Positions 1-64,000 of a stretch of 64,000 nucleotides of DNA are shown here, piece by piece (the stretch's first letter is position 1; each line of letters opens with the position of its first letter). The notes under the pieces are model-generated. The model searched no databases, was not told the DNA's origin, and was given only the letters and a program-made list of their open reading frames with translations. A program made the position numbers and the translations under genes. The stretch is from assembly GCF_007995095.1 (NCBI RefSeq), contig NZ_VOPY01000001.1, positions 1,203,001-1,267,000 on the forward strand, given 5' to 3'. Origin of the DNA: Flavisphingopyxis soli. Lineage in GTDB: Bacteria; Pseudomonadota; Alphaproteobacteria; Sphingomonadales; Sphingomonadaceae.

Positions 1-800
1 CTGTCGCCGACCGCTTGCTTCGCGGCGTCATAGCTCGAAAATGGCTGCGCAGCGCCTGCGGCGACGACGTCCGCATGATCATAATAGCGCTGGATGGTGA
101 GGCCGTCAGAGCTCTCGAGTGTCGGGGCGGACCGGCGGTGAGATTGAGCGGCGTCGGTCGTGATCGACATCCACGTTCCGGGCTCGAGCTTGAAGATTCC
201 ACGGTAGATGCTGAGCGGAGCCGGGATATAGCCGCGCCCCAGCATGACACGCAGTGCAGCGGGATCGATCGGGTTGTCAAACCCGGGCAATACGGTGAGC
301 GCCTTGAGCTCCGAGCCGAACGCAAAACCGGCAGCGGTCCAACCATAATACAACGGCTTTTCGCCGAAGCGGTCGCGCGCCAGCGACAGGCGGCGTTCGG
401 CCTTGTCCCACAGCGCGATCGCGAACATGCCTTCGAGGCGGGCGAGCGTGTCGGCAAATCCCCAATGCGCGATCGCCGCGAGCAGGACCTCGGTATCCGA
501 ATGGCCGCGCCACGCGGGCGCGGCGCCAGCGGTTTCGAGGTCTCGGCGAAGTGAGCGGAAATTATAGATCTCGCCGTTATAAACGGTGACATAGCGTTCG
601 TCGAACGAGGTCATCGGCTGATGGCCGGCGCTTGATAGGTCGAGGATCGCTAACCGCCGGTGGCCCAGGGCAACGTGCCCGTCGTCGCTGGTCCAGAGGC
701 CGCGATCATCGGGGCCACGATGGGCGAGCGCATCGGCCATTGCCCAACCGGTTTCCGCAAAGATCGGACGCGGAGCAATCAAACCGGCGATTCCGCACAT
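1..800 (-). CDS. asnB: Asparagine synthase-type glutamine amidotransferase, N-terminal part (runs off the left edge)
   Basis: Transfers the amide nitrogen of glutamine, classically to aspartate to make asparagine; in polysaccharide loci such proteins are often used to amidate sugars. The protein begins MCGIAG, placing the catalytic Cys at residue 2 as in Ntn-type class II amidotransferases, followed by HRGPDDRG, YNGEIYNFR, RDRFGEKPLYYG and FGSELKAL, all typical of the glutaminase domain (about residues 1-200). About 266 codons are visible; the ATP-pyrophosphatase synthetase domain lies beyond the window. The start at 800 is fixed because Cys2 must follow Met1. It diverges from the EpsG-like gene, and the 283 bp between them should hold both promoters. 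Its place beside capsule genes suggests a role in the polysaccharide, but housekeeping asparagine synthesis is possible. Confidence 0.93.
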   Translation of the reverse strand, partial: MCGIAGLIAPRPIFAETGWAMADALAHRGPDDRGLWTSDDGHVALGHRRLAILDLSSAGHQPMTSFDERYVTVYNGEIYNFRSLRRDLETAGAAPAWRGHSDTEVLLAAIAHWGFADTLARLEGMFAIALWDKAERRLSLARDRFGEKPLYYGWTAAGFAFGSELKALTVLPGFDNPIDPAALRVMLGRGYIPAPLSIYRGIFKLEPGTWMSITTDAAQSHRRSAPTLESSDGLTIQRYYDHADVVAAGAAQPFSSYDAAKQAVGD

Positions 801-1083
801 GATCGACCTCATCACTGTAGTTCTAAAGCAAAATGCGATGTCGGCGAGCGGGCGGACCTAGTTTGCGATCGATAGCGTCGAGCTGCGATATTGGCAATGT
901 CGCGACCGCTACCGCCGTCCATTCCAGGCAACGTTTTTCAATCGCCGCGGGCAGTTCCGACTCCCGCACAGCGCTACATCTAGGGACCAGTACGGACTTG
1001 AGTAGCGATGGGGCTTGCCCTATCGCTTGCCGCGCCGCGAGACGATTTCAACCCTTTACCGTCCGCCCGGGATTCCTTGGCCT

Positions 1084-2184
1084 ATGCTGATCTATTGGCT
1101 CTTGTTGGCGCTGCCCGCATTTTTGGCGCTGGTCGGATTGCGCAGACAAGAGGCCAGCACACGAGGTGGCACCAGTCGCGCACAGTCGAACACCGTGTTC
1201 ATCGGCGGCTTCCTGATGGTCGTGTTCTGGGTGTTTTATAACCTGATTTCGGGCCTGCGCTACCAAGTCGGCGGGGATTGGTTTGCGTATATCAATATGA
1301 TTGATCGGGTCCGCGAAGACAACTTCCTCGAAGCGCTGTTCGAAACCGATGTCGGTTTCGGAATGACGACATGGGTAATGACGCGCCTCGGGCTGGGTAT
1401 CGGCGTCATGAACTTCATTTGTTCCGGAATTCTCTCACTCGGCGTGCTTCGCTTGGCGAGGCGGACGCAACATCCCTGGCTGGCGATAACTGCAGCCGTG
1501 CCGTATCTTCTGATCGTGGTCGGCATGGGCTACGTCCGGCAGGCAGCGGCGATCGGGTTTATCCTGTTCGCCATCAACGCACTGATCGACAAGCGCAGCG
1601 GGGTGGCCTTCGTCTATCTCGTTATGGCGACCGCGTTCCATGTCAGCGCTCTGATCATGGTCCCGTTTCTTGCCGTTGCATATGTTCGTAATCTTCCCTG
1701 GACGATCGTCATCATGTTCATTCTGGCAGTCGCCGGATATTTCCTGCTGAGTGGGACCGAGCGATTTGAGCAAGTCCAGGACGGCTATATCGACGCCGGA
1801 TATGCATCCAGCGGAGCTCTAGTCCGGATCTTGATGAATGTCGGCCCTGCGATCGTGTTTCTCTATGTGAAGGACCGGTTGCCGGTCTCACTGCTCGAAA
1901 AGAAGATATGGATGTTGATCAGCATGGCCTCGATCGGCCTCGCGGTGATCCTGCCGTTGAGCCCGTCGTCTACCGTCGTCGATCGCCTCGGCCTGTTGTT
2001 TTCTCCGATTCAGATCTATGTTTTCGGCTATTTGCCGCAAGCGTTGAACATTCCACTGCGCAGGTCGGGACTGATGATCATGGCGGTCGTCGCCTATTGC
2101 GTAACGATCCAGCTCATCTGGCTTAACTTTGCCGACAATGCCGGCGCCTGGGTGCCATATTATTCTGTCTTATCGGGAACTTGA
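1084..2184 (+). CDS. EpsG-family polysaccharide polymerase-like membrane protein
   Basis: A 366-residue integral membrane protein with about ten hydrophobic segments along its length, no soluble domain, and the layout of the EpsG family, which is thought to polymerise exopolysaccharide repeat units (Wzy role). It opens MLIYWLLLALPAFLAL and contains the short loop YQVGGDWFAYINM after the second or third segment, a 'GxDW..Y' motif common in EpsG proteins. I chose the ATG at 1084 because the membrane segment starts there; an in-frame TTG at 1015 would add 23 residues without resemblance to the family. The glycosyltransferase gene follows four bases after its stop, so the two are likely co-transcribed. 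Function is inferred from the family; it could also act in another step of glycan assembly. Confidence 0.8.
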   Translation: MLIYWLLLALPAFLALVGLRRQEASTRGGTSRAQSNTVFIGGFLMVVFWVFYNLISGLRYQVGGDWFAYINMIDRVREDNFLEALFETDVGFGMTTWVMTRLGLGIGVMNFICSGILSLGVLRLARRTQHPWLAITAAVPYLLIVVGMGYVRQAAAIGFILFAINALIDKRSGVAFVYLVMATAFHVSALIMVPFLAVAYVRNLPWTIVIMFILAVAGYFLLSGTERFEQVQDGYIDAGYASSGALVRILMNVGPAIVFLYVKDRLPVSLLEKKIWMLISMASIGLAVILPLSPSSTVVDRLGLLFSPIQIYVFGYLPQALNIPLRRSGLMIMAVVAYCVTIQLIWLNFADNAGAWVPYYSVLSGT

Positions 2185-2188
2185 TCCC

Positions 2189-3319
2189 GTGCCGGCTTCC
2201 CGTAATACACTCCTTTTATCGGCCAATATCGCATGGAATATTGTCAATTTCCGGATGGGGCTGATTGCCGCGCTGCAATCCGACGGGTGGACGATCGTGG
2301 TTTGCGCGCCGAACGACCGCGATAGCGAGGCTCAGCTGGCACGCCTCGGCATCCGGTTCGTTCCGATGCCGATCGATGCCAAGGGGCTCTCATCGATAGC
2401 CGACTTACGCACCTTTCTTGCTTATCGCGATATCATGCGGACGGTCCGCCCCGATGCCTTTCTCGGTTGGACGATCAAGCCCAATATTTATGGCGGGCTG
2501 GCAGCACGAAGTCTGGGCATACCCGCAATCGCCAATATTTCGGGTCTGGGCACCGCCTTCATCCGCGATAACATGCTAACCAAAGTCGTCAGTGGCCTCT
2601 ACCGGTTCGGACTAGCGCGGGCGAGGACGGTATTTTTCCAGAACGCAACCGATCGCGACCTGTTCGTCGAACGATCAATGGTCCGCGAGCGACAGACTTG
2701 CCTTCTGCCCGGCTCTGGCATTGACCTTGCCCGCTTTGCGACAGCCGAGCCGGACTTGCGCGAAAAAGGCCATTTCCTCATGATTGCGCGGTTGCTCGGC
2801 GACAAGGGCGTGCGCGAATTCGTCGCAGCGGCCCGCCTGTTAAAGGCGCGCGGACTTAGAGCTCGTTTCGGACTCCTGGGATTTCTCGACGTCGCCAACC
2901 GCACGGCGATCACGCGCAGCGAAGTCGACGCGTGGGTAGCCGAAGGGCTGATCGACTATCACCCGCCAGTCGAGGACGTGCGCGCAATGATTGCCACCGC
3001 CGACGCTGTGGTCCTGCCTTCGTATCGCGAAGGCACATCGCGCGTATTGCTTGAAGCGTGCGCTTTGGCGCGACCGGTCATCGCGACCGATGTTCCGGGG
3101 TGCCGCGAAATCGTCGATGACGGGGTCAACGGCTTTCTCTGTGCGGCGCGCGATCCCGTTTCGCTCGCCGCGGCGATGGAAAAGCTGCTGAAGCTCGACG
3201 ATGGACAATGGATAGCAATGGCCAGCGCGGCGCGGCTCAAGGTCGAGGCAGAATTTGCCGAGCAACGCGTCTTCGATGCCTATCGCGTTGCACTGGCGGA
3301 TATGGCTCCGACGCACTGA
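2189..3319 (+). CDS. Family 4 glycosyltransferase
   Basis: A retaining GT-B fold sugar transferase of 376 residues that would add one sugar from a nucleotide-sugar donor to the growing lipid-linked repeat unit at the inner face of the membrane. The N-terminal Rossmann-like half starts TLLLSANIAWNIVNFRMGL and contains GWTIKPNIYGGLAAR; the C-terminal half has the donor site with the E-x7-E signature in PSYREGTSRVLLEACA followed by RPVIATDVPGCREIV, as in CapM/PglA-type enzymes. I prefer the GTG at 2189, four bases after the upstream stop; the ATG at 2129 would give a 56-base overlap and an N-terminus unlike the family. Sugar specificity cannot be read from the sequence. It ends 21 bases before the convergent ligase-type gene. 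Confidence 0.9.
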   Translation: MPASRNTLLLSANIAWNIVNFRMGLIAALQSDGWTIVVCAPNDRDSEAQLARLGIRFVPMPIDAKGLSSIADLRTFLAYRDIMRTVRPDAFLGWTIKPNIYGGLAARSLGIPAIANISGLGTAFIRDNMLTKVVSGLYRFGLARARTVFFQNATDRDLFVERSMVRERQTCLLPGSGIDLARFATAEPDLREKGHFLMIARLLGDKGVREFVAAARLLKARGLRARFGLLGFLDVANRTAITRSEVDAWVAEGLIDYHPPVEDVRAMIATADAVVLPSYREGTSRVLLEACALARPVIATDVPGCREIVDDGVNGFLCAARDPVSLAAAMEKLLKLDDGQWIAMASAARLKVEAEFAEQRVFDAYRVALADMAPTH

Positions 3320-3340
3320 ATCTCGGTTCGCAGTGACCGA

Positions 3341-4726
3341 TTAGGCGCGTCGGCGGCGCGATCGGTGGCGTGTCTCATCGACCGGGACTACGGGACGGGC
3401 GATGCAAGCAGCCAGAAATGCGAAGATCGTCGCGATCGCAGCCGTTCGGATCGGATAATCGACGATGCTATGCGCGGCGACGAGGACAATTCCCATCGCG
3501 GCGGCCAAGCAATATTGCGGGTAGGTTACGCGCGTTGTCGCCAGCCAGCGGATCCGGCGGACGAACCACAATCCGAAAATTGCCAGCAACGCCAGGCCGA
3601 CGAGCCCGAAATCGGATAACAGTTCGAGATAATCGTTATGCGCATGATTGACGAAAACCGTCGTCACGCGGTCGATCGGTTCGATGCCTGCATAGCTCCA
3701 GCGAAAGCTACCCAGCCCGTATCCGACGGGAAAGGAATCGACGATCATGTGCCACGTATTGCGCACGTAATCGACGCGTTCTTCTCCCTTGAGCGGATCG
3801 AACGCCAAACCCGCCAGTCGGTTCGACAACAGCCAGATGCTGGCCAAAACCGCTCCAGCAACGATCGCGGACAAAGCCATCAATCGAGGCAAGGAAAGCC
3901 GGATTGCCGTACGAACTCGATCGTTACGCAACAACCAGTAGGCCACCGCCGCAATACTCAATCCATAGCCCGCGACCGACTTGTTGAGGATCAGGTTGAT
4001 GACGAAAAACAGGAAAACTACCGCGCGCAGAACCTGCCAAGCGAGACCGTTGCCGCGCCGGTCAGCACGTTGACCAAAAGGCATTTCGGCCGACAGAACG
4101 AGGGCGATCAGGAACAGCGTCGCGAGATGGTTGCTGTTGGCGAAAAAGCCGACCGAAGTGCCGTAGTTGGTGATTGCATAGAAATAGGCAGGTCCTGACA
4201 TTCCCTGCGAGAGCTGGATGAGACCGACCAGTGAACTCAGCACGGCAAAGCCGATAATACTCCAGAGCGTCGCTTCGCGCGATCGTTCGCTCGCGCGCAA
4301 CGTCAGCGCCAAAACCGCGAAAGGCGGCAATAAGGCGAATATAGAAACCAGCGCCTCCGTCGGCTGAATGCTGATCGAACGCCAATTGTCGGTCATTGCC
4401 AGCAACGCGTCGCTTTCTTCGACCGAACCGCGACCGGGCAAGGCATGCCAGATAACGGGGGGGAGTGGAATCCAACTGATCAACACCCACGCGACGGCCA
4501 GCGCGAACGCCACATACAGGAGACGTGCGTCAAGCGGTGCATTGGCCGAGTGTTCGACGGATTTAGGGGTCCAAAACAGTCTGGCGAGAATCGCGACCGC
4601 GATCACTTGCAACACCGCATTGCCGACGAACCCCGCCGCACTGGCGCCGCCGAGCAGCAGGCACAGCACAAGGTAGGCAGGCAGGAGCGCGGTCTTCAGA
4701 TGCTTTGTATTTAACAAGGCGGACAA
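3341..4726 (-). CDS. O-antigen ligase / Wzy-type polymerase family membrane protein
   Basis: A 461-residue polytopic inner-membrane protein with about a dozen hydrophobic segments and a long periplasmic loop that carries the Wzy_C signature: VNHAHNDYLELLSDFGLVGL near residue 370, just before another membrane helix. Members of this family either ligate finished O-chains to lipid A-core or polymerise repeat units using undecaprenyl-linked substrates. The loop ahead of the signature (YVRNTWHMIVDSFPVGYGLG) is also typical. The basic C-terminus ends RHRSRRRRA. It lies two bases after the TPR gene and is the last gene of the minus-strand export operon. With the EpsG-like protein it gives the locus two polymerase-type proteins, so one may be a ligase. 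Confidence 0.87.
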   Translation of the reverse strand: MSALLNTKHLKTALLPAYLVLCLLLGGASAAGFVGNAVLQVIAVAILARLFWTPKSVEHSANAPLDARLLYVAFALAVAWVLISWIPLPPVIWHALPGRGSVEESDALLAMTDNWRSISIQPTEALVSIFALLPPFAVLALTLRASERSREATLWSIIGFAVLSSLVGLIQLSQGMSGPAYFYAITNYGTSVGFFANSNHLATLFLIALVLSAEMPFGQRADRRGNGLAWQVLRAVVFLFFVINLILNKSVAGYGLSIAAVAYWLLRNDRVRTAIRLSLPRLMALSAIVAGAVLASIWLLSNRLAGLAFDPLKGEERVDYVRNTWHMIVDSFPVGYGLGSFRWSYAGIEPIDRVTTVFVNHAHNDYLELLSDFGLVGLALLAIFGLWFVRRIRWLATTRVTYPQYCLAAAMGIVLVAAHSIVDYPIRTAAIATIFAFLAACIARPVVPVDETRHRSRRRRA

Positions 4727-4728
4727 TC

Positions 4729-5946
4729 CTAATCGATGGCGATGCGGGAAAAGCGCATACGGAAGGGTTGCGAACCGACTTCAGGAATGCCGCTCAAGGT
4801 AATGTTCTGAAACGCACAACCGCTCGCGGGTATCGAGAAACTGGTTTGTTTCGTCGCGGGCTTTGCGGTCATCGCGAAAACTATCCGGGCTAACGGTCGA
4901 TCGTCACCCGCACAGCTCACATCCCAGCGCATCGTCCCTCCGATTTCGGGAACGTCGATTGCCTTGCCGACAATTGTCAGGCGGTGAGACCCCGGCGCCA
5001 TCCGAACCGTCTGTTGAGTTGCCTCGACAATCGTATCGGAAAACACTTCGACGTCGAGCGCGACCGGGCCGGCCGCATTCTCGTGTGTGAATTCCGCAAC
5101 CACCCCGCTGTTGTTGATGAGCTGCCAACGAAATGCTGCCGGACCCGGCCGGCCTTGAAAATGGGGATCAAAAACGTTGCCCGACTTTTGTGCGTCCGGC
5201 GAGCGCCGCCAAATTGCATAGGCGGTCTCGATGCTACCGCGTTGCGCCAGTCGATCAATTTGGTCCCAGCGAATCTGCTTGTCCACCCCGGGCTGGTTGA
5301 GCAGCTCCGTCATGAAGGGCTCGGCTTCGGCGACCTGGCTAGCTTGCGCCAAAAACCTCTTGCGAACATCGGGGTAAGCATTGAGCCTTGAAATCAGCTT
5401 ATGTTCCGGATCGCGCACCAAAAGGACGACGAGGGCCTTTAGGAGAAGCTTGTCCTGATCGGGACGTAGGCGCGCGAGTCGAACGATCTGGGTTACCGCG
5501 TCGTTGGCGCGACGCGCCTCGATGAGGTTCTTAATCAGGTGAAGCCGGGGAGCCGGCGAACGCGGATCAAGCCGAACCGATCGTTCGAACAGGGTAATCG
5601 CCTTCTCGGTATCCCCGATCCGTTCGAACATCGATCCCGCAAGCATGAACGGCCAGTTGTCGAGAGGATCGAGCCTGTGTGCCTCGCTGGCGACGGCAAA
5701 AACTGTATTGGGGTCGTGCTTCTTCCAGTCGATGTCCTGCACGACAAGGTTCTCGTCGAGGAGATCGAGGGCGCCCTCGGACGGCCAGACCAGCTTGCTC
5801 AGCCCCAAGGAAACGTGGCTGTTGACGGCGATCTGGACCAGCATGTTGCGCGCCACCAGCGCAATCAGGACGACGGCGAAACAGCTAACGAATATCCGGC
5901 GAATTAGGACAGACGACGAACGGGCGCCGGATAAGGGCTGGTCCAT
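4729..5946 (-). CDS. Membrane-anchored TPR protein with C-terminal beta domain
   Basis: 405 residues. One N-terminal membrane anchor (about residues 17-40, IFVSCFAVVLIALVARNML) leaves the rest in the periplasm. Residues about 80-170 contain tetratricopeptide-like helices (PFMLAGSMFERIGDTEKAI, then SPAPRLHLIKNLIEARRANDAV). The last 150 residues look like a beta-sandwich with two cysteines (DVSCAGDD and ASGCAFQN) that could form a disulfide; the fold resembles carbohydrate-binding modules but this is only an impression. Start and stop are tightly packed: its ATG overlaps the autokinase stop by one base (TAATG) and the ligase-type gene begins two bases after it, so it is translationally coupled to the export machinery. 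Likely a scaffold in assembly or export; no enzyme motif is visible. Confidence 0.75.
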   Translation of the reverse strand: MDQPLSGARSSSVLIRRIFVSCFAVVLIALVARNMLVQIAVNSHVSLGLSKLVWPSEGALDLLDENLVVQDIDWKKHDPNTVFAVASEAHRLDPLDNWPFMLAGSMFERIGDTEKAITLFERSVRLDPRSPAPRLHLIKNLIEARRANDAVTQIVRLARLRPDQDKLLLKALVVLLVRDPEHKLISRLNAYPDVRKRFLAQASQVAEAEPFMTELLNQPGVDKQIRWDQIDRLAQRGSIETAYAIWRRSPDAQKSGNVFDPHFQGRPGPAAFRWQLINNSGVVAEFTHENAAGPVALDVEVFSDTIVEATQQTVRMAPGSHRLTIVGKAIDVPEIGGTMRWDVSCAGDDRPLARIVFAMTAKPATKQTSFSIPASGCAFQNITLSGIPEVGSQPFRMRFSRIAID

Positions 5947-8153
5947 TACTGATCCTGGCGGCGCGAGTTGATCCAGCGGGCCGAGTCAGCATGCGAAGCC
6001 GAATCCTTTTCTGCACCATAGCCATAGCCATAGCTGTCACCGTAGCCGTAATTGTAGCTGTAGCTGTCTTCCGACACGTCATATTTGGTGACCACGGCGC
6101 CGACGACATAGGCGCCGACCTTACGCAGCGCGGCGAGCGAATTCTGCACGTGCGGAACGCGGATCTTGTTCGCCTGAACAATCAAGATGGTCGCTTCGCA
6201 CATCGATGCCAGCGCGGGTGCGTCGACCAGCGAGAGCAGGGGCGGGGCGTCGAACACGACGACATCGAAGCGCTCGGCAAGTTCGCTGACCAGCTCGCGA
6301 ATGCGCTCGCCCGAAAACAGTTCCGATGGATTGGGCGGGGCACCGCCCGTCAGGATGAGCGAAACGCCATGATCGCCCGCGACGATAGCTTGGTCGATCG
6401 TCGCAGTTCCGGTCAGCAGGTTCGACAAGCCGGCGACGCTCTTGTGCGAACCTTCGACGCGGAAGGTGGGACGCCGCAAATCCGCATCGACCAGCAGGAC
6501 GCGCTTACCCGCTCTGACAAAGCTGCGTGCCAGCCCATAAGAGGTCGAAGATTTGCCTTCTTCGGGCAGGGTGCTGGTAACGACCAGCGTCCTGGGTATG
6601 CCATGGCTTGTTGCCAGGCGCAGGACGTTGGCGATGTTGAGATAGGCTTCGGTAATCGGAGACTTCGGATCGTTGAGCAGTTTTGCGATTGGCGTGTCGT
6701 CGTTGACCAGCGGAACGGTGCCCAAGGCTTTCAATCCCAATCGGCTTTCGACGTCTCGAGGACCCGAAATGCGCTCGTGGAGGAGATCGTACCCGAAGCT
6801 TCCGACAAAACCGGCGATCAGTCCGAGTGCCAGCCCGACGACAAGGTTGAGCGGAATGATCGGCCACACGGGGCTGCCCGGGACCTGGGCACGATCGACA
6901 ACGGCGACTTCATTGTCGCCGACGCTGCCCGCGACGCCGACTTCCTTGTAGCGTTGCAGGAGGGCGTCATACAGTTCGCGGTTGGTATCGACGTCGCGCG
7001 ACAGGATGGTGTATTGTGCGCCTTCGCCGCGTTCGCGCAGCATCGATGCCTTGACCGCATCGAGTCGGCGTTCGAGTTCCTGCTCTTCGCCAAGCGCGGT
7101 AAGATATTCGGCGCGATAGGTCGACGTACGTTCGCCGCCCTGGGTTGCTTGGGTCTTGGCTATTTCTTTTTCGGTTGCGGCAATGCGATCGCGGACCGAT
7201 CCCAGTTCGGGGTAGCCAGGCAGGAATGTCTTGGCCAGTTCGCCCTCCTGCGTCCGCAGCTTGGCCAACTCGCCGCGCAGGTCTGTTACCGCGCTGTCGC
7301 TTACAGGTGCACGCGACATGTTGCGCAGCTTCTGTTCGGCGGCGATCCTGCGCTGCTGTGCCTCGGCCAGTGTTTCAGCGAGTGATTTGAGCTCGACGTT
7401 GCTGATCGATTGCGAGGTCAGCGTGCCGTCGGCACTGTTTCCCTGGATCGTTACGATGCCCTTCTCGCGCTCGAATGCGAGCAGGTACTTCTCCGACGAT
7501 TCAAGTCGGTCACGAATCGTCTGCAACTGGCCCTCTAGGAACTTGCGGACGAACGCGGTCTGTTCGAGACGGCGGTCGAGATTGGCCTGGATGAAATTGT
7601 CCGCCACTGCGTTGACGATCTGGGCAGCCTTGGCCGGCTGTCCATAAGTGAAATGAAGGTCGACGAGGCGGCTTTGCCGGACGGGCGCGACTTCCAGATT
7701 GCCACTGACGACCGCGGCAGCGATCTTGAGACGCGTATCGCGCGGCAGCGACTGATCGACGAATTCGCTATCGCCGGCTAGATTGAGGTCGCGCACGACG
7801 CGCTCGGCCAGCGATCGCGCCTCGAGCAGGCCCAAGGCGGTCTGGTCGGTGGTGATATCGCGCTGAACGGACTGCCGCACATCGCCTTTGTCGAGCACCT
7901 TGGTTGGCTCCGGATTGACCTGAAGGCGGGCGGTCGCTTCGTACTGGGGTGGCGTAACCAACGCGAGAGCGAGGCCCAACAGAAGCCCTGCCAGGCCAAA
8001 ACCGGCAATGATCCACATATGACGTTTGGCCGTCGCAAGCATCTGCAATGCGATCATCGGCGTGCCGCTATCGTCGCCGCCCTGGTAAAAGGCGGCGTTC
8101 TGTTCGGGGCCGTTGATCGGCCTCATCGCACCTGTCGCCGCTGCTTCGTTCAT
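5946..8153 (-). CDS. Wzc/ExoP-like polysaccharide co-polymerase and tyrosine autokinase
   Basis: 735 residues, the length usual for fused Wzz plus BY-kinase proteins that control chain length and couple polymerisation to export. Seen in order: N-terminal membrane helix (about 46-68), periplasmic coiled-coil region with GNVR-type segments (about 180-420), a second helix (about 435-460), then the cytoplasmic kinase with Walker A TLPEEGKSSTSYG (about 530), LLVDADLRRP and a Walker B-type VVVFDAPPLL (about 635). The C-terminus (about 695-715) is a tyrosine/glycine-rich stretch, YSYNYGYGDSYGYGYG, the autophosphorylated tail of this family. It follows the Wza-like gene by 67 bp and overlaps the TPR gene by one base. 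Phosphorylation state would regulate the complex; that part is family knowledge. Confidence 0.94.
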   Translation of the reverse strand: MNEAAATGAMRPINGPEQNAAFYQGGDDSGTPMIALQMLATAKRHMWIIAGFGLAGLLLGLALALVTPPQYEATARLQVNPEPTKVLDKGDVRQSVQRDITTDQTALGLLEARSLAERVVRDLNLAGDSEFVDQSLPRDTRLKIAAAVVSGNLEVAPVRQSRLVDLHFTYGQPAKAAQIVNAVADNFIQANLDRRLEQTAFVRKFLEGQLQTIRDRLESSEKYLLAFEREKGIVTIQGNSADGTLTSQSISNVELKSLAETLAEAQQRRIAAEQKLRNMSRAPVSDSAVTDLRGELAKLRTQEGELAKTFLPGYPELGSVRDRIAATEKEIAKTQATQGGERTSTYRAEYLTALGEEQELERRLDAVKASMLRERGEGAQYTILSRDVDTNRELYDALLQRYKEVGVAGSVGDNEVAVVDRAQVPGSPVWPIIPLNLVVGLALGLIAGFVGSFGYDLLHERISGPRDVESRLGLKALGTVPLVNDDTPIAKLLNDPKSPITEAYLNIANVLRLATSHGIPRTLVVTSTLPEEGKSSTSYGLARSFVRAGKRVLLVDADLRRPTFRVEGSHKSVAGLSNLLTGTATIDQAIVAGDHGVSLILTGGAPPNPSELFSGERIRELVSELAERFDVVVFDAPPLLSLVDAPALASMCEATILIVQANKIRVPHVQNSLAALRKVGAYVVGAVVTKYDVSEDSYSYNYGYGDSYGYGYGAEKDSASHADSARWINSRRQDQ

Positions 8154-8220
8154 TACATAACCTCGAAATCAGGAAGGGTTTTGTTGGACACCGCAGTCGG
8201 TATCTCGACAGAGACCCTCG

Positions 8221-8928
8221 TCAAAAACCGGTAGCGATCTGGAATATGCCAAGCAACGGCACGATCGATAAAGCATCGTGGAGCGTGCGCTTCAGCGCGG
8301 ATCCGTCCATCAGGACCTCGTCGCCGGGATAGATCGTCGGATTGGGGTCGAGCCCGGCTGCAATCCGCTTGTAGTTGAATGCCGCGACGTTGCGCTGACC
8401 GTCGATCGTCCGGAAGACCACGACGCGGCTGCTGTTGGCGTATTCATCAGGGCCCGACGCGCGCGAAACGAGTTGCAGCAGGCTCGACGCGCCGATGACT
8501 TCATAGAGGCCGGGCTGCTTGACCGAGCCGCCGACCAGGACCTGCTGCTGCTTGATCTCGGTCAGCTGGATCGTCACCCGGGGATCGCGAATATAACGGG
8601 CGGCGTACGCATTTTCGATCCGCGTCGTGAGCTGGTCGCTGGTCATGCCAGCCGCCGCGATCGAACCGATCAGCGGCAGATTGACGATTCCCGACAATTC
8701 GACCTGGTAATCACCCGTCAGGTCGGGAACGCGGAACACCGTCATCTTGAACTTGTCGAGCGCGTTGATGCGATAATCGGTGTCGGTCTGAACGACTGGG
8801 GTGGGATCGGCCACGCCGAAACTTGCTGGATTGACCGGAATATCGCCGCGAGGCGACGAACAGCCGACGAGCAGCAAAAACAGGCTGGCGAACACGACCG
8901 ACAGGCCGAGGCGGGAGAAATCGAACAC
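8221..8928 (-). CDS. Wza/GumB-type polysaccharide export outer-membrane lipoprotein
   Basis: Forms the outer-membrane exit channel for exopolysaccharide and interacts with the Wzc-like protein encoded next. The GTG at 8928 gives a 22-residue lipoprotein signal ending LLLVGC with the lipidated Cys at residue 23; an AGGAG lies 11 bases upstream. A TTG 25 codons further upstream is open but would bury the signal. After the signal come the poly-export domain (YRINALDKFKMTVFRVPDLTGDYQVELSGIV) and SLBB-type beta-grasp repeats (KQQQVLVGGSVKQPGLYEV). The mature protein is about 213 residues, on the short side compared with E. coli Wza, as is normal for GumB/ExoF-like members. It precedes the autokinase in the same orientation. 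Confidence 0.92.
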   Translation of the reverse strand: MFDFSRLGLSVVFASLFLLLVGCSSPRGDIPVNPASFGVADPTPVVQTDTDYRINALDKFKMTVFRVPDLTGDYQVELSGIVNLPLIGSIAAAGMTSDQLTTRIENAYAARYIRDPRVTIQLTEIKQQQVLVGGSVKQPGLYEVIGASSLLQLVSRASGPDEYANSSRVVVFRTIDGQRNVAAFNYKRIAAGLDPNPTIYPGDEVLMDGSALKRTLHDALSIVPLLGIFQIATGF

Positions 8929-9069
8929 TGGCTTGGCGACTCCTGAAACGAACAAATTTACGTGCCGTCGATACGCGGCGTCGCAATGCTCAAAACTTAG
9001 CAAGCCAATCGTCCGATTGGCAATCTTTTCTCTATTGTCATGACGAACGTAGGACGTTGAATCGCCTGC

Positions 9070-10338
9070 TTACAGCGTCCAGTACCGCAGGTCACGGTCG
9101 GTAACCTCGTCCGCGTGCCACATGCGCTTGATATCGGCAACCAGTCCACCGGGCGTGAGCAGCGCGCCAAGCGCGGCGGGATTGACCGGAGCGAAAGCCT
9201 CGTGCGGCACAGCGCCGACGACGCAGTCGAAGGGGCCTTGGGGCAGTTCGGAGAATATCCCGACCCCCAGCTCATTCTCCGCTTCCTGCGGATCGGCCAG
9301 CGGGTCGTGGATGACAACCTCATGACCGTGCGCTGCCAGGTTCCGGGCAAGATCGGCGGCCTTGGAATTGCGCAGATCAGGAACATTTTCCTTGAAGGTC
9401 ACACCGAGGAACAGGATGCGCGCGTGCTTGCGCCTAATTCCGCTGTCGATCCGGTCGGCGATCCAATGCGCCATCGAATCGTTCATCGTGCGTCCCGCCA
9501 GGATCAGTTTCGGATCATAGCCGAGCTGTTGGGCGCGGTGGCTGAGATAGAACGGGTCGACGCCGATGCAGTGGCCGCCAACGAGGCCGGGCTGGAAGGG
9601 GAGGAAGTTCCACTTCGTTCCGGCGGCATCGAGCACGTCCCAGATCGACAGGTCCATGCGGTCAAAGATCCGCGCCAGCTCATTCATGAAGGCGATGTTG
9701 ATGTCGCGCTGCGTGTTTTCGATGACCTTGGCCGCCTCGGCCGCCTTGATCGACGCGGCGCGATAGACGCCGCCGCTCGTGACGCGTCCGTAAATGTCGG
9801 CGAGACGTTCGGTAATTTCCGCGTTCTCGCCGGCGATCACCTTGGTAATGCGATCGACGGTGTGTTCGCGGTCGCCGGGATTGATCCGCTCGGGCGAATA
9901 GCCGAGGAAAAAGTCTTCGCCTCTCGTCAGTCCCGACTGCGCTTCGAGCAACGGTCCGCAGATGTCTTCGGTGACGCCGGGATAGACCGTGCTTTCGTAG
10001 ACAATCACGGGCTTGCGATTTTCGCCTGCGATCATTTTGGCGATCATCCGCGTCGCGCCCTCGACGGGACGCAAATCGGGGTTGTTGTCGCCGTCGATCG
10101 GGGTCGGTACGGTCACGATATAGACGTCGGCAGCGGGGCAGGCATCGGCATCGCTGGTCAATTGGAGGCTGCTCGCGGACAGCTTGTCATTATCGACCTC
10201 TCCGGTGCGGTCGTGGCCGCCACGCAGTTCGTCGATCCGGCGCGTGTCGATGTCGAGACCCCAGATGTCGAAATGCCGCGCGAGCGCGACCGCCAGTGGA
10301 AGGCCGACATAGCCGAGTCCAATAACGACAATGCGCAT
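9070..10338 (-). CDS. Nucleotide-sugar 6-dehydrogenase (TviB/WbpA family)
   Basis: Oxidises C6 of a UDP-hexose or UDP-N-acetylhexosamine with two NAD+ to the uronic acid, providing acidic precursors for the capsule. The start MRIVVIGLGYVGLP is the NAD-binding glycine motif; the ATG at 10338 has AAGGA six bases upstream, which excludes the longer open frame that begins 13 codons earlier. The active-site Cys sits in VGGHCIGVDPFYLSH, and the central helix with AAEAAKVIENTQRDINIAFMNE is typical. The pattern fits the TviB/WbpA/VipA group (UDP-GlcNAc type) better than Ugd, but substrate is not certain. It lies 40 bp downstream of the epimerase gene; together they resemble the TviB-TviC pair of Vi antigen synthesis. 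Confidence 0.9.
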   Translation of the reverse strand: MRIVVIGLGYVGLPLAVALARHFDIWGLDIDTRRIDELRGGHDRTGEVDNDKLSASSLQLTSDADACPAADVYIVTVPTPIDGDNNPDLRPVEGATRMIAKMIAGENRKPVIVYESTVYPGVTEDICGPLLEAQSGLTRGEDFFLGYSPERINPGDREHTVDRITKVIAGENAEITERLADIYGRVTSGGVYRAASIKAAEAAKVIENTQRDINIAFMNELARIFDRMDLSIWDVLDAAGTKWNFLPFQPGLVGGHCIGVDPFYLSHRAQQLGYDPKLILAGRTMNDSMAHWIADRIDSGIRRKHARILFLGVTFKENVPDLRNSKAADLARNLAAHGHEVVIHDPLADPQEAENELGVGIFSELPQGPFDCVVGAVPHEAFAPVNPAALGALLTPGGLVADIKRMWHADEVTDRDLRYWTL

Positions 10339-10378
10339 GTCTATTCCTTGATCATTCGGTTGGATTGCCCTGGCCACG

Positions 10379-11374
10379 TCAGACGCCGTGATAGTCGCGA
10401 TACCACGATACGAAGCGCGGTACGCCCTGCGCGATCGTCGTCTTGGGCTCGAAGCCCAGGTCGGTGCTGATTGCCGAGATGTCGGCGAACGTGTCCTTGA
10501 CGTCGCCCGGCTGGAGCGGATGCATCTCCTTGATCGCTTCCTTGCCGCAGGCAGTCTCGATCAGGCCGATCAGATCCATCAGCTGCTCGGAGCGATTATT
10601 GCCGATATTGTAGATGCGGTGCGGGTTGATGCTGCCGCCCGCATGCGGGCCGCCATCGTCGAGCGGGGGATGATCGAGACACGCCACGATCCCGGCGACG
10701 ATGTCGTCGATATAGGTAAAATCGCGGCGCATGTCGCCGTTGTTGAAAACCTTGATCGGTTTACCGGCGAAGATCGCCTTGGTGAACAGCCACATCGCCA
10801 TGTCGGGTCGGCCCCACGGCCCATAGACGGTAAAGAAGCGCAGGCCCGTCAGCGGGATTCGATAGAGGTTGGCATAGGCCTCGCTCATCAGCTCGTCGGC
10901 CTTCTTGGTCGCGGCATAGAGCGCCAACGGCCGATCGACGCGGTCCTCGACGCGAAACGGCAATTGCGTGTTGCCGCCATAGACCGACGACGACGATGCA
11001 TAGGTCATCGGGATCTTTCGATCGCGTGCCACTTCGAGCATGTTGAGATGGCCGACCAGGTTCGACTGGACATAGCTGTGCGGGTTTTCAATCGAATAGC
11101 GCACCCCGGCCTGCGCGCCGAGGTGGCAGATCGCATCGAAATCGTGCTCCGCCAGTGCGGCGACGAGCGCAGCATTGTCGGCAAAGTCGATCTCGAGAAA
11201 TTCGAACGCGTTGCCATTGTGTCGCTTGAGGTGCGCGATCCGGTCGCGCTTGAGCTGGACCGAATAATAATCGTTGAGGTTGTCGATGCCGATGACATGA
11301 TCGCCACGCCGGGCGAGCTGGCCCGCGACTTGCGAGCCGATAAAACCGGCGGCTCCTGTGACGAGAATTTTCAT
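10379..11374 (-). CDS. NAD-dependent UDP-glucuronate 4-epimerase-like enzyme
   Basis: Interconverts UDP-glucuronate and UDP-galacturonate (or the corresponding N-acetyl sugars). 331 residues from the ATG at 11374, which directly starts the NAD motif MKILVTGAAGFIGSQVAG; an upstream in-frame extension has no family resemblance. Catalytic residues are visible: SSSVYGG with the Ser/Thr, and YAATKKADELM with the Tyr-x3-Lys pair. NDYYSVQLKRDRI and LTGLRFFTVYGPWGRPDMA are characteristic of the CapI/LspL group. First gene of the minus-strand operon that continues with the nucleotide-sugar dehydrogenase; it diverges from the exported beta-helix gene across 152 bp that should contain both promoters. 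Exact substrate is uncertain because TviC-like and LspL-like enzymes share these motifs. Confidence 0.9.
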   Translation of the reverse strand: MKILVTGAAGFIGSQVAGQLARRGDHVIGIDNLNDYYSVQLKRDRIAHLKRHNGNAFEFLEIDFADNAALVAALAEHDFDAICHLGAQAGVRYSIENPHSYVQSNLVGHLNMLEVARDRKIPMTYASSSSVYGGNTQLPFRVEDRVDRPLALYAATKKADELMSEAYANLYRIPLTGLRFFTVYGPWGRPDMAMWLFTKAIFAGKPIKVFNNGDMRRDFTYIDDIVAGIVACLDHPPLDDGGPHAGGSINPHRIYNIGNNRSEQLMDLIGLIETACGKEAIKEMHPLQPGDVKDTFADISAISTDLGFEPKTTIAQGVPRFVSWYRDYHGV

Positions 11375-11526
11375 AATAAGCGTGATCCGGCAAAACGATA
11401 ATCGCGCTGGCGGATAAAGACGCCGTCCCCGATATGCAAGAACGCAAGCGCTGTCGCGCACCATATGTACGGCACTTGCGTATCTGCTTCATCGGCGCGC
11501 AAGATAGGTCAGGCTAGGACAGGCAG

Positions 11527-12957
11527 ATGAACATCGACCGCCGACATTTGCTCGCCTCGTCGGGTGCCGCACTGGCTCTCGCCGCGTTCGTCCCCGCCCG
11601 CGCCCAGCCAGGGCGCGCGCTGACACCCGAAATGTTCGGCGCAAAAGGCGACGGCAAAACCAACGATACGGCGGCGTTCGCCGCTCTGTCGGACGCCGTT
11701 GAGCAACGCGGCGGTGGCATGATCATGCTGCGCAAGACGACCTATATCGTCGGTGCCCAGCGACCGCGACCCGCCGGCGCCAAGACAGGGTATGCGTACG
11801 AGCCCGCGCCGCTAATTGAACTGCGCGATTTGCGCGGTTCGCTCGTCATTCGCGGCAACGGCGCTAAGCTGCAGTGCGCACCGGGCTTGCGTTACGGCAC
11901 ATTCGATCGCGCGAGCGGGCGCAAGACGTCGCACACCATGCCCTTCCTAGATGGCACCGAACTTTCATCGCCCTATCGGGCGATGATCCATATCGAGGGA
12001 TGTCTGGGCGATATAACGATCAGCGATATCGAACTCGATGGTAACCTGCGCGCGCACGCACTCGGCGGACCATGGGGCGATACCGGATATCAGATTCCCG
12101 CGACCGGCATCATATTGAAGAACAATCGCGGCTGGGAACGGCTGTCCAACATCTATGCGCATCATCATGCCCAGGACGGCCTGATGATCGACGGAGTTGA
12201 TGCTGTCCGGAGCAACGGCGCGCGGACCACGCTCGACAATGTTCGCAGCGAATATAATGGCCGCCAGGGGTTGAGCATCGTTGGCGGTCGCGGTTTCACG
12301 ATCCGGTCTTCGCAATTCAATCACACCGGCAAGGGCGGCATCGCCAGCGCGCCGGGATCGGGCATCGATATCGAGGCCGAGGGCGGCAAGCGCGTGCGCG
12401 ACCTTGTTTTCGACAAATGTGAAGTTGCCAATAACACTGGCGCGGGGCTGGTCGCCGACAGCGGCGACAGCGAAGATGCGCGGTTCACCCGTTGCAGCTT
12501 CATCGGCACCACCAATTGGTCGGCCTGGCCCAACAAGCCGCGCTTTCGTTTCGCGCAATGCATTTTTGTCGGCGCGTTCGTTCACGCTATTGGTGATCGC
12601 GACCCGGCGCGCGCAACGCAGTTCACCCAATGCCGCTTTCTCGACGATCCCGCGCTATCGCCCACCGGCAAGGTCTATGGCGGCGAGAACCCCGACCGCC
12701 CGATCGGCGACTTGCCCGACAATATCAATGTCCGCTTCGACCGTTGCGACTTCCACCTGACCCATCAGGCGGTGCTGCCTTGGACGACCAACGTCATCTA
12801 TGCCGATTGCACGCTGTCACAGGTGTCGACGACGATGTCGTTTCCGCGCGGCACCTATATCGGGCGGAATGTTCTCACTGGAAATTCGAACATATCGGGG
12901 TCGAACATTATCGGCACGCTGATCGGAAACGGGCGGACCTTCAGCGGCAGGGTCTAG
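11527..12957 (+). CDS. Exported right-handed beta-helix protein (pectate-lyase-like)
   Basis: 476 residues with an N-terminal twin-arginine-type signal (DRRHLLASSGAALALAAFVPARA), so it should be exported, possibly folded. The mature part begins TPEMFGAKGDGKTNDTAAFAAL, the hallmark of the pectate-lyase-superfamily domain that opens many glycan-active beta-helix proteins; further on there are repeated short strands rich in N, G and I/V (for example IRGNGAKL, ISDIELDGNL, FTIRSSQFNHTGKGG) as expected for helix coils. I cannot assign catalytic residues. Its position beside the polysaccharide operon, on the opposite strand, suggests it trims, releases or modifies the polymer. It could be a lyase, a GH28-like hydrolase, an epimerase or a non-catalytic binding protein. 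Confidence 0.8.
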   Translation: MNIDRRHLLASSGAALALAAFVPARAQPGRALTPEMFGAKGDGKTNDTAAFAALSDAVEQRGGGMIMLRKTTYIVGAQRPRPAGAKTGYAYEPAPLIELRDLRGSLVIRGNGAKLQCAPGLRYGTFDRASGRKTSHTMPFLDGTELSSPYRAMIHIEGCLGDITISDIELDGNLRAHALGGPWGDTGYQIPATGIILKNNRGWERLSNIYAHHHAQDGLMIDGVDAVRSNGARTTLDNVRSEYNGRQGLSIVGGRGFTIRSSQFNHTGKGGIASAPGSGIDIEAEGGKRVRDLVFDKCEVANNTGAGLVADSGDSEDARFTRCSFIGTTNWSAWPNKPRFRFAQCIFVGAFVHAIGDRDPARATQFTQCRFLDDPALSPTGKVYGGENPDRPIGDLPDNINVRFDRCDFHLTHQAVLPWTTNVIYADCTLSQVSTTMSFPRGTYIGRNVLTGNSNISGSNIIGTLIGNGRTFSGRV

Positions 12958-13070
12958 CCGTCCTGATCGTATGACGCCCTGGAAACGCGGGCCACCACTT
13001 TCGTCGGCGGGTCTCCGATGCTACGCGCTCGGGGCCATCCCATCCGACTGCGGAGAGTGACTGCTTGTCC

Positions 13071-14264
13071 ATGCTGCTTCTGACCGATGCACTGATTGCT
13101 CCGATCAATCGGGGCAATGCTGTCGAATATTCCTGGATTGCGACGATCGCGGTTGCCGACGGGCAGATCGCGTTTGTCGGAAATCCCGACGACATCCCCG
13201 CCACATTTGCCGAAGCATCACGCCATTCCCTCGCCGGTCGTCTCGTCACGCCCGGGCTGATCGATTGTCATACCCACCTGGTCTACGCCGGATCGCGCGC
13301 GCGCGAGTTTGAACTGCGACAGCAGGGCGCGACATACGAAACGATCATGCGCGCAGGCGGCGGGATATTCTCGACCGTCGCAGCGACGCGCGCGGCGTCG
13401 GCGGAGGAGCTTCTCGCCGGCGCCCTCAAACGGATCGACCGCCTGATCGCCGAAGGCGTGACGACGGTCGAGATCAAGTCGGGCTATGGCCTCGACCGCG
13501 ATACCGAGCTTCGCATGCTGCGCGTCGCCCGCGACATCGAACAGCATCGCGCGATCCGCGTATCGACGACCTTCCTCGGCGCGCACGCTTTCCCCAAGGA
13601 GATCGGCGCCGACGCGTATCTCGAAGAAACCTGCCTGCCGACGTTGAAAAAAGCCGCCGCCGAAGGCCTGGTCGATGCAGTCGACGGCTTTTGCGAAAAT
13701 GTCGGCTTCAGTGCGACGCAGATGGCGCGCGTATTCGACGTCGCCCGCGAGCTTGGCCTGCCGGTCAAGCTCCACGCCGAGCAGCTCTCTGATCAGGGCG
13801 GAGCGGCGCTCGCCGCGCGTTATGGGGCATTGTCGGCCGATCATCTCGAATATGTCGGCGACGATGGCATCGCGGCGATGGCGGCGAGCGACATGGTTGC
13901 GGTGCTGCTGCCCGGAGCTTTCTACATGCTCAAGGAAACGCAGTTGCCGCCGGTCGAGAAGCTGCGCGCGGCGGGCGTGCCGATGGCGCTGGCTACCGAC
14001 GGCAATCCCGGTTCGGCGCCGATGAGCTCGATCCTGCTTGCGATGAACATGGGCGCGGTCCTGTTCGGCCTGACCCCTGAGGAATGCCTGCGCGGTGTCA
14101 CCGAACATGCCGCGCAAGCGCTGGGCCTGAGCGACCGCGGCACGATTGCGGTCGGAATGCGTGCCGATCTCGCGATCTGGGATGTTACCGACCCCGCCGA
14201 GCTGAGCTATCGCATCGGCGACGCGCCGCTCTACCAACGTGTTTTCGAAGGACGCTTATGCTGA
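13071..14264 (+). CDS. hutI: Imidazolonepropionase
   Basis: Third step of histidine degradation: hydrolyses 4-imidazolone-5-propionate to N-formimidoyl-L-glutamate. Amidohydrolase fold with metal ligands in [15 protein letters not shown], a further His in [20 protein letters not shown]...DHLEY and the Asp in [11 protein letters not shown]. 397 residues is the usual length. The ATG at 13071 is used; a TTG two codons earlier (13065) has the better spacing to GGAGAG at 13052-13057 and is a real alternative. It is the first gene of the hut operon; its stop overlaps the hutH start by seven bases. No regulator gene such as hutC is present next to it, so control must come from elsewhere. Confidence 0.96.
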
Positions 14265-15796
14265 CGCTTTCCCCCGGTTCGGTCGATCTGGCCAGCCTCG
14301 AACGTATCTGGCGCGAGGAGCTGCCGGTCACGCTCGATGCGGCAGCGCGCGATCGGATCGCGGTCTCGGCCAGGCGGATCGACGCGGTGATCGCAGGGGA
14401 CGAGACGGTCTATGGCGTCAATACGGGCTTCGGTAAGCTCGCCTCGATCCGCATTGCCGCGGCCGACACCGCAACGCTCCAGCGCAATTTGATCTTGTCG
14501 CATTGCTCGGGGGTGGGCGCCTCGACGCCGCGTGCGATAACGCGGCTGATGATGGCATTGAAGCTTATCTCATTGGGCCGTGGTGCTTCGGGCATCCGTC
14601 CCGCGACGGTCGATCTGATCGAGGCGATGCTGGCGAAGGATGTGACGCCCGTGGTGCCGGCGCAAGGCTCGGTCGGTGCCTCGGGCGATCTCGCCCCGCT
14701 CGCGCATATGGCGGCGGTGATGATGGGCGAGGGCGAGGCGGTGTTCGATGGGGTGACGATGCCCGGCGGCAAGGCGCTCGCCAGGGCGGGCCTCGCTCCG
14801 GTCACCCTCGGCCCCAAGGAAGGCCTCGCGCTGATCAACGGGACGCAGTTTTCGACCGCGCACGCGCTCGTCGGCCTGTTCAACGCCTGGCACGCGGCGC
14901 GCGTGTCGCTACTGTCGTCGGCGCTATCGATCGACGCGGCGATGGCGTCGACCGCGCCGCTGACTGCCGAGATTCACGAACTGCGCGGCCATCCGGGGCA
15001 GATCTGCGCGGCGGCGACAATCCGCGCGCTGCTCGAGGGGAGTGCGATCCGCGATTCGCACCGCGACGACGACACCCGCGTCCAGGATCCCTATTGCATG
15101 CGCTGCCAGCCGCAGGTGACCGGGGCGGCGATCGACGTCCTCGCACAGGCGGCGTTGACGCTGCGCCGCGAGGCCAATGCCGCGACCGACAATCCGCTCG
15201 TGCTTGCCGACAGCATCGTTTCGGGCGGCAATTTCCACGCCGAGCCGGTCGCCTTTGCCGCCGACATGATCGCGCTCGCGCTGGCCGAGATCGGATCGAT
15301 ATCGCAGCGGCGCATCGCCTTGCTCGTCGATCCGACGCTCAGCTTCGACCTGCCGCCCTTCCTCGCAGCCGACCCCGGGCTCAATTCGGGGATGATGATC
15401 GCCGAGGTGACGAGCGCCGCGCTGATGAGCGAGAACAAGCACCTGGCCAATCCGTGCTCGACCGATTCGACCCCGACGAGCGCCAACCAGGAAGACCATG
15501 TCAGCATGGCCGCCCACGGCGCGCGGCGGCTCGGGCCGATGGCCGACAACCTGTTCCGCATCCTCGGCATCGAGATTTTCTGCGCAGCCGAGGGGATCCG
15601 TTTCCGCGCCCCGCTCGAAACGAGCCCGGCGCTGGCGCGCGTCTGCGCGCGCTTCCACGAAGATGTCGCGCCGCTGACGCAGGACCGTTTCCTCGCGCCA
15701 TGTCTCGAAACGTCGGCGCGGCTCGCCCAGGGCCGCGCGCTGACCGATGCGGCCCAAACCGCCTTTCCCGAACTCGAGGAGCTGATCCGTGGCTGA
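14258..15796 (+). CDS. hutH: Histidine ammonia-lyase
   Basis: First step of histidine catabolism: non-oxidative deamination of L-histidine to trans-urocanate. 512 residues, as usual for the family. The Ala-Ser-Gly triad that cyclises to the MIO electrophile is in [15 protein letters not shown] (about residue 140-150); [12 protein letters not shown] near the N-terminus carries the catalytic Tyr, and [20 protein letters not shown] is the typical C-terminal segment. The start at 14258 (ATGCTGA overlapping the hutI stop) was chosen over longer in-frame extension because [11 protein letters not shown] matches family N-termini. Overlaps at both ends indicate translational coupling with hutI and hutU. 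Confidence 0.97.
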
Positions 15797-17465
15797 CCGC
15801 CGACACAATAGCCGCACCGTCAAGGCGCCGACCGGCACGACGCTCAATGCGAAGAGCTGGCTGACCGAGGCGCCGCTTCGCATGCTGATGAACAACCTGC
15901 ATCCCGACGTTGCCGAAAATCCCGACGAACTTGTCGTCTATGGCGGTATCGGCCGCGCCGCACGCAACTGGCAGGCGTTCGACCAGATCGTCGATAGCCT
16001 GAAGCGGCTCGACGACGACCAGACGCTGCTCGTCCAGTCGGGCAAGCCCGTCGGCATCTTCCATACGCACAAGGATGCACCGCGCGTACTGATCGCCAAT
16101 TCGAACCTCGTGCCGCACTGGGCGACGTGGGACCATTTCAACGAGCTCGATAAGAAGGGCCTGGCGATGTACGGCCAGATGACCGCGGGGTCGTGGATCT
16201 ACATCGGCACGCAGGGCATCGTTCAGGGCACCTACGAAACCTTCGTCGAGGCGGGGCGCCAGCATTATGACGGCGACCTCACCGGCCGCTGGGTGCTGAC
16301 CGCGGGACTTGGCGGGATGGGCGGGGCGCAGCCGCTTGCCGCAGTCATGGCGGGCGCGTGCTGCCTCGCGATAGAATGCGACGAGACGCGCGCCGATTTC
16401 CGCCTCCGCACGGGCTATGTCGACGAAAAAACACACGACATCGACGAGGCGCTGGCGCTGATCGACCGCTGGACCGCGACCGGGCAGGCCAAATCGGTCG
16501 CGCTGATCGGCAATGCCGCCGAGATCGTCCCCGACCTGTTCGCGCGCGGCGTCCGCCCCGACATCGTTACCGACCAGACCAGTGCGCACGATCCCGTCCA
16601 CGGCTACCTGCCGATCGGCTGGAGCGTCGGCGAGTGGCGCGCGAAACAGGAAAGCGATCCCAAATCGGTCGAAAAGGCCGCTCGCCAATCGATGAAAATC
16701 CACGTTGCCGCGATGGTCGATTTCCATAAGGCCGGCGTCCCGACGGTCGATTACGGCAACAACATCCGCCAGGTCGCGTTCGACGAAGGTCTCACCGACG
16801 CCTTCGCCTTTCCCGGCTTCGTCCCCGCCTATATCCGCCCGCTGTTCTGTCGCGGCATCGGCCCGTTCCGCTGGTGCGCGCTGTCGGGCGACGCGCAAGA
16901 CATCTACAAGACCGACGCCAAGGTGAAGGAGCTGATCCCCGACGATCCGCACCTGCACAAATGGCTCGACATGGCGCGCGAGCGGATCGCCTTCCAGGGC
17001 CTGCCCGCGAGGATCTGCTGGGTTGGACTGGGGGTGCGCGACAAGCTCGGCCTCGCCTTCAACGAGATGGTCCGCAACGGCGAGCTGTCGGCGCCAGTCG
17101 TCATCGGGCGCGACCATCTCGACAGCGGCTCGGTCGCCTCGCCCAATCGCGAGACCGAGGCGATGAAGGACGGATCGGATGCGGTCAGCGACTGGCCGCT
17201 GCTCAATGCCCTGCTCAACACCGCCAGCGGCGCGACGTGGGTCTCGATCCACCATGGCGGCGGCGTCGGCATGGGCTTTTCGCAGCACAGCGGCATGGTG
17301 ATCTGCTGTGACGGGACCGAGGATGCCGATCGCCGCATCGCCAATGTGCTATGGAACGATCCCGCGACCGGCGTCATGCGTCACGCCGATGCCGGTTACC
17401 AAGAGGCGATCGACTGCGCGCGTGAAAACGGGCTCGATCTGCCTGGCATTTTGCCGCAGAATTAG
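15789..17465 (+). CDS. hutU: Urocanate hydratase
   Basis: Second step of histidine degradation: NAD+-dependent hydration of urocanate to imidazolonepropionate. 558 residues, close to the usual 555. Family signatures include [25 protein letters not shown], the tightly bound NAD site [34 protein letters not shown] and the C-terminal [18 protein letters not shown]. The start is a GTG at 15789 that overlaps the end of hutH by eight bases. hutG begins six bases after the stop, so the four genes form one transcription unit in the order hutI-hutH-hutU-hutG. Confidence 0.97.
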
Positions 17466-17470
17466 CGCCG

Positions 17471-18412
17471 ATGTCGATCAGCTTCCTTCCCGCCGCGCCG
17501 TGGTCGGGCCGCTCCGATCCCGAAGACGGGTCCGATGCGCTGCGGCTTCACCAGCTCGTCCGCGACGATGCCCCTCGGGCGCTGATCGGCTTCGCCTGCG
17601 AGGCCGGCGTCGCGCGCAACAAGGGCCGTCCCGGTGCATCAAAAGGCCCCGCCGCGCTGCGCAGCGCGCTCGCCAACATGGCGGCGCCGGACGGAGCACG
17701 GATAGGGCAGGGCGGCTTCAGCGACCTTGGCACGATGGTCGTCGAAGACGACGATCTCGAGATGGGGCAGGCGGCACTCGCCGATCGCATTGCCAGCGCG
17801 CTGAGCCGGCATGAGCGCGTAATCGTGCTCGGTGGCGGGCACGAGACAGCCTTCGCCAGTTACTCGGGTCTCGCCAAGGCCTATCCGGGCAAGCGCATCG
17901 GCATCGTCAATCTCGACGCGCATCTCGATATCCGTGCGGTCGGGGAGAGCGGCGGTTCGTCGGGCACGCCCTTCGCGCAGATCCGCGCGCTGGCGGGCGA
18001 TGCCTTCGACTATCTGGTGCTTGGCCTCGCCGAGGAATCGAACACCGCTGCACTGCGCGACAAGGCGCGCGACTGGGGCGTGACGACCGTCAGCGATCAT
18101 GCGCTGATTGCCGACGCTCGCGCCGCCGACGACGCGATCCGCGACCTGATCGGTCGCAACGACCTCGTCTATCTGACGATCGATATCGACGTCCTGCCGC
18201 ATTACCAGGCGCCCGGCGTCAGCGCCCCTGCGCCGCGCGGCGTGCCGCTTTCGGTGATCGAGCATCTCGTCGGCGAAGTCATGCGCGTCACCGCCGAACT
18301 CGGTCGCCCGCTCCCGCTGGCCGACGCGGTCGAGCTGTCGCCGCCGCACGATCGCGACTCGATGACCGCGCGCAGCGCCGCGCTGCTGATCCGGCGATTG
18401 CTGCTGGCTTGA
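17471..18412 (+). CDS. hutG: Formimidoylglutamase (arginase family)
   Basis: Last step of the pathway: hydrolyses N-formimidoyl-L-glutamate to glutamate plus formamide using a binuclear manganese centre. 313 residues. Manganese ligands are visible in VLGGGHETAF, NLDAHLDIR and LTIDIDVLPH, in the spacing of ureohydrolases. That this is formimidoylglutamase rather than agmatinase or arginase rests mostly on its place directly after hutU, and on the segment SSGTPFAQI. No hutF (deiminase) is present, so this five-atom route to formamide is the one encoded here. It ends just before the tRNA-Lys gene, which lies on the other strand. Confidence 0.92.
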   Translation: MSISFLPAAPWSGRSDPEDGSDALRLHQLVRDDAPRALIGFACEAGVARNKGRPGASKGPAALRSALANMAAPDGARIGQGGFSDLGTMVVEDDDLEMGQAALADRIASALSRHERVIVLGGGHETAFASYSGLAKAYPGKRIGIVNLDAHLDIRAVGESGGSSGTPFAQIRALAGDAFDYLVLGLAEESNTAALRDKARDWGVTTVSDHALIADARAADDAIRDLIGRNDLVYLTIDIDVLPHYQAPGVSAPAPRGVPLSVIEHLVGEVMRVTAELGRPLPLADAVELSPPHDRDSMTARSAALLIRRLLLA

Positions 18413-18418
18413 ATACGG

Positions 18419-18494
18419 TGGTGAGCCCTGCTGGGTTCGAACCAGCGACCTACTGATTAAAAGTCAGTTGCTCTACCGACTGAGCTAAGGGCCC
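18419..18494 (-). tRNA. tRNA-Lys (anticodon TTT)
   Basis: On the minus strand a 76-base cloverleaf can be drawn: acceptor GGGCCCT pairs with AGGGCTC (one G-U pair), the D-loop contains AGCTCAGTCGGTAGAGC, the anticodon arm CTGACTTTTAATCAG presents TTT, and the T arm has GGTTCGAACCC. The discriminator base is A and CCA is encoded in the genome. It sits between hutG and folK. The only lysine tRNA in the window. Confidence 0.97.
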
Positions 18495-18509
18495 CACCGC
18501 GATGTGCAC

Positions 18510-19022
18510 CTAGAAAGGGGTCGGCCCGGGGTCAAGCGGCTTGGGGCTGGAAAGTCGCTTTGCCAGTTGGCGGATGCTGTGTCCGCTGACCGGATCGCGC
18601 CAGTCGGCAGCGACCTGTGTTCCGGGGTCGAGGACGAAACGCCGCGTGCGAAGCGCGGGATGCGGGATCGTCAGCCGCGGCGCGGCGAACAATCCGCCCG
18701 ACCACAGCAGAATATCGAGGTCGATCACGCGCGCGCCCCATCGCCGTGTGCGCCGCCGCCCGAAATCGCGCTCGATTCGCTGCAGTCGGTCGAGCAGCGC
18801 GAGCGGCGCGAGCGCGCTGTACAACACGACGACCGCATTGGCATATCGTCCGCGCGACGGACCCAGCGGGGCGGAGGCGATGATCGACGATTGCGCGATG
18901 ACGGTACCGATCGCGTCCAGCTGTCCGATGGCGGCGGTGACCACCCTTGGCGGCGCTCCGTACTGCGCATGGCGCCGGTTCGAGCCCAGCGCGATCAGGT
19001 AGGTCTGGCTTGCCTCGCTCAT
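18510..19022 (-). CDS. folK: 2-amino-4-hydroxy-6-hydroxymethyldihydropteridine pyrophosphokinase
   Basis: Transfers pyrophosphate from ATP to the pterin in folate synthesis. 170 residues with IALGSNRRHAQYG at the start, YANAVVVLYSALAPLALLDRLQRIERDFGR in the middle and the conserved RWGARVIDLDILLW followed by TIPHPALRTRRFVL, which hold the magnesium-binding Asp pair. It lies 15 bp from the 5' end of the tRNA and diverges from the uracil-DNA glycosylase gene across only 23 bp, so the two promoters must overlap neighbouring coding sequence. Other folate genes are not adjacent, but folC lies 41 kb away in this window. Confidence 0.95.
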   Translation of the reverse strand: MSEASQTYLIALGSNRRHAQYGAPPRVVTAAIGQLDAIGTVIAQSSIIASAPLGPSRGRYANAVVVLYSALAPLALLDRLQRIERDFGRRRTRRWGARVIDLDILLWSGGLFAAPRLTIPHPALRTRRFVLDPGTQVAADWRDPVSGHSIRQLAKRLSSPKPLDPGPTPF

Positions 19023-19045
19023 GCTTGCGCCCTAGTCCCGCTGCG

Positions 19046-19750
19046 ATGCCGCTGCCAACCCCCGTAGATATCGCCCTCACCCGTCTGGCCCCCGCCGACC
19101 TGTCGCCGCTGCCCGAGGGTGAGCCGCCGCGCGATTGCGCGCTGTGCCCGCGACTGGCTGAATTTCGCGAAGAGGTCGCTTGCGAATATCCCGACTGGTG
19201 GAATGCGCCGGTGCCAGCATTCGGCGATCCCGCCGCGTGGCTCGCGATCGTTGGCCTCGCGCCGGGCAAGCACGGCGCGCATCGCACCGGCAGGCCGTTT
19301 ACCGGCGACTATGCCGGCGACCTGCTGTTTGCGACGCTCGGCAAGTTTGGCCTGTCGAACGGTTGCTACGACAGCCGCATCGACGACGGGCTGCGGCTCG
19401 GCGGCGCGATCATCATCAACGCGGTCAAATGCCTGCCGCCGCAGAACAAGCCGCTGCCTGCCGAAGTGCACAATTGCCGCCGGTTCTACACGCAGCAGCT
19501 CGCGATGCTGCCGACCGCCCGCGTCATGATCGCGCTCGGCCAGATCGCGCATTCGACCGTGATCCGAAATCTCGGCGAGCGGCAGGCCGCGTACAAGTTC
19601 GGCCATCTCGCCGAACATCGCCTGCCCGACGGCCGCGTCCTGATCGATAGCTATCACTGCTCGCGCTACAACACGAACACGGGGCGACTGACCGCGGAAA
19701 TGTTCGAGGCGGTCTTCGCGCGGGCCCTGGAAATCAGATCAGCGGGCTGA
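19046..19750 (+). CDS. Type-5 uracil-DNA glycosylase (UdgB family)
   Basis: Removes uracil and some other deaminated bases from DNA in base excision repair. 234 residues from the ATG at 19046. The [4Fe-4S] cluster is suggested by the N-terminal CALCPRL pair of cysteines and later cysteines; motif 1 is GLAPGKHGAHRTGRPFTGD, matching type-5 enzymes, which lack the catalytic Asn of type-4; the C-terminal substrate motif is SYHCSRYNTNTGRLT. NAVKCLPPQNKPLPAEV is the typical central loop. Its 3' end overlaps the 3' end of rppH by 17 bases on the opposite strand. Confidence 0.93.
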   Translation: MPLPTPVDIALTRLAPADLSPLPEGEPPRDCALCPRLAEFREEVACEYPDWWNAPVPAFGDPAAWLAIVGLAPGKHGAHRTGRPFTGDYAGDLLFATLGKFGLSNGCYDSRIDDGLRLGGAIIINAVKCLPPQNKPLPAEVHNCRRFYTQQLAMLPTARVMIALGQIAHSTVIRNLGERQAAYKFGHLAEHRLPDGRVLIDSYHCSRYNTNTGRLTAEMFEAVFARALEIRSAG

Positions 19751-20210
19751 ACTCGTCAACGATGCGCTGATACAGCGCGCGCTTGAACGGGACGATGAGA
19801 TCGGCGAGATCGTGCGGTGATTTCCACGCATATTCGCGAAACTCGGCGTGCTCGGTGGCGATGTCGATGTCGCTGTCGTCGCCGGTGAAACGCATCAGGT
19901 ACCAGCGCTGTTTCTGGCCGCGATACCTGCCCTTCCACAACACGCCGATCAGCTCGTCGGGCAGTTCGTAGACGAATTCCTCGCTCGCCTCGGCGACGAG
20001 GTCGACCTTGGCCCTGGCGATGCCGGTTTCCTCCTCGAGTTCGCGCCACGCGGCGTCGAGCCAGTCCTCGCCCTTGTCGACGCCGCCCTGCGGCATCTGC
20101 CAGGCCTCGGCACGGTTATCGATGCGCTGGCCGACGAACACCTTGCCCTCGTCATTGACCAGCATCACCCCGACACCGGGGCGATAGGCAAGCGTTTCGC
20201 GTTTCGTCAT
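19734..20210 (-). CDS. rppH: RNA pyrophosphohydrolase (Nudix)
   Basis: Removes pyrophosphate from triphosphorylated 5' ends of mRNA, starting decay; alphaproteobacterial members also act on diadenosine polyphosphates. 158 residues. The Nudix box is complete: GGVDKGEDWLDAAWRELEEE with the Gly, two Glu and the Arg in place. YRPGVGVMLVNDEGKVFVGQR and AWQMPQGG are typical of RppH/IalA. The ATG at 20210 is used because family proteins start close to YRPGVG; an ATG eight codons upstream (20234) overlaps the end of the esterase gene and is less likely. The two genes are 16 bp apart and probably co-transcribed. Confidence 0.94.
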   Translation of the reverse strand: MTKRETLAYRPGVGVMLVNDEGKVFVGQRIDNRAEAWQMPQGGVDKGEDWLDAAWRELEEETGIARAKVDLVAEASEEFVYELPDELIGVLWKGRYRGQKQRWYLMRFTGDDSDIDIATEHAEFREYAWKSPHDLADLIVPFKRALYQRIVDEFSPLI

Positions 20211-20226
20211 CGGCGGCGGTCCACGT

Positions 20227-21177
20227 TCAGCCATTGGCGGGGAGCAGCGCCTTGAGCAGGCGGAATGCCTGCGCGAGGTCGCCGTCCGACGACGGCAGCG
20301 CCTTGCGCAGCGTGATGAAGCCGTGGATGTTGCCGACCGCGTCGTAATGCGCGACCGTCGCGCCTTCGGCGACCAGCGCGGCGGCATAGGCGCGGCCCTG
20401 GTCGCGCAGCGGATCGAGCCCCGCGGTCATGACCAAAGTCGGCGGCGTGTCGTGATGGCCCGCGCCCAGGCACGCGTTGCGCGGATCGCCTTTGGTCGGT
20501 GCGTAATGGTTGTCGAACCAGCGCATCGAATCGGCGCTGAGCAAATGGCCTTCGGAAAAGTCCTTGAAGCTCTGATAGGCGGGCGCTTCGTCGACGACGG
20601 GATAGATCGGGAATTGCGCGACGACCTTCTGGCTGGCGGGTGTGTCGCGCAGCTGCTGGGTCACGACGATCGCAAGATTGCCGCCGGCGCTGTCGCCGCA
20701 GGTGATCAGCCCGTCGATGTCGAGGCCGAGCGCGGCGCCATTATCGGCAATCCAGCGCGTCGCGGCTTCGCAATCGTCGGGCGCGGCAGGGAAGGGCGCT
20801 TCGGGGGCGAGGCGATAATCGACCGCGACGACGGGAAGCTGCATCACGCGCGCCATTTCGGCGCAGAACGAATCGTGCGTCTCGAGATCGCCGATGACGA
20901 AGCCGCCGCCATGGAAGAAACAGATGACGGGCGAAGGGCCTGCCTCGGCGCGCGCGTCGTACACTCGCAACCCGATGTCGCCGGCGGGACCGGGGCAGGA
21001 CAGGTCCGCAACCCGCGCAATCTCGCCGCGTTCGACGTCGGCCATCGCCTTGGCCATTTTCATCAGCTCGCGGGCGTGCGGCGGTTCGAACTGATAGACC
21101 TTGGGCGTCTCGGGTGCGTTGATCACCTCGAGATAGGCGCGGACATCGGGGCGGGCGTCGGAATGGATTTCGGTCAT
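20227..21177 (-). CDS. Alpha/beta hydrolase, hormone-sensitive-lipase family esterase
   Basis: 316 residues. A carboxylesterase of the HSL (bacterial family IV) group: oxyanion-hole motif FFHGGGFVIGD, nucleophile Ser in CGDSAGGN, the acid in TAGLDPLRDQG and the His in GNIHGF complete the triad. YRLAPEAPFPAAPDD is characteristic. An N-terminal cap segment (about residues 1-60) precedes the core. No signal peptide, so cytoplasmic. Substrate unknown; such enzymes act on short-chain acyl esters. The start at 21177 avoids a 18-residue extension with no family resemblance. It diverges from korA across 151 bp. Confidence 0.9.
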   Translation of the reverse strand: MTEIHSDARPDVRAYLEVINAPETPKVYQFEPPHARELMKMAKAMADVERGEIARVADLSCPGPAGDIGLRVYDARAEAGPSPVICFFHGGGFVIGDLETHDSFCAEMARVMQLPVVAVDYRLAPEAPFPAAPDDCEAATRWIADNGAALGLDIDGLITCGDSAGGNLAIVVTQQLRDTPASQKVVAQFPIYPVVDEAPAYQSFKDFSEGHLLSADSMRWFDNHYAPTKGDPRNACLGAGHHDTPPTLVMTAGLDPLRDQGRAYAAALVAEGATVAHYDAVGNIHGFITLRKALPSSDGDLAQAFRLLKALLPANG

Positions 21178-21328
21178 GGCCTCTAACTGCCACCGCCACG
21201 ATCGGTTGCAAAGCGGAACTTGTCTTCCCACCTCCGGGAAAGCGGGCGGCGTTCAAAAAGGGTTTGAGCGCGCACCCGCCGCCGCCTAGGGTCGCCGGCG
21301 ATTGACCACCCCAATGACAGGATGACGC

Positions 21329-23203
21329 ATGGCGAGCGCCGCGCACACGATTACCAAGGCTGAAGCGACCGCGCATCCGCCCGCCGAGGCGGTTGTCGTC
21401 CGCTTCGCCGGCGACAGCGGCGACGGCATGCAGCTGACCGGTGGGCAATTCACCTTGTCGACCGCGCTGGCGGGCAACGACCTTGCAACCTTCCCCGATT
21501 TCCCAGCGGAGATCCGGGCGCCTCAGGGGACGCTGTTCGGCGTTTCGGCGTTCCAGATCAATTTCGGCTCGACCGCGATCGAGACCGCGGGCGACGCCCC
21601 CGACGTGCTCGTCGCGATGAACCCCGCCGCGCTCAAGACCAATGTCGATGCGTTGAAGCCGGGCGGGCTGATCATCGCCGACGAAGGCGAGTTCGGCGAC
21701 CGCAACCTCGCCAAGGCGAAATACGACGCGAATCCGCTCGACGACGGCAGCCTGGCCAAATGGCAGCTGATGAAGCTCGATATCAGCGCGCTGACCTTGG
21801 AAGCGGTCAAGCCCTTCGGCCTCGGCAAGAAAGAGGCGCTGCGCTGCAAGAACATGTGGACGCTCGGCCTCGCGCTGTGGATGTTCGACCGCGATCGCCA
21901 GCCGATCGTCGACTGGCTCAAGGCCAAGTTCGCCAAGCTGCCCGACATTGCCGAGGCCAACATCGCCGCATTGAACGCGGGTCATGCCTATGGCGAGACC
22001 GCCGAGCTTGCGGGGCCGATGCAAAAGGTCTCGATCGCCGCTGCGCCGACCGAACCGGGTCTCTATCGCACCGTCACCGGCGCCGAATCGATTTCGCTCG
22101 GCCTCGTCGCGGGCGCGCAGCTCGCCGGGCTCAAGCTGTTCTTCGGCGGCTATCCGATCACGCCCGCGTCGGCGATCCTCCACCATCTCGCACGGCTCAA
22201 GGAATTCGGCGTCACGACCTTCCAGGCCGAGGACGAGATCGCCGCGATCTGCGCTTCGATCGGCGCGAGCTATGCCGGACAGCTCGGCATCACCAGTTCG
22301 TCGGGTCCGGGCATCGCCTTGAAGACCGAGGCGATGGGCCTCGCGATCATGACCGAACTGCCGCTCGTCATCGTCAATTCGCAGCGCGGCGGGCCGTCGA
22401 CCGGCCTGCCGACCAAGACCGAGCAGAGCGACCTCTACCAGGCGGTCTATGGCCGCAATGGCGATGCGCCGTTGCCGGTGATCGCAGCGCGCAGCCCTGC
22501 CGACGCATTCGATTGCGCGATCGAGGCGGTGCGTATCGCGACGACCTACATGACCCCGGTGATGCTGCTCACCGACGGCTATATCGCCAATGCCGCCGAA
22601 CCGTGGAAGGTCCCCGACATGGCGGGCTATGCGCCGTTCCCGGTCAGCTTCATGACCGACGCGCCGGGCGAGGGCGAGGCGTTCATGCCCTATGCCCGCG
22701 ACGAAAAACTGGCGCGTCCGTGGGCGATCCCCGGCACGCCGGGATTGATGCACCGCATCGGCGGCATCGAAAAGGCCGAAGGCACCGGCAACATCGATTA
22801 CGCTCCGGAAAACCACGCGCGCATGACCGAAATTCGGCGCGACAAGATTCTCGGCGTCGATGTGCCTGATCAGGACATCGAGGTCGGTGAAGCCGGCGGC
22901 AGGCTGGCGATCGTCGGCTGGGGCTCGACCTACGGTCCGATTCTCCAGGCGGTCCGCCGCGCGCGCGCCAAGGGTCTCGACGTCAGCCATATCCACATCC
23001 GCCACATCTGGCCTCTGCCGAAAAATATGGCTGTCCTATTGCGGTCGTTCGAGCATATCATCGTTCCCGAGATGAACACGGGTCAGTTGAAGACGCTCCT
23101 CCGCGACCAGTATCTTGTCGATGCGAAACCGCTCAACAAGGTGTCGGGCCAGCCGTTCATGATCGCCGAAATCGAAGCGGCGATCGAAAAGGCCTTGGCA
23201 TGA
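21329..23203 (+). CDS. korA: 2-oxoacid:ferredoxin oxidoreductase, fused gamma-alpha subunit
   Basis: With the beta subunit decarboxylates a 2-oxoacid, most likely 2-oxoglutarate, to the acyl-CoA and passes electrons to ferredoxin. 624 residues: the gamma domain comes first (residues about 15-190, VVRFAGDSGDGMQLTGGQF and TFPDFPAEIRAPQGTLFGVS), then the alpha pyrimidine-binding domain (YPITPASAILHHLARLKEFG, QAEDEIAAICASIGASYAG, SSSGPGIALKTEAMG), and a C-terminal transketolase-like part. The order gamma-alpha and the size match the oxygen-tolerant KorAB of actinobacteria and some alphaproteobacteria. The start has AGGATG about seven bases upstream. korB follows after 73 bp in the same direction. 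Confidence 0.93.
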   Translation: MASAAHTITKAEATAHPPAEAVVVRFAGDSGDGMQLTGGQFTLSTALAGNDLATFPDFPAEIRAPQGTLFGVSAFQINFGSTAIETAGDAPDVLVAMNPAALKTNVDALKPGGLIIADEGEFGDRNLAKAKYDANPLDDGSLAKWQLMKLDISALTLEAVKPFGLGKKEALRCKNMWTLGLALWMFDRDRQPIVDWLKAKFAKLPDIAEANIAALNAGHAYGETAELAGPMQKVSIAAAPTEPGLYRTVTGAESISLGLVAGAQLAGLKLFFGGYPITPASAILHHLARLKEFGVTTFQAEDEIAAICASIGASYAGQLGITSSSGPGIALKTEAMGLAIMTELPLVIVNSQRGGPSTGLPTKTEQSDLYQAVYGRNGDAPLPVIAARSPADAFDCAIEAVRIATTYMTPVMLLTDGYIANAAEPWKVPDMAGYAPFPVSFMTDAPGEGEAFMPYARDEKLARPWAIPGTPGLMHRIGGIEKAEGTGNIDYAPENHARMTEIRRDKILGVDVPDQDIEVGEAGGRLAIVGWGSTYGPILQAVRRARAKGLDVSHIHIRHIWPLPKNMAVLLRSFEHIIVPEMNTGQLKTLLRDQYLVDAKPLNKVSGQPFMIAEIEAAIEKALA

Positions 23204-23276
23204 TTGGTATTGATCGGAAGGTCACGTCGAACGGAAACACCGCCGAACGTGAACCTGTGACTTTTGGAACCGCAGC

Positions 23277-24308
23277 ATGAACGACATGACCCCGATCGTA
23301 ACCGCGCCCAAGGACTGGGAAACCGACCAGGAGGTGCGCTGGTGCCCCGGCTGCGGCGACTATGCGATCCTCAAGGCTGTCCAGCGCACGATGCCCGAAA
23401 TCGGCGGCACGCCTGCCAACACCGTGTTCGTCAGCGGCATCGGCTGTTCGAGCCGCTTTCCCTATTACATGGAAACCTACGGCTTCCACACGATCCACGG
23501 CCGCGCTCCGGCGTTCGCCACGGGGATCAAGCTCGCCAATCCCGAACTCGACGTCTGGCTCGTCACCGGCGACGGCGACGGCCTGTCGATCGGCGGCAAC
23601 CACACGATGCACGTCCTGCGGCGCAATCTCGACACGCAGATCCTGCTCTTCAACAACGAGATTTACGGTCTCACCAAGGGGCAATATTCGCCGACCAGCC
23701 GCGAAGGCACGCGCTCGCCCTCGACCCCGTTCGGTTCGGTCGATCATCCCGCGCGCCCGTGCGCTTTCGCCCTCGGCTCGGGCGGCCGCTTCGTCGCCCG
23801 CGCCTATGACGTGTCGAAACAGCTGCCCGATGTCCTCAAGGCCGCGCACGCGCACAAGGGCGCGGCGTTCATCGAGATTTTCCAGAACTGCATCGTCTAC
23901 AACGCCGACGTGTTCGCCGAGTTCACCGACAAGAAGAATGCGAGTTCGCACCAGCTCTGGCTGACCGATGGCGAACCGATGCTGTTCGAAAAGGGCGCCA
24001 AGGGCATCGCGCTCGACCGCGAGGCGCTGCAGTTGAAGGTCGTCGATGTCGTCGACGGCGACTGGCAAGGCGCGGGCGTGATCGTCCACGACGTCAAGAA
24101 CCGCGCGGTTGCGCACATGCTCGTCGAAATGCGCTTCGGCCCGTTCCCGATGGCGCTGGGCGTGCTCTACGATGATCCGCACCCGACTTTCGAAAGCGCC
24201 GTTGTCGCGCAGAACCGCGAACTCAGCGAAGGCAAGACGCCCGACCTCCAGGCGCTCGTGTCGAAGGGCCAGACATGGATGGTCGAGAAAGAACCGCGCA
24301 CCGAATGA
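23277..24308 (+). CDS. korB: 2-oxoacid:ferredoxin oxidoreductase, beta subunit
   Basis: Thiamine-diphosphate and [4Fe-4S] subunit that pairs with the upstream gamma-alpha chain. 343 residues. The cluster ligands begin with WCPGCGDYAIL and continue with GIGCSSRFPYY; the ThDP/Mg site is GDGDGLSIGGNH followed by NNEIYGLTKGQ; HTIHGRAPAFATGIK precedes it. No separate ferredoxin-type delta domain is encoded here, as usual for KorB. The 2-oxoglutarate assignment is from resemblance to KorB and is not proved by the sequence; pyruvate is the main alternative. A short hairpin-like sequence lies between it and the photolyase gene. Confidence 0.93.
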   Translation: MNDMTPIVTAPKDWETDQEVRWCPGCGDYAILKAVQRTMPEIGGTPANTVFVSGIGCSSRFPYYMETYGFHTIHGRAPAFATGIKLANPELDVWLVTGDGDGLSIGGNHTMHVLRRNLDTQILLFNNEIYGLTKGQYSPTSREGTRSPSTPFGSVDHPARPCAFALGSGGRFVARAYDVSKQLPDVLKAAHAHKGAAFIEIFQNCIVYNADVFAEFTDKKNASSHQLWLTDGEPMLFEKGAKGIALDREALQLKVVDVVDGDWQGAGVIVHDVKNRAVAHMLVEMRFGPFPMALGVLYDDPHPTFESAVVAQNRELSEGKTPDLQALVSKGQTWMVEKEPRTE

Positions 24309-24352
24309 TGAGTCACCGCTTCTCTTCCCGCTAAGGGGAGGCGAGAGATGTT

Positions 24353-25744
24353 ATGAGCGACCCTGTCATCCTTTGGTTTCGCCGCGACCTGCGGCTGTCC
24401 GATCAGGCTGCGCTCCTTGCGGCCTGTGCCGATGGACTGGTCGTGCCGGTCTACGTCCTCGATGACGATGCGCCGGGCGATCATGCGATTGGCGGGGCGG
24501 CGCGCTGGTGGCTGCATCATAGCCTTTTCAGCCTCGATGGCGACCTGCGCGCCAAGGGTTCGCGGGTGATCCTGCGACGCGGCAACGCGGTGGAACAGAT
24601 CGCGAAGCTGGCCAAAGACGTCGGTGCGCGCCGCGTTCACGCGCTGCACCATTACGAGCCGTGGTGGCGCGATGCCGAAGCCGCCATCGCCGACCGCATC
24701 GACCTCGTCCTCCACGACGGCAATTACCTTGCCCCGCCGGGCAGTGTCACGACGGGGGCGGGCGAACCGTACAAGATCTACACGCCGTTCTGGAAAGCGC
24801 TGGGCGAGCGTATGCCTCCTGCCGAGCCGCACAACGCTCCGCGCGAGATCCCCGTGCCGACGTCGTGGCCAGGCTCGGACGATCTGGCCGACTGGGACCT
24901 GCTACCGACCAAGCCAGACTGGGCGACGGGTTTCGGCGAAGACTGGACGCCCGGCGAAGCGGGCGCGCGGACGCGTGTCGCCGATTTCATCGACGAGGCG
25001 GCCGATTATGACGAGGCACGCAACCTGCCGTCGCAGGAGGGCAGTTCGCGCCTGTCGCCGCATCTCCATTGGGGCGAAATCTCGCCAGCCTATGTCTGGC
25101 ATCGCATCGCTGCAGCAGGGCGCGGCAAGACCGGCGTGAACACCTTCCTCAAGGAAGTTGCCTGGCGCGATTATGCGCAGAACGTGATCCTGCAGTTCGG
25201 CGACTATGCGAGCAGGAACGCACGCGACCGCTTCGACCCGATGAAATGGCGGACGGGCAAGACCGCCGATGCCGATTTTGCTGCGTGGACGCAGGGCCGC
25301 ACCGGCTATCCGATCGTCGATGCGGGTATGCGGCAATTGTGGACGACCGGCTGGATGCACAACCGCGTGCGGATGATCGCGGCGAGTTTCCTCGTCAAAC
25401 ACCTGCTGATCGACTGGCGGCGCGGCGAACGCTGGTTCTGGGACTGTCTCGTCGATGCCGATTACGCGAACAACGCGGTGAACTGGCAATGGGTCGCGGG
25501 CACGGGTATCGATTCGAACATGTTCGTCCGCATCATGGCCCCGCTGTCACAATCCTGGAAATTCGCCGCCGGCGATTATATCCGCCAATGGGTGCCCGAG
25601 CTGGCGGCGCTCGACGACGATGCCATCCACGATCCGCACGAAGCGGGTTGCGCGCCGCGCGATTATCCCGCCAAGCGGGTCGAACATCGCGCCGCGCGCG
25701 AGCGCGCGCTGGCCGCTTATGCCCAGATGAAGGCCGCATCGTGA
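24353..25744 (+). CDS. phrB: Deoxyribodipyrimidine photo-lyase
   Basis: Light-driven repair of cyclobutane pyrimidine dimers. 463 residues: the N-terminal antenna-binding domain starts VILWFRRDLRLSDQAALLAA, and the C-terminal FAD domain contains SRLSPHLHWGEISP, FLKEVAWRDYAQNVI, TGYPIVDAGMRQLWTTGWMHNRVRM and NAVNWQWVAGTGIDSNMFVRI, all conserved in class I photolyases/cryptochromes. The DNA-binding tryptophans expected in that last block are present. Its stop overlaps the GTG of the next gene (GTGA), so photolyase and the methyltransferase-type enzyme are translationally coupled, a pairing common in proteobacteria. Confidence 0.95.
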   Translation: MSDPVILWFRRDLRLSDQAALLAACADGLVVPVYVLDDDAPGDHAIGGAARWWLHHSLFSLDGDLRAKGSRVILRRGNAVEQIAKLAKDVGARRVHALHHYEPWWRDAEAAIADRIDLVLHDGNYLAPPGSVTTGAGEPYKIYTPFWKALGERMPPAEPHNAPREIPVPTSWPGSDDLADWDLLPTKPDWATGFGEDWTPGEAGARTRVADFIDEAADYDEARNLPSQEGSSRLSPHLHWGEISPAYVWHRIAAAGRGKTGVNTFLKEVAWRDYAQNVILQFGDYASRNARDRFDPMKWRTGKTADADFAAWTQGRTGYPIVDAGMRQLWTTGWMHNRVRMIAASFLVKHLLIDWRRGERWFWDCLVDADYANNAVNWQWVAGTGIDSNMFVRIMAPLSQSWKFAAGDYIRQWVPELAALDDDAIHDPHEAGCAPRDYPAKRVEHRAARERALAAYAQMKAAS

Positions 25745-27009
25745 ACGATCAGCACGATGCAAAGCGCGGCGCGCACCTCGTCGCTGGCGATCGCGGGCTC
25801 GTCGCGGGACGGCTCTGGGCGCGCCTGTGGGCGCGCGGCCGCGCCCGCGTCTTCGAACGCGTCATCGAGGGTATCGACAAGGGCCTGAACCACGGCACGA
25901 TCGAGGGGCGCCTGCCAGATGGTAGCACGCGGATCGTCGGCGGCCGCGGCGACGGTCCCTATGCCGTCTGCGAGATTTCCAGCTGGATGGCGCTCGTCCG
26001 CCTCGCCAATTCGGGATCGGTCGGCTGGTACGTCGCCTGGACGCGCGGCGAATGGACTTCGCCCGATCCGGTCGCGATCTTCGACCTGTTCATGCGCAAT
26101 GCGCGCAGCCTCGGCGGGGTCGCGCGCGCCAAGGGCATCTGGCGGATCGCCAAGCGGCTGATCCATCGTTTCAACGGCAATTCGGCGCGCGGCGCGAAGC
26201 GCAACATCGCGGCGCATTACGACCTCGGCAATGATTTTTACGCCGCGTGGCTCGACGAGACGATGAGCTATTCGAGCGCGATCTTCGCCGGCGACGAGTC
26301 GCTCGAGAGCGCGCAGCGCCGCAAGATCGAGGCGATCGCCGACCGGCTGGCGCTCGAACCGGGCGACCGATTGCTCGAGATCGGCTGCGGCTGGGGCTAT
26401 CTCGCCAATCGCTTCGCGGAAAACGGCGTCGCAACGACCGCGATCACTTTGTCCGAGGAACAGCGCGCCTGGGCCGAGCAGCGCTATCTCGCGGGCGGCA
26501 AGCCGCTGCGGTTCGAACTGGTCGATTATCGCGCGATGACGGGGCAGTTCGACGGCATCGCCAGCGTCGAGATGGTCGAGGCGGTGGGGCAGGAATACTG
26601 GCCGCAATATCTCGACTGTATCGCGCGCTGCCTGAGGCCCGGCGGCCGCGCGGCGATCCAGTATATCGCTATCGACGATGCGATTTTCGCCGATTACGCC
26701 GCCAGCGCCGATTTCATCCAGACCTATATCTTCCCTGGCGGGATGCTGCTGTCGACCGAGCGTTTCCGCGCGCTCGCCGAAGCGCGCGGCCTCGTCTGGA
26801 GCGACGAGACGCACTTCGGTGGCGATTATGCCGAGACGCTGAAGCAGTGGCGCGAACGGTTCGACCTGGCTGTAGAAGAGAAGCGCCTGCCGGCCGGTTT
26901 TGACAAACAGTTCCGTGACTTGTGGCGCTATTATCTGATGTACTGTGAAGGCGGATTCCGCGGTGGCGGCATCTGGGTCGCGCAGGTTACGCTGACCAAA
27001 TCAGCCTGA
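25741..27009 (+). CDS. Cyclopropane-fatty-acyl-phospholipid synthase family methyltransferase
   Basis: SAM-dependent enzyme that modifies unsaturated acyl chains of membrane phospholipids. 422 residues from the GTG at 25741, which overlaps the photolyase stop by four bases. An N-terminal region of about 130 residues leads to RNIAAHYDLGNDFYAAWLDETMSYSSAIF, the diagnostic CFA motif, then the SAM-binding LEIGCGWGYLANRFAENG and SVEMVEAVGQEYWPQYLD. The C-terminal FPGGMLLSTERF is also family-specific. The open frame extends far upstream inside the photolyase gene, but that part is a shadow. Whether it makes a cyclopropane or a methylated product is not clear. Confidence 0.92.
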   Translation: MNDQHDAKRGAHLVAGDRGLVAGRLWARLWARGRARVFERVIEGIDKGLNHGTIEGRLPDGSTRIVGGRGDGPYAVCEISSWMALVRLANSGSVGWYVAWTRGEWTSPDPVAIFDLFMRNARSLGGVARAKGIWRIAKRLIHRFNGNSARGAKRNIAAHYDLGNDFYAAWLDETMSYSSAIFAGDESLESAQRRKIEAIADRLALEPGDRLLEIGCGWGYLANRFAENGVATTAITLSEEQRAWAEQRYLAGGKPLRFELVDYRAMTGQFDGIASVEMVEAVGQEYWPQYLDCIARCLRPGGRAAIQYIAIDDAIFADYAASADFIQTYIFPGGMLLSTERFRALAEARGLVWSDETHFGGDYAETLKQWRERFDLAVEEKRLPAGFDKQFRDLWRYYLMYCEGGFRGGGIWVAQVTLTKSA

Positions 27010-27714
27010 TCAGCTGCCCAGTTCGAGGCGCTCGGTGCTGTCGAAGCCGCGGTCGATCAGGGCGACGATCGCATCGGCGACGACTTCGGGCGATTTGAGA
27101 TCGGCCGGATTCTCGCCGGGATAGGCGCGCGCGCGCATCGTCGTGCGCGTAGCGCCGGGATCGACGATCGCAGTGCGGATTTTCGAAATGTTGCATGTCT
27201 CGGCGCCATAACAGGTGACGAGCGTGTCGAGCGCCGCCTTCGACGCGCCATAGGCGCCCCAGAAGGCGCGCGGCGACTGGCCGACGCTTGAGGTGATCGC
27301 CACCAGCCGTCCGCCGTCGGACTTTCGCAGCAACGGATCGAACGCAGCGATCAACGCCTGCTGCGCGAGGACGTTGAGCGTGAAGACGCGGTTGAGTTCC
27401 TTGCCATCGATCGTCGTGACTGGGGTCAGCGTGCCGAGCGTCGCGGCGTTGAGGATCAGGATATCAAGATGGCCCCAGCGCTCCCTGACGGCTTTTGCCA
27501 GCCTGGCGATGCTCTCTCCGTCGGTGAGGTCGAGCGGCGCGATCGTCGCATGGCCGCCGGCGGCATGGATCGCCTCTTCGACCGCCTCCATGTCCTTTGC
27601 GGTCCGCGCCACGAGAATGACGTGAATGCCCTTTCCCGCGAGGGCCTGGGCGGTCGCCGCACCGATCCCGCGGCTGGCCCCGGTGACCAGCGCAACCTTG
27701 TCCTCGCCCGCCAT
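27010..27714 (-). CDS. Short-chain dehydrogenase/reductase
   Basis: 234 residues, classical SDR. NAD(P)-binding TGASRGIGAATAQALAGKG at the N-terminus, LILNAATLGTLTP in the middle, and the catalytic Ser (ITSSVGQS) and Tyr-x3-Lys (YGASKAALD) further on. Arg in the first motif suggests NADP(H) preference, an inference. The start at 27714 overlaps the purF stop by one base, so it is translated from the purF message. Substrate unknown. It converges with the CFA-synthase-like gene; the two stops are adjacent. Confidence 0.9.
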   Translation of the reverse strand: MAGEDKVALVTGASRGIGAATAQALAGKGIHVILVARTAKDMEAVEEAIHAAGGHATIAPLDLTDGESIARLAKAVRERWGHLDILILNAATLGTLTPVTTIDGKELNRVFTLNVLAQQALIAAFDPLLRKSDGGRLVAITSSVGQSPRAFWGAYGASKAALDTLVTCYGAETCNISKIRTAIVDPGATRTTMRARAYPGENPADLKSPEVVADAIVALIDRGFDSTERLELGS

Positions 27715-29174
27715 CAGACGAGATGCTCGCCGAGCAATTGCAGCTGATCCGAATCGCTGCCCTTGGCATGATCGGTCAGCGGGGTTGGATAATCGCCACT
27801 GAAACAGGCATCGCAATATTGCGGCACCTTATCGTCGCGAGCGGCCTCGCCCAGCGCACGGTACAATCCGTCGATGCTGACGAAGGCGAGGCTGTCGGCG
27901 CCGATATGCGCACACATCTGGTCGACGTCCTTCGATGAGGCGAGCAGGTTTTCGCGCCGCGGCGTGTCGACGCCGTAAAAGCAGCTGTTGCGTGTCGGCG
28001 GACTGGCGATCCGCATGTGCACCTCGGTCGCGCCGGCGTCGCGCATCATCTGCACGATCTTCATGCTGGTCGTGCCGCGGACGATTGAATCGTCGATCAG
28101 GATGACGCTCTTGCCTTCGATCAGCGCCTTGTTGGCGTTGTGCTTGAGCTTGACGCCGAGATGGCGAACCTTGTCGCTCGGCTGGATGAAGGTCCGGCCG
28201 ACATAATGCGAACGGATGATGCCCAGTTCGAACGGGATGCCCGATTCCTGGGCATAGCCAATCGCCGCGGGTACGCCGCTGTCGGGCACCGGAATGACAA
28301 GGTCGGCGGCGATGCCGTTCTCACGCGCGAGTTCAGCCCCTATCGCCTTGCGCACCGAATAAACCGAGGACCCGTCAACGATCGAATCGGGGCGCGAGAA
28401 ATAGACGTGCTCGAAGATGCAGAAACGCGGCGGGGTGGCGGCGAACGGCTTGACCGAGCGGATTTTCCCGTCGCGGACAATGATGATCTCGCCCGGTTCG
28501 ACCGAGCGGATGAACTCGGCGCCGACAACGTCGAGTGCGACCGATTCGGATGCGAAGATGACGGCATCGTCGAGCATGCCCATGACGAGCGGTCGAATGC
28601 CGAGCGGATCGCGCGCCGCGATCATCCCTTCGGACGTCAGGCAGACGAATGAATAGGCGCCCTCGAGCTGTTTGAGCGCATCGATGAAGCGATCGATCAG
28701 CGTCGAATAGAGCGAGGTCGCGACCAGGTGGATAACGGTCTCGGTGTCGCTCGTCGACTGGAAGATCGAACCGCGGCGGACAAGGTCCTTGCGCAGTTTT
28801 TCGGCGTTGGAAATATTGCCGTTGTGGGCGACCGCAAAGCCGCCCGAGGACAGGTCGGCGAACAGAGGCTGGACGTTGCGCAGTGCAGTCTCGCCAGTGG
28901 TCGAATAGCGGACATGGCCGATTGCCGAATGGCCGCGCAGCGCGCGGATGATCTCGTCGCGATCGAAATTGCCCGCGACATGACCCATCGCCCGGTGCGA
29001 ATGAAAATGGTCGCCGTCATAGCTGGTGATGCCGGCGGCTTCCTGCCCGCGATGCTGCAACGCATGAAGGCCAAGGGCGACAACCGCCGAGGCGGTATCG
29101 ACATTGGCAATGCCGAATACGCCGCACTCTTCGCGCAGCTTGTCGTCGTCGAATGGGTCGGTTGTGATCAGCAC
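27714..29174 (-). CDS. purF: Amidophosphoribosyltransferase
   Basis: First committed step of purine synthesis: makes 5-phosphoribosylamine from PRPP and glutamine. 486 residues. The first 16 residues are a propeptide that must be removed so that Cys17 (EECGVFGI) can act as nucleophile. The PRPP-binding loop is VILIDDSIVRGTTSMK. Cysteines spaced over the C-terminal half (NSCFYGVDTP, QMCAHIG, YCDACFSGDYPT) match the [4Fe-4S]-containing, B. subtilis-type enzymes. It diverges from the lipoprotein gene across 151 bp. No recognisable purine riboswitch or operator was seen there. Confidence 0.96.
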   Translation of the reverse strand: MLITTDPFDDDKLREECGVFGIANVDTASAVVALGLHALQHRGQEAAGITSYDGDHFHSHRAMGHVAGNFDRDEIIRALRGHSAIGHVRYSTTGETALRNVQPLFADLSSGGFAVAHNGNISNAEKLRKDLVRRGSIFQSTSDTETVIHLVATSLYSTLIDRFIDALKQLEGAYSFVCLTSEGMIAARDPLGIRPLVMGMLDDAVIFASESVALDVVGAEFIRSVEPGEIIIVRDGKIRSVKPFAATPPRFCIFEHVYFSRPDSIVDGSSVYSVRKAIGAELARENGIAADLVIPVPDSGVPAAIGYAQESGIPFELGIIRSHYVGRTFIQPSDKVRHLGVKLKHNANKALIEGKSVILIDDSIVRGTTSMKIVQMMRDAGATEVHMRIASPPTRNSCFYGVDTPRRENLLASSKDVDQMCAHIGADSLAFVSIDGLYRALGEAARDDKVPQYCDACFSGDYPTPLTDHAKGSDSDQLQLLGEHLV

Positions 29175-29325
29175 GGGCGGCCTTCTGGCTGGGGTCGATC
29201 AACGGCGGCGAAGCGGACTTCGCCCTTGCGGGCCATATAGGGATGGTGCCCCAATATGTCTGCCCCCAATCTACCTTTTCTGTTGCCGCTTGGTGCGCGG
29301 CGTGGAGATGCGATAGGAAGCCCGC

Positions 29326-29886
29326 ATGACAGCCCTTTGCCGAAACACCCTCTGGCCCTGCGCTGCGCTGATACTTGCGCTCGCGCTCGTTGGTTGCCGT
29401 GACGGCGAGGCACCGATGTCGCGGCCAAGCGAATCGTCGCTCGAAACCGCGGCGCGCGACGCGGGCGTGATCGCCGACAGCGATGCTCTCAATCCGGTCG
29501 GTTCTTACGCAAGGCGCCATGAAAACGGTCTGCACGAACTGTGTATCGCGCCCGGTCCCGCAGCGAACGACTATGTTTTCGGTATGATCGCCGACCTTGG
29601 CACAGGGCTTTCGTGCCAAGGCAGAGGGCGGGTTTCGGAGAGCGCGGACACGCTTCGCTTTGTCTTCGACGGCGTTCCCAATTGCGCCATCGACGCACAT
29701 TATGACGGCGAAGGAATCCGGCTGTCGGGCAAGGTCCCGCCGCAGTGCGCCGCGCTATGTTCGGCGCGCGCTACCTTTGCCGGACTATCGGTCCTGCGAT
29801 CAGGCTGGTCGCGCCAGGACGCGCGGCGCGTGCGCGCACGCCACGCCGCCAAGGGTGTCGCTGAAGGCGAACTGCTCTGTGGTTGA
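29326..29886 (+). CDS. Small lipoprotein of unknown function
   Basis: 186 residues. N-terminal signal LWPCAALILALALVGC with a lipobox and Cys24, so a lipoprotein is predicted. The mature part has six further cysteines (for example HELCIAPG, GLSCQGRG, PNCAID, PPQCAALCSARA), enough for several disulfides, and a basic C-terminus (RQDARRVRARHAAK). I do not recognise the family; a periplasmic or outer-membrane protein is likely. It precedes the MerR promoter region by a few bases, in the same direction, but is probably not co-transcribed because that promoter overlaps its end. Confidence 0.7.
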   Translation: MTALCRNTLWPCAALILALALVGCRDGEAPMSRPSESSLETAARDAGVIADSDALNPVGSYARRHENGLHELCIAPGPAANDYVFGMIADLGTGLSCQGRGRVSESADTLRFVFDGVPNCAIDAHYDGEGIRLSGKVPPQCAALCSARATFAGLSVLRSGWSRQDARRVRARHAAKGVAEGELLCG

Positions 29887-29887
29887 C

Positions 29888-29924
29888 TTGACGTTCACGT
29901 AAACGGCATGTAGAAATCTTGCCC
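29888..29924 (+). promoter_or_regulatory. Predicted promoter and MerR operator just upstream of the merR-type gene
   Basis: TTGACG at 29888-29893 and TAGAAA at 29911-29916 are 17 bases apart. Between them, 29889-29908 is an imperfect dyad centred on ACGT with arms CGTT and AACG (8 of 10 pairs match), like operators of MerR-type regulators of branched-chain and acyl-CoA catabolism. The expected transcription start lies within a few bases of the ATG at 29925 and there is no Shine-Dalgarno, so the message may be leaderless. Confidence 0.5.
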
Positions 29925-30395
29925 ATGACGAGTTCTCACGGCCATGCGCATCTCGACACGCCCGACGTCCATGGCCGCCAAACCTATTCGATCGGCGACT
30001 TGTCGAGCGAATTCGACGTCACCGGTCGCGCGCTGCGGTTTTATGAAGACGAGGGCCTGATCGCGCCGACGCGCAAGGGGCTGACGCGCGTCTATTCGAA
30101 GCGCGATCGCGCACGGCTTGCGTGGATATTGCGTGCCAAGCGCGTCGGATTCAGCCTGGCCGATATCAAGGAGATGATCGATCTCTACGATGTCGGCGAT
30201 GGCCGCGCGGTCCAGCGCCGTGTAACAATCGAGAAATGCCAGGCGCGGATCGACCTGCTGAAAGGTCAGCGCGAGGATATCGACAGCGCGATCGACGAAC
30301 TCAAACTGTTTGTCGAAATGGTCAAGAAAGCCGATCGCGGGGAAATGCCGCCTACCAGCATCAAGCGCCGCAAAAGCGCATCGAAAGGAAGTTAA
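29925..30395 (+). CDS. MerR-family transcriptional regulator
   Basis: 156 residues. The winged helix starts at [20 protein letters not shown] and continues [41 protein letters not shown] leads into a dimerisation coiled coil (about residues 90-140, [20 protein letters not shown]). No cysteine-rich metal-binding loop is present, so it is not a metal sensor; the nearest named relatives are the LiuR/AcuR type that control fatty-acid and branched-chain amino acid catabolism. It is coupled to the acyl-CoA dehydrogenase by a one-base overlap (TAATG). I used the ATG at 29925 rather than a TTG two codons upstream. Autoregulation through the operator in its own promoter is plausible. Confidence 0.9.
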
Positions 30396-32203
30396 TGCCC
30401 AGCTATTCCGCGCCCGTCAAAGATACGCGCTTCATCCTCAACGATGTTATCGGCATCGATCGTTTCGCCAATCTGCCGGGGTTCGAGAACGCGAGCGGTG
30501 ACATGATCGACGCCATTCTGGGTGAAGGCGCCAAGTTTGTCGAAGAGGTGCTCTTTCCGCTCAACCAGCTTGGCGACCTGCAGGGTTGCAAGCGCCACGA
30601 CGATGGCAGCGTGACGACGCCTGAGGGCTTCAAGGCGGCATATGACAAGTATCGCGAAGCAGGCTGGGGCACGCTGTCGGCGCCCGAGGAATTTGGCGGA
30701 CAAGGCATGCCGCATGTCCTGGCAATGGCGTTCGAGGAATATATGACGAGCGCGAACATGGCGTTCGCCATGTATCCCGGCCTGACGCACGGCGCGGTCT
30801 CCGCGATCCTCGCCAAGGGTTCGCAGGGGCTGAAGGAAAAGTTCACGCCCAAGATGATCTCCGGCGAATGGGGCGGGACGATGAACCTCACCGAGCCGCA
30901 ATGCGGCACCGATCTCGGCCTGATCCGTACCAAGGCAGAGCCGCAGGGCGACGGCAGCTACAAGATCACCGGCACGAAGATCTTCATATCGTCGGGCGAG
31001 CATGACCTCACCGACAACATCATCCACCTCGTCCTTGCCAAGACCCCCGACGCGCCCGACAGCGTCAAGGGGATTAGCCTGTTCATCGTGCCCAAGTTCA
31101 TGGTCGGCGATGACGGATCGCTTGGCGAGCGAAACGCCGCTTCGTGCGGATCGATCGAGCACAAGATGGGCATCCACGCCAATTCGACCTGCGTGATGAA
31201 CTATGACGGCGCGACGGGCTATATGGTCGGCGAGGAGAACAAGGGTCTCGCCGCGATGTTCGTGATGATGAACGCGGCGCGGCTTGGCGTCGGCCTGCAA
31301 GGACTCGGCATTGCCGAGGTCGCCTATCAGAATGCGGTCGCCTATGCCGGCGATCGCCGTCAGGGGCGCGCGCTGACCGGGCCGCAGGATCCCGAGGCAA
31401 AGGCCGACCACCTGTTCGTCCATCCCGACGTCCGCCGCATGCTGATGGAAGGCAAGGCGGTGATCGAGGGACTGCGCGCACTGATTATCTGGGGCGCGCT
31501 CCAGGTCGATCTGAGCCACAAGGCCGAAGACGAGGGTGACCGCCAGATGGCCGACGACCTGATCAGCCTGTTGACCCCGGTGATCAAGGGCTATGGCACC
31601 GACAAGGGCTATGACATCGCGACCAACGCGCAGCAGGTCTTCGGTGGCCATGGCTACATCGCCGAATGGGGCATGGAGCAATATGTTCGCGATGCCCGGA
31701 TCGCGATGATCTATGAAGGCACCAACGGCATCCAGGCGATGGACCTTGTCGGTCGCAAGCTGGCGCAGAATGGTGGCCGTGCGGTCCAGGCATTTTTCAA
31801 GCTGGTCGACGACGAGATCGCCGAGGCGAAGAAGGACGAGGCGCTCACTGCTTTTGCCGATGCACTCGACAAGGCCAATGGCCAGCTCAAGGCGGCGACG
31901 ATGTGGTTCATGCAGAACGGCATGCAGAACCCCAACAATGTCGGTGCAGGCGCGCACAGCTACATGCACATCATGGGGATCGTCGCGCTCGGCCTGATGT
32001 GGCTCCGCATGGCGACGGTGGCACAGGCGAAGCTGGCCGAAGGCGCCGAGGATGCGGCGTTCTATGAAACCAAGCTCGCCACCGCGCGCTATTTTGCCGA
32101 GCGGATCATGCCCGATGCCGGCGCCTTGCGCCGCAAGATCGAAGGCGGCAGCGATGCGGTAATGGCGCTGAGTCCGGAGCAGTTCGCGTCGGCCTATGCC
32201 TGA
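30395..32203 (+). CDS. Acyl-CoA dehydrogenase (long form)
   Basis: FAD enzyme that oxidises acyl-CoA to trans-2-enoyl-CoA and passes electrons to ETF. 602 residues, longer than typical 380-residue ACADs because of an N-terminal extension (PSYSAPVKDTRFILNDVIGI) and a C-terminal domain, the layout of FadE5-like proteins of proteobacteria. FAD and substrate motifs include TEPQCGTDLGLIRTKA and TKIFISSGEHDL; the conserved catalytic region is IYEGTNGIQAMDLVGRK, with Glu in YEG. AAAGGAAG lies just upstream of the start at 30395. Substrate chain length is not readable. Likely under control of the coupled MerR protein. Confidence 0.94.
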   Translation: MPSYSAPVKDTRFILNDVIGIDRFANLPGFENASGDMIDAILGEGAKFVEEVLFPLNQLGDLQGCKRHDDGSVTTPEGFKAAYDKYREAGWGTLSAPEEFGGQGMPHVLAMAFEEYMTSANMAFAMYPGLTHGAVSAILAKGSQGLKEKFTPKMISGEWGGTMNLTEPQCGTDLGLIRTKAEPQGDGSYKITGTKIFISSGEHDLTDNIIHLVLAKTPDAPDSVKGISLFIVPKFMVGDDGSLGERNAASCGSIEHKMGIHANSTCVMNYDGATGYMVGEENKGLAAMFVMMNAARLGVGLQGLGIAEVAYQNAVAYAGDRRQGRALTGPQDPEAKADHLFVHPDVRRMLMEGKAVIEGLRALIIWGALQVDLSHKAEDEGDRQMADDLISLLTPVIKGYGTDKGYDIATNAQQVFGGHGYIAEWGMEQYVRDARIAMIYEGTNGIQAMDLVGRKLAQNGGRAVQAFFKLVDDEIAEAKKDEALTAFADALDKANGQLKAATMWFMQNGMQNPNNVGAGAHSYMHIMGIVALGLMWLRMATVAQAKLAEGAEDAAFYETKLATARYFAERIMPDAGALRRKIEGGSDAVMALSPEQFASAYA

Positions 32204-32268
32204 TGCCAAGTGCGGAAGGCGGGAAAACCATTCTCGCCAAGCCTCTAGCTAGCTGCTAGCCGCGCGGG

Positions 32269-33774
32269 ATGGCCGTCACTGCATCTGTTCGCCCGTCGTC
32301 CCGTGCGCTTGCCCAACCTGGCAGCAATAGCTGGAAAGTGGCCCGCGCCGACAAGGTCGCGGTGATCGTCGATGCGTGCGATTATTTCCGTATCTTGCGC
32401 AAGGCGATGCTTGCTGCGGAAAAACGGATCATGATCGTCGGCTGGGATTTCGACACGCGAATCGATCTCGATCCCGACGACGACGAGAGCATGGATCTGG
32501 GGCATTTCATGCTCCAACTCGCCAAGCAGCGGCCCGATCTTGAGATCCGCATCCTCAAATGGGATTTCGGTGCGTGGAAGTCGCTATTGCGCGGATCGCA
32601 TTTGTGGATGCTGTTTCGCTGGGCGATCACCAAGCCGATCCGGTTCAAGTTCGATGCCAAGCATCCGCCTGGGTGCAGCCATCACCAGAAGATCGTCGTG
32701 ATCGACAATTGCCTCGCAGTATGCGGAGGGATCGACATGACCAGCGACCGCTGGGACACCCGCGATCACGAAGACGACGATCCGCGCCGTGTCGAGCCCA
32801 GCGGCAAGGCCTATGAGCCTTGGCACGATGCCACGACATTGCTCAATGGCGAGGCGGCGGAGGCGCTCGACGAACTCTGCCGCGAACGTTGGAAAGTCGC
32901 GACGGGCGAGACGATGCATGCGGTCACCGGTCGCAGTGACTGCTGGGTTGACGAAGTCGAGCCGCACTTTCGCGATGCCGATGTGGCAGTCGCGCGGACG
33001 CGTGCGGCGTATGAGGACCAGGTCGAGATCCGCGAAATCGAGCAACTCTATCTCGACATGATCTGCTCGGCCGAGCGCTTCGTCTACGCCGAAAACCAGT
33101 ATTTCACATCGCCCAAGATCGCTGCGGCGGTCGTGGCGCGGCTCGAGCAAAAACCCGATCTCGAGATCGTCATGGTTCAACCGCTGACCGCCGATGGCTG
33201 GATCGAGCAGGTTGCAATGGACGGAACGCGCGTGCGGCTGTGCAGGATGATCGGCAAGAGCGACCCAGACGATCGTTTTCGCATTTTTTATCCGCTGACC
33301 AAGGGCGGCACAGCGATCTATGTCCATGCCAAGGTGATGATCGTCGACGATCGCGTCCTGCGGATTGGCTCGTCGAACATGAATAACCGATCGCTTGGCC
33401 TCGACAGCGAATGCGATGTCCTGATCGAGGCGTCGCAGGTCGATGACGAAGCGGCTGCACGAGCCGCGATCCGGTCCATCCGTGTCGGCTTGCTGGCCGA
33501 ACATCTGGGCACCGATTGCGACGTAATCGCCGACACCTTGGCCGAGACCGACTCGATGCGGGCGACGATTGCGCGCTTTGCCGATGAAGGGCGATGTCTC
33601 AAGCCGATTACGATGGACGAGCCCGAAGGATTCGAAAAGTTCGTCGCCGATCGCGAGATGCTCGATCCCGAATCCGCCGACGAGATGTTCGAACCGCTCG
33701 CCAGACGCGGGCTGGTCAAGTCGTTCTGGGTCAATTTGCGCCATCGCCGCAGTCGCGGTCGCAACGTCCGTTAG
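32269..33774 (+). CDS. Phospholipase D-like / cardiolipin synthase-like protein
   Basis: 501 residues with two complete HKD motifs: HHQKIVVIDNCLAVCGGIDM (about residue 140) and HAKVMIVDDRVLRIGSSNMNNR (about residue 355), the two half-sites of the PLD superfamily. No clear membrane helix, so it is not a classical E. coli-type cardiolipin synthase; a phospholipase or phosphatidyltransferase acting at the membrane surface is most likely. The IVGWDFDTRIDL segment near the N-terminus is typical of this proteobacterial group. It overlaps the 3' end of the SleB-type gene on the other strand by four bases. Confidence 0.9.
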   Translation: MAVTASVRPSSRALAQPGSNSWKVARADKVAVIVDACDYFRILRKAMLAAEKRIMIVGWDFDTRIDLDPDDDESMDLGHFMLQLAKQRPDLEIRILKWDFGAWKSLLRGSHLWMLFRWAITKPIRFKFDAKHPPGCSHHQKIVVIDNCLAVCGGIDMTSDRWDTRDHEDDDPRRVEPSGKAYEPWHDATTLLNGEAAEALDELCRERWKVATGETMHAVTGRSDCWVDEVEPHFRDADVAVARTRAAYEDQVEIREIEQLYLDMICSAERFVYAENQYFTSPKIAAAVVARLEQKPDLEIVMVQPLTADGWIEQVAMDGTRVRLCRMIGKSDPDDRFRIFYPLTKGGTAIYVHAKVMIVDDRVLRIGSSNMNNRSLGLDSECDVLIEASQVDDEAAARAAIRSIRVGLLAEHLGTDCDVIADTLAETDSMRATIARFADEGRCLKPITMDEPEGFEKFVADREMLDPESADEMFEPLARRGLVKSFWVNLRHRRSRGRNVR

Positions 33775-34967
33775 GATTTCATGCAGGCGTTCTTGGGAAG
33801 GCTGGGGAATGCGGCGCAATCGAACAGCGCGCGTTCGAAGCCGCTTTTCTTGTCGCGCAAATAGCTGAACGCCATCGATTTGCGCGCGGCCGCGGACAGT
33901 TCGCCATTCGTCGGCACAAGCGTTTTGTCGGTCCAGCCGAACAGCTTGCAATAATCGCGATCGCCGCATTGGGTGAGGGCGAGAGCCTTGAGACTTGCGG
34001 GCGTCGCACTGGCGGGTGCTCCGATGAAGACGGTATTATCGAACACCTTGGCCGTCGTCGCAGGTGCCGCCGCGGCGACCGCCTGATCAAGCGTCTCGAT
34101 CGAATCGAGCGCGGCCAGTGCCGCTCCCGGGTTGTGCGCGGGCGAATAGGCGGCAAGCTTGGCAACCACGGGTTCGTCAGGATTAACGCGCGACCGGAAC
34201 GCCGCTGGCGTGCCCCAGCCGCCTTTCCAGCGGAAGAAGAGATGCGTTTCGACTGCGGCAAGTTTGTCGAGCGTATCGCTCCAGTACGGTACGACCCAGT
34301 CGGTATGGTAATGCGTTGCAAGGCCCACGCGCTTGTCGACTAACCCGCCGAGCTCGAGTTGCGCCATCGCGCGCGCCCGATCCCAGGCGGCGTCGCTGTA
34401 ACGGCGATTGAGCGCTCCATCGCAGGTGAAGGTGAACTGGCACCCAGTCTGCCGATCGCTGCCCTGGAAGACGACCCCGCACACCGTCTTGGGGAATGCG
34501 GGGTGGCGGACGCGATTAAGGACAACTTGACCGACCGCGCGCTGGCCATCGCTATCGTCGCCCGCTTCGTAGATCATCGCGGCGGCAAGGCAGTCACGTG
34601 CACGATCGAGCTGGATATCGTTGCCGGCAAATTTGAACGGCCTGGCAGCGACGATCGGTCCCGCAACAAAGGGAACGCGATCGTTGACCGCGCGCGCATC
34701 GTCCACGGCAATGGGTTTGAGCACTAGTGGTTCGACCGGCGGCGGTGCTTCGGGCGGCGGCGCCAGACTGCGCGATGCCGCTGCTCGCGACTGAGCGTTT
34801 GAAGAATCCGAGGAGAGAGCGGGAGGCGCAAAAGTGCCCAGGAGGAGCGGCAGGATCAACACTGCAGCCGCGATCAGCACACCGATCGCGCTCGCCAGAC
34901 GACGTTCGCCAGACGGCAGCCTGGCAGAACCCACATAGGCGGGTCGGTTGGTGTCGAATTCGATCAT
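33771..34967 (-). CDS. SleB-type cell-wall hydrolase
   Basis: 398 residues. An N-terminal membrane anchor (about residues 28-50, IGVLIAAAVLILPLLLG) followed by a proline-rich linker, then the hydrolase domain with AAMIYEAGDDSDGQRAVGQVVLNRVRHPAFPKTVCGVVFQG and GCQFTFTCDG, the signature of the SleB/Hydrolase_2 family (lytic transglycosylases first known from spore germination, common in alphaproteobacteria). YHTDWVVPYWSDTLDKLAAV follows. The C-terminal 140 residues are of unknown role. It should act on peptidoglycan in the periplasm. It is followed in the same direction by no close gene; cysK lies upstream by 17 bp. Confidence 0.88.
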   Translation of the reverse strand: MIEFDTNRPAYVGSARLPSGERRLASAIGVLIAAAVLILPLLLGTFAPPALSSDSSNAQSRAAASRSLAPPPEAPPPVEPLVLKPIAVDDARAVNDRVPFVAGPIVAARPFKFAGNDIQLDRARDCLAAAMIYEAGDDSDGQRAVGQVVLNRVRHPAFPKTVCGVVFQGSDRQTGCQFTFTCDGALNRRYSDAAWDRARAMAQLELGGLVDKRVGLATHYHTDWVVPYWSDTLDKLAAVETHLFFRWKGGWGTPAAFRSRVNPDEPVVAKLAAYSPAHNPGAALAALDSIETLDQAVAAAAPATTAKVFDNTVFIGAPASATPASLKALALTQCGDRDYCKLFGWTDKTLVPTNGELSAAARKSMAFSYLRDKKSGFERALFDCAAFPSLPKNACMKS

Positions 34968-34984
34968 GGAGCCGCTTTAGCGGA

Positions 34985-35905
34985 TCATTCCTCTGGGAGG
35001 AAATCGGGCACCGACAAATAGCGTTCGCCGGTGTCGTAGTTGAATCCCAGAATACGTTTATTGGGACCGGTCTCAGCGATTTTCTTCGCTATAGCTGCCA
35101 AGGTTGCGCCCGACGAGATGCCCACCAGCATGCCCTCTTCGGCGGCGGAGCGGCGCGCCATGTCCTTGGCGCTGGCAGCATCGACCTGAATCGCACCGTC
35201 GATGGCATCGGTATGGAGATTGCCCGGGATGAATCCGGCGCCGATCCCCTGGATAGCGTGCGGGCCCGGATCGCCGCCCGAAATGACCGGCGACGCGTCT
35301 GGCTCGACGGCGAACACCTGAAGATCGGGCCAGTGTTTCTTGAGCGCCTCGGCACAGCCGGTAATATGGCCGCCAGTGCCAACTCCGGTGATCAATATGT
35401 CGATTGGAGTGTCCTTGAAATCGGCGAGGATTTCCTGCGCGGTTGTGCGCGCATGGACCGAGACGTTGGCGGGATTTTCGAACTGCTGCGGCATCCAGGC
35501 GCCGTCGGTCGCGGCGACCAGCTGGGTCGCGCGTTCGATTGCGCCCTTCATGCCCTTTTCCTTGGGCGTCAGGTCGAAGGTCGCGCCGTACGCGAGCATC
35601 AGGCGACGCCGCTCGATCGACATGCTCTCTGGCATGACGAGAACGATTTTGTAGCCTTTGACCGCGGCAACCATCGCGAGGCCGACGCCGGTATTCCCGC
35701 TGGTCGGTTCTATGATCGTCCCGCCGGGCTTGAGCGAGCCGTCGGCCTCGGCCGCTTCGACCATCGCCAACGCGATGCGATCCTTGATCGACCCACCGGG
35801 GTTTGAACGTTCCGACTTGATCCAAACCTCGGCATCGCCGAACAGTCGCTGGATACGGACATGCGGCGTGTTGCCGATCGTTTCGAGAATGTTCGCTGCT
35901 TTCAT
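34985..35905 (-). CDS. cysK: Cysteine synthase A
   Basis: O-acetylserine sulfhydrylase, PLP-dependent, final step of cysteine synthesis. 306 residues. The PLP lysine lies in [18 protein letters not shown] (about residue 43), the phosphate and substrate loops are [13 protein letters not shown] and [15 protein letters not shown], and [10 protein letters not shown] is typical of CysK. The start (35905) overlaps the stop of the MFS gene (35902) by four bases, so both are on one message with the transporter first. Confidence 0.95.
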
Positions 35906-37209
35906 GGCGGGCCTTCCTTGACTGTCGGTTCATCGTCCATGTCGGGAGGGTCGAACGATTTCGCAAGCCTGAGCTCGGGAAAGAGCCGCGCCCAGGCGAT
36001 CGTGATGACGATCGCCCCAATGCCCCCGGCGACGACCGCGGCGACCGGGCCGAGGAGCGATGCGAGCAATCCGCTCTCGGTTTCGCCGAGCTCGTTCGAC
36101 GCTGATATCGTCAGCAGCGAGACCGAACTGACGCGTCCGCGCATCGCGTCGGGGGTGTGAAGCTGGATCAGCGACTGGCGAACGTAGACGCTGACCATGT
36201 CGGCTCCGCCGGCGACGACGAGCGCCGCAACGCTGAGCCAGAGGTATTGCGACAGGCCAAATACGATAATCGCGCTGCCGAATATGAAGACCGCAGCGAG
36301 CATCTTGACCCCGACATTGCGGTGCATCGGCCGGATCGAAAACCAGATCGCGGTAACCGCAGCGCCCGCGCCCATCGACGAGGCGAGAATGCCGAGACCG
36401 GCAGCGCCGACGTGCAATATGTCGCGTGCAAAAACGGGCAGCAACGCGGTGGCACCGGCGAGCATGACGGCGAACAGGTCGAGCGTAATCGTCGCCAGCA
36501 CGAGGCGGTTCTTGCGGACATAGCTCAACCCGTCGATCATCTGCTGAAGCGGTTTGCGATCACGTAGCATCGCAGGTTGGGCGACCGGACGGATCGATAT
36601 CACCCCGACCAGCGCGATGAGGAACAGCGTGGTGCATAAGCCATAGGCGGCATCGGGATGGATCGCATACATTGCGCCGCCAATGCTCGGTCCGGCGATC
36701 ATACCCGCCTGCCAGGCGATGGACGACACTGCGATTGCGGTGGGGAGGACTTTGCGGGGGACCAGATTGGGTGCCAGCGCACTGAAAGCAGGGCCTGAAA
36801 ATGCGCGCGCGATGCCGAGGAAGAAAGCGACCCCGAACAGCGCGACGAGGCCGAGATCGCCCCGCCATGTCAGCAGTCCGAGGACGCTCGCGCAGCAAAG
36901 CTGGATGAAAATCGTCACTTGGCCGATCCTTCGGCGGTCGAAGCGGTCGGCGACCCAGCCGGTTACCGGCGTCAGGAAGAATAACGGGACGAACTGGACG
37001 AGCCCGATCATGCCGAGCAGGAAAGCGCTTTCACGAACCGACATTTCGGCGCGCGCAATTCCGTAAACCTGCCAGCCGATGATCAGGACGAGCGCCGACT
37101 GCGCAAGTGTGCCCGCCAGCCGCGCGACCCAGTAACGCCGAAAGTTGGCGATCCGGAATGGATGGCGGTCGAGGTCGGGGACGTCCGACGGGGCGGAGAG
37201 TGAGGGCAT
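35902..37209 (-). CDS. Major facilitator superfamily exporter (EntS/MFS_3 type)
   Basis: 435 residues with twelve predicted membrane segments. The N-terminus [34 protein letters not shown] and the loop [17 protein letters not shown] (the MFS motif A-like turn between helices 2 and 3) are typical of the EntS-like subfamily, which exports small molecules. The substrate is unknown. Coupling to cysK by a four-base overlap might mean a role in export of cysteine-related metabolites, but this is conjecture. Its promoter should lie in the 178 bp shared with the divergent L,D-transpeptidase gene. Confidence 0.9.
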
Positions 37210-37387
37210 TGCCGCGCTGTATAAGGCGACATTGGCGAGGCCAACCGAAATTACCGACGGCCGCCCAAGGGATGTTTACCTTCGCTGCTAGTCGCGTCTC
37301 CAATCGGGACGGCATCGCCAAGCAGTTGGCCAAGCGCGTGCGGATTGGCTAACAAGAGTTTAACGCGCACCAACGAGGACAGTCATA

Positions 37388-38113
37388 GTGATCAGCAGGC
37401 AGGCGAACCCAATGCCAATAACGCGCACGCCGCGCGTGGTGCTGTTGGCGGCATTGTCGGTGTCGGCGGTGTTGATGTCGGGCTGTTCACGTGATGCGCA
37501 GACGAACCTCGCGTCGCAGCAGGCCAATCCGGGCGAGTCAAGCGTCGCGACGGCCAATGCAGATGCTGCAGCGGTCACGGCCAAGGATCGAAAGAGCGAT
37601 GCCACGGACAAGGCGGGGCAGGGCAATTTGCAGCCCGCCGCCAGCGATTCCTATGTCGTCAAACGCGTGCTCCAGATCGACGGACCGTTTCGCCATGGCG
37701 ACTATGTCTGGGACGATGAAGGCGTACCGCCGGGACAGATCGTCATCACGGTCGACCTGAAGGCGGAGACGCTATCGGTGTTCCAGGGCGGTTACGAGAT
37801 CGGCGCGGCGGTGATACTGTTCGGCGCCGACGAAAAGCCGACCCCGACGGGCGTCTATCCGATCACCCAGAAGGATGCCGATCACGTCAGCAACCTGTAT
37901 AATTCGGCGCCGATGCCGTACATGCTGCGGATGACCAACGACGGCATCAGCATCCACGGCAGCGAAGTCGACTGGGGCTATGCGACGCACGGCTGTATCG
38001 GCGTGCCGGTGGCATTCGCCAAGAAGATGTTCGGCGTCGCCAAGCTCGGCGACAAGATCATCGTCACCAATGGCGAACGGCTCAAAAGCGGGCAAGCGAT
38101 CACCGCGATCTGA
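37388..38113 (+). CDS. L,D-transpeptidase (YkuD) lipoprotein
   Basis: Peptidoglycan cross-linking or modifying enzyme. 241 residues from a GTG at 37388 with GAGGA eight bases upstream; an ATG eight codons on is an alternative with no good ribosome site. The signal VVLLAALSVSAVLMSGC carries a lipobox with Cys35. The catalytic domain contains IVITVDLKAETLSVFQGGYE and the nucleophile region IHGSEVDWGYATHGCIGVP, with the His and Cys of the YkuD motif in place. The usual Arg after HGC(I/V) is Gly here and the preceding Ser is Thr, a deviation noted in the findings. Located alone between divergent neighbours. Confidence 0.9.
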   Translation: MISRQANPMPITRTPRVVLLAALSVSAVLMSGCSRDAQTNLASQQANPGESSVATANADAAAVTAKDRKSDATDKAGQGNLQPAASDSYVVKRVLQIDGPFRHGDYVWDDEGVPPGQIVITVDLKAETLSVFQGGYEIGAAVILFGADEKPTPTGVYPITQKDADHVSNLYNSAPMPYMLRMTNDGISIHGSEVDWGYATHGCIGVPVAFAKKMFGVAKLGDKIIVTNGERLKSGQAITAI

Positions 38114-38161
38114 TCGACCGCAACACCAGCGTGGGATGGTAGGGCGCCGAACGCCCAGGCG

Positions 38162-38392
38162 CTATGCCGCGGCGGTTTCGGCGGCAGCGAGCTTCGCGGC
38201 TTCGACGCGAGCGCGGCTCGCGGCTTCGCGGATTTCGCGCTGTTCTTCGTATTTTTCGGCGCGTTCGGCCATCGCTTCCCAATGGCTCATCGAGCGCAGG
38301 CAGCGTTCACGTACATTTTCGAGAGTCGTCGCTTCGGCGGCGCGGCGATCTGCTTCTGCGCGCTGCCGGTAGAATGCCAGATTATCGGCCAA
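38162..38392 (-). CDS. Small charged helical protein of unknown function
   Basis: 76 residues, almost all helix-forming and highly charged (MADNLAFYRQRAEADRRAAE... REIREAASRARVEAAKLAAA), so a coiled coil is likely. The TTG at 38392 has GGAG eight bases upstream; a TTG two codons earlier is too close to that site. I have the impression of a conserved small sphingomonad family but cannot confirm it. No partner is evident; it lies after, and opposite to, the L,D-transpeptidase gene and downstream of the cold-shock gene. Confidence 0.7.
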   Translation of the reverse strand: MADNLAFYRQRAEADRRAAEATTLENVRERCLRSMSHWEAMAERAEKYEEQREIREAASRARVEAAKLAAAETAAA

Positions 38393-38488
38393 TTCCAAAT
38401 CTCCGCCAGGATGTTTGTGAGTATCCCGACCCGAGAATCGAGCGGGATATCAGGATAGTAAGTTTCGCCAACGAGGTAAAGTCGGCAA

Positions 38489-38535
38489 GGTAAAGGCGCG
38501 GACCGGGGCGGAATGAACCGCCGCCGACCCGCGCC
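38489..38535 (-). terminator. Predicted rho-independent terminator of the cold-shock gene
   Basis: On the minus strand a strong GC-rich hairpin (outer stem GGCGCGG with CCGCGCC, 38495-38535, continued by GGCGG/CCGCC inside) is followed by TTTACC (38494-38489). It starts 13 bases after the stop of the cold-shock gene. The T-tract is short, so efficiency is uncertain. Confidence 0.6.
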
Positions 38536-38548
38536 CTTGGCCGAAATA

Positions 38549-38752
38549 TCAGACCGCTTTGAGGTCGGTCGCGGCGGTGCGGCCGCGCTCTTCGGTCAGC
38601 TCATATTCGATGCGCTGGTTGTTCTCGAGCGTCTGCATGCCAGCGGCCTGGACCGCCGAGATGTGGACGAACGCATCGCCCGAACCGTCTTCGGGGGCGA
38701 TGAAGCCATAGCCCTTGTCGCTGTTGAAAAACTTTACTGTGCCTACGGGCAT
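38549..38752 (-). CDS. Cold-shock domain protein
   Basis: 67 residues, a CspA-type single-stranded RNA/DNA-binding beta-barrel. RNP1 is KGYGFIAP and RNP2 is AFVHIS; the start is [17 protein letters not shown]. Such proteins unwind mRNA secondary structure at low temperature or in stationary phase. The ribosome site AAGGA lies eight bases upstream of the ATG at 38752. The 5' side has a long leader that can form a hairpin (38796-38835), as is usual for cold-shock mRNAs. Confidence 0.96.
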
Positions 38753-39088
38753 ATCAATTTCCTTGGGTATCAGTCGAACCGGATTAAGAAGTCCCCCGCA
38801 GGCCGTCCGGCTCGTAGCATCGGCTTTGCGGGGAATGATATGGCGCAGCCGCGATCAGGTCGGGGCGGCGCACATGTGAAGGGCATTCGGCGAACGACGC
38901 GCGACGATCGGCGCGGAGGCGCGATGCAGGTCGTGTCGTTTCGGGAATGCGTGAAGCAGGGTAGAAAGCCTTAATCGTGCAGCAAGCAGGGAGCACTCAA
39001 AGTCTCTCAGCCACGCGTCGGCTTGCGGCCGGATTACGCGCGATCTGCAGAGCATAACACAATCTTTCGCCAAAGTCGCCCAAATTGT
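38753..39088 (-). other. Cold-shock gene leader region, no gene seen
   Basis: 336 bases without a convincing gene. The minus strand should carry the promoter and leader of the cold-shock gene. A 7-bp stem CCCCGCA (38796-38802) with TGCGGGG (38829-38835) lies about 44 bases upstream of its ATG. TTGTGTTATGCT near 39055 could be part of a promoter, but the match is weak. Confidence 0.4.
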
Positions 39089-39340
39089 TCAGGCGTGCCG
39101 ACGAGCGATAAAGTTGGTCCGCTTGACCTCGCCCTTGATGACGTTGCGGCCGAATGCCTTATGCATCACGGTGGCGTCTTCCATGTTGTTGAGAACGACG
39201 CGTGTGCCGCCGCCGGGCAGGGGTTCGATCGCGCTGATCGCGATGTCCTTGCGGTCGCATTTGGTGATGACCTGGTCTTCCTGGAGGCGCACGTTGATCG
39301 CACGGGTCACGGGAATTTCTGCGTCACTATCAAGAATCAT
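39089..39340 (-). CDS. Small conserved-looking protein of unknown function
   Basis: 83 residues from the ATG at 39340, preceded by CCGGAGCCC (ribosome-site-like) about seven bases upstream. The sequence MILDSDAEIPVTRAINVRL continues as a compact, mixed alpha/beta protein with a basic C-terminus (VIKGEVKRTNFIARRHA). No membrane segment, no recognised motif. An open frame extends 31 codons upstream, but that part overlaps the region before the repeat and has no clear start. Function unknown. Confidence 0.65.
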   Translation of the reverse strand: MILDSDAEIPVTRAINVRLQEDQVITKCDRKDIAISAIEPLPGGGTRVVLNNMEDATVMHKAFGRNVIKGEVKRTNFIARRHA

Positions 39341-39471
39341 GTTGGGCTCCGGCCTCCAAGCGGGGGCGCGATAGGATCCCTCAGTCACCGACGCGCTCGA
39401 TTGGGGAAGCGGGTGATGAGGCGCGTTTAGCACGGATCACGGGCCAGCGGGGAAGTTTCTCGCGGCACCTG

Positions 39472-39763
39472 CGCGGCGAGCCAGAAGCTCGAAAAATTCG
39501 CGATACGTCCCCGCCGAAGATCGCTCCGCAGCGCAGCGGGAGAGACGTCGCGAGCGCGGGCGCGATGCGAGCGGAGGAAGCGGCGGAAGAGGCGACAAGT
39601 TCATGGGGTTCACACCGTCCAGGGACGGGTTCACACTGTGACCCTGGCGCGTGCCCGAAGAATGGGGCGCCGCGCCATCGCGACGGCAGGCCGGGTCGAT
39701 CTGGCAGGTCGGGTACATGAGTCGACCATGCGCCATTGTATAAATTGTAGGAAAGCGGTTTTT
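39472..39763. repeat. Copy 1 of a 290-bp dispersed repeat
   Basis: Aligns over its whole length with 50136-50426 in the same orientation, with blocks of near-identity at the left end, in the core and at the right end (GTAGGAAAGCGGTTTTTT). The core contains two TTCACAC sites exactly 21 bp apart (39608 and 39629) and a CCAGGG...CCCTGG inverted repeat. On the minus strand a short frame is conserved with the other copy for about 60 codons, then diverges. It marks the left edge of an A+T-richer segment. I do not recognise the family. Confidence 0.85.
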
Positions 39764-40042
39764 TAAAAAGGATGCTTATTCTATTCACGTAATATGGCGT
39801 TCGTACAAGCCGATGACTGTTTAGCGCCCTACTTCCGTCATAGCCGGTGCCGTGAAATATCCCTGAGAGCGGACCGACTGCTTGGCTGGACAATTTGTGG
39901 GCCGCGATGTCAGATTATGGGTGGTTAGCTCCCTCGCGGCTATTGGTTAGGAAAGCCCCAAAAGCAGACTTTCAAGCTCGTCAGACTCCCGCTAATTTGA
40001 CGCGGAGTAACGGTCCGCATCGCTGATGTAGCTGCGCAGTTT
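39764..40042. other. A+T-richer stretch without a gene
   Basis: 279 bases between repeat copy 1 and the end of the M23-type gene. Base composition is clearly less GC-rich than the window average. I see no reading frame worth calling, no tRNA and no clear terminator. It looks like degraded or recently acquired DNA. Confidence 0.4.
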
Positions 40043-41218
40043 TCAGTTCACGGATTTGCCATCAAAGCTAATGACCGCGTTTTCTATAGGTAACTCTTCG
40101 CGCCGCCGATTCTCCGAACTGGCAGGGCGCTCGTCCCAGCCGGCTGTGCTCTCAAGAACTTCCAGCGATGGCACGTGCCCTTCAACGTCGAAGTTCTCGA
40201 ACGCATAGGCAACTCCCTCCGCTCCAAGTGCGGACGCACCATCGGCAACATGGATGTGAAGGTGTGGGGCGTCCGATTGACCTGAGTTCCCGACCTTCGC
40301 GATAACCTGCCCCTTATGGATTTGCTGACCTTTTTGAACGACTATGCTGCCGGGCAACAAATGGCCGTAAAACACATATGCGCCGCCGGGCAGTGCAAGT
40401 ACGACATTGTTGCCGCCGATCGTGTCTAGCGTGATAGGAACGGAAGGCGCAGCCCCAGGGCTATTGTCAGGGACGCCAACGTGCAAAGCTTCCACGCGGC
40501 CATCTGCGACGGCAAGGACATCAGTTCCGTAGCCCGCCCATGAAGCGTTCTGGCTGGGGTCACCACGAAAAGCATGACCCTTGGCATCTAGCTTTACAAA
40601 GTCGATTGCATAGCGCTGAGCGATACGCGCCTGGCCATTTACCACGACAACCGTGCGCCGGTGATCGTTTGTGTTCGATAATGCGTTCGCTGCGACCCAA
40701 CCGCTTCCTCGCAGTGGCGGTCCGAGCATGATCGGTGCGTTCCGGCTGACCCTCAAGGGCGGTGTGTCAAGGATTGTGCGGCTCGCTGGGACGTCAGGCT
40801 TGGAGGCTTTGATATGTACGCGATGAATCAATTCAGAAGGGATTGCGGCTTTTCTGGCCAGAATCGTGTCAAAGTAAACGAGGGCAAATGAGCCGGGAGC
40901 GATCTTCAGCTTCGCACTCCCCTCTGTTTCCTGCCCCGGTGTCCCAATCATGGTGACAAGCGCCGGGGCGTCGTAATGGTGAAGAACATTGCCCGCCTCG
41001 ATGACATCGATGCTCTCAAGCTCGACTCCACGAGGCGAAAAGTTGGAAAAGCGCATTTCGTAAAGAAGATGCACACCGTCTTCACCCTCGATTGGAACAG
41101 GCGGCGAGCTTGCCACTACGTCGAGCGGCACGACCGAGGGCTGTTCAGCCATGGCCGGACTGACCGCCATCAAGTTCGAGACAATGAAGATCGCGAAATA
41201 AAGCTTTTTCAAGGCCAA
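40043..41218 (-). CDS. Exported M23-type metallopeptidase-like protein
   Basis: 391 residues. Signal peptide LYFAIFIVSNLMAVSPAMA, so periplasmic or outer-membrane associated. An immunoglobulin-like N-terminal half (about residues 30-190) is followed by an M23 (LytM) domain: RYAIDFV, GTDVLAVADGRVEAL, FYGHLLPGSIVV, GQVIAKVGNSGQSDAPHLHIHV. The second and third His sites are present, but the first zinc His of the HxxxD motif is Arg, so activity is uncertain. Family members cleave peptidoglycan cross-links or act as activators of amidases. It lies in an A+T-richer segment directly after repeat copy 1; a paralog sits after repeat copy 2. Signs of transfer: composition and flanking repeat. Confidence 0.87.
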   Translation of the reverse strand: MALKKLYFAIFIVSNLMAVSPAMAEQPSVVPLDVVASSPPVPIEGEDGVHLLYEMRFSNFSPRGVELESIDVIEAGNVLHHYDAPALVTMIGTPGQETEGSAKLKIAPGSFALVYFDTILARKAAIPSELIHRVHIKASKPDVPASRTILDTPPLRVSRNAPIMLGPPLRGSGWVAANALSNTNDHRRTVVVVNGQARIAQRYAIDFVKLDAKGHAFRGDPSQNASWAGYGTDVLAVADGRVEALHVGVPDNSPGAAPSVPITLDTIGGNNVVLALPGGAYVFYGHLLPGSIVVQKGQQIHKGQVIAKVGNSGQSDAPHLHIHVADGASALGAEGVAYAFENFDVEGHVPSLEVLESTAGWDERPASSENRRREELPIENAVISFDGKSVN

Positions 41219-41683
41219 GATTCCTCATTGGAAATAAGGCAGATCATGCGAGACTGAGGCTTGGTTTTCAAGCAATCTCGTGCTGACAACAGTTCCGTCC
41301 CATCGGTGGCAATTCGGCTGTTCGCTCTGATTATGACCGCCCCTAACGGCAAAACGTCCTACGAGGCGCGTTATGAGCGTCCGCTAAAAATACTGCCGAA
41401 AAGGTCGACCAAACTTCCCTTTCTGGGTCGTTAGCAGAGTGTCCGGTTTTGGTGGGAGCTTCTGCCAGAGCTACTGTGATGTCGATACTAGCTCGCCCTC
41501 AGAGCCCCAACAGTATGGCCCATGACATGAGGTAGCAGACCATCGGCGTTTACCACGTCAGATTGCTTCAATTTCCCAGGGTGAGGGTTGAGGAAGCTCC
41601 CCATGGGGAATTGAAGGATGCCTAGAGGCGTTCTTGCCGTAAGCCGAGCCGCGCCCGCACCGTGCGTGCTTTGTGTCAGAATA
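41219..41683. other. Intergenic stretch with one inverted repeat, no gene
   Basis: 465 bases of lower GC content. The only structure I can support is an inverted repeat, CTTCAATTTCCC (41566-41577) with GGGGAATTGAAG (41605-41616), 11 of 12 pairs, loop 27 bases. The M23 gene promoter must lie at the left end. No reading frame has family resemblance. Confidence 0.45.
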
Positions 41684-43027
41684 TTAGCCGGTGGTTACGC
41701 TCGCGAGCAAATCTCGGGCGAGGGTGTTATCGGGGAACAAATCGGAGGTCAGTTGCAGAAGGTTCTTGGCTTCCTCGCTCTTTCCTTTCTGACTTAGGCC
41801 CATTCCGGCCATCAACATCGGCATCGGACCAATCTCCAGCTCGTTCGCCCTCGCCCACTTTCGGTACTCGCTGACGGTTGATGGAAGCTGGTGATCAAGC
41901 GCCGCGCGATAAAGAGTGACCTGCGGGTCTGCTCCTGGGAGCCGCGCCTCGGGGTCACCATTGGCATAGGCGAGCAGCGGCTTGAACAGAAACAGCGGTG
42001 CGTTCTCCAGGTTGGACAGCAGCACCAAGGTGTAGTTTGCACGTCCGTGCCTGAAACGGATTAGCTCAGCGCCGCCACCTTGCGTGGTCCCGCCCTTCGT
42101 CACATAGTGCCGGTCACCGGCAGCATAGAGTTCCCAAACCAGACCCACATCGGCGCCGAGATCCTCCCAGTGCGCGACGGGACGGGTGGCCAGCTGGTCA
42201 AGCACAGAACCGAACCAGAGGTGCCGCTCTATACCCCTTGAAAAAGCGAGCAGGTCGTCTGCGGTCGCGTACCAACCACCGTCCGGCCCGGGCCGGGGAT
42301 CCTGCAATGACGGATCAATGGTTCCATCAGGGCGCAGCACAAAGCCATCAGGCCGCTCCGGACTTGCCTCGTCGGGCTGCAAGGCGACTATCGTGTTCAT
42401 CCCCGCAGGTTGAAAGATCTCCTCACGAAAAAGCGTTTGCCAATCGCGATGTTGTGGGTCGGTTTTCTCGAGGATCCTTGCGAGCACCCAGAAGGCACTG
42501 TTCGAGTAGAAGAAACCAGTGCCGGGCGCGAATTCAACCTTTCCGCTGCGAACCAGGTTCAGGAAGTCGTCTGTGCTCCGCTGGGCAAGCGAGTAATCGG
42601 GATTGTCGAAATAATTGCCGTAACCTGAGGTGTGGGAGAGCAGTTGCCGGATGGTGATCTTGTCGGCGTTCGGCAAGCCGCTTTCGGGCCAGTGCATGGC
42701 AATCGTATCGTCGAGTGTTAACCGCCCGTTCTGAACCTGCTTTAAAATCAGAGCCATCGTGAAGAGCTTGCCGACCGACCCTATATTGTAGTGCTGCCTC
42801 GGCGTGGCAGGGGTGCCTTGCCGATCACGCGGCCCGTAGGCTTTGCGAAGCAGAACCTTGCCGTCCCTCGCCAAGAGCACAGTGCCGTAGAACCTGTCGT
42901 GACCCGCAGCCGCGGACAATGCTGCGTCAAGCCGCGTCGCCAGTGGATCGGGGGATTGAGCAGCAACGGGTACCGCGGGGCACAATGCAATCAGAAGGCT
43001 GGAGATTGCAGTTACAAGGTTTCTCAT
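41684..43027 (-). CDS. Exported serine hydrolase of the beta-lactamase/PBP family
   Basis: 447 residues with a signal peptide (LVTAISSLLIALCPAVPVAA). Ser-x2-Lys nucleophile in NIGSVGKLFTM, Tyr-x-Asn in FFYSNSAF and a KGG (in place of KTG) in YVTKGGTTQGGG, the triad of class C-type beta-lactamases, D-aminopeptidases and esterases. LLSHTSGYGNYF is typical. The last 60 residues (SQKGKSEEAKNLLQLTSDLFPDN) look like a TPR-type helix pair. The start at 43027 was chosen because the signal starts there; 52 upstream codons have no family likeness. Substrate unknown: an ester- or peptide-hydrolase rather than a resistance enzyme is most likely. Confidence 0.9.
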   Translation of the reverse strand: MRNLVTAISSLLIALCPAVPVAAQSPDPLATRLDAALSAAAGHDRFYGTVLLARDGKVLLRKAYGPRDRQGTPATPRQHYNIGSVGKLFTMALILKQVQNGRLTLDDTIAMHWPESGLPNADKITIRQLLSHTSGYGNYFDNPDYSLAQRSTDDFLNLVRSGKVEFAPGTGFFYSNSAFWVLARILEKTDPQHRDWQTLFREEIFQPAGMNTIVALQPDEASPERPDGFVLRPDGTIDPSLQDPRPGPDGGWYATADDLLAFSRGIERHLWFGSVLDQLATRPVAHWEDLGADVGLVWELYAAGDRHYVTKGGTTQGGGAELIRFRHGRANYTLVLLSNLENAPLFLFKPLLAYANGDPEARLPGADPQVTLYRAALDHQLPSTVSEYRKWARANELEIGPMPMLMAGMGLSQKGKSEEAKNLLQLTSDLFPDNTLARDLLASVTTG

Positions 43028-43234
43028 CCAAGTTAGACGCCACAAAATTCCGCGCGGGTCAAGTGGCCTCCGTACAGCGTCAACTATCATGATCTCCGCG
43101 CCGCGTTCCACCGCTCTGAAAATGCGCGGAAGGTGCGCTTTTTGGGAATCGGGGACGAGAAGCCGACGGGCCGCAGGTGGCACATTTGTGCCATTTCGGC
43201 TGGATACAATCCTTGGCTGGCATGCCTGGCCGCT

Positions 43235-43768
43235 TTAGCGGAGCGAGCTCACGATCGCCGCATCGAGCGCCTGCAGATAGCGCGAGCGATCGGCCTTGGC
43301 GAAAGGCGCTGGCCCGCCGAGCTGCTCTCCGCCGGCGCGCAGGTCGGCCATGATCGCGCGGGTGGCGATGGCGCCGCCGATCGAGTTGGCCGTGAAGGGC
43401 TTGCCGGTCGGGGCGAGGACGCTCGCGCCGGCCTTGAGGCAACGGTCGGCGAGGAGGATGTCGGCGGTGACGACGATGACCGCGGTCGCGCCGCGCGCAT
43501 CGCATGTTTCGGCGATCCAGTCGTCGGCGGCGTCGAAGCTGTCGCTGACGATGACGCGGTCGATCAGCGGGTGATCGGGAATGCGGATGTGCGCGTTGGC
43601 GACGATCGTCACGCGGACGGCGTGGCGCCAGGCGACCTTGTACGTCTCGTCCTTGACCGGGCAGGCATCGGCATCGATCAGGATGCGCAGGCGCGACGGC
43701 GAAGTGCCGCCGTCGCTGCCTGTTGCTTCGGATCCTGCCGGGCCGACGGGATAGTCTTGGGCGCTCAC
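43235..43768 (-). CDS. YaiI/YqxD family protein (DUF188, UPF0178)
   Basis: 177 residues. The diagnostic LIDADACPVKDETYKVAWRH opens the core, with VTIVANAHIRIP, VSDSFDAADDWIAE, DACPVKDE and GASVLAPTGKPFTANSIG following. The acidic residues suggest a PIN-like nuclease fold, but no activity is established for the family. It starts four bases inside the end of the DEAD-box helicase gene (ATGA overlap), so it is translated with it. The first 25 residues are a variable extension. Confidence 0.92.
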   Translation of the reverse strand: MSAQDYPVGPAGSEATGSDGGTSPSRLRILIDADACPVKDETYKVAWRHAVRVTIVANAHIRIPDHPLIDRVIVSDSFDAADDWIAETCDARGATAVIVVTADILLADRCLKAGASVLAPTGKPFTANSIGGAIATRAIMADLRAGGEQLGGPAPFAKADRSRYLQALDAAIVSSLR

Positions 43769-45837
43769 CGCGTTGGCTTGGGCCCGCTGGGCTTGCGGAA
43801 CATCTTGCCGCTGCCGTCGCTGCGCTTGCCGGCGAACTTGCCCCCGCTCTTGCCGCCCAGTTTCCCACCAGGCCCCTTGCCCTTGAACGGCCGCTTGGCA
43901 GCATAGTCACGCTGCGGCGCGGGCGGCTTGCCGTCGGCGCCGGTTACCGGGCGCATCGTCTTGCGCGCTGCGGTGGGGGCGTGATCGCTACGCTCGGTCG
44001 AGCGGGCGGGAGCGCGAACGGGCGCACGGTCAGGTGCGCGGTCAGGCGTACGGGCGGGGCGGTCGTCGCGTTCGGGCCGGGCGGCACGGGGCGCGGGACG
44101 GTGCTCGCCGCGCGGCGCCGCGGCGCGGTGATCGCTGCGCGGGGCGGACGGACGGCGATCCGAGCGCGGCGGGGCCGGACGCGCGCTGCGCCCACCGCCC
44201 TCGTTGTCGCGACCGCGATAGGCGGGACCGTCGGGCGAGGCCTCGATCAATATGCCGCTTTCCTCTTCGCCTTCGATATTGGCGGTCCGGGCGAGCGCGT
44301 CGGCGAACTTGGCGGCGGCAGCGCGCGGCACCTGGAAGTGCGTTTCATTGGCGCCGATGCGGATCGCACCGATCGAATCGCGCGTGATATGGCCGCGACG
44401 GCACAGGATCGGGAGGATCCAGCGCGGGTCGGCGTTCTGGCGACGGCCGATATCGAGGCGGAACCAGACGACGTCCTCGAAGCCGGGACGGTGCGTCTCG
44501 GCCTGTTTGGCGCGGTGCGCCTCGGGGGTGTTCTCGATCAGCTTTTCGGGTTGCGGCATCGCTGCGCGGTGTGCGTGGACGAGCGCTGCGGCGATATCTT
44601 CGGGGCTGCGTTCGGCGATCAGCCGCTGGGCGAGGACGCGATCCTCGTCGTCATATTCGACCGGCGCAAGGAGCGCCTCGATCAGGCGTTCGCGGTCCTG
44701 GATCTGGATCGCTTCGCGCGTCGGCGGATCGATCCATTCGGCGTTGATCTTGGCACCGCGCAGCATGCCCTCGACGCGCTTGCGGCGCGGATAGGGGACG
44801 ATGAGGACGGCAGTGCCCTTCTTGCCCGCGCGGCCGGTGCGGCCCGAGCGGTGCTGGAGGATTTCGGCGTCGCGCGGAATCTCGACATGGACGACGAGGC
44901 TGAGGCTGGGCAGATCGATGCCGCGCGAGGCGACATCGGTCGCGACGCAGACGCGCGCCCGGCGGTCGCGCAGCGCCTGCAGCGCCTGGTTGCGCTCGGA
45001 CTGCGAATGCTCGCCCGACAAAGCGACGACGGCAAAGCCGCGTTCCTGCAGCGTTGCATGAAGGCGGCGTACATTGTCGCGGGTGGCGCAGAACAGCATC
45101 GCGGTCTCGGCTTCGTGGAAGCGCAGCAGGTTGACGACGGCATGCTCGATCTCGGCGGGGGCGACGGTCATCGCCTGATAGGCGATATCGCCATGGCCGC
45201 GATCGTCGCCGACGGTCGAGATGCGCAGTGCGTCGCGCTGATAGCGCTTGGCGAGCGCGACGATCGGGCGCGGCATCGTTGCCGAGAAGAGCAAGGTGCG
45301 GCGGGCGTCGGGGGTAGCGTCCAGGATTTCCTCGAGGTCGTCGCGGAAGCCCATGTCGAGCATCTCGTCGGCCTCGTCGAGGATGATCGCCTTGAGGTTC
45401 GTAAGGACGAGCGCGCCGCGTTCGAGATGGTCGCGCAGGCGGCCCGGCGTGCCGACGACGATGTGAACGCCCTGGCTGAGCGCGCGGCGTTCCTTCGAGG
45501 CGTCCATCCCGCCGACACAGGTGGCGATACGCGCGCCGGCCTTGGCATAGAGCCAGGCGAGCTCGCGGCTGACCTGCAGGGCAAGTTCGCGCGTCGGGGC
45601 GATGGCGAGCGCGAGCGGCGCGCCGGCGGCGGGCATCGTGCCGGCGTCGTTGAGCAGGTCGGGCGCCATGGCGAGGCCGAAAGCGACGGTCTTGCCCGAA
45701 CCGGTCTGCGCCGAGACGATCAGGTCACGGCCCGACGCCTGGTCTTCGAGAACGGCGGCCTGGACCGCGGTGGGGGCTTCGTAGCCGCGCGCGGCGAGCG
45801 CTTCGGCAAGGAACGGGGGAAGGCTGGAAAAGGGCAT
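43765..45837 (-). CDS. DEAD-box RNA helicase with DbpA-like RNA-binding domain
   Basis: ATP-dependent RNA unwinding, probably in ribosome assembly or mRNA turnover. 690 residues. N-terminal Q motif near PFLAEALAARGYEAPTAVQ, Walker A AQTGSGKT, DEADEMLDMGF (motif II) and SAT, then motif VI HRSGRTGRAGKKG. Residues about 450-560 look like the DbpA RNA-recognition domain (VWFRLDIGRRQNADPRWILP). The last 130 residues are a low-complexity, Arg/Pro/Gly/Lys-rich tail, like that of DeaD or RhlE. Start 45837 matches the family N-terminus MPFSSLPPFLAEAL. A 630-base open frame upstream is an antisense shadow of the divergent gene. Confidence 0.93.
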   Translation of the reverse strand: MPFSSLPPFLAEALAARGYEAPTAVQAAVLEDQASGRDLIVSAQTGSGKTVAFGLAMAPDLLNDAGTMPAAGAPLALAIAPTRELALQVSRELAWLYAKAGARIATCVGGMDASKERRALSQGVHIVVGTPGRLRDHLERGALVLTNLKAIILDEADEMLDMGFRDDLEEILDATPDARRTLLFSATMPRPIVALAKRYQRDALRISTVGDDRGHGDIAYQAMTVAPAEIEHAVVNLLRFHEAETAMLFCATRDNVRRLHATLQERGFAVVALSGEHSQSERNQALQALRDRRARVCVATDVASRGIDLPSLSLVVHVEIPRDAEILQHRSGRTGRAGKKGTAVLIVPYPRRKRVEGMLRGAKINAEWIDPPTREAIQIQDRERLIEALLAPVEYDDEDRVLAQRLIAERSPEDIAAALVHAHRAAMPQPEKLIENTPEAHRAKQAETHRPGFEDVVWFRLDIGRRQNADPRWILPILCRRGHITRDSIGAIRIGANETHFQVPRAAAAKFADALARTANIEGEEESGILIEASPDGPAYRGRDNEGGGRSARPAPPRSDRRPSAPRSDHRAAAPRGEHRPAPRAARPERDDRPARTPDRAPDRAPVRAPARSTERSDHAPTAARKTMRPVTGADGKPPAPQRDYAAKRPFKGKGPGGKLGGKSGGKFAGKRSDGSGKMFRKPSGPKPTR

Positions 45838-46026
45838 AAATCTCTTTGGATCGAGGAGGCCGACAGGGCGGTGGACAGGGATAAGAGGGCGCGCGGGGCG
45901 GGCGCAGCCGCAGTGCGGCGGCGGCTCGTGCCGACGGTCTGGCTGCGCGCTTACACGAAAGCTGCGCGTTTGGCTTGCGTTGTTTTTGTGCGGTGCAAGG
46001 CGACGAACATGGCTAGGGTGTCCGGC

Positions 46027-47169
46027 ATGACATTTGAACAGTTCGATATCGACGGCTTCCTGCGCGACACGTGGCAGCAAAAGCCGCTGCTGATCCGCAA
46101 TCCGTGGGGGGAGTGGCGCAATCCGATCGAACCCGACGAACTGGCGGGACTGGCGTGCGAGCCGGGGGTCGAGGCGCGACTGGTGACGTGCGCCGGCGGC
46201 GCCCGCGCGGCCGAACACGGCCCGTTCGATCCCGGACGCTTCGCCGCGCTCGATCAGGATCGCTGGACTTTGCTCGTCCAGGCGGTCGATCATCATGTCC
46301 CCGAAGTGGCCGCGCTGATCGAGCCGTTCCGCTTCATCCCCAACTGGCGGATCGACGACGTGATGGTCAGCGTTGCCGGCGACGGCGGCGGGGTTGGGCC
46401 GCATTTCGACCAGTATGACGTCTTCCTGGTCCAGGGGCTGGGGCAGCGTCGCTGGCGCGTCGGGCAACGCTGCGACGAAGCGAGCGCGCTACAGCCACAC
46501 GACGACCTGAGGCTGCTTGCCGAGTTCGAGGCGAGCGACGAATGGCTGCTCGAGCCGGGCGATATCCTCTATGTGCCGCCGGGGATTGCGCACGACGGTA
46601 TTGCGGTCGGCGACGATTGCATGACCTATTCGATCGGTTTTCGCGCACCGTCGCGCGCCGAGCTGATCGGGCACTGGGCCGACGACCTGCTCGCCGCGAT
46701 GAGCGACGATGATCGCTATGGCGATGCGGGTTTAAGGCGTCAGGCCAATCCGGGCGAGATTGCACCCGAGGCGATCGACCGGTTGCACGCGATGATTACC
46801 GAAACGATGGGCGATCGCGCGGCCTTTGCGCGCTGGTTCGGCGGTTATGCCAGCACGCCCAAATATCCCGACATCGACTGGTCACCCGACGAGGCACTGT
46901 CGGCGGACGATGTCGGCGAACGGTTGCGAGCAGGTGCGGCGCTGATCCGCAATCCGGCGAGCCGTTTTGCCTTTGTGCGGCAAGAGGACTGCGCGCTGAT
47001 GCTGTACGTCGACGGCGAAGAGTATCGGTGTGCGGGCGATGTTGCTGAGCTCGCCGAGGCTCTCTGTGCCGGCGACACGATCGACGGAACTAAGTTGGTT
47101 CAGTCCGACGCGGCGTGCGCACTCGTCGCGACCTTGGTCAATTGCGGCAGCCTGGCGTTCGACGACTAG
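46027..47169 (+). CDS. Cupin-fold (JmjC-type) 2-oxoglutarate oxygenase, ribosomal oxygenase-like
   Basis: 380 residues resembling YcfD/RoxA, which hydroxylates Arg81 of ribosomal protein L16. The Fe(II) facial triad is visible: HFDQYD provides His and Asp, and a distal His follows in VPPGIAHDGIAVGDD. FIPNWRIDDVMVSVAGDGGGVGPHFDQYDVFLVQG is the signature block. The C-terminal 130 residues would form the dimerisation and winged-helix part. Start 46027 is preferred; an ATG six codons upstream (46009) is possible. On the plus strand, divergent from the helicase gene 190 bp away. Function inferred from the family, not tested. Confidence 0.88.
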   Translation: MTFEQFDIDGFLRDTWQQKPLLIRNPWGEWRNPIEPDELAGLACEPGVEARLVTCAGGARAAEHGPFDPGRFAALDQDRWTLLVQAVDHHVPEVAALIEPFRFIPNWRIDDVMVSVAGDGGGVGPHFDQYDVFLVQGLGQRRWRVGQRCDEASALQPHDDLRLLAEFEASDEWLLEPGDILYVPPGIAHDGIAVGDDCMTYSIGFRAPSRAELIGHWADDLLAAMSDDDRYGDAGLRRQANPGEIAPEAIDRLHAMITETMGDRAAFARWFGGYASTPKYPDIDWSPDEALSADDVGERLRAGAALIRNPASRFAFVRQEDCALMLYVDGEEYRCAGDVAELAEALCAGDTIDGTKLVQSDAACALVATLVNCGSLAFDD

Positions 47170-47176
47170 GCGTGCG

Positions 47177-47725
47177 TCAGGCCGCGACCTCGCGCCATTT
47201 GCCCGGTTCGATACCGTCGAGCGTCCATTCACCAACGCTCCAGCGGACGAGGCGCAGCGTCGGGTAGCCGACCGCGGCGGTCATGCGGCGGACCTGGCGG
47301 TTCTTGCCTTCACGGATGGTGAGCTTGATCCAGCTGTCGGGGATCGCCTGGCGGACGCGGATCGGGGGATCGCGCGGCCACAGGTCGGGCGCATCGACCC
47401 GCTCGGCATCGGCGGGGAGGGTGAGGCCGTCGTTGAGGCGGATACCCTTGCGCAGTTGCGACAGTGCGGCGGCATCGGGTTCGCCCTCGACCTGGACAAG
47501 GTAGGTCTTGGGCATCTTGAATTTCGGGCTGGCGATGTGGGTGATGAGCTTGCCGTCGTCGGCGAGGAGCAGCAGGCCTTCGCTATCCCGATCGAGCCGA
47601 CCCGCGGGGTAGACGCCGGGCACCGCAATGAAATCGGACAAGGTCGGGCGCGGCGAGGTGGTCCCGCGATCGGTGAACTGCGACAGGACCCCGTAGGGTT
47701 TGTTGAACAGGATCAGCCGCGCCAT
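47177..47725 (-). CDS. rluE: RsuA-family 23S rRNA pseudouridine synthase (RluE-like)
   Basis: 182 residues. [19 protein letters not shown] lacks an S4 domain, as RluE does; the catalytic Asp is in [35 protein letters not shown] and [22 protein letters not shown] are typical. In E. coli RluE modifies U2457 of 23S rRNA; the assignment is from the short length and the lack of S4. It converges with the oxygenase gene; the 7 bp between the two stops leave no space for a terminator. Confidence 0.92.
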
Positions 47726-47791
47726 CGCTTATTCGTCCTTGCCTATGTGCCTCGTCGCGACGCGGTAGGCGCGGGGGGCCGATAAGCCAAT

Positions 47792-47823
47792 CCCCTGCCG
47801 CCACGAGCGCGCGGCGGCAGGGG
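47792..47823 (-). terminator. Predicted terminator of katG
   Basis: Stem CCCCTGCCGCC (47792-47802) pairs with GGCGGCAGGGG (47813-47823), 11 bp with a 10-base loop, immediately after the katG stop. On the minus strand it is followed by ATTGGCTTATC, T-rich but not a run of T, so it may be a weak intrinsic terminator or an mRNA-end stabiliser. Confidence 0.65.
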
Positions 47824-47829
47824 TGATCG

Positions 47830-50019
<2,190 letters not shown>

Positions 50020-50135
50020 CTAAATGCCGACCGCTGGTGCGGCCTGTTGCGGTTGGCAAGGAGACTAGGCGCTTTGGCTGATCGAGGGAAACCGACATAA
50101 CCGCACGGAGAGAGTTGTAAAATCGATCAGGCCAC

Positions 50136-50426
50136 GCGGCGAGCCGGAAGTTGGGGTAGTTCGCGATACGCCCCTTTCGAAAATCGCCCCGCAGCGCAGC
50201 GCAAGGCGATCGCGGTCGACGGCGCGATGCGAGCGGTGAAAGCGGCGGAAGAGGCGACAAGTTCATGGGGTTCACACCGTCCAGGGACAGCTTCACACTG
50301 TGACCCTGGCGCGGGCGCGGAGAGTGGGGCGTCGCGCCACGGCGACGGCTGATCGGGCCGATCGGGCGAGTCGGGTTCATGCGACGACCATGCGCCATTG
50401 CGATAATTGTAGGAAAGCGGTTTTTT
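50136..50426. repeat. Copy 2 of a 290-bp dispersed repeat
   Basis: Direct repeat of 39472-39763. The two TTCACAC sites are at 50271 and 50292, again 21 bp apart, with CCAGGG...CCCTGG around the second. Right end is GTAGGAAAGCGGTTTTTT, as in copy 1. Overall identity is not total: the outer left part and the third quarter differ more than the core. It sits on the promoter side of katG and at the left edge of the second A+T-richer segment. Confidence 0.85.
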
Positions 50427-50580
50427 GGGAGAGGTTAGCGCGAAGACTGGCGTCGGGTTTGCGCCAAAACCGGGTCATCGCGGAGGCTGTTCCAAATCGC
50501 CGTAAGCGGATCGTCCGCTATTCTCGACGCTGGCTAGACCGTAATGTCGGGAATTGGGTGGAAAGCGGACTCTTGGTAGC
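50427..50580. other. Gene-free stretch right of repeat copy 2
   Basis: With the repeat and the katG leader this makes 573 bases without a coding gene (50008-50580). I see no RNA gene, no clear terminator and no reading frame with family likeness. Composition drops in GC compared with katG. Confidence 0.35.
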
Positions 50581-50991
50581 TCAACGAGAAACTTCGTCCA
50601 TCTCGTATCTAAGAAAGCTGGCATCACATTTTGTGCACGATGATGGAAGCGGCAAATTCACGCCGCCATAGTCCTTTCCCCAGAAACGGGTCCAGAACCT
50701 CTGGTCGATCCTTAGCTTTTCTTCGGCTTCATAGTCAGAAAACGCAGGCCAACCGCAGTTGTAGCATTTGGTGGTGAATACCCAGGCACTTGGTATAAAA
50801 ACCAATAGACCGATAGCTGAAGGCCAAAAATAGCCAAACGGCCAACCAACAAAGCATGCCAGAAAAAATAGGACGGATGCGGCTGCCGCTACCCACTGCC
50901 AGCGCCGCGCGTTTTGAAGCCTTCTTGGGACGCGGCAGTGCTTTTCTCGCAATCCGAAACTCCCTGTCGGTAGAATGACCGAACTCAGCAC
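50581..50991 (-). CDS. Small membrane protein with two CxxC pairs, unknown function
   Basis: 136 residues. Two adjacent hydrophobic segments (about residues 33-75: VAAAASVLFFLACFVGW, then SAIGLLVFIPSAWVF) are followed by CYNCGWPAFSDYE and, about 45 residues later, CTKCDASFLRYEM, which together could bind one zinc as a split ribbon on the cytoplasmic side. I do not recognise the family. Composition is atypical for the window. Start is not certain; the next ATG/GTG in frame would shorten it by some 35 residues. Lies between repeat copy 2 and the second M23 gene, divergent from it. Confidence 0.6.
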   Translation of the reverse strand: MLSSVILPTGSFGLREKHCRVPRRLQNARRWQWVAAAASVLFFLACFVGWPFGYFWPSAIGLLVFIPSAWVFTTKCYNCGWPAFSDYEAEEKLRIDQRFWTRFWGKDYGGVNLPLPSSCTKCDASFLRYEMDEVSR

Positions 50992-51171
50992 TTCTAACTT
51001 TGGAATGGAACGTCCGCAATTGGGTCGTTAGCCGCCTGACTGGTCCCGGCGATGCGACCGCACCTCGCCACCGACCGGAATGGGGTAAAAATAGCTGCGT
51101 CTATGGGGTACAAGTTGTGATCATACTGAGAGCGCCGGCGCGAATGCGGCGGTAATAACGGAGTGGACGAG

Positions 51172-52146
51172 ATGATCGCAATGGTATCGCTACTCCAGAT
51201 CGTCCTGCCTCTGGTGCTGCTTGTCTGGGTGGTCCTGCCTTCGGACAGCTTCGGAGGCTTCCTGTTGAAAACAAGCGGCGTCGGCGCCCTGTTGCTGGCT
51301 CTCGCCCTTGTTGCCCAATGGGCCGTGATCCCATGGTGGCTACCACGGTTCTATGGACTGCTATGGGTGGGCGCGATCGCCTATCATTTTATGCGTAGGC
51401 GGCTGCGGTATGACAAAGTGCTCCCATCTGGTCGGTGGCGCTGGACTGAAGCAGCCGTTGGCGCAGTCTTGCTTGCGGTGGGGCTATGGTTCGCGACCGC
51501 TGCGATAATGGGGCGCACGCCGCCGCCATCCAGGACTATCGATATCGCCAATCCGTTCGGACCCGGCAGCTATCTGGTCGGAAGCGGTGGCGGGCGCGAG
51601 ATCGTGAACGCGCACATGCGAACGCTCGACACGTCGGTGCCTCGCTACCGTTCGTGGCGGGGTCAGTCATATGCGCTCGATTTCTTCGGGGTCAACGCAC
51701 TCGGTACTCGTGCACGCGGCCTCAGCCCGAAGGATCCTGCTGCCTACGCAATTTTCGGTGCTGCTTTGCACGCCCCGTGTGCCGGTATGGTGGTGGCCGC
51801 CGAAAGCAGTCGTCCCGATTTTCAAGTTCCACAGCAGGACACGGTGAACCGTCTGGGCAACCACGTTATCCTAGACTGCGGGGATGCTCAGATCGTCTTT
51901 GCGCACATGCAGCAGGGCAGTATCGTGGTCGATCCGGGTGAGCGTGTTGCACTGGGCCAGAGGCTGGGATCAGTCGGCAATTCGGGCGCCAGCACCGAAC
52001 CACATCTGCACATTCATGTGCAGCGCGCCCCCGCATCCGATGCGCCGCCGATCTCTGGCGAACCATTGCCCCTGAGGATCGATGGCGAGTTCCTGGTCAG
52101 GGGCGACCGACTGAAAGGACGGGACTGGAAGAAGGAGATCCCATGA
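51172..52146 (+). CDS. Membrane-anchored M23-type metallopeptidase-like protein
   Basis: 324 residues from the ATG at 51172 (GGAG eight bases upstream; a GTG three codons earlier is possible). Four hydrophobic segments fill the first 120 residues, then a periplasmic M23 domain: QSYALDFFG, FAHMQQGSIVVDPGERVALGQRLGSVGNSGAS, EPHLHIHV. The first zinc His of HxxxD is Ser here. Same class as the exported protein at 40043-41218 (shared NSGxSxxPHLHIHV and GSIVV), but with a membrane anchor in place of the Ig-like half. Could act on peptidoglycan or be an inactive regulator. The 132-residue membrane protein follows after 70 bp. Confidence 0.85.
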   Translation: MIAMVSLLQIVLPLVLLVWVVLPSDSFGGFLLKTSGVGALLLALALVAQWAVIPWWLPRFYGLLWVGAIAYHFMRRRLRYDKVLPSGRWRWTEAAVGAVLLAVGLWFATAAIMGRTPPPSRTIDIANPFGPGSYLVGSGGGREIVNAHMRTLDTSVPRYRSWRGQSYALDFFGVNALGTRARGLSPKDPAAYAIFGAALHAPCAGMVVAAESSRPDFQVPQQDTVNRLGNHVILDCGDAQIVFAHMQQGSIVVDPGERVALGQRLGSVGNSGASTEPHLHIHVQRAPASDAPPISGEPLPLRIDGEFLVRGDRLKGRDWKKEIP

Positions 52147-52216
52147 ACGGCACCATCATTTGCGGCGGATATATAATGGCAGGGTATGACAAGCCGAAGC
52201 GTGCGGAACCTCACGC

Positions 52217-52615
52217 GTGAGATCGCCGATACTAGTCGCCGGTGGCACGTATTTCCTGATCGTTTTCGTTGCAGGCTTCCTAATGGGAATACTGCGGGTC
52301 TTGGTGGTTGTACCCCAGGTAGGGGAGGTTGCAGCGGTCGTCCTGGAAGTGCCGATCATGCTCGTAATCGCGTGGTTCGCCTGCGACTGGGTTCTCAAGA
52401 AAGTCCCCGTGCCGCGTAGGAATTTAGACAGGGTGGTCGTGGGCGCGTTTGCGCTCGGCCTGCTGCTCACAGCAGAAGCGGTGTTATCGATAGGTCTAAC
52501 GGGCATTTCCTTGCAGGAGCACTTCCGCAGTTACTCTCGGGCAGGTCCGCTCATAGGCCTCGCGGCTCAGCTCCTCTTCGCTTCTTTCCCACTTATCCGG
52601 GCGCAATCCTCCTAG
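52217..52615 (+). CDS. Small four-helix membrane protein, unknown function
   Basis: 132 residues from a GTG at 52217. Four hydrophobic segments: VAGGTYFLIVFVAGFLMGIL, VAAVVLEVPIMLVIAWFAC, VVGAFALGLLLTAEAVLSI and PLIGLAAQLLFASFPLI. It resembles a family of small sphingomonad membrane proteins (AGFxxGxxRVLxxVP) that I recall but cannot name. No recognised catalytic motif. No good ribosome site precedes the GTG, so translation may depend on the upstream M23 gene. It converges with the UvrD gene 61 bp away. Confidence 0.6.
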   Translation: MRSPILVAGGTYFLIVFVAGFLMGILRVLVVVPQVGEVAAVVLEVPIMLVIAWFACDWVLKKVPVPRRNLDRVVVGAFALGLLLTAEAVLSIGLTGISLQEHFRSYSRAGPLIGLAAQLLFASFPLIRAQSS

Positions 52616-52676
52616 CGGCATACATTTGTCGTCATACACCGAGTAGAAGGGCAGCTAACGGCCTTAGTTCAGCCTC

Positions 52677-55091
52677 TCACCCCACCTTTACAAAGCTATC
52701 CATCACCCGTTTCCGCCCGGCGTGTTCAAAGTCGATTTCGAGCTTGTTGCCTTCGATCTCGACGATGGCGCCGTAGCCGAATTTCTCGTGGAAGACGCGT
52801 TGGCCTAGCGCGACGTCGCTGCGGCCCTTGTTGCCGAGGCTGACGGCGCTGCCGCGGTTTTCCTTCGGCGCGTAGAGGCCGCCGGTGCGGGCGCGGTCGG
52901 GGCGGCCGGGGCGGCGGTCTGCGGCCGAGGTGAGGCCGGGGGTGAAGAGGGCGTTGCGTCCGGAACCGCCCCTCTCCGCTGCGCCTAATTCGCTGCGCTC
53001 ATAAGGCTCGCTGCCTCTCCCCTGAAGGGGAGAGGGTTTGTTGGTCGCGCGTTGCCAGCCGGGGCCTCGGCCGGTGCCGCTGCCGACATGCGCGAAGGGA
53101 TCGCCGGTGGCGCTCCAGTTGGCGCGCCACATCGACGGGCCGCCGCCCATCGTCGATTCCTCCTCGATATGGTCGGCGGGCAGCTCGCCGACGAAGCGGC
53201 TGGGGATGCTGCTGGTCCACTGGCCGTAGATGCGGCGGTTGGCGGCGTGGAGGATGGTGCACTGTTCGCGCGCGCGGGTGATCGCGACATAGGCGAGGCG
53301 GCGTTCCTCCTCGAGGCTGGCGTTGCCGCCTTCGTCGAGCGCGCGTTGCGAGGGGAAGACGCCCTCTTCCCAGCCGACGAGAAAGACGTGGTGGTATTCG
53401 AGCCCCTTGGCGGCGTGGATCGTCATGATCGTGACCTTGGCCGCGTCGTCGCGCGCGTCGTTGTCCATGACGAGCGAGACGTGTTCGAGGAATGCCTCGA
53501 GCGTCTCATACTCCTCCATCGCGCGGGCGAGTTCGGAGAGGTTTTCGAGCCGGCCCGCGGCTTCGGCGGTGCGATCGGCCTGGAGCATGGCGGTATAGCC
53601 GCTCTCGTCGAGGACGAGGCGCGTGAGTTCCGCATGGTTCAAATCGTTGGTGCGGTCGCGCCAGCGGGCGATGTCGGCGACGAAGCGGCCGAGCGACTTG
53701 CGTGCCTGGGGCGTCAGCTCGTCGCTGTCGAGCAGGCGCGCGGCGGCGTGGAGCAGCGAGATATTCTCGGCGCGGGCGTAGGCATGGATGCGCCCGACCG
53801 CCTTGTCGCCGAGGCCGCGCTTGGGCGTGTTGACGATGCGGTCGAAGGCGAGGTCGTCGGCGGGCTGGTTGATCAGCCGCAGGTACGCGATCGCGTCGCG
53901 GATCTCGGCGCGTTCATAGAAGCGGAAGCCGCCGACGATGCGATAGGGCAGGCCGATCTGGATGAAGCGGTCCTCGAACTCGCGCGTCTGGAACTGGGCG
54001 CGCACGAGGATCGCGACGGTGTCGAGGCTGACGGGGGCGTTGCCTTTCGTGCCGCGCTGGAGGTCCTCGATCAGCTCGCCGACGCGGCGCGCTTCCTCGG
54101 GCCCGTCCCAGACGCCCATGACGCGGACCTTCTCGCCCGCGTCGAGCTCGGTCCACAGCGTCTTGCCGAGGCGGCCGCCATTGTGCGCGATGACGCCCGA
54201 GGCGGCGCCGAGGATGTGCGGGGTGCTGCGATAGTTCTGTTCGAGCTTGACGATCTTGGCGCCGGGAAAGTCGCGTTCGAAGCGCAGGATATTTTCGACC
54301 TGCGCGCCGCGCCACGAATAGATCGACTGATCGTCGTCGCCGACACAGGCGATATTGCGGTGCTTTTGCGCGAGCAGGCGCAGCCAAAGATACTGGACCG
54401 AGTTGGTGTCCTGGTACTCGTCGACGAGGATGTACTTGAACTTCGCCTGGTAGGATTCGAGCACCTCGCGGTGCGTCTTCAAAATGACGAGTGGGTGGAG
54501 CAGCAGGTCGCCGAAATCGCACGCGTTGATCGTTTTGAGGCGTGCCTGGTAAGCGGCGTAGAGCTGCTGGCCCTTGCCGTCGGCGTACGCTTCGCTGTCG
54601 CCCGCGCCGAGTTCGGTCGGAGTAAGCCCCGCGTTTTTCCAGCGGTCGATGAGACCGGCGAGGAGGCGCGCGGGATAGCGTTTCTCGTCGATTTCCTCGG
54701 CGGCGATGAGCTGTTTCAGGAGGCGCAGCTGGTCGTCGGTGTCGATGATCGTGAAGTTCGACTGCAGCCCGACAAGCTCTGCATGACGGCGCAGCATCTT
54801 GGCACCGATCGAGTGGAAGGTGCCGAGCCACGGCATCCCCTCGACCGCGTCGCCGACCATCCGGCCGACGCGTTCGCGCATTTCGCGCGCGGCCTTGTTG
54901 GTGAAGGTGACCGAGAGGATCTCGCTCGGCCAGGCGAGGCGGCTGAACAGGATATGAGCCAGCCGCGCGGTGAGCGCGGCGGTCTTGCCCGTGCCCGCGC
55001 CGGCGAGGACGAGGACGGGGCCTTCGGTCGTCGTCACTGCCTCGCGTTGCGGCGCGTTGAGCGCGGCGAGATAGGGCGGGTCGGCGGGCAT
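52677..55091 (-). CDS. uvrD: UvrD/PcrA-type DNA helicase
   Basis: 804 residues. 3'-5' helicase for nucleotide excision and mismatch repair and for replication-fork clearance. Motifs: Walker A VLVLAGAGTGKTAALTARLA, TFTNKAAREMRERV, GTFHSIGAKMLRRH, DEYQDTNSVQYLW, GDDDQSIYSWRGA, QNYRSTPHIL, TIHAAKGLEYHHVF. The C-terminal 85 residues (ALGQRVFHEKFGYGAIVEIEGN) form the Tudor-like domain seen in PcrA. The start at 55091 matches family N-termini; the frame is open further upstream. Odd: residues about 686-708 are translated from a palindromic repeat (52968-53036), within the linker before the C-terminal domain. Confidence 0.95.
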   Translation of the reverse strand: MPADPPYLAALNAPQREAVTTTEGPVLVLAGAGTGKTAALTARLAHILFSRLAWPSEILSVTFTNKAAREMRERVGRMVGDAVEGMPWLGTFHSIGAKMLRRHAELVGLQSNFTIIDTDDQLRLLKQLIAAEEIDEKRYPARLLAGLIDRWKNAGLTPTELGAGDSEAYADGKGQQLYAAYQARLKTINACDFGDLLLHPLVILKTHREVLESYQAKFKYILVDEYQDTNSVQYLWLRLLAQKHRNIACVGDDDQSIYSWRGAQVENILRFERDFPGAKIVKLEQNYRSTPHILGAASGVIAHNGGRLGKTLWTELDAGEKVRVMGVWDGPEEARRVGELIEDLQRGTKGNAPVSLDTVAILVRAQFQTREFEDRFIQIGLPYRIVGGFRFYERAEIRDAIAYLRLINQPADDLAFDRIVNTPKRGLGDKAVGRIHAYARAENISLLHAAARLLDSDELTPQARKSLGRFVADIARWRDRTNDLNHAELTRLVLDESGYTAMLQADRTAEAAGRLENLSELARAMEEYETLEAFLEHVSLVMDNDARDDAAKVTIMTIHAAKGLEYHHVFLVGWEEGVFPSQRALDEGGNASLEEERRLAYVAITRAREQCTILHAANRRIYGQWTSSIPSRFVGELPADHIEEESTMGGGPSMWRANWSATGDPFAHVGSGTGRGPGWQRATNKPSPLQGRGSEPYERSELGAAERGGSGRNALFTPGLTSAADRRPGRPDRARTGGLYAPKENRGSAVSLGNKGRSDVALGQRVFHEKFGYGAIVEIEGNKLEIDFEHAGRKRVMDSFVKVG
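52968..53036. repeat. Palindromic element translated within uvrD
   Basis: On the minus strand it reads CCCTCTCCCCTTCAGGGGAG and ends GCAGCGGAGAGGGG, the same ends as the element at 63567-63632. It contributes about 23 in-frame residues (PSPLQGRGSEPYERSELGAA..) to the protein and lies in a low-complexity linker, so it is probably tolerated. Related elements are common in alphaproteobacterial intergenic DNA. Confidence 0.7.
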
Positions 55092-55206
55092 GTTGGCGGG
55101 CGTGTTCACAAGCGAACAGGTAGGGAACGCGAAGCGCGCTGGCAACCTTCGCCAGCGAGGTATATTGTCATTTGAGGGATGATCGGGGAGCATGAGGAGA
55201 CGCATC

Positions 55207-55599
55207 ATGACGCGCAGAGTTCTGTCGCTGGCCGCCGCGGCGGGGATCGTCCTGGCGGCGCTACCCGCGAGTGCCCAGCAAGCCGTCGATGTCCGCGTGA
55301 CGCTGTCGAATTTCGGCTTTGCTCCCGAGCAGGTCCGCGTGCCCGCGCGCCAGAAGGTGACGCTGACGCTCGTCAACAGCGCCAAGGGCGGGCATAATTT
55401 CGCCGCCCGCGACTTCTTTCGCGCGGCGCGCGTCGATCCCGCCGATGCTGCCAAGATCGACAACGGTACGGTCGAAGTGCCGGGCCACGGCAGCGTGACG
55501 ATCGCACTGACGATCGACCAGCCGGGCCGCTACACGCTCAAATGTTCGCACTTTCTCCACGCGACGTTCGGGATGACGGGCGCGATCGTCGTAGAATAG
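55207..55599 (+). CDS. Exported cupredoxin-type copper protein
   Basis: 130 residues with a signal peptide (RVLSLAAAAGIVLAALPASA). Mature domain starts VDVRVTLSNFGFAPEQVRVPARQKVTLTLVN; copper ligands are His in GGHNFAARDFF and Cys, His and Met in CSHFLHATFGMTG, in the order and spacing of plastocyanin/azurin-like type 1 sites. It should act as a small periplasmic electron carrier or copper-binding protein. Start 55207 is preferred because AGGAG lies seven bases upstream; an ATG 15 bases earlier overlaps that site. Divergent from uvrD. Confidence 0.9.
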   Translation: MTRRVLSLAAAAGIVLAALPASAQQAVDVRVTLSNFGFAPEQVRVPARQKVTLTLVNSAKGGHNFAARDFFRAARVDPADAAKIDNGTVEVPGHGSVTIALTIDQPGRYTLKCSHFLHATFGMTGAIVVE

Positions 55600-55700
55600 G
55601 CGCGCTTCGTCGCACCGGTTTGTCGGTTCACCTCGCAAATGGAACCGCCCAAGTCAGTGGTTCGTTGGGTCGGGGTAACAAATCGGCAAGGAGAATTGCG

Positions 55701-56237
55701 ATGAAACATCTGATGATAGCCGCTGCCATGATGTGTACACCTGCCGCGTTGATCGCGCAGGACATGGGCGACATGGACATGCACGACGAAACGATCGTCA
55801 TGACCCCCGAGCAACAGGCGCTGTACGATGCCTGGCCGGCCGAGCGCCAGAGCGCGTTCGATGGCTGGCCCAACGATTACCGTGTCTATTACTGGACGCT
55901 CCAGCCCGATCAGCAGAACGCCTATTGGGTGCTGACCAACGATCAGCGGATGAAGGTCGCGGCGATGCCCGACGCCCAGCGCGCCGCAGTCTGGAACCAG
56001 ATCATGGCGCAGTACAAGGCGAATGCCGCCAACACCGGCAAGCGCGTCGAACACCCCGGCATGGCCGGGATGACTCCAGCGGGCAATCCGGCGAGCAGCG
56101 AAGGCCACGCGATGGCCGGACCGATGACATCGACCACCGCGCCCGCGCCCGCGACTTTGCCGTATTGCAGTGCGTCGGTGACCGACAACTGCATGCAGAA
56201 GAACGAAGCGCCGCGCGGGTACAAGCCGACCAAATAA
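55701..56237 (+). CDS. Exported protein of unknown function rich in Met, Gln and Ala
   Basis: 178 residues with a signal peptide (MKHLMIAAAMMCTPAALIAQ) and a good ribosome site, AAGGAG, eight bases upstream. The mature protein has an acidic start rich in Met and Asp (DMGDMDMHDE), a central stretch with TPEQQALYDAWPAERQSAFDGW, and a Pro/Ala-rich C-terminus (TSTTAPAPATLPYCS) with two cysteines. The Met/His content in the first segment recalls metal binding and it follows a copper protein, but that is only suggestive. I do not recognise the family. Confidence 0.7.
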   Translation: MKHLMIAAAMMCTPAALIAQDMGDMDMHDETIVMTPEQQALYDAWPAERQSAFDGWPNDYRVYYWTLQPDQQNAYWVLTNDQRMKVAAMPDAQRAAVWNQIMAQYKANAANTGKRVEHPGMAGMTPAGNPASSEGHAMAGPMTSTTAPAPATLPYCSASVTDNCMQKNEAPRGYKPTK

Positions 56238-56325
56238 GGCCGACCGCCCCGTCGCCAGCGATGACCAAACGACGCGATCGGAGACCAGGGTTTCCGGTCG
56301 CGTTGTCGTTTGCGTTGGGTGGCGG

Positions 56326-56868
56326 TCAGGCGCTGCGCAAGAGGTGCAAGCGCGCGCGGCCGACATCGCGGACCGCATCGATCGTGAAACCGGCGACATC
56401 GATCGTCTCGCTGCGCGCGGTCTCGACCGCGATCCAGCTTGCCGGGCCGAACCAGCCGAAGCGCGACAGGCGGTCGAGCGCGACTGCGCCCGCGCCGGTC
56501 GTATAGGGCGGGTCCATCATGACGAGATCGAGCGGCTGCGGCTGCGCGGGCAGCGCGAGGACCGACTGGCGCACGACACGCGAGCGCGGACCTGCGCCCA
56601 GCTTGATAATGTTGCGGTCGAGCGCGGCGAGCGCGTCGCGATCCTGTTCGACGAACTGGCACGAGGCGGCGCCGCGCGACAGCGCCTCGAGCCCGAGCGC
56701 GCCCGATCCGGCGAACAGATCGGCCACCGCGAGGCCGTCGAAGCTGCCGAGCCGGCTGACCAGCATCGAGAACAGTGTTTCGCGTGTGCGGTCGGCGCTG
56801 GGACGCGTGGTATCCCCTTTTGGCGCGACGATTGCGCGCCCGCGCCAGTCACCCGAGATGATCCTCAT
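56326..56868 (-). CDS. rsmD: 16S rRNA (guanine-N2)-methyltransferase RsmD
   Basis: 180 residues; methylates G966 of 16S rRNA on the assembling small subunit. The start MRIISGDWRGRAIVAPKG, the SAM-binding VADLFAGSGALGLEALSRGA and the catalytic MDPPY (the D/N-PP-Y motif) are all present; TRPSADRTRETLFSML is diagnostic for the family. Start 56868 overlaps the rluB stop by four bases (ATGA), so the two rRNA-modifying enzymes are translationally coupled in the order rluB-rsmD. Confidence 0.95.
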   Translation of the reverse strand: MRIISGDWRGRAIVAPKGDTTRPSADRTRETLFSMLVSRLGSFDGLAVADLFAGSGALGLEALSRGAASCQFVEQDRDALAALDRNIIKLGAGPRSRVVRQSVLALPAQPQPLDLVMMDPPYTTGAGAVALDRLSRFGWFGPASWIAVETARSETIDVAGFTIDAVRDVGRARLHLLRSA

Positions 56869-57824
56869 GGCTTGGGCGTCTTTGTCTCGGCCTTCGCCTT
56901 CCTGGTCAGCGAGCCGATGAAGCGTTCGAGATCGTGCGGCGGCACTTCGGTCAGCGCGCCCGGCGGCGCGTCGCCGAGCGTGAAGGGACCGTAGCGCGTG
57001 CGGATCAGGCGGCTGACCTTGAGCTCGAAATGTTCGAGCACTTTCCTGACCTCGCGGTTCTTGCCCTCGGTCAGCGTCATTTCGACCCACTGGTTGCGCC
57101 CGGTGCGGCGTTCGAGATTGGCATTGATACGGCCGTAATTCACGCCGTCGATCGTGATCCCCATCATCAGCCCCTCGAGCTGCTGCTGGCTGACGATGCC
57201 GAAGGCGCGCGCACGATAGCTGCGCTCGACGCCGTTGGCGGGCAATTCGAGATGGCGCTTCAATTCGCCGTCGTTGGTCAGCAGCAACAGACCCTCGGTG
57301 TTGAGATCGAGCCGCCCGACGGGCATCAGGCGGGGGAGCTTGTCGGCGGGATCCCAGCCCTTGGGCGGGAGGCGATCATAGATCGTCGGGCGCCCGCCGG
57401 GATCGCGCGCGGCGGTGAGGACGCCCGACGGCTTGTGGAACAGGAACAGCCGCGGCGGTTCGATCGCTCCGACGCGCTCGCCGTCGACGGTGATTCCAGC
57501 GAGGTCGGTGACAAGCGTCGCGGGGGTGTCGAGCACCTCGCCGTGGATCGCGATGCGGCCGTCTGCGATCATCCGTTCGACATCGCGGCGCGAGCCGACG
57601 CCGGCGCGCGCGAGGATTTTCGCGATCCGCTGCGGCTCGCCGGGCTTGGCCTGTTTGTGAACGATGCGCGGGCCGCGCGGCAGCCCACGCGGTTGCGGCT
57701 TGCGGTTCTTGCGCGGGGCGTCGTCCGATCGGTTCGACGGCGATCCGTTCGAGGGGGAGCGGTTCGAAGGCGTGCGCTTCGAGGGTGGGCGATTCGAGGG
57801 CGGGCGGGGTCTGTCGGTGGGCAT
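56865..57824 (-). CDS. rluB: 23S rRNA pseudouridine synthase RluB-type
   Basis: 319 residues. An N-terminal disordered part (about residues 1-50, Pro/Ser/Asn/Arg repeats SNRPPSKRTPSNRSPSNGSP) precedes the S4 RNA-binding domain (RIAKILARAGVGSRRDVERM) and the catalytic domain with VGRLDLNTEGLLLLTNDGE, whose Asp is the nucleophile. LTEGKNREVRKVLEHF is typical. In E. coli RluB makes pseudouridine 2605. Start 57824 is chosen since MPTDRPRPPSNR directly precedes the repeats; 52 more upstream codons are open but lack family likeness. Precedes rsmD by a four-base overlap. Confidence 0.93.
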   Translation of the reverse strand: MPTDRPRPPSNRPPSKRTPSNRSPSNGSPSNRSDDAPRKNRKPQPRGLPRGPRIVHKQAKPGEPQRIAKILARAGVGSRRDVERMIADGRIAIHGEVLDTPATLVTDLAGITVDGERVGAIEPPRLFLFHKPSGVLTAARDPGGRPTIYDRLPPKGWDPADKLPRLMPVGRLDLNTEGLLLLTNDGELKRHLELPANGVERSYRARAFGIVSQQQLEGLMMGITIDGVNYGRINANLERRTGRNQWVEMTLTEGKNREVRKVLEHFELKVSRLIRTRYGPFTLGDAPPGALTEVPPHDLERFIGSLTRKAKAETKTPKP

Positions 57825-57983
57825 CGGGGATGCTTTCGCTTGGGGGTCGATGGGCAGCGGCTCTCGCCGTGGCGGATTTTTGCATCTGATTTTTGGGGCG
57901 CCTGGCCGGGCCAATGGAACGGCTGCGTCACAATTGCGTATGTAGTTGTGGGAAGCCGATGCCGCAGACAGGGACAGCAATCA

Positions 57984-58430
57984 ATGATTTTCAAACGGCG
58001 TCAGCCCCGGATCAAGCGCTTGCTGATCGTCGAGGACGAGGCGCTGGTCGCCTTCGACAACGAATATTTCCTGAAAGCCGCGGGTTATGAGATCCTCGCG
58101 ACGGTCGATACCGCAGAGGCGGCGATCGCCGAACTGGGCGGGCTGACCGACCTCGTCGTGCTCGACGTCAACATCTCGGGCGAGGGCGACGGGATCGACG
58201 TCGCCAAGGCGGCGCGCGACATGAACATCCCCGTGATCTTCGTCACCGGCGCGTGCCCCAACCATGCCAGGACCTTTGCCATGGGCTGCCTCGCCAAGCC
58301 GTATAACGACCGCGACCTTGTCGCATCGATCAAGGCGCTCGACCGCGTCATTGCGGGCGAGAAGGTCGGCAATATCCCCGCCGGCCTGACGCTGTTCGGC
58401 GAGGCCGACGAGGCAGCGGGCGCGAAATAA
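57984..58430 (+). CDS. Single-domain response regulator (receiver only)
   Basis: 148 residues, receiver domain with no output domain. The acidic pair is in LIVEDEALVAFD (Glu17, Asp18), the phosphoacceptor is Asp61 in VVLDVNISGEGDGIDVA, and Thr88 and Lys105 complete the switch (FVTG, LAKPYNDRD). The 'GEGDGIDVA' segment recalls the FixJ-like class used in alphaproteobacteria as phosphate sinks or scaffold partners. No histidine kinase is encoded nearby, so its partner is elsewhere. ATG at 57984 is preferred; the plus-strand open frame that runs in from upstream is antisense to rluB. Confidence 0.92.
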   Translation: MIFKRRQPRIKRLLIVEDEALVAFDNEYFLKAAGYEILATVDTAEAAIAELGGLTDLVVLDVNISGEGDGIDVAKAARDMNIPVIFVTGACPNHARTFAMGCLAKPYNDRDLVASIKALDRVIAGEKVGNIPAGLTLFGEADEAAGAK

Positions 58431-58497
58431 GGCCGGTCGGCGCAGCCGACGGAGCCACGCATGACGAGCTTTTCGCCGACGCGATCTTTCGGTGCAG

Positions 58498-58616
58498 CCC
58501 TTCGATACGCGCCTTCGGCGCTACTCAGGACAAACGGGTCGGGCAAAAGTGTCCGACAGTGGGTCTCCATCACTCCCCGTTTGTCCTGAGTAGGCCCGCA
58601 GGGCCGTATCGAAGGG
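58498..58616. repeat. Long imperfect palindrome (REP-like)
   Basis: Left arm CCCTTCGATACG (58498) with an inner hairpin GCGCC TTC GGCGC, then TACTCAGGACAAACGGG; right arm CCCGTTTGTCCTGAGTA, an inner GGCCC/GGGCC hairpin, then CGTATCGAAGGG (ends 58616). The two arms pair over about 29 bases at either side of a 35-base centre. Such elements are widespread in sphingomonad intergenic DNA. It fills the 323 bases between the response regulator and ampG. Confidence 0.85.
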
Positions 58617-58753
58617 CGTGCGCGCGAACGGACCGGACAATCCCGATGAAGTGCCGCCACATCGCGCCATGCCGCATGATTGCGACTTACAATTGCGGTC
58701 GGTCCCGCTAGTCTGCGATTGAACAAGAGCGCTTCGCAACGAAGCGACGGGGG

Positions 58754-60178
58754 ATGACGATGAACGCAGCAGTCGAAAATGCAGGCAAAGCGAAGACGTG
58801 GTGGGACGGCGTCCGGCCCTATGCCGAGCCGGCCCCGCTGGCGGCGCTGTTCCTCGGTATTTCGTCGGGCTTTCCGTTTGCGATGATCGCGGCGACGCTG
58901 ACGACGCGGCTCGCCGAAGCGGGGATCGAGAAATCGACGGTCACCGCGTTCGCGCTCACCTTCCTTGCGTATAATTTCAAATGGCTGTGGGCGCCGATCA
59001 TCGACGCCGTCCGGCTGCCGCTGCTCGGGCGGATCGGACAGCGGGTTTCGTGGCTGATCTTCACCGGTCTGCTGGTGATGGCGAGCGTCGTCTATCTCGG
59101 TTCGATCGACCCCCAGGCACATATCGGTGCGGTCGCGGTCGCGGCGATCCTTGTCGGCGTTGCCGGTGCGACCTTCGACATCGTCATCGACGCCTATCGC
59201 ATCGAGCTGCTCGAGCCGCGCCAGCTCGGCGTCGGATCGGGGATGAGCCAATATGGCTGGCGGATCGGTGCGGCAGCCGCTGGCGCGACCGCGCTGATCG
59301 TTGCGCAGCGTTACGGCTGGCAGCTCGCCTACACCGCCTGCGCAGGCTTTGCGCTGTTCGCGATCGTCACCGGGCTGGTGATGGGCGAGCCGGCGCGGCG
59401 CATCGCGCCCAAGGTGATGAAAGGCCCGGTCGCCGCTGCCATCGCTTATGTCAGCCCGCTCGCCGAGTTCTTCAAACGCAAGGGCGCGCTGCTCGTCCTT
59501 GTGTTCGTCCTGATCCACAAGCTGGGCGATACGCTCGCCAACCTGACCTTTCGCCTGTTGTTCGTCGACCTCGGCTATTCGAAGGACGAGATCGCGATTT
59601 ACGACGTCGGCGTCGGCTTCTGGGCGTTGCTGATCGGCGTGTTCGTCGGCGGTTTCCTCTATGCGCGGCTGGGCATGAAGAAATCGGTCCTGATCAGTCT
59701 GATCCTGATGGCGGTATCGAACTTCAGCTTCGCCGCGCTGGCCTCGGTCGGACACAGCAACCTCGGCATGGCCGGGGCGATCGGGTTCGAGAATTTCGCC
59801 AGCGGCATTGGCGGTGTCTGCGTCGTCGCCTATTTCTCGGCGCTGTGTAACCTCAGCTTCACCGCGACGCAGTTTGCACTGTTATCGGCGGCGGCGAGCA
59901 TCCTGGGACGCTTCGTGACGGGGACGACCGCGGGCGGCCTGATCGAGGGTATCGGCTATGTGAACTTCTATCTGCTGACGACCTTGCTGGCGCTGCCCGG
60001 CGTGCTGCTGTTCTGGTGGATGATGCACAAGGGGCTGGTCGACCAGTCGCTCGGTACGGCGGGCGCGGTGACGAGCGACGAGGTCGCCGATCCGGCCGAC
60101 CCGAGCTCGGAGGCTAATCGGGCAGTTGCCGGTTCGCCGCCAGGACCGACCCCGCCAGATACAGCGACCCCGCGATAA
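58754..60178 (+). CDS. ampG: AmpG-type muropeptide permease
   Basis: 474 residues, twelve to fourteen membrane segments, MFS. Imports anhydro-muropeptides from the periplasm for cell-wall recycling. Characteristic are FLGISSGFPFAMIAATLTTRL, AYNFKWLWAPIIDA, and DIVIDAYRIELLEP (the conserved 'D.DAYR' helix), and GWRIGAAAAGATAL. Ends in an acidic soluble tail. Start 58754; an ATG two codons on is equally possible. Its last 65 bases overlap the 3' end of folC on the other strand, so the tail of each is constrained by the other. Confidence 0.92.
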   Translation: MTMNAAVENAGKAKTWWDGVRPYAEPAPLAALFLGISSGFPFAMIAATLTTRLAEAGIEKSTVTAFALTFLAYNFKWLWAPIIDAVRLPLLGRIGQRVSWLIFTGLLVMASVVYLGSIDPQAHIGAVAVAAILVGVAGATFDIVIDAYRIELLEPRQLGVGSGMSQYGWRIGAAAAGATALIVAQRYGWQLAYTACAGFALFAIVTGLVMGEPARRIAPKVMKGPVAAAIAYVSPLAEFFKRKGALLVLVFVLIHKLGDTLANLTFRLLFVDLGYSKDEIAIYDVGVGFWALLIGVFVGGFLYARLGMKKSVLISLILMAVSNFSFAALASVGHSNLGMAGAIGFENFASGIGGVCVVAYFSALCNLSFTATQFALLSAAASILGRFVTGTTAGGLIEGIGYVNFYLLTTLLALPGVLLFWWMMHKGLVDQSLGTAGAVTSDEVADPADPSSEANRAVAGSPPGPTPPDTATPR

Positions 60179-61445
60179 GGACGGTCGGCGGCGAGTCGGG
60201 GGCGGCCTGCGCCAGCGCTGCCGCGACGTCTTCGGCGACTGTGGCGGTCAGGCCGCGCGCGCGGGCGGCGTCGGCGATTGCTTGCGGCGCGTGGTGATCG
60301 TGATCGGGTACCGGCACGGCTATGACGCCTGAGGCGTGCGACGCGAGACTGTCGAGGACGCCGCCGAGATCCTTGTTGGCGAGCAGGCCGAGGACGAGCG
60401 TTGCATCTCCCTGTCGGGCATCGAGAAATGCGGCGAGCGCGCGCGCCGCATTGGGATTGTGCCCGCCGTCGAGCCATATTCCGGTGCCGGCGGGCAGCAG
60501 GTCGCGCAACGGACCGGGTGACAGCGGCTGCAAGCGACCGGGCCAGTCGGCCGCGGCGATCCCTGCGCGCATTGCCTCTGCCGAGACCGAAATCGCGTCC
60601 TGGTGGCGCAGCATTGCGACCGCGAGCGCGGCGTTGTCGGCCTGGTGCGCTCCCGCCATGCGCGGCAGCGGCAGGGTGAGGTCGCCCGCAGCATCGCGAT
60701 AGGCGATTGCGTCATCGGCGATGGTCGCATCCCATGCCTTGCCGCGCGCAAACAGCGGCGCGCGGATGCGGGCGGCGACGGCGGCGATCGCGTCGGTCAT
60801 CACGGGGCGATAGGCCTGGGTGACGAGCGGCGCGCCGGGCTTGGCGATGCCCGCTTTCTCCCACGCGATGCGTGCATGCGGATCGGCGGGGGTCGCGTCC
60901 TCGGCGACGAGGAGGAACTCCTTGTGGTCGATCCCCAAAGCGGCGATCCCGCCCGCGGCGGGCGCGGCGAGGACATTGGTCGCATCAAGCCGTCCGCCGA
61001 GCCCGACTTCGACGATGCAGGCGTCGGCGGGGGTGCGCGCAAAGGCGAGGAAGGCGGCGGCGGTCGTCGCTTCGAAAAAGCTTGGCGCGATATCCTCGCT
61101 GCAGTCGAGCACTTCGGCGAGCAGCGGCGCGAGCGCGGCATCGGTGATCAGGCTGCCGGCAACGCGGATCCGCTCGTTGAAACGCACCAGATGCGGGCTG
61201 GTATAGGCGTGGACGCGCTTGCCATCGGCTTCGAGCATCGCGCGCAGGAAGGCGACGGTCGATCCCTTGCCGTTGGTCCCCGCGACATGAAACACCGGCG
61301 GCAGCGCGAGATGCGGATTGCCGAGCCGCCCGAGCAAAGCGGCTATGCGCGACAGGCCAAGCACGTCGCGCCCCGGCGACAGCATTTCCAACCGGTCGAG
61401 CTGCGCCTGAACGGCGGGATCGGACGAACGCGCGGAATCGGCCAT
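60114..61445 (-). CDS. folC: Dihydrofolate/folylpolyglutamate synthase
   Basis: 443 residues; joins glutamate to dihydropteroate and lengthens the polyglutamate tail of folates. The ATP loop is HVAGTNGKGSTVAFLRAML, followed by TSPHLVRFNERIRVAG (folate binding) and LDGGHNPNAARAL near the C-terminal domain. In many alphaproteobacteria folC follows accD and trpA, as here; accD ends 13 bp upstream. Its 3' end overlaps that of ampG. Confidence 0.95.
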   Translation of the reverse strand: MADSARSSDPAVQAQLDRLEMLSPGRDVLGLSRIAALLGRLGNPHLALPPVFHVAGTNGKGSTVAFLRAMLEADGKRVHAYTSPHLVRFNERIRVAGSLITDAALAPLLAEVLDCSEDIAPSFFEATTAAAFLAFARTPADACIVEVGLGGRLDATNVLAAPAAGGIAALGIDHKEFLLVAEDATPADPHARIAWEKAGIAKPGAPLVTQAYRPVMTDAIAAVAARIRAPLFARGKAWDATIADDAIAYRDAAGDLTLPLPRMAGAHQADNAALAVAMLRHQDAISVSAEAMRAGIAAADWPGRLQPLSPGPLRDLLPAGTGIWLDGGHNPNAARALAAFLDARQGDATLVLGLLANKDLGGVLDSLASHASGVIAVPVPDHDHHAPQAIADAARARGLTATVAEDVAAALAQAAPDSPPTVLIAGSLYLAGSVLAANRQLPD

Positions 61446-61458
61446 GCGCAGGAGGCGA

Positions 61459-62313
61459 TTACGCCGCCTCGCGTTGGGGGGTGAGGTAGTCGATGAGGAG
61501 GCCGAGGCGCTGGCGCAGGTCCTTGCGCTCGACGACCATGTCGAGCATCCCGTGGTCGAGCAGGTACTCGGCGCGCTGGAAGCCGTCGGGGAGCTTTTCG
61601 CGGATCGTGTTCTCGATCACGCGCTGGCCGGCGAAGCCGATCAGCGCGCCGGGTTCGGCGAGCTGGACGTCGCCGAGCATCGCGTAGCTTGCGGTGACGC
61701 CGCCGGTAGTGGGGTCGGTCAGCACGACGATATAGGGCAGGCCCGCGCGGCGCAGGCGAGCGATCGCAACGGTCGCCTTGGGCATCTGCATGAGCGAAAG
61801 AATGCCCTCCTGCATCCGCGCGCCGCCCGCGGCGGTGAAGATGATATAGGGGCAGGCATCGGCGATCGCGGCCTCGACCCCCGATACGAACGCTTCGCCG
61901 ACGCCGACGCCCATCGATCCGCCCATGAAGGCGAAGTCCTGGATGCCGACGACCGCGCGATGCTTCGCGATCGTGCCGCGGACGTTGATCAGCGCGTCAT
62001 GTTCGCCGGTCGCGTTGCGCGCCGCCTTGATGCGATCGACGTATTTCTTGGTGTCCTTGAACTTGAGCGGGTCCTCGGGCGCGCGCGGGCTTGGCAGGAT
62101 TTCGGCACTGCCGGGATCGAACAGCATGGGGATGCGCTTGTCGGCGCCGATGCGGTCGTGATGGTCGCATTTGGGGCAGACGAAGAGATTCTCCTCCCAC
62201 TCCTTGCAGAACACCATCTGATTGCACGCCTTGCACTTGTGCCACAGATTGTCGGGCGTCTCGCGCTTGGCGATCGACGAGATGGCGTTGCGAACGCGGT
62301 GGATCCAGCTCAT
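61459..62313 (-). CDS. accD: Acetyl-CoA carboxylase carboxyltransferase subunit beta
   Basis: 284 residues. Transfers carboxyl from biotin to acetyl-CoA for malonyl-CoA. N-terminal zinc ribbon is C-x2-C-x15-C-x2-[10 protein letters not shown] and CPKCDHHD. The carboxyltransferase core has [31 protein letters not shown] and [17 protein letters not shown]. Needs AccA, which is not here. Its ATG overlaps the trpA stop by four bases (62310-62313), the usual trpA-accD coupling. Confidence 0.96.
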
Positions 62314-63110
62314 GCGGAAATTTCCTCGGTGTTGCGGGCGCCGTCCATAGCGCGGCGGAGCGATGCGACAAAGGCCTCGACATATTGCGGCGCATTTTCG
62401 CGGTGCTGGGCGATGAGTTCGACGATCGCCGAGCCGACGACGACGCCGTCGGCGACGCGCGCGATCTCGGCGGCCTGGTCAGGCGTGCGAACGCCGAAAC
62501 CGACCGCGACGGGAAGGTCGGTGGCGGCTTTGAGGCGTGCGACAGCGTCGGCGATGCTCGCCTGCGCTGCCTGCTGCTTGCCGGTGATCCCGGCGACCGA
62601 GACGTAATAGAGGAAGCCGCCGGCGCCTTCGAGCACAAAGGGCAGGCGCGCGGCATCGGTCGTCGGGGTGGCGAGGCGGATGACCGCGACGCCCGCAGCG
62701 CGCAGCGCGGGGCCGAGCGCGGCGTCTTCCTCGACGGGGATATCGACGCAGATGACGCCGTCGACGCCCGCGTCCCGGCACTGCGCAGCGAACCAGTCGG
62801 GGCCGCGCCGGACCATCGGGTTGGCATAACCCATCAGGATCATCGGCGTATCGGGGTGGCGGTCGCGAAACGCGGCGGCAAGGGCGAAGATGTCGGCGGT
62901 CGTCGTGCCCGCGCCGAGGCTGCGCAGGTTCGCTTCCTGGATCGCGGGGCCGTCGGCCATCGGGTCGGTGAACGGCATGCCGAGCTCGATGACATCGGCG
63001 CCGCCCGCAACGAGCGCGTCGAGATTGGCCGCGGTGTCGCCGTCGCCCGCGGTGATGAAGGCGACGAGTGCGGGGCGGTCGGGGGAGAAGGGGGTGGCGA
63101 GGCGGGTCAT
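62310..63110 (-). CDS. trpA: Tryptophan synthase alpha chain
   Basis: 266 residues; splits indole-glycerol phosphate. Catalytic Glu49-equivalent lies in [17 protein letters not shown] and Asp60-equivalent in the same block; [28 protein letters not shown] and [28 protein letters not shown] (the phosphate-binding region) are typical. Full length and intact. The start at 63110 overlaps the stop of the small membrane-protein gene by four bases, and a near-copy of its first 75 codons lies 190 bp further upstream. trpB is not within the window; it should be upstream of the right edge. Confidence 0.97.
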
Positions 63111-63304
63111 CGATGATCACCGTCTTTCTTGATAAGCGAATAGATAAAAGACCCAAGAACGCTGATTGCCACAACTGGCCACAGCCCAGCAGTAAGCTGC
63201 ATCGGTTTGCCTTCAGCGTACATAATCGTTGCGATGAGCAGCCAGCCGAGAAGAGAAAACGTCAGCGAAAACATGACAGATCGGCAAATGCGCTCACGGG
63301 TCAC
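63107..63304 (-). CDS. Small two-helix membrane protein between trpA copies
   Basis: 65 residues from a GTG at 63304. Two hydrophobic segments: [21 protein letters not shown] and [19 protein letters not shown], with a short basic N-terminus and a charged C-terminus (KKDGDHR). The base composition is more A+T-rich than the neighbours. It overlaps both flanking genes by four bases (GTGA with the trpA fragment, ATGA with trpA). Its first bases after the start codon (ACCCG) match those of trpA. Family unknown. It looks like an inserted cassette kept in frame with operon translation. Confidence 0.65.
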
Positions 63305-63558
63305 AACTTGATCTCCAGCGCCTCAGCGACGGTGAAGATGTCGGCGGTGGTCGTGCCCGCGCCGAGGCTGCGCAGGTTCGCCTCCTGGATCGCGGGGCCG
63401 TCGGCCATCGGATCGGTGAACGGCATGCCGAGTTCGATCACATCGGCACCGCCCGCGACGAGCGCGTCGAGATTGGCCGCAGTGTCGCCGTCACCCGCGG
63501 TGATGAAGGCGACGAGGGCGGGCCGGGAAGGTGAGAAGGTGGTGGCGAGGCGGGTCAT
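63301..63558 (-). pseudogene. Truncated copy of the start of trpA
   Basis: 85 codons, the first 75 closely matching trpA (ATRLATxFSP.. to TTADIF), then ten unrelated codons ([10 protein letters not shown]) and a stop. Most base differences to trpA are at third positions, with only a few residues changed, so the copy is not the product of a very recent duplication. It ends before the catalytic block's downstream part and cannot fold into a TIM barrel. It overlaps the DUF559 stop by four bases and the membrane-protein gene start by four bases. Confidence 0.85.
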
Positions 63559-64000
63559 TCGGACGGCCCCCCTCCGCTGCGACTAGGCGATAAATCGCCA
63601 AGTCTCGCGCCTCCCCCCTGAAGGGGAGAGGGCATATTGGGTTTTTTAGCCCTCTCCCCTTTAGGGGGGAGGGTTGGGAGGGGGGCAATCGCCAAGGCTA
63701 TCGTTGTCAAAACACCCTCTAAATTTGAAACCACATCGGCGTTGGTGAAGCGGATCACACGATAGCCTTGCTGTTCGAGATATTCGCTGCGCATTGTGTC
63801 GTAGCGCACTTGCGAGCCATGGCTGTCGCCGTCGAGTTCGATCACCAGCATCGGATCGCGCGAGGCAAAATCCACGATATAGGGGCCGATCACCTTCTGA
63901 CGCCGGAATTTGGTTGCGGAGAAGCGTTTGGCTCTCAGCGCGAGCCAAAGCCGTGTCTCCGGCTCGGTCATCGCCTTGCGATTTTCGCGAGCGTGGTCGG
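63555..64000 (-). CDS. DUF559 protein (Vsr/endonuclease-like), 5' end beyond the window
   Basis: DUF559 proteins have a PD-(D/E)xK-like fold related to very-short-patch-repair nucleases; function unknown. Seen here: [33 protein letters not shown] and [34 protein letters not shown], with the expected Asp, Glu and Lys/Gln residues. Family proteins usually begin a few residues upstream of MTEPE, and the frame is open to the window edge (DHARENRKA), so the true start is probably beyond 64000. The last 40 residues are translated from palindromic repeats (63567-63673) and replace the natural C-terminus. Its stop overlaps the trpA fragment. Confidence 0.85.
63567..63673. repeat. Two palindromic repeat elements forming the end of the DUF559 gene
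   Basis: First element 63567-63632 (ends CCCCCCTCCGCTGCG and GGGGAGAGGG, with an inner GGCGAT/ATCGCC stem) and a second, shorter copy 63650-63673 (CCCTCTCCCC..GGGGGGAGGG). They are separated by a run GTTTTTTAG. Same family as the element within uvrD. Confidence 0.7.

Follow-up and report, generated by a model that had tools for sequence, protein, structure and literature searches.

The closest described systems are GTA regulons in which one regulator set serves genes scattered over the genome, namely GafA in Rhodobacter and GafY/GafZ/IHF in Caulobacter, and the available parts of these reports place a putative GafZ element between −10 and −35 (PMC11150451, PMC6363796). No holin or endolysin homologues are reported in the accessible part of a Caulobacter study (PMC9632790), and RcGTA gp1, the GTA small terminase, is proposed in the portion available of another report to lack the N-terminal DNA-binding domain (PMC6854486). 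For Sphingomonadaceae, our literature search found no description of the control of GTA-type lysis and packaging genes. The matches listed for GTA regulators, satellites and sphingomonad promoters do not describe the promoter-like box presented here, and a search by sequence gave no related paper among the matches listed.

The stretch analysed, 64,000 nucleotides of the Flavisphingopyxis soli genome and called the window below, contains two copies of a repeat that the first-pass annotation had described as aligning end to end in the same orientation. Alignment confirmed this with 84 % identity over 292 bp (E 2.9e-84; copies A and B, Table 1), and these are the only full-length copies found in the 2.59-Mb genome, with 40 of 91 first-look candidates scored. 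Three stretches of the repeat are conserved between the copies: a 22-nt box at the right end and a 16-nt stretch, both without differences, and a 74-nt stretch with two. Together they make up 112 of the 217 nt compared and hold two of the 29 differences. This internal conservation had been overlooked in the first-pass annotation. A protein-coding repeat was rejected, as 4 synonymous versus 21 non-synonymous changes give no sign of coding constraint. Judging from the sequence comparisons described below, the repeat probably represents two paralogous promoter-plus-leader modules that read leftward and belong to a family-wide class of promoters of phage-derived genes. The copies thus look like putative switches for the genes to their left rather than the edges of a mobile island. 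Of these genes, katG carries a name assigned by reading the sequence rather than by a family search.

Table 1. Features of the two repeat copies and their surroundings in the window.
Feature	Position	Strand	Remark
Repeat copy A, promoter-like box and non-coding leader, read leftward	39472..39764	-	
Box A, CTTTCCTACA, inside AAAAAACCGCTTTCCTACAATT (identical in both copies)	39746..39755	-	
Core of GTCAC/GTGAAC half-sites, leader A	39592..39646	-	genus-specific
83-codon gene downstream of copy A	39089..39340	-	homologue in sister G001 without module
A+T-rich segment A: M23 gene 40043-41218, beta-lactamase-fold gene 41684-43183	39765..43230		not found in sister
Repeat copy B, promoter-like box and leader, read leftward to katG	50135..50426	-	
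Box B, CTTTCCTACA	50408..50417	-	
Core, leader B	50254..50308	-	
katG, next gene downstream of copy B	47830..50007	-	in sister G001 elsewhere, without exact box
A+T-rich segment B: M23 gene 51163-52146	50427..52676		sister: unrelated A+T-rich genes there

Both copies carry an exact match to [CT]T[GT]TCCTAC[AT] on the gene strand. When one exact pattern was run over 119 genomes, six of the nine matches outside the genus fell in one conserved coding frame, so gene-anchored tests were used instead. The exact box stood upstream of terminase-small-subunit-like genes at 23 of 28 loci in the discovery set and at 12 of 20 in the held-out set (25/28 and 15/20 with up to one mismatch), while the held-out controls gave 0/20 downstream and 0/20 on the reverse strand. 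Within the genus, all terminase-like genes examined (three of four matches in this genome, two of three in its sister G001) have the box upstream. GTA holin/endolysin loci behaved alike, with the exact box upstream in 24 of 30 and a box with at most one mismatch in 27 of 30, against 0/30 on the reverse strand and 1/30 downstream. For a satellite-like capsid gene, the box precedes five of six close relatives, and only close relatives carry it. These tests establish the sequence, position, orientation, gene association and specificity of the box, whose class in Sphingomonadaceae would accordingly comprise promoters of terminase-small-subunit-like genes, of GTA endolysin/holin genes and of some satellite-like capsid genes.

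The proteins behind these boxes allow a comparison with the known systems. As with RcGTA gp1, the terminase-like family is of the small-subunit kind, by its match to PHROG 4044 (terminase small subunit; 4 of 4 domains). Pfam gave nothing above its cut-off, and phage records contained nothing related to the 538-residue terminase-like protein. It differs from gp1, as far as the accessible description goes, in being multi-copy and in having a helix-turn-helix-like stretch, recognised by reading. The GTA holin of this genome (GTA_holin_3TM, E 9.1e-32) adjoins an endolysin, with PF11351 and PF05838 in neighbouring genes; such box-bearing holin and endolysin genes of Sphingomonadaceae stand in contrast to the Caulobacter GTA, in so far as that study is available. 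GTA_TIM (PF13547), the one gene of the structural GTA cluster looked for, was not found in the genome itself (0/1), with control matches in Caulobacter, so a working GTA is doubtful here. One satellite-like locus (L188) combines primase, large terminase, major head protein, portal, head closure protein and integrase genes in 12 kb, similar in gene content to capsid-forming phage satellites (cf-PICI), and has the box before its capsid gene. No capsid-forming satellite element was seen in the window.

A scoring matrix trained on 23 GTA holin boxes from other genera and applied to the window ranked box B first (14.7 bits) and box A second (6.5 bits), the latter only narrowly above the next match (4.9). 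Of the training sites themselves, 21 score 28.9–45.4 bits and the other two 7.2 and 10.6. The −10 candidates of A and B are weak, and both copies lack the spacer palindrome AACC-N5-GGTT, which is found behind 14 of the 23 holin boxes but, at terminase-like loci, behind only 5 of 42 exact boxes. The palindrome is a feature of most holin promoters and not of the whole box class, so that the class is carried by the 10-nt box itself. Other boxes in this genome do precede phage-derived genes; boxes A and B do not, their next genes being the 83-codon gene and katG. As no exact box was found upstream of either gene in G001, the link of the module to these genes is not conserved. Duplication and local rearrangement next to variable A+T-rich DNA would probably have brought the modules there. 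It would also be conceivable, if unlikely, that the copies are decayed 5′ remains, a promoter and leader left functionless after loss of a terminase-like gene. An ATG follows the box in both copies, yet no terminase-like frame does; the two copies diverge freely except in box and core, and G001 retains a box and a GTCAC-repeat leader before its helicase. The near identity of the three conserved stretches speaks against such decay.

Within the promoter-plus-leader modules, the core of GTCAC/GTGAAC half-sites is the part confined to the genus. It was found eight times in this genome and four times in G001, where its sites comprise leaders, intergenic DNA and a coding region of the two species, and the genes next to the other core and box places include ppdK, an aldehyde dehydrogenase, a desaturase and the endolysin-holin pair. 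The sequence CGCTTTCCTACA has six copies in the genome, each upstream of the ~50-bp core in consistent orientation. Over both species, a box of matching orientation stands upstream of 11 of 12 cores; one such box has one mismatch, and two are ~1.07 kb and two 0.59 kb away from the core. Of the eight cores of this genome, one (L003) has none. The other 57 genomes showed no core, in part with at most 12 candidates scored per genome, and neither did IMG/VR; among 84,980 species scanned, only the sister MAG and two unrelated matches came up, the latter read as chance. The core was therefore rejected as a family-wide element. In other genera, sharing of core-like sequence between a genome's terminase-like and holin loci was likewise not the rule: the best match among 15 same-genome pairs was one of 26 bp (in G095). 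The varied sites and narrow distribution of the core would also suit an interspersed palindromic repeat (REP- or MITE-like) specific to this genus and dispersed without any regulatory role. We regard this as rather improbable, given the consistent orientation behind the box and the fact that the box occurs across the family and is tied to particular genes. Conservation of a non-coding leader with inverted repeats might in turn point to a structured regulatory RNA, a riboswitch or small RNA, but four folded cores gave z-scores of 0.23, −1.58, −0.89 and −1.65 with differing structures, and no Rfam family scored above threshold here, making this extremely unlikely.

The first-pass annotation had instead suggested that the repeat could be a favoured site of insertion, or mark the edge of a small type of mobile island carrying wall-active proteins. 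Several of its observations hold: the right flanks are A+T-richer (57.0 % and 58.0 % GC versus 63.5 % for the window), Pfam finds an M23 domain in both segments, and in both the first His of H-x3-D, a motif of the M23 zinc site, is substituted (RYAID, SYALD), with PHLHIHV intact. Much of window 1–13 kb has similarly low GC. The comparison of strains that it had suggested, made here with the one same-genus genome G001, a MAG, bears it out in part. Segment A is missing there together with copy A, the flanking aligned blocks lying 347 bp apart versus 4.0 kb here. Next to UvrD, an A+T-rich segment stands right behind a box in each species, with genes unrelated between the two, namely M23 in this genome and another protein, presumably SEC-C-type, with 54.8 % GC in G001. 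DNA beyond the boxes differs in this comparison, which makes the island reading partly right, but the repeat is no generic island border, as core and box recur before the other genes named above. With these modules standing before ordinary genes, the supposed tie to M23 genes is partly undone; a crude scan for M23-like HxH motifs in 3–7 kb around eight other places gave one match, in another context, and nothing at the remaining seven. The right borders of segments A and B share no sequence, their five larger ORFs contain no integrase or transposase by Pfam, and the promoter-like box reads away from them. The two M23 proteins are only distantly related (38 % identity over 146 residues, genes on opposite strands), and their relatives on plasmids are all less than 60 % identical (51 and 47 records). 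We consider the island explanation very doubtful.

Under the promoter-plus-leader explanation, the box of most holin promoters lies 16–18 bp before a TTA-containing −10. The box would thus occupy the −35 position, so that a dedicated regulator probably acts there and would switch the box-bearing genes together. GafY-type regulation was rejected, since the published GafY element ACTATG differs from the box. The likeness to the Gaf regulons would lie in one regulator set for GTA genes scattered over the genome, with the difference that the Gaf regulator is known and the Sphingomonadaceae regulator putative. The leader core is a candidate DNA-level binding site for this regulator or for the terminase-like proteins. 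Phage small terminases bind a pac site inside or near their own gene. By analogy, terminase-like proteins might bind GTCAC/GTGAAC arrays behind their own promoters in a pac-like manner, and lysis genes, orphan terminase-like genes and satellite capsid genes might form one regulon aiming packaging at chosen chromosomal sites, of which the window repeats would be two near katG; we mention this as a long shot. A short and specific family-wide box tying together GTA lysis, orphan terminase-like and some satellite capsid genes would offer a handle for finding the regulator and its regulon, and its presence in both satellites and domesticated phage genes suggests that the former may share the promoter logic of the latter. 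In both species the glyS-ppdK box falls inside coding sequence, and it may be a chance occurrence.

The end-to-end alignment of two repeat copies described in the first-pass annotation is real, with 84% identity. Its ungapped part of 217 nt holds 29 differences, and these are unevenly spread: read leftward, the first 22 nt (AAAAAACCGCTTTCCTACAATT) are identical, as is a 16-nt block following four differing sites, while a 74-nt block carries two differences. No coding constraint was seen in the reading frame through both copies. Based on these conserved blocks and the lack of coding constraint, the copies look like a promoter-like box, [CT]T[GT]TCCTAC[AT], with a non-coding leader, pointing away from the A+T-richer segments and toward the genes listed in the table (katG, UvrD, helicase and glyS were named by reading of the sequence).

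Coordinates of the repeat copies and related features
Feature	Location	Strand	Remark
Copy A	window 39472-39764	-	reads toward conserved 83-codon gene
83-codon gene	window 39089-39340	-	
Segment A	window 39765-43230		A+T-richer, M23 gene
Copy B	window 50135-50426	-	reads toward katG
katG	window 47830-50007	-	
Segment B	window 50427-52676		A+T-richer, M23 gene
Another interspersed repeat	window 52951-53044		~90 bp inside UvrD-like gene; at least 7 further matches in sister genome
Terminase-like protein	L039:2940-4556		core translated in frame
Terminase-like protein	L047:1859-3574		core translated in frame; with L039, seen in both species

A leader core of ~50 bp, an array of GTCAC/GTGAAC half-sites, was found eight times in this genome (G000) and four times in the same-genus MAG G001. 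All six occurrences of CGCTTTCCTACA in G000 lie upstream of a core in the same sense and, with further boxes counted too, 11 of the 12 cores have a box upstream, the core of locus L003 being the one without. Each species has one core within a coding region, ~1.07 kb behind its own box, and one box within the glyS coding region. Among the genes behind boxes are those encoding a GH108 endolysin with GTA_holin_3TM, an aldehyde dehydrogenase, a fatty-acid desaturase, pyruvate phosphate dikinase and proteins resembling terminase small subunits (terminase-like). A different frame through the core, in the leaders L041 and L046, forms a short ORF (...VNPSLDGV... and ...VNLPQDGV...), whose stop overlaps the start of the next gene.

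At least three half-sites per 120 bp occur within 1.6 kb behind 12/15 boxes of the two species and in 8/154 overlapping window tiles as background, by a half-site definition drawn up after the core was known and with most clusters being the core itself. Four boxes lack a core, and two of these reach three half-sites; copy B reaches just two. At locus L213, a divergent GTCACGC/GCGTGAA array starts at the stop codon of a terminase-like gene.

The first-pass annotation had considered the repeat as an insertion point or island border. Copy A and segment A are both absent from G001, the one same-genus MAG compared, which is compatible with either gain or loss. G001 has katG at another place with no exact box next to it, and beside UvrD it carries other A+T-rich cargo, behind a box with its leader that precede the helicase.

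A four-domain profile of the terminase-like proteins matched 85/99 Sphingomonadaceae genomes at up to nine places per genome, and all four domains matched PHROG 4044 (terminase small subunit). For three full-length proteins, Pfam returned one sub-threshold match and none for the other two; NCBIfam gave no match. The box definition was fixed after inspection of 30 terminase-like loci, and at the 28 of these outside the genus the box is exact in 23 and within one mismatch in 25. In 20 held-out loci from 20 further genomes, which stand further down the profile ranking and share descent with the discovery loci, it was exact in 12 and within one mismatch in 15; downstream controls of equal length gave 0/20 exact and 3/20 with one mismatch, the reverse strand 0/20 at either stringency.

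The holin of gene-transfer agents (GTA) is present in 84/109 genomes. Among 30 listed holin loci, two from this genus, 24 have an exact box on the gene strand no more than 1400 nt upstream, and 27 do when up to one mismatch is allowed, compared to 0/30 and 2/30 on the reverse strand and 1/30 (a clipped locus with misassigned holin position) and 2/30 downstream. Counts over whole loci confirm that the box is specific: exact copies number 25 across the holin loci (98.6 kb) and 42 across the terminase-like loci (160 kb), with none in 117.7 kb of satellite relatives. AACC-N5-GGTT follows 14/23 holin boxes versus 5/42 boxes of terminase-like loci, and TTA follows TKTCCT by ~16-18 bp in 17/23 holin boxes; we infer that box and TTA element act as -35 and -10. 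The G000 genome as a whole has a GTA holin and an endolysin, and GTA_TIM was not found in it; the lysis genes are perhaps kept without a standard GTA. Loci L111 and L183, both of G095, share an identical 26 bp with tandem AAGTTGAGG, near a terminase-like gene and near a holin.

Over both strands of the 64 kb, a matrix built from 23 holin boxes of other genera, chosen by exact box, ranked copy B first (14.7 bits) and copy A second (6.5), ahead of hits at 4.9 and 4.7; 21 of the training sites themselves score 28.9-45.4, the remaining two 7.2 and 10.6. By box, orientation and company both copies thus belong to the class, but they have diverged and are perhaps weak or dead. What looked like an ordinary repeat has led to a promoter-like box found across the family and tied to phage-derived genes. 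The box and this gene association are well supported; the role of the two copies is putative.

Two pattern scans of IMG/VR gave 12 contigs, three of them recognised as GC-rich 10-12 kb elements with a capsid gene directly behind the box. Across 17 loci from a capsid search, a box 146-182 bp upstream is present in 5/6 with a capsid at least 75% identical, three of these first found via the box, and in 0/11 with more distant capsids. Annotation of L188 gave primase, large terminase, major head protein, portal, head closure protein and integrase; L188, L197 and L199 are satellite-like elements sharing the box with host GTA lysis genes. Box-like CGCTTTCCTACATATT precedes a DUF6456 gene in another genus (L070). 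The L069 box comes with TTATGTTC, resembling the endolysin promoter of this genus, ahead of what looks like a lytic transglycosylase gene.
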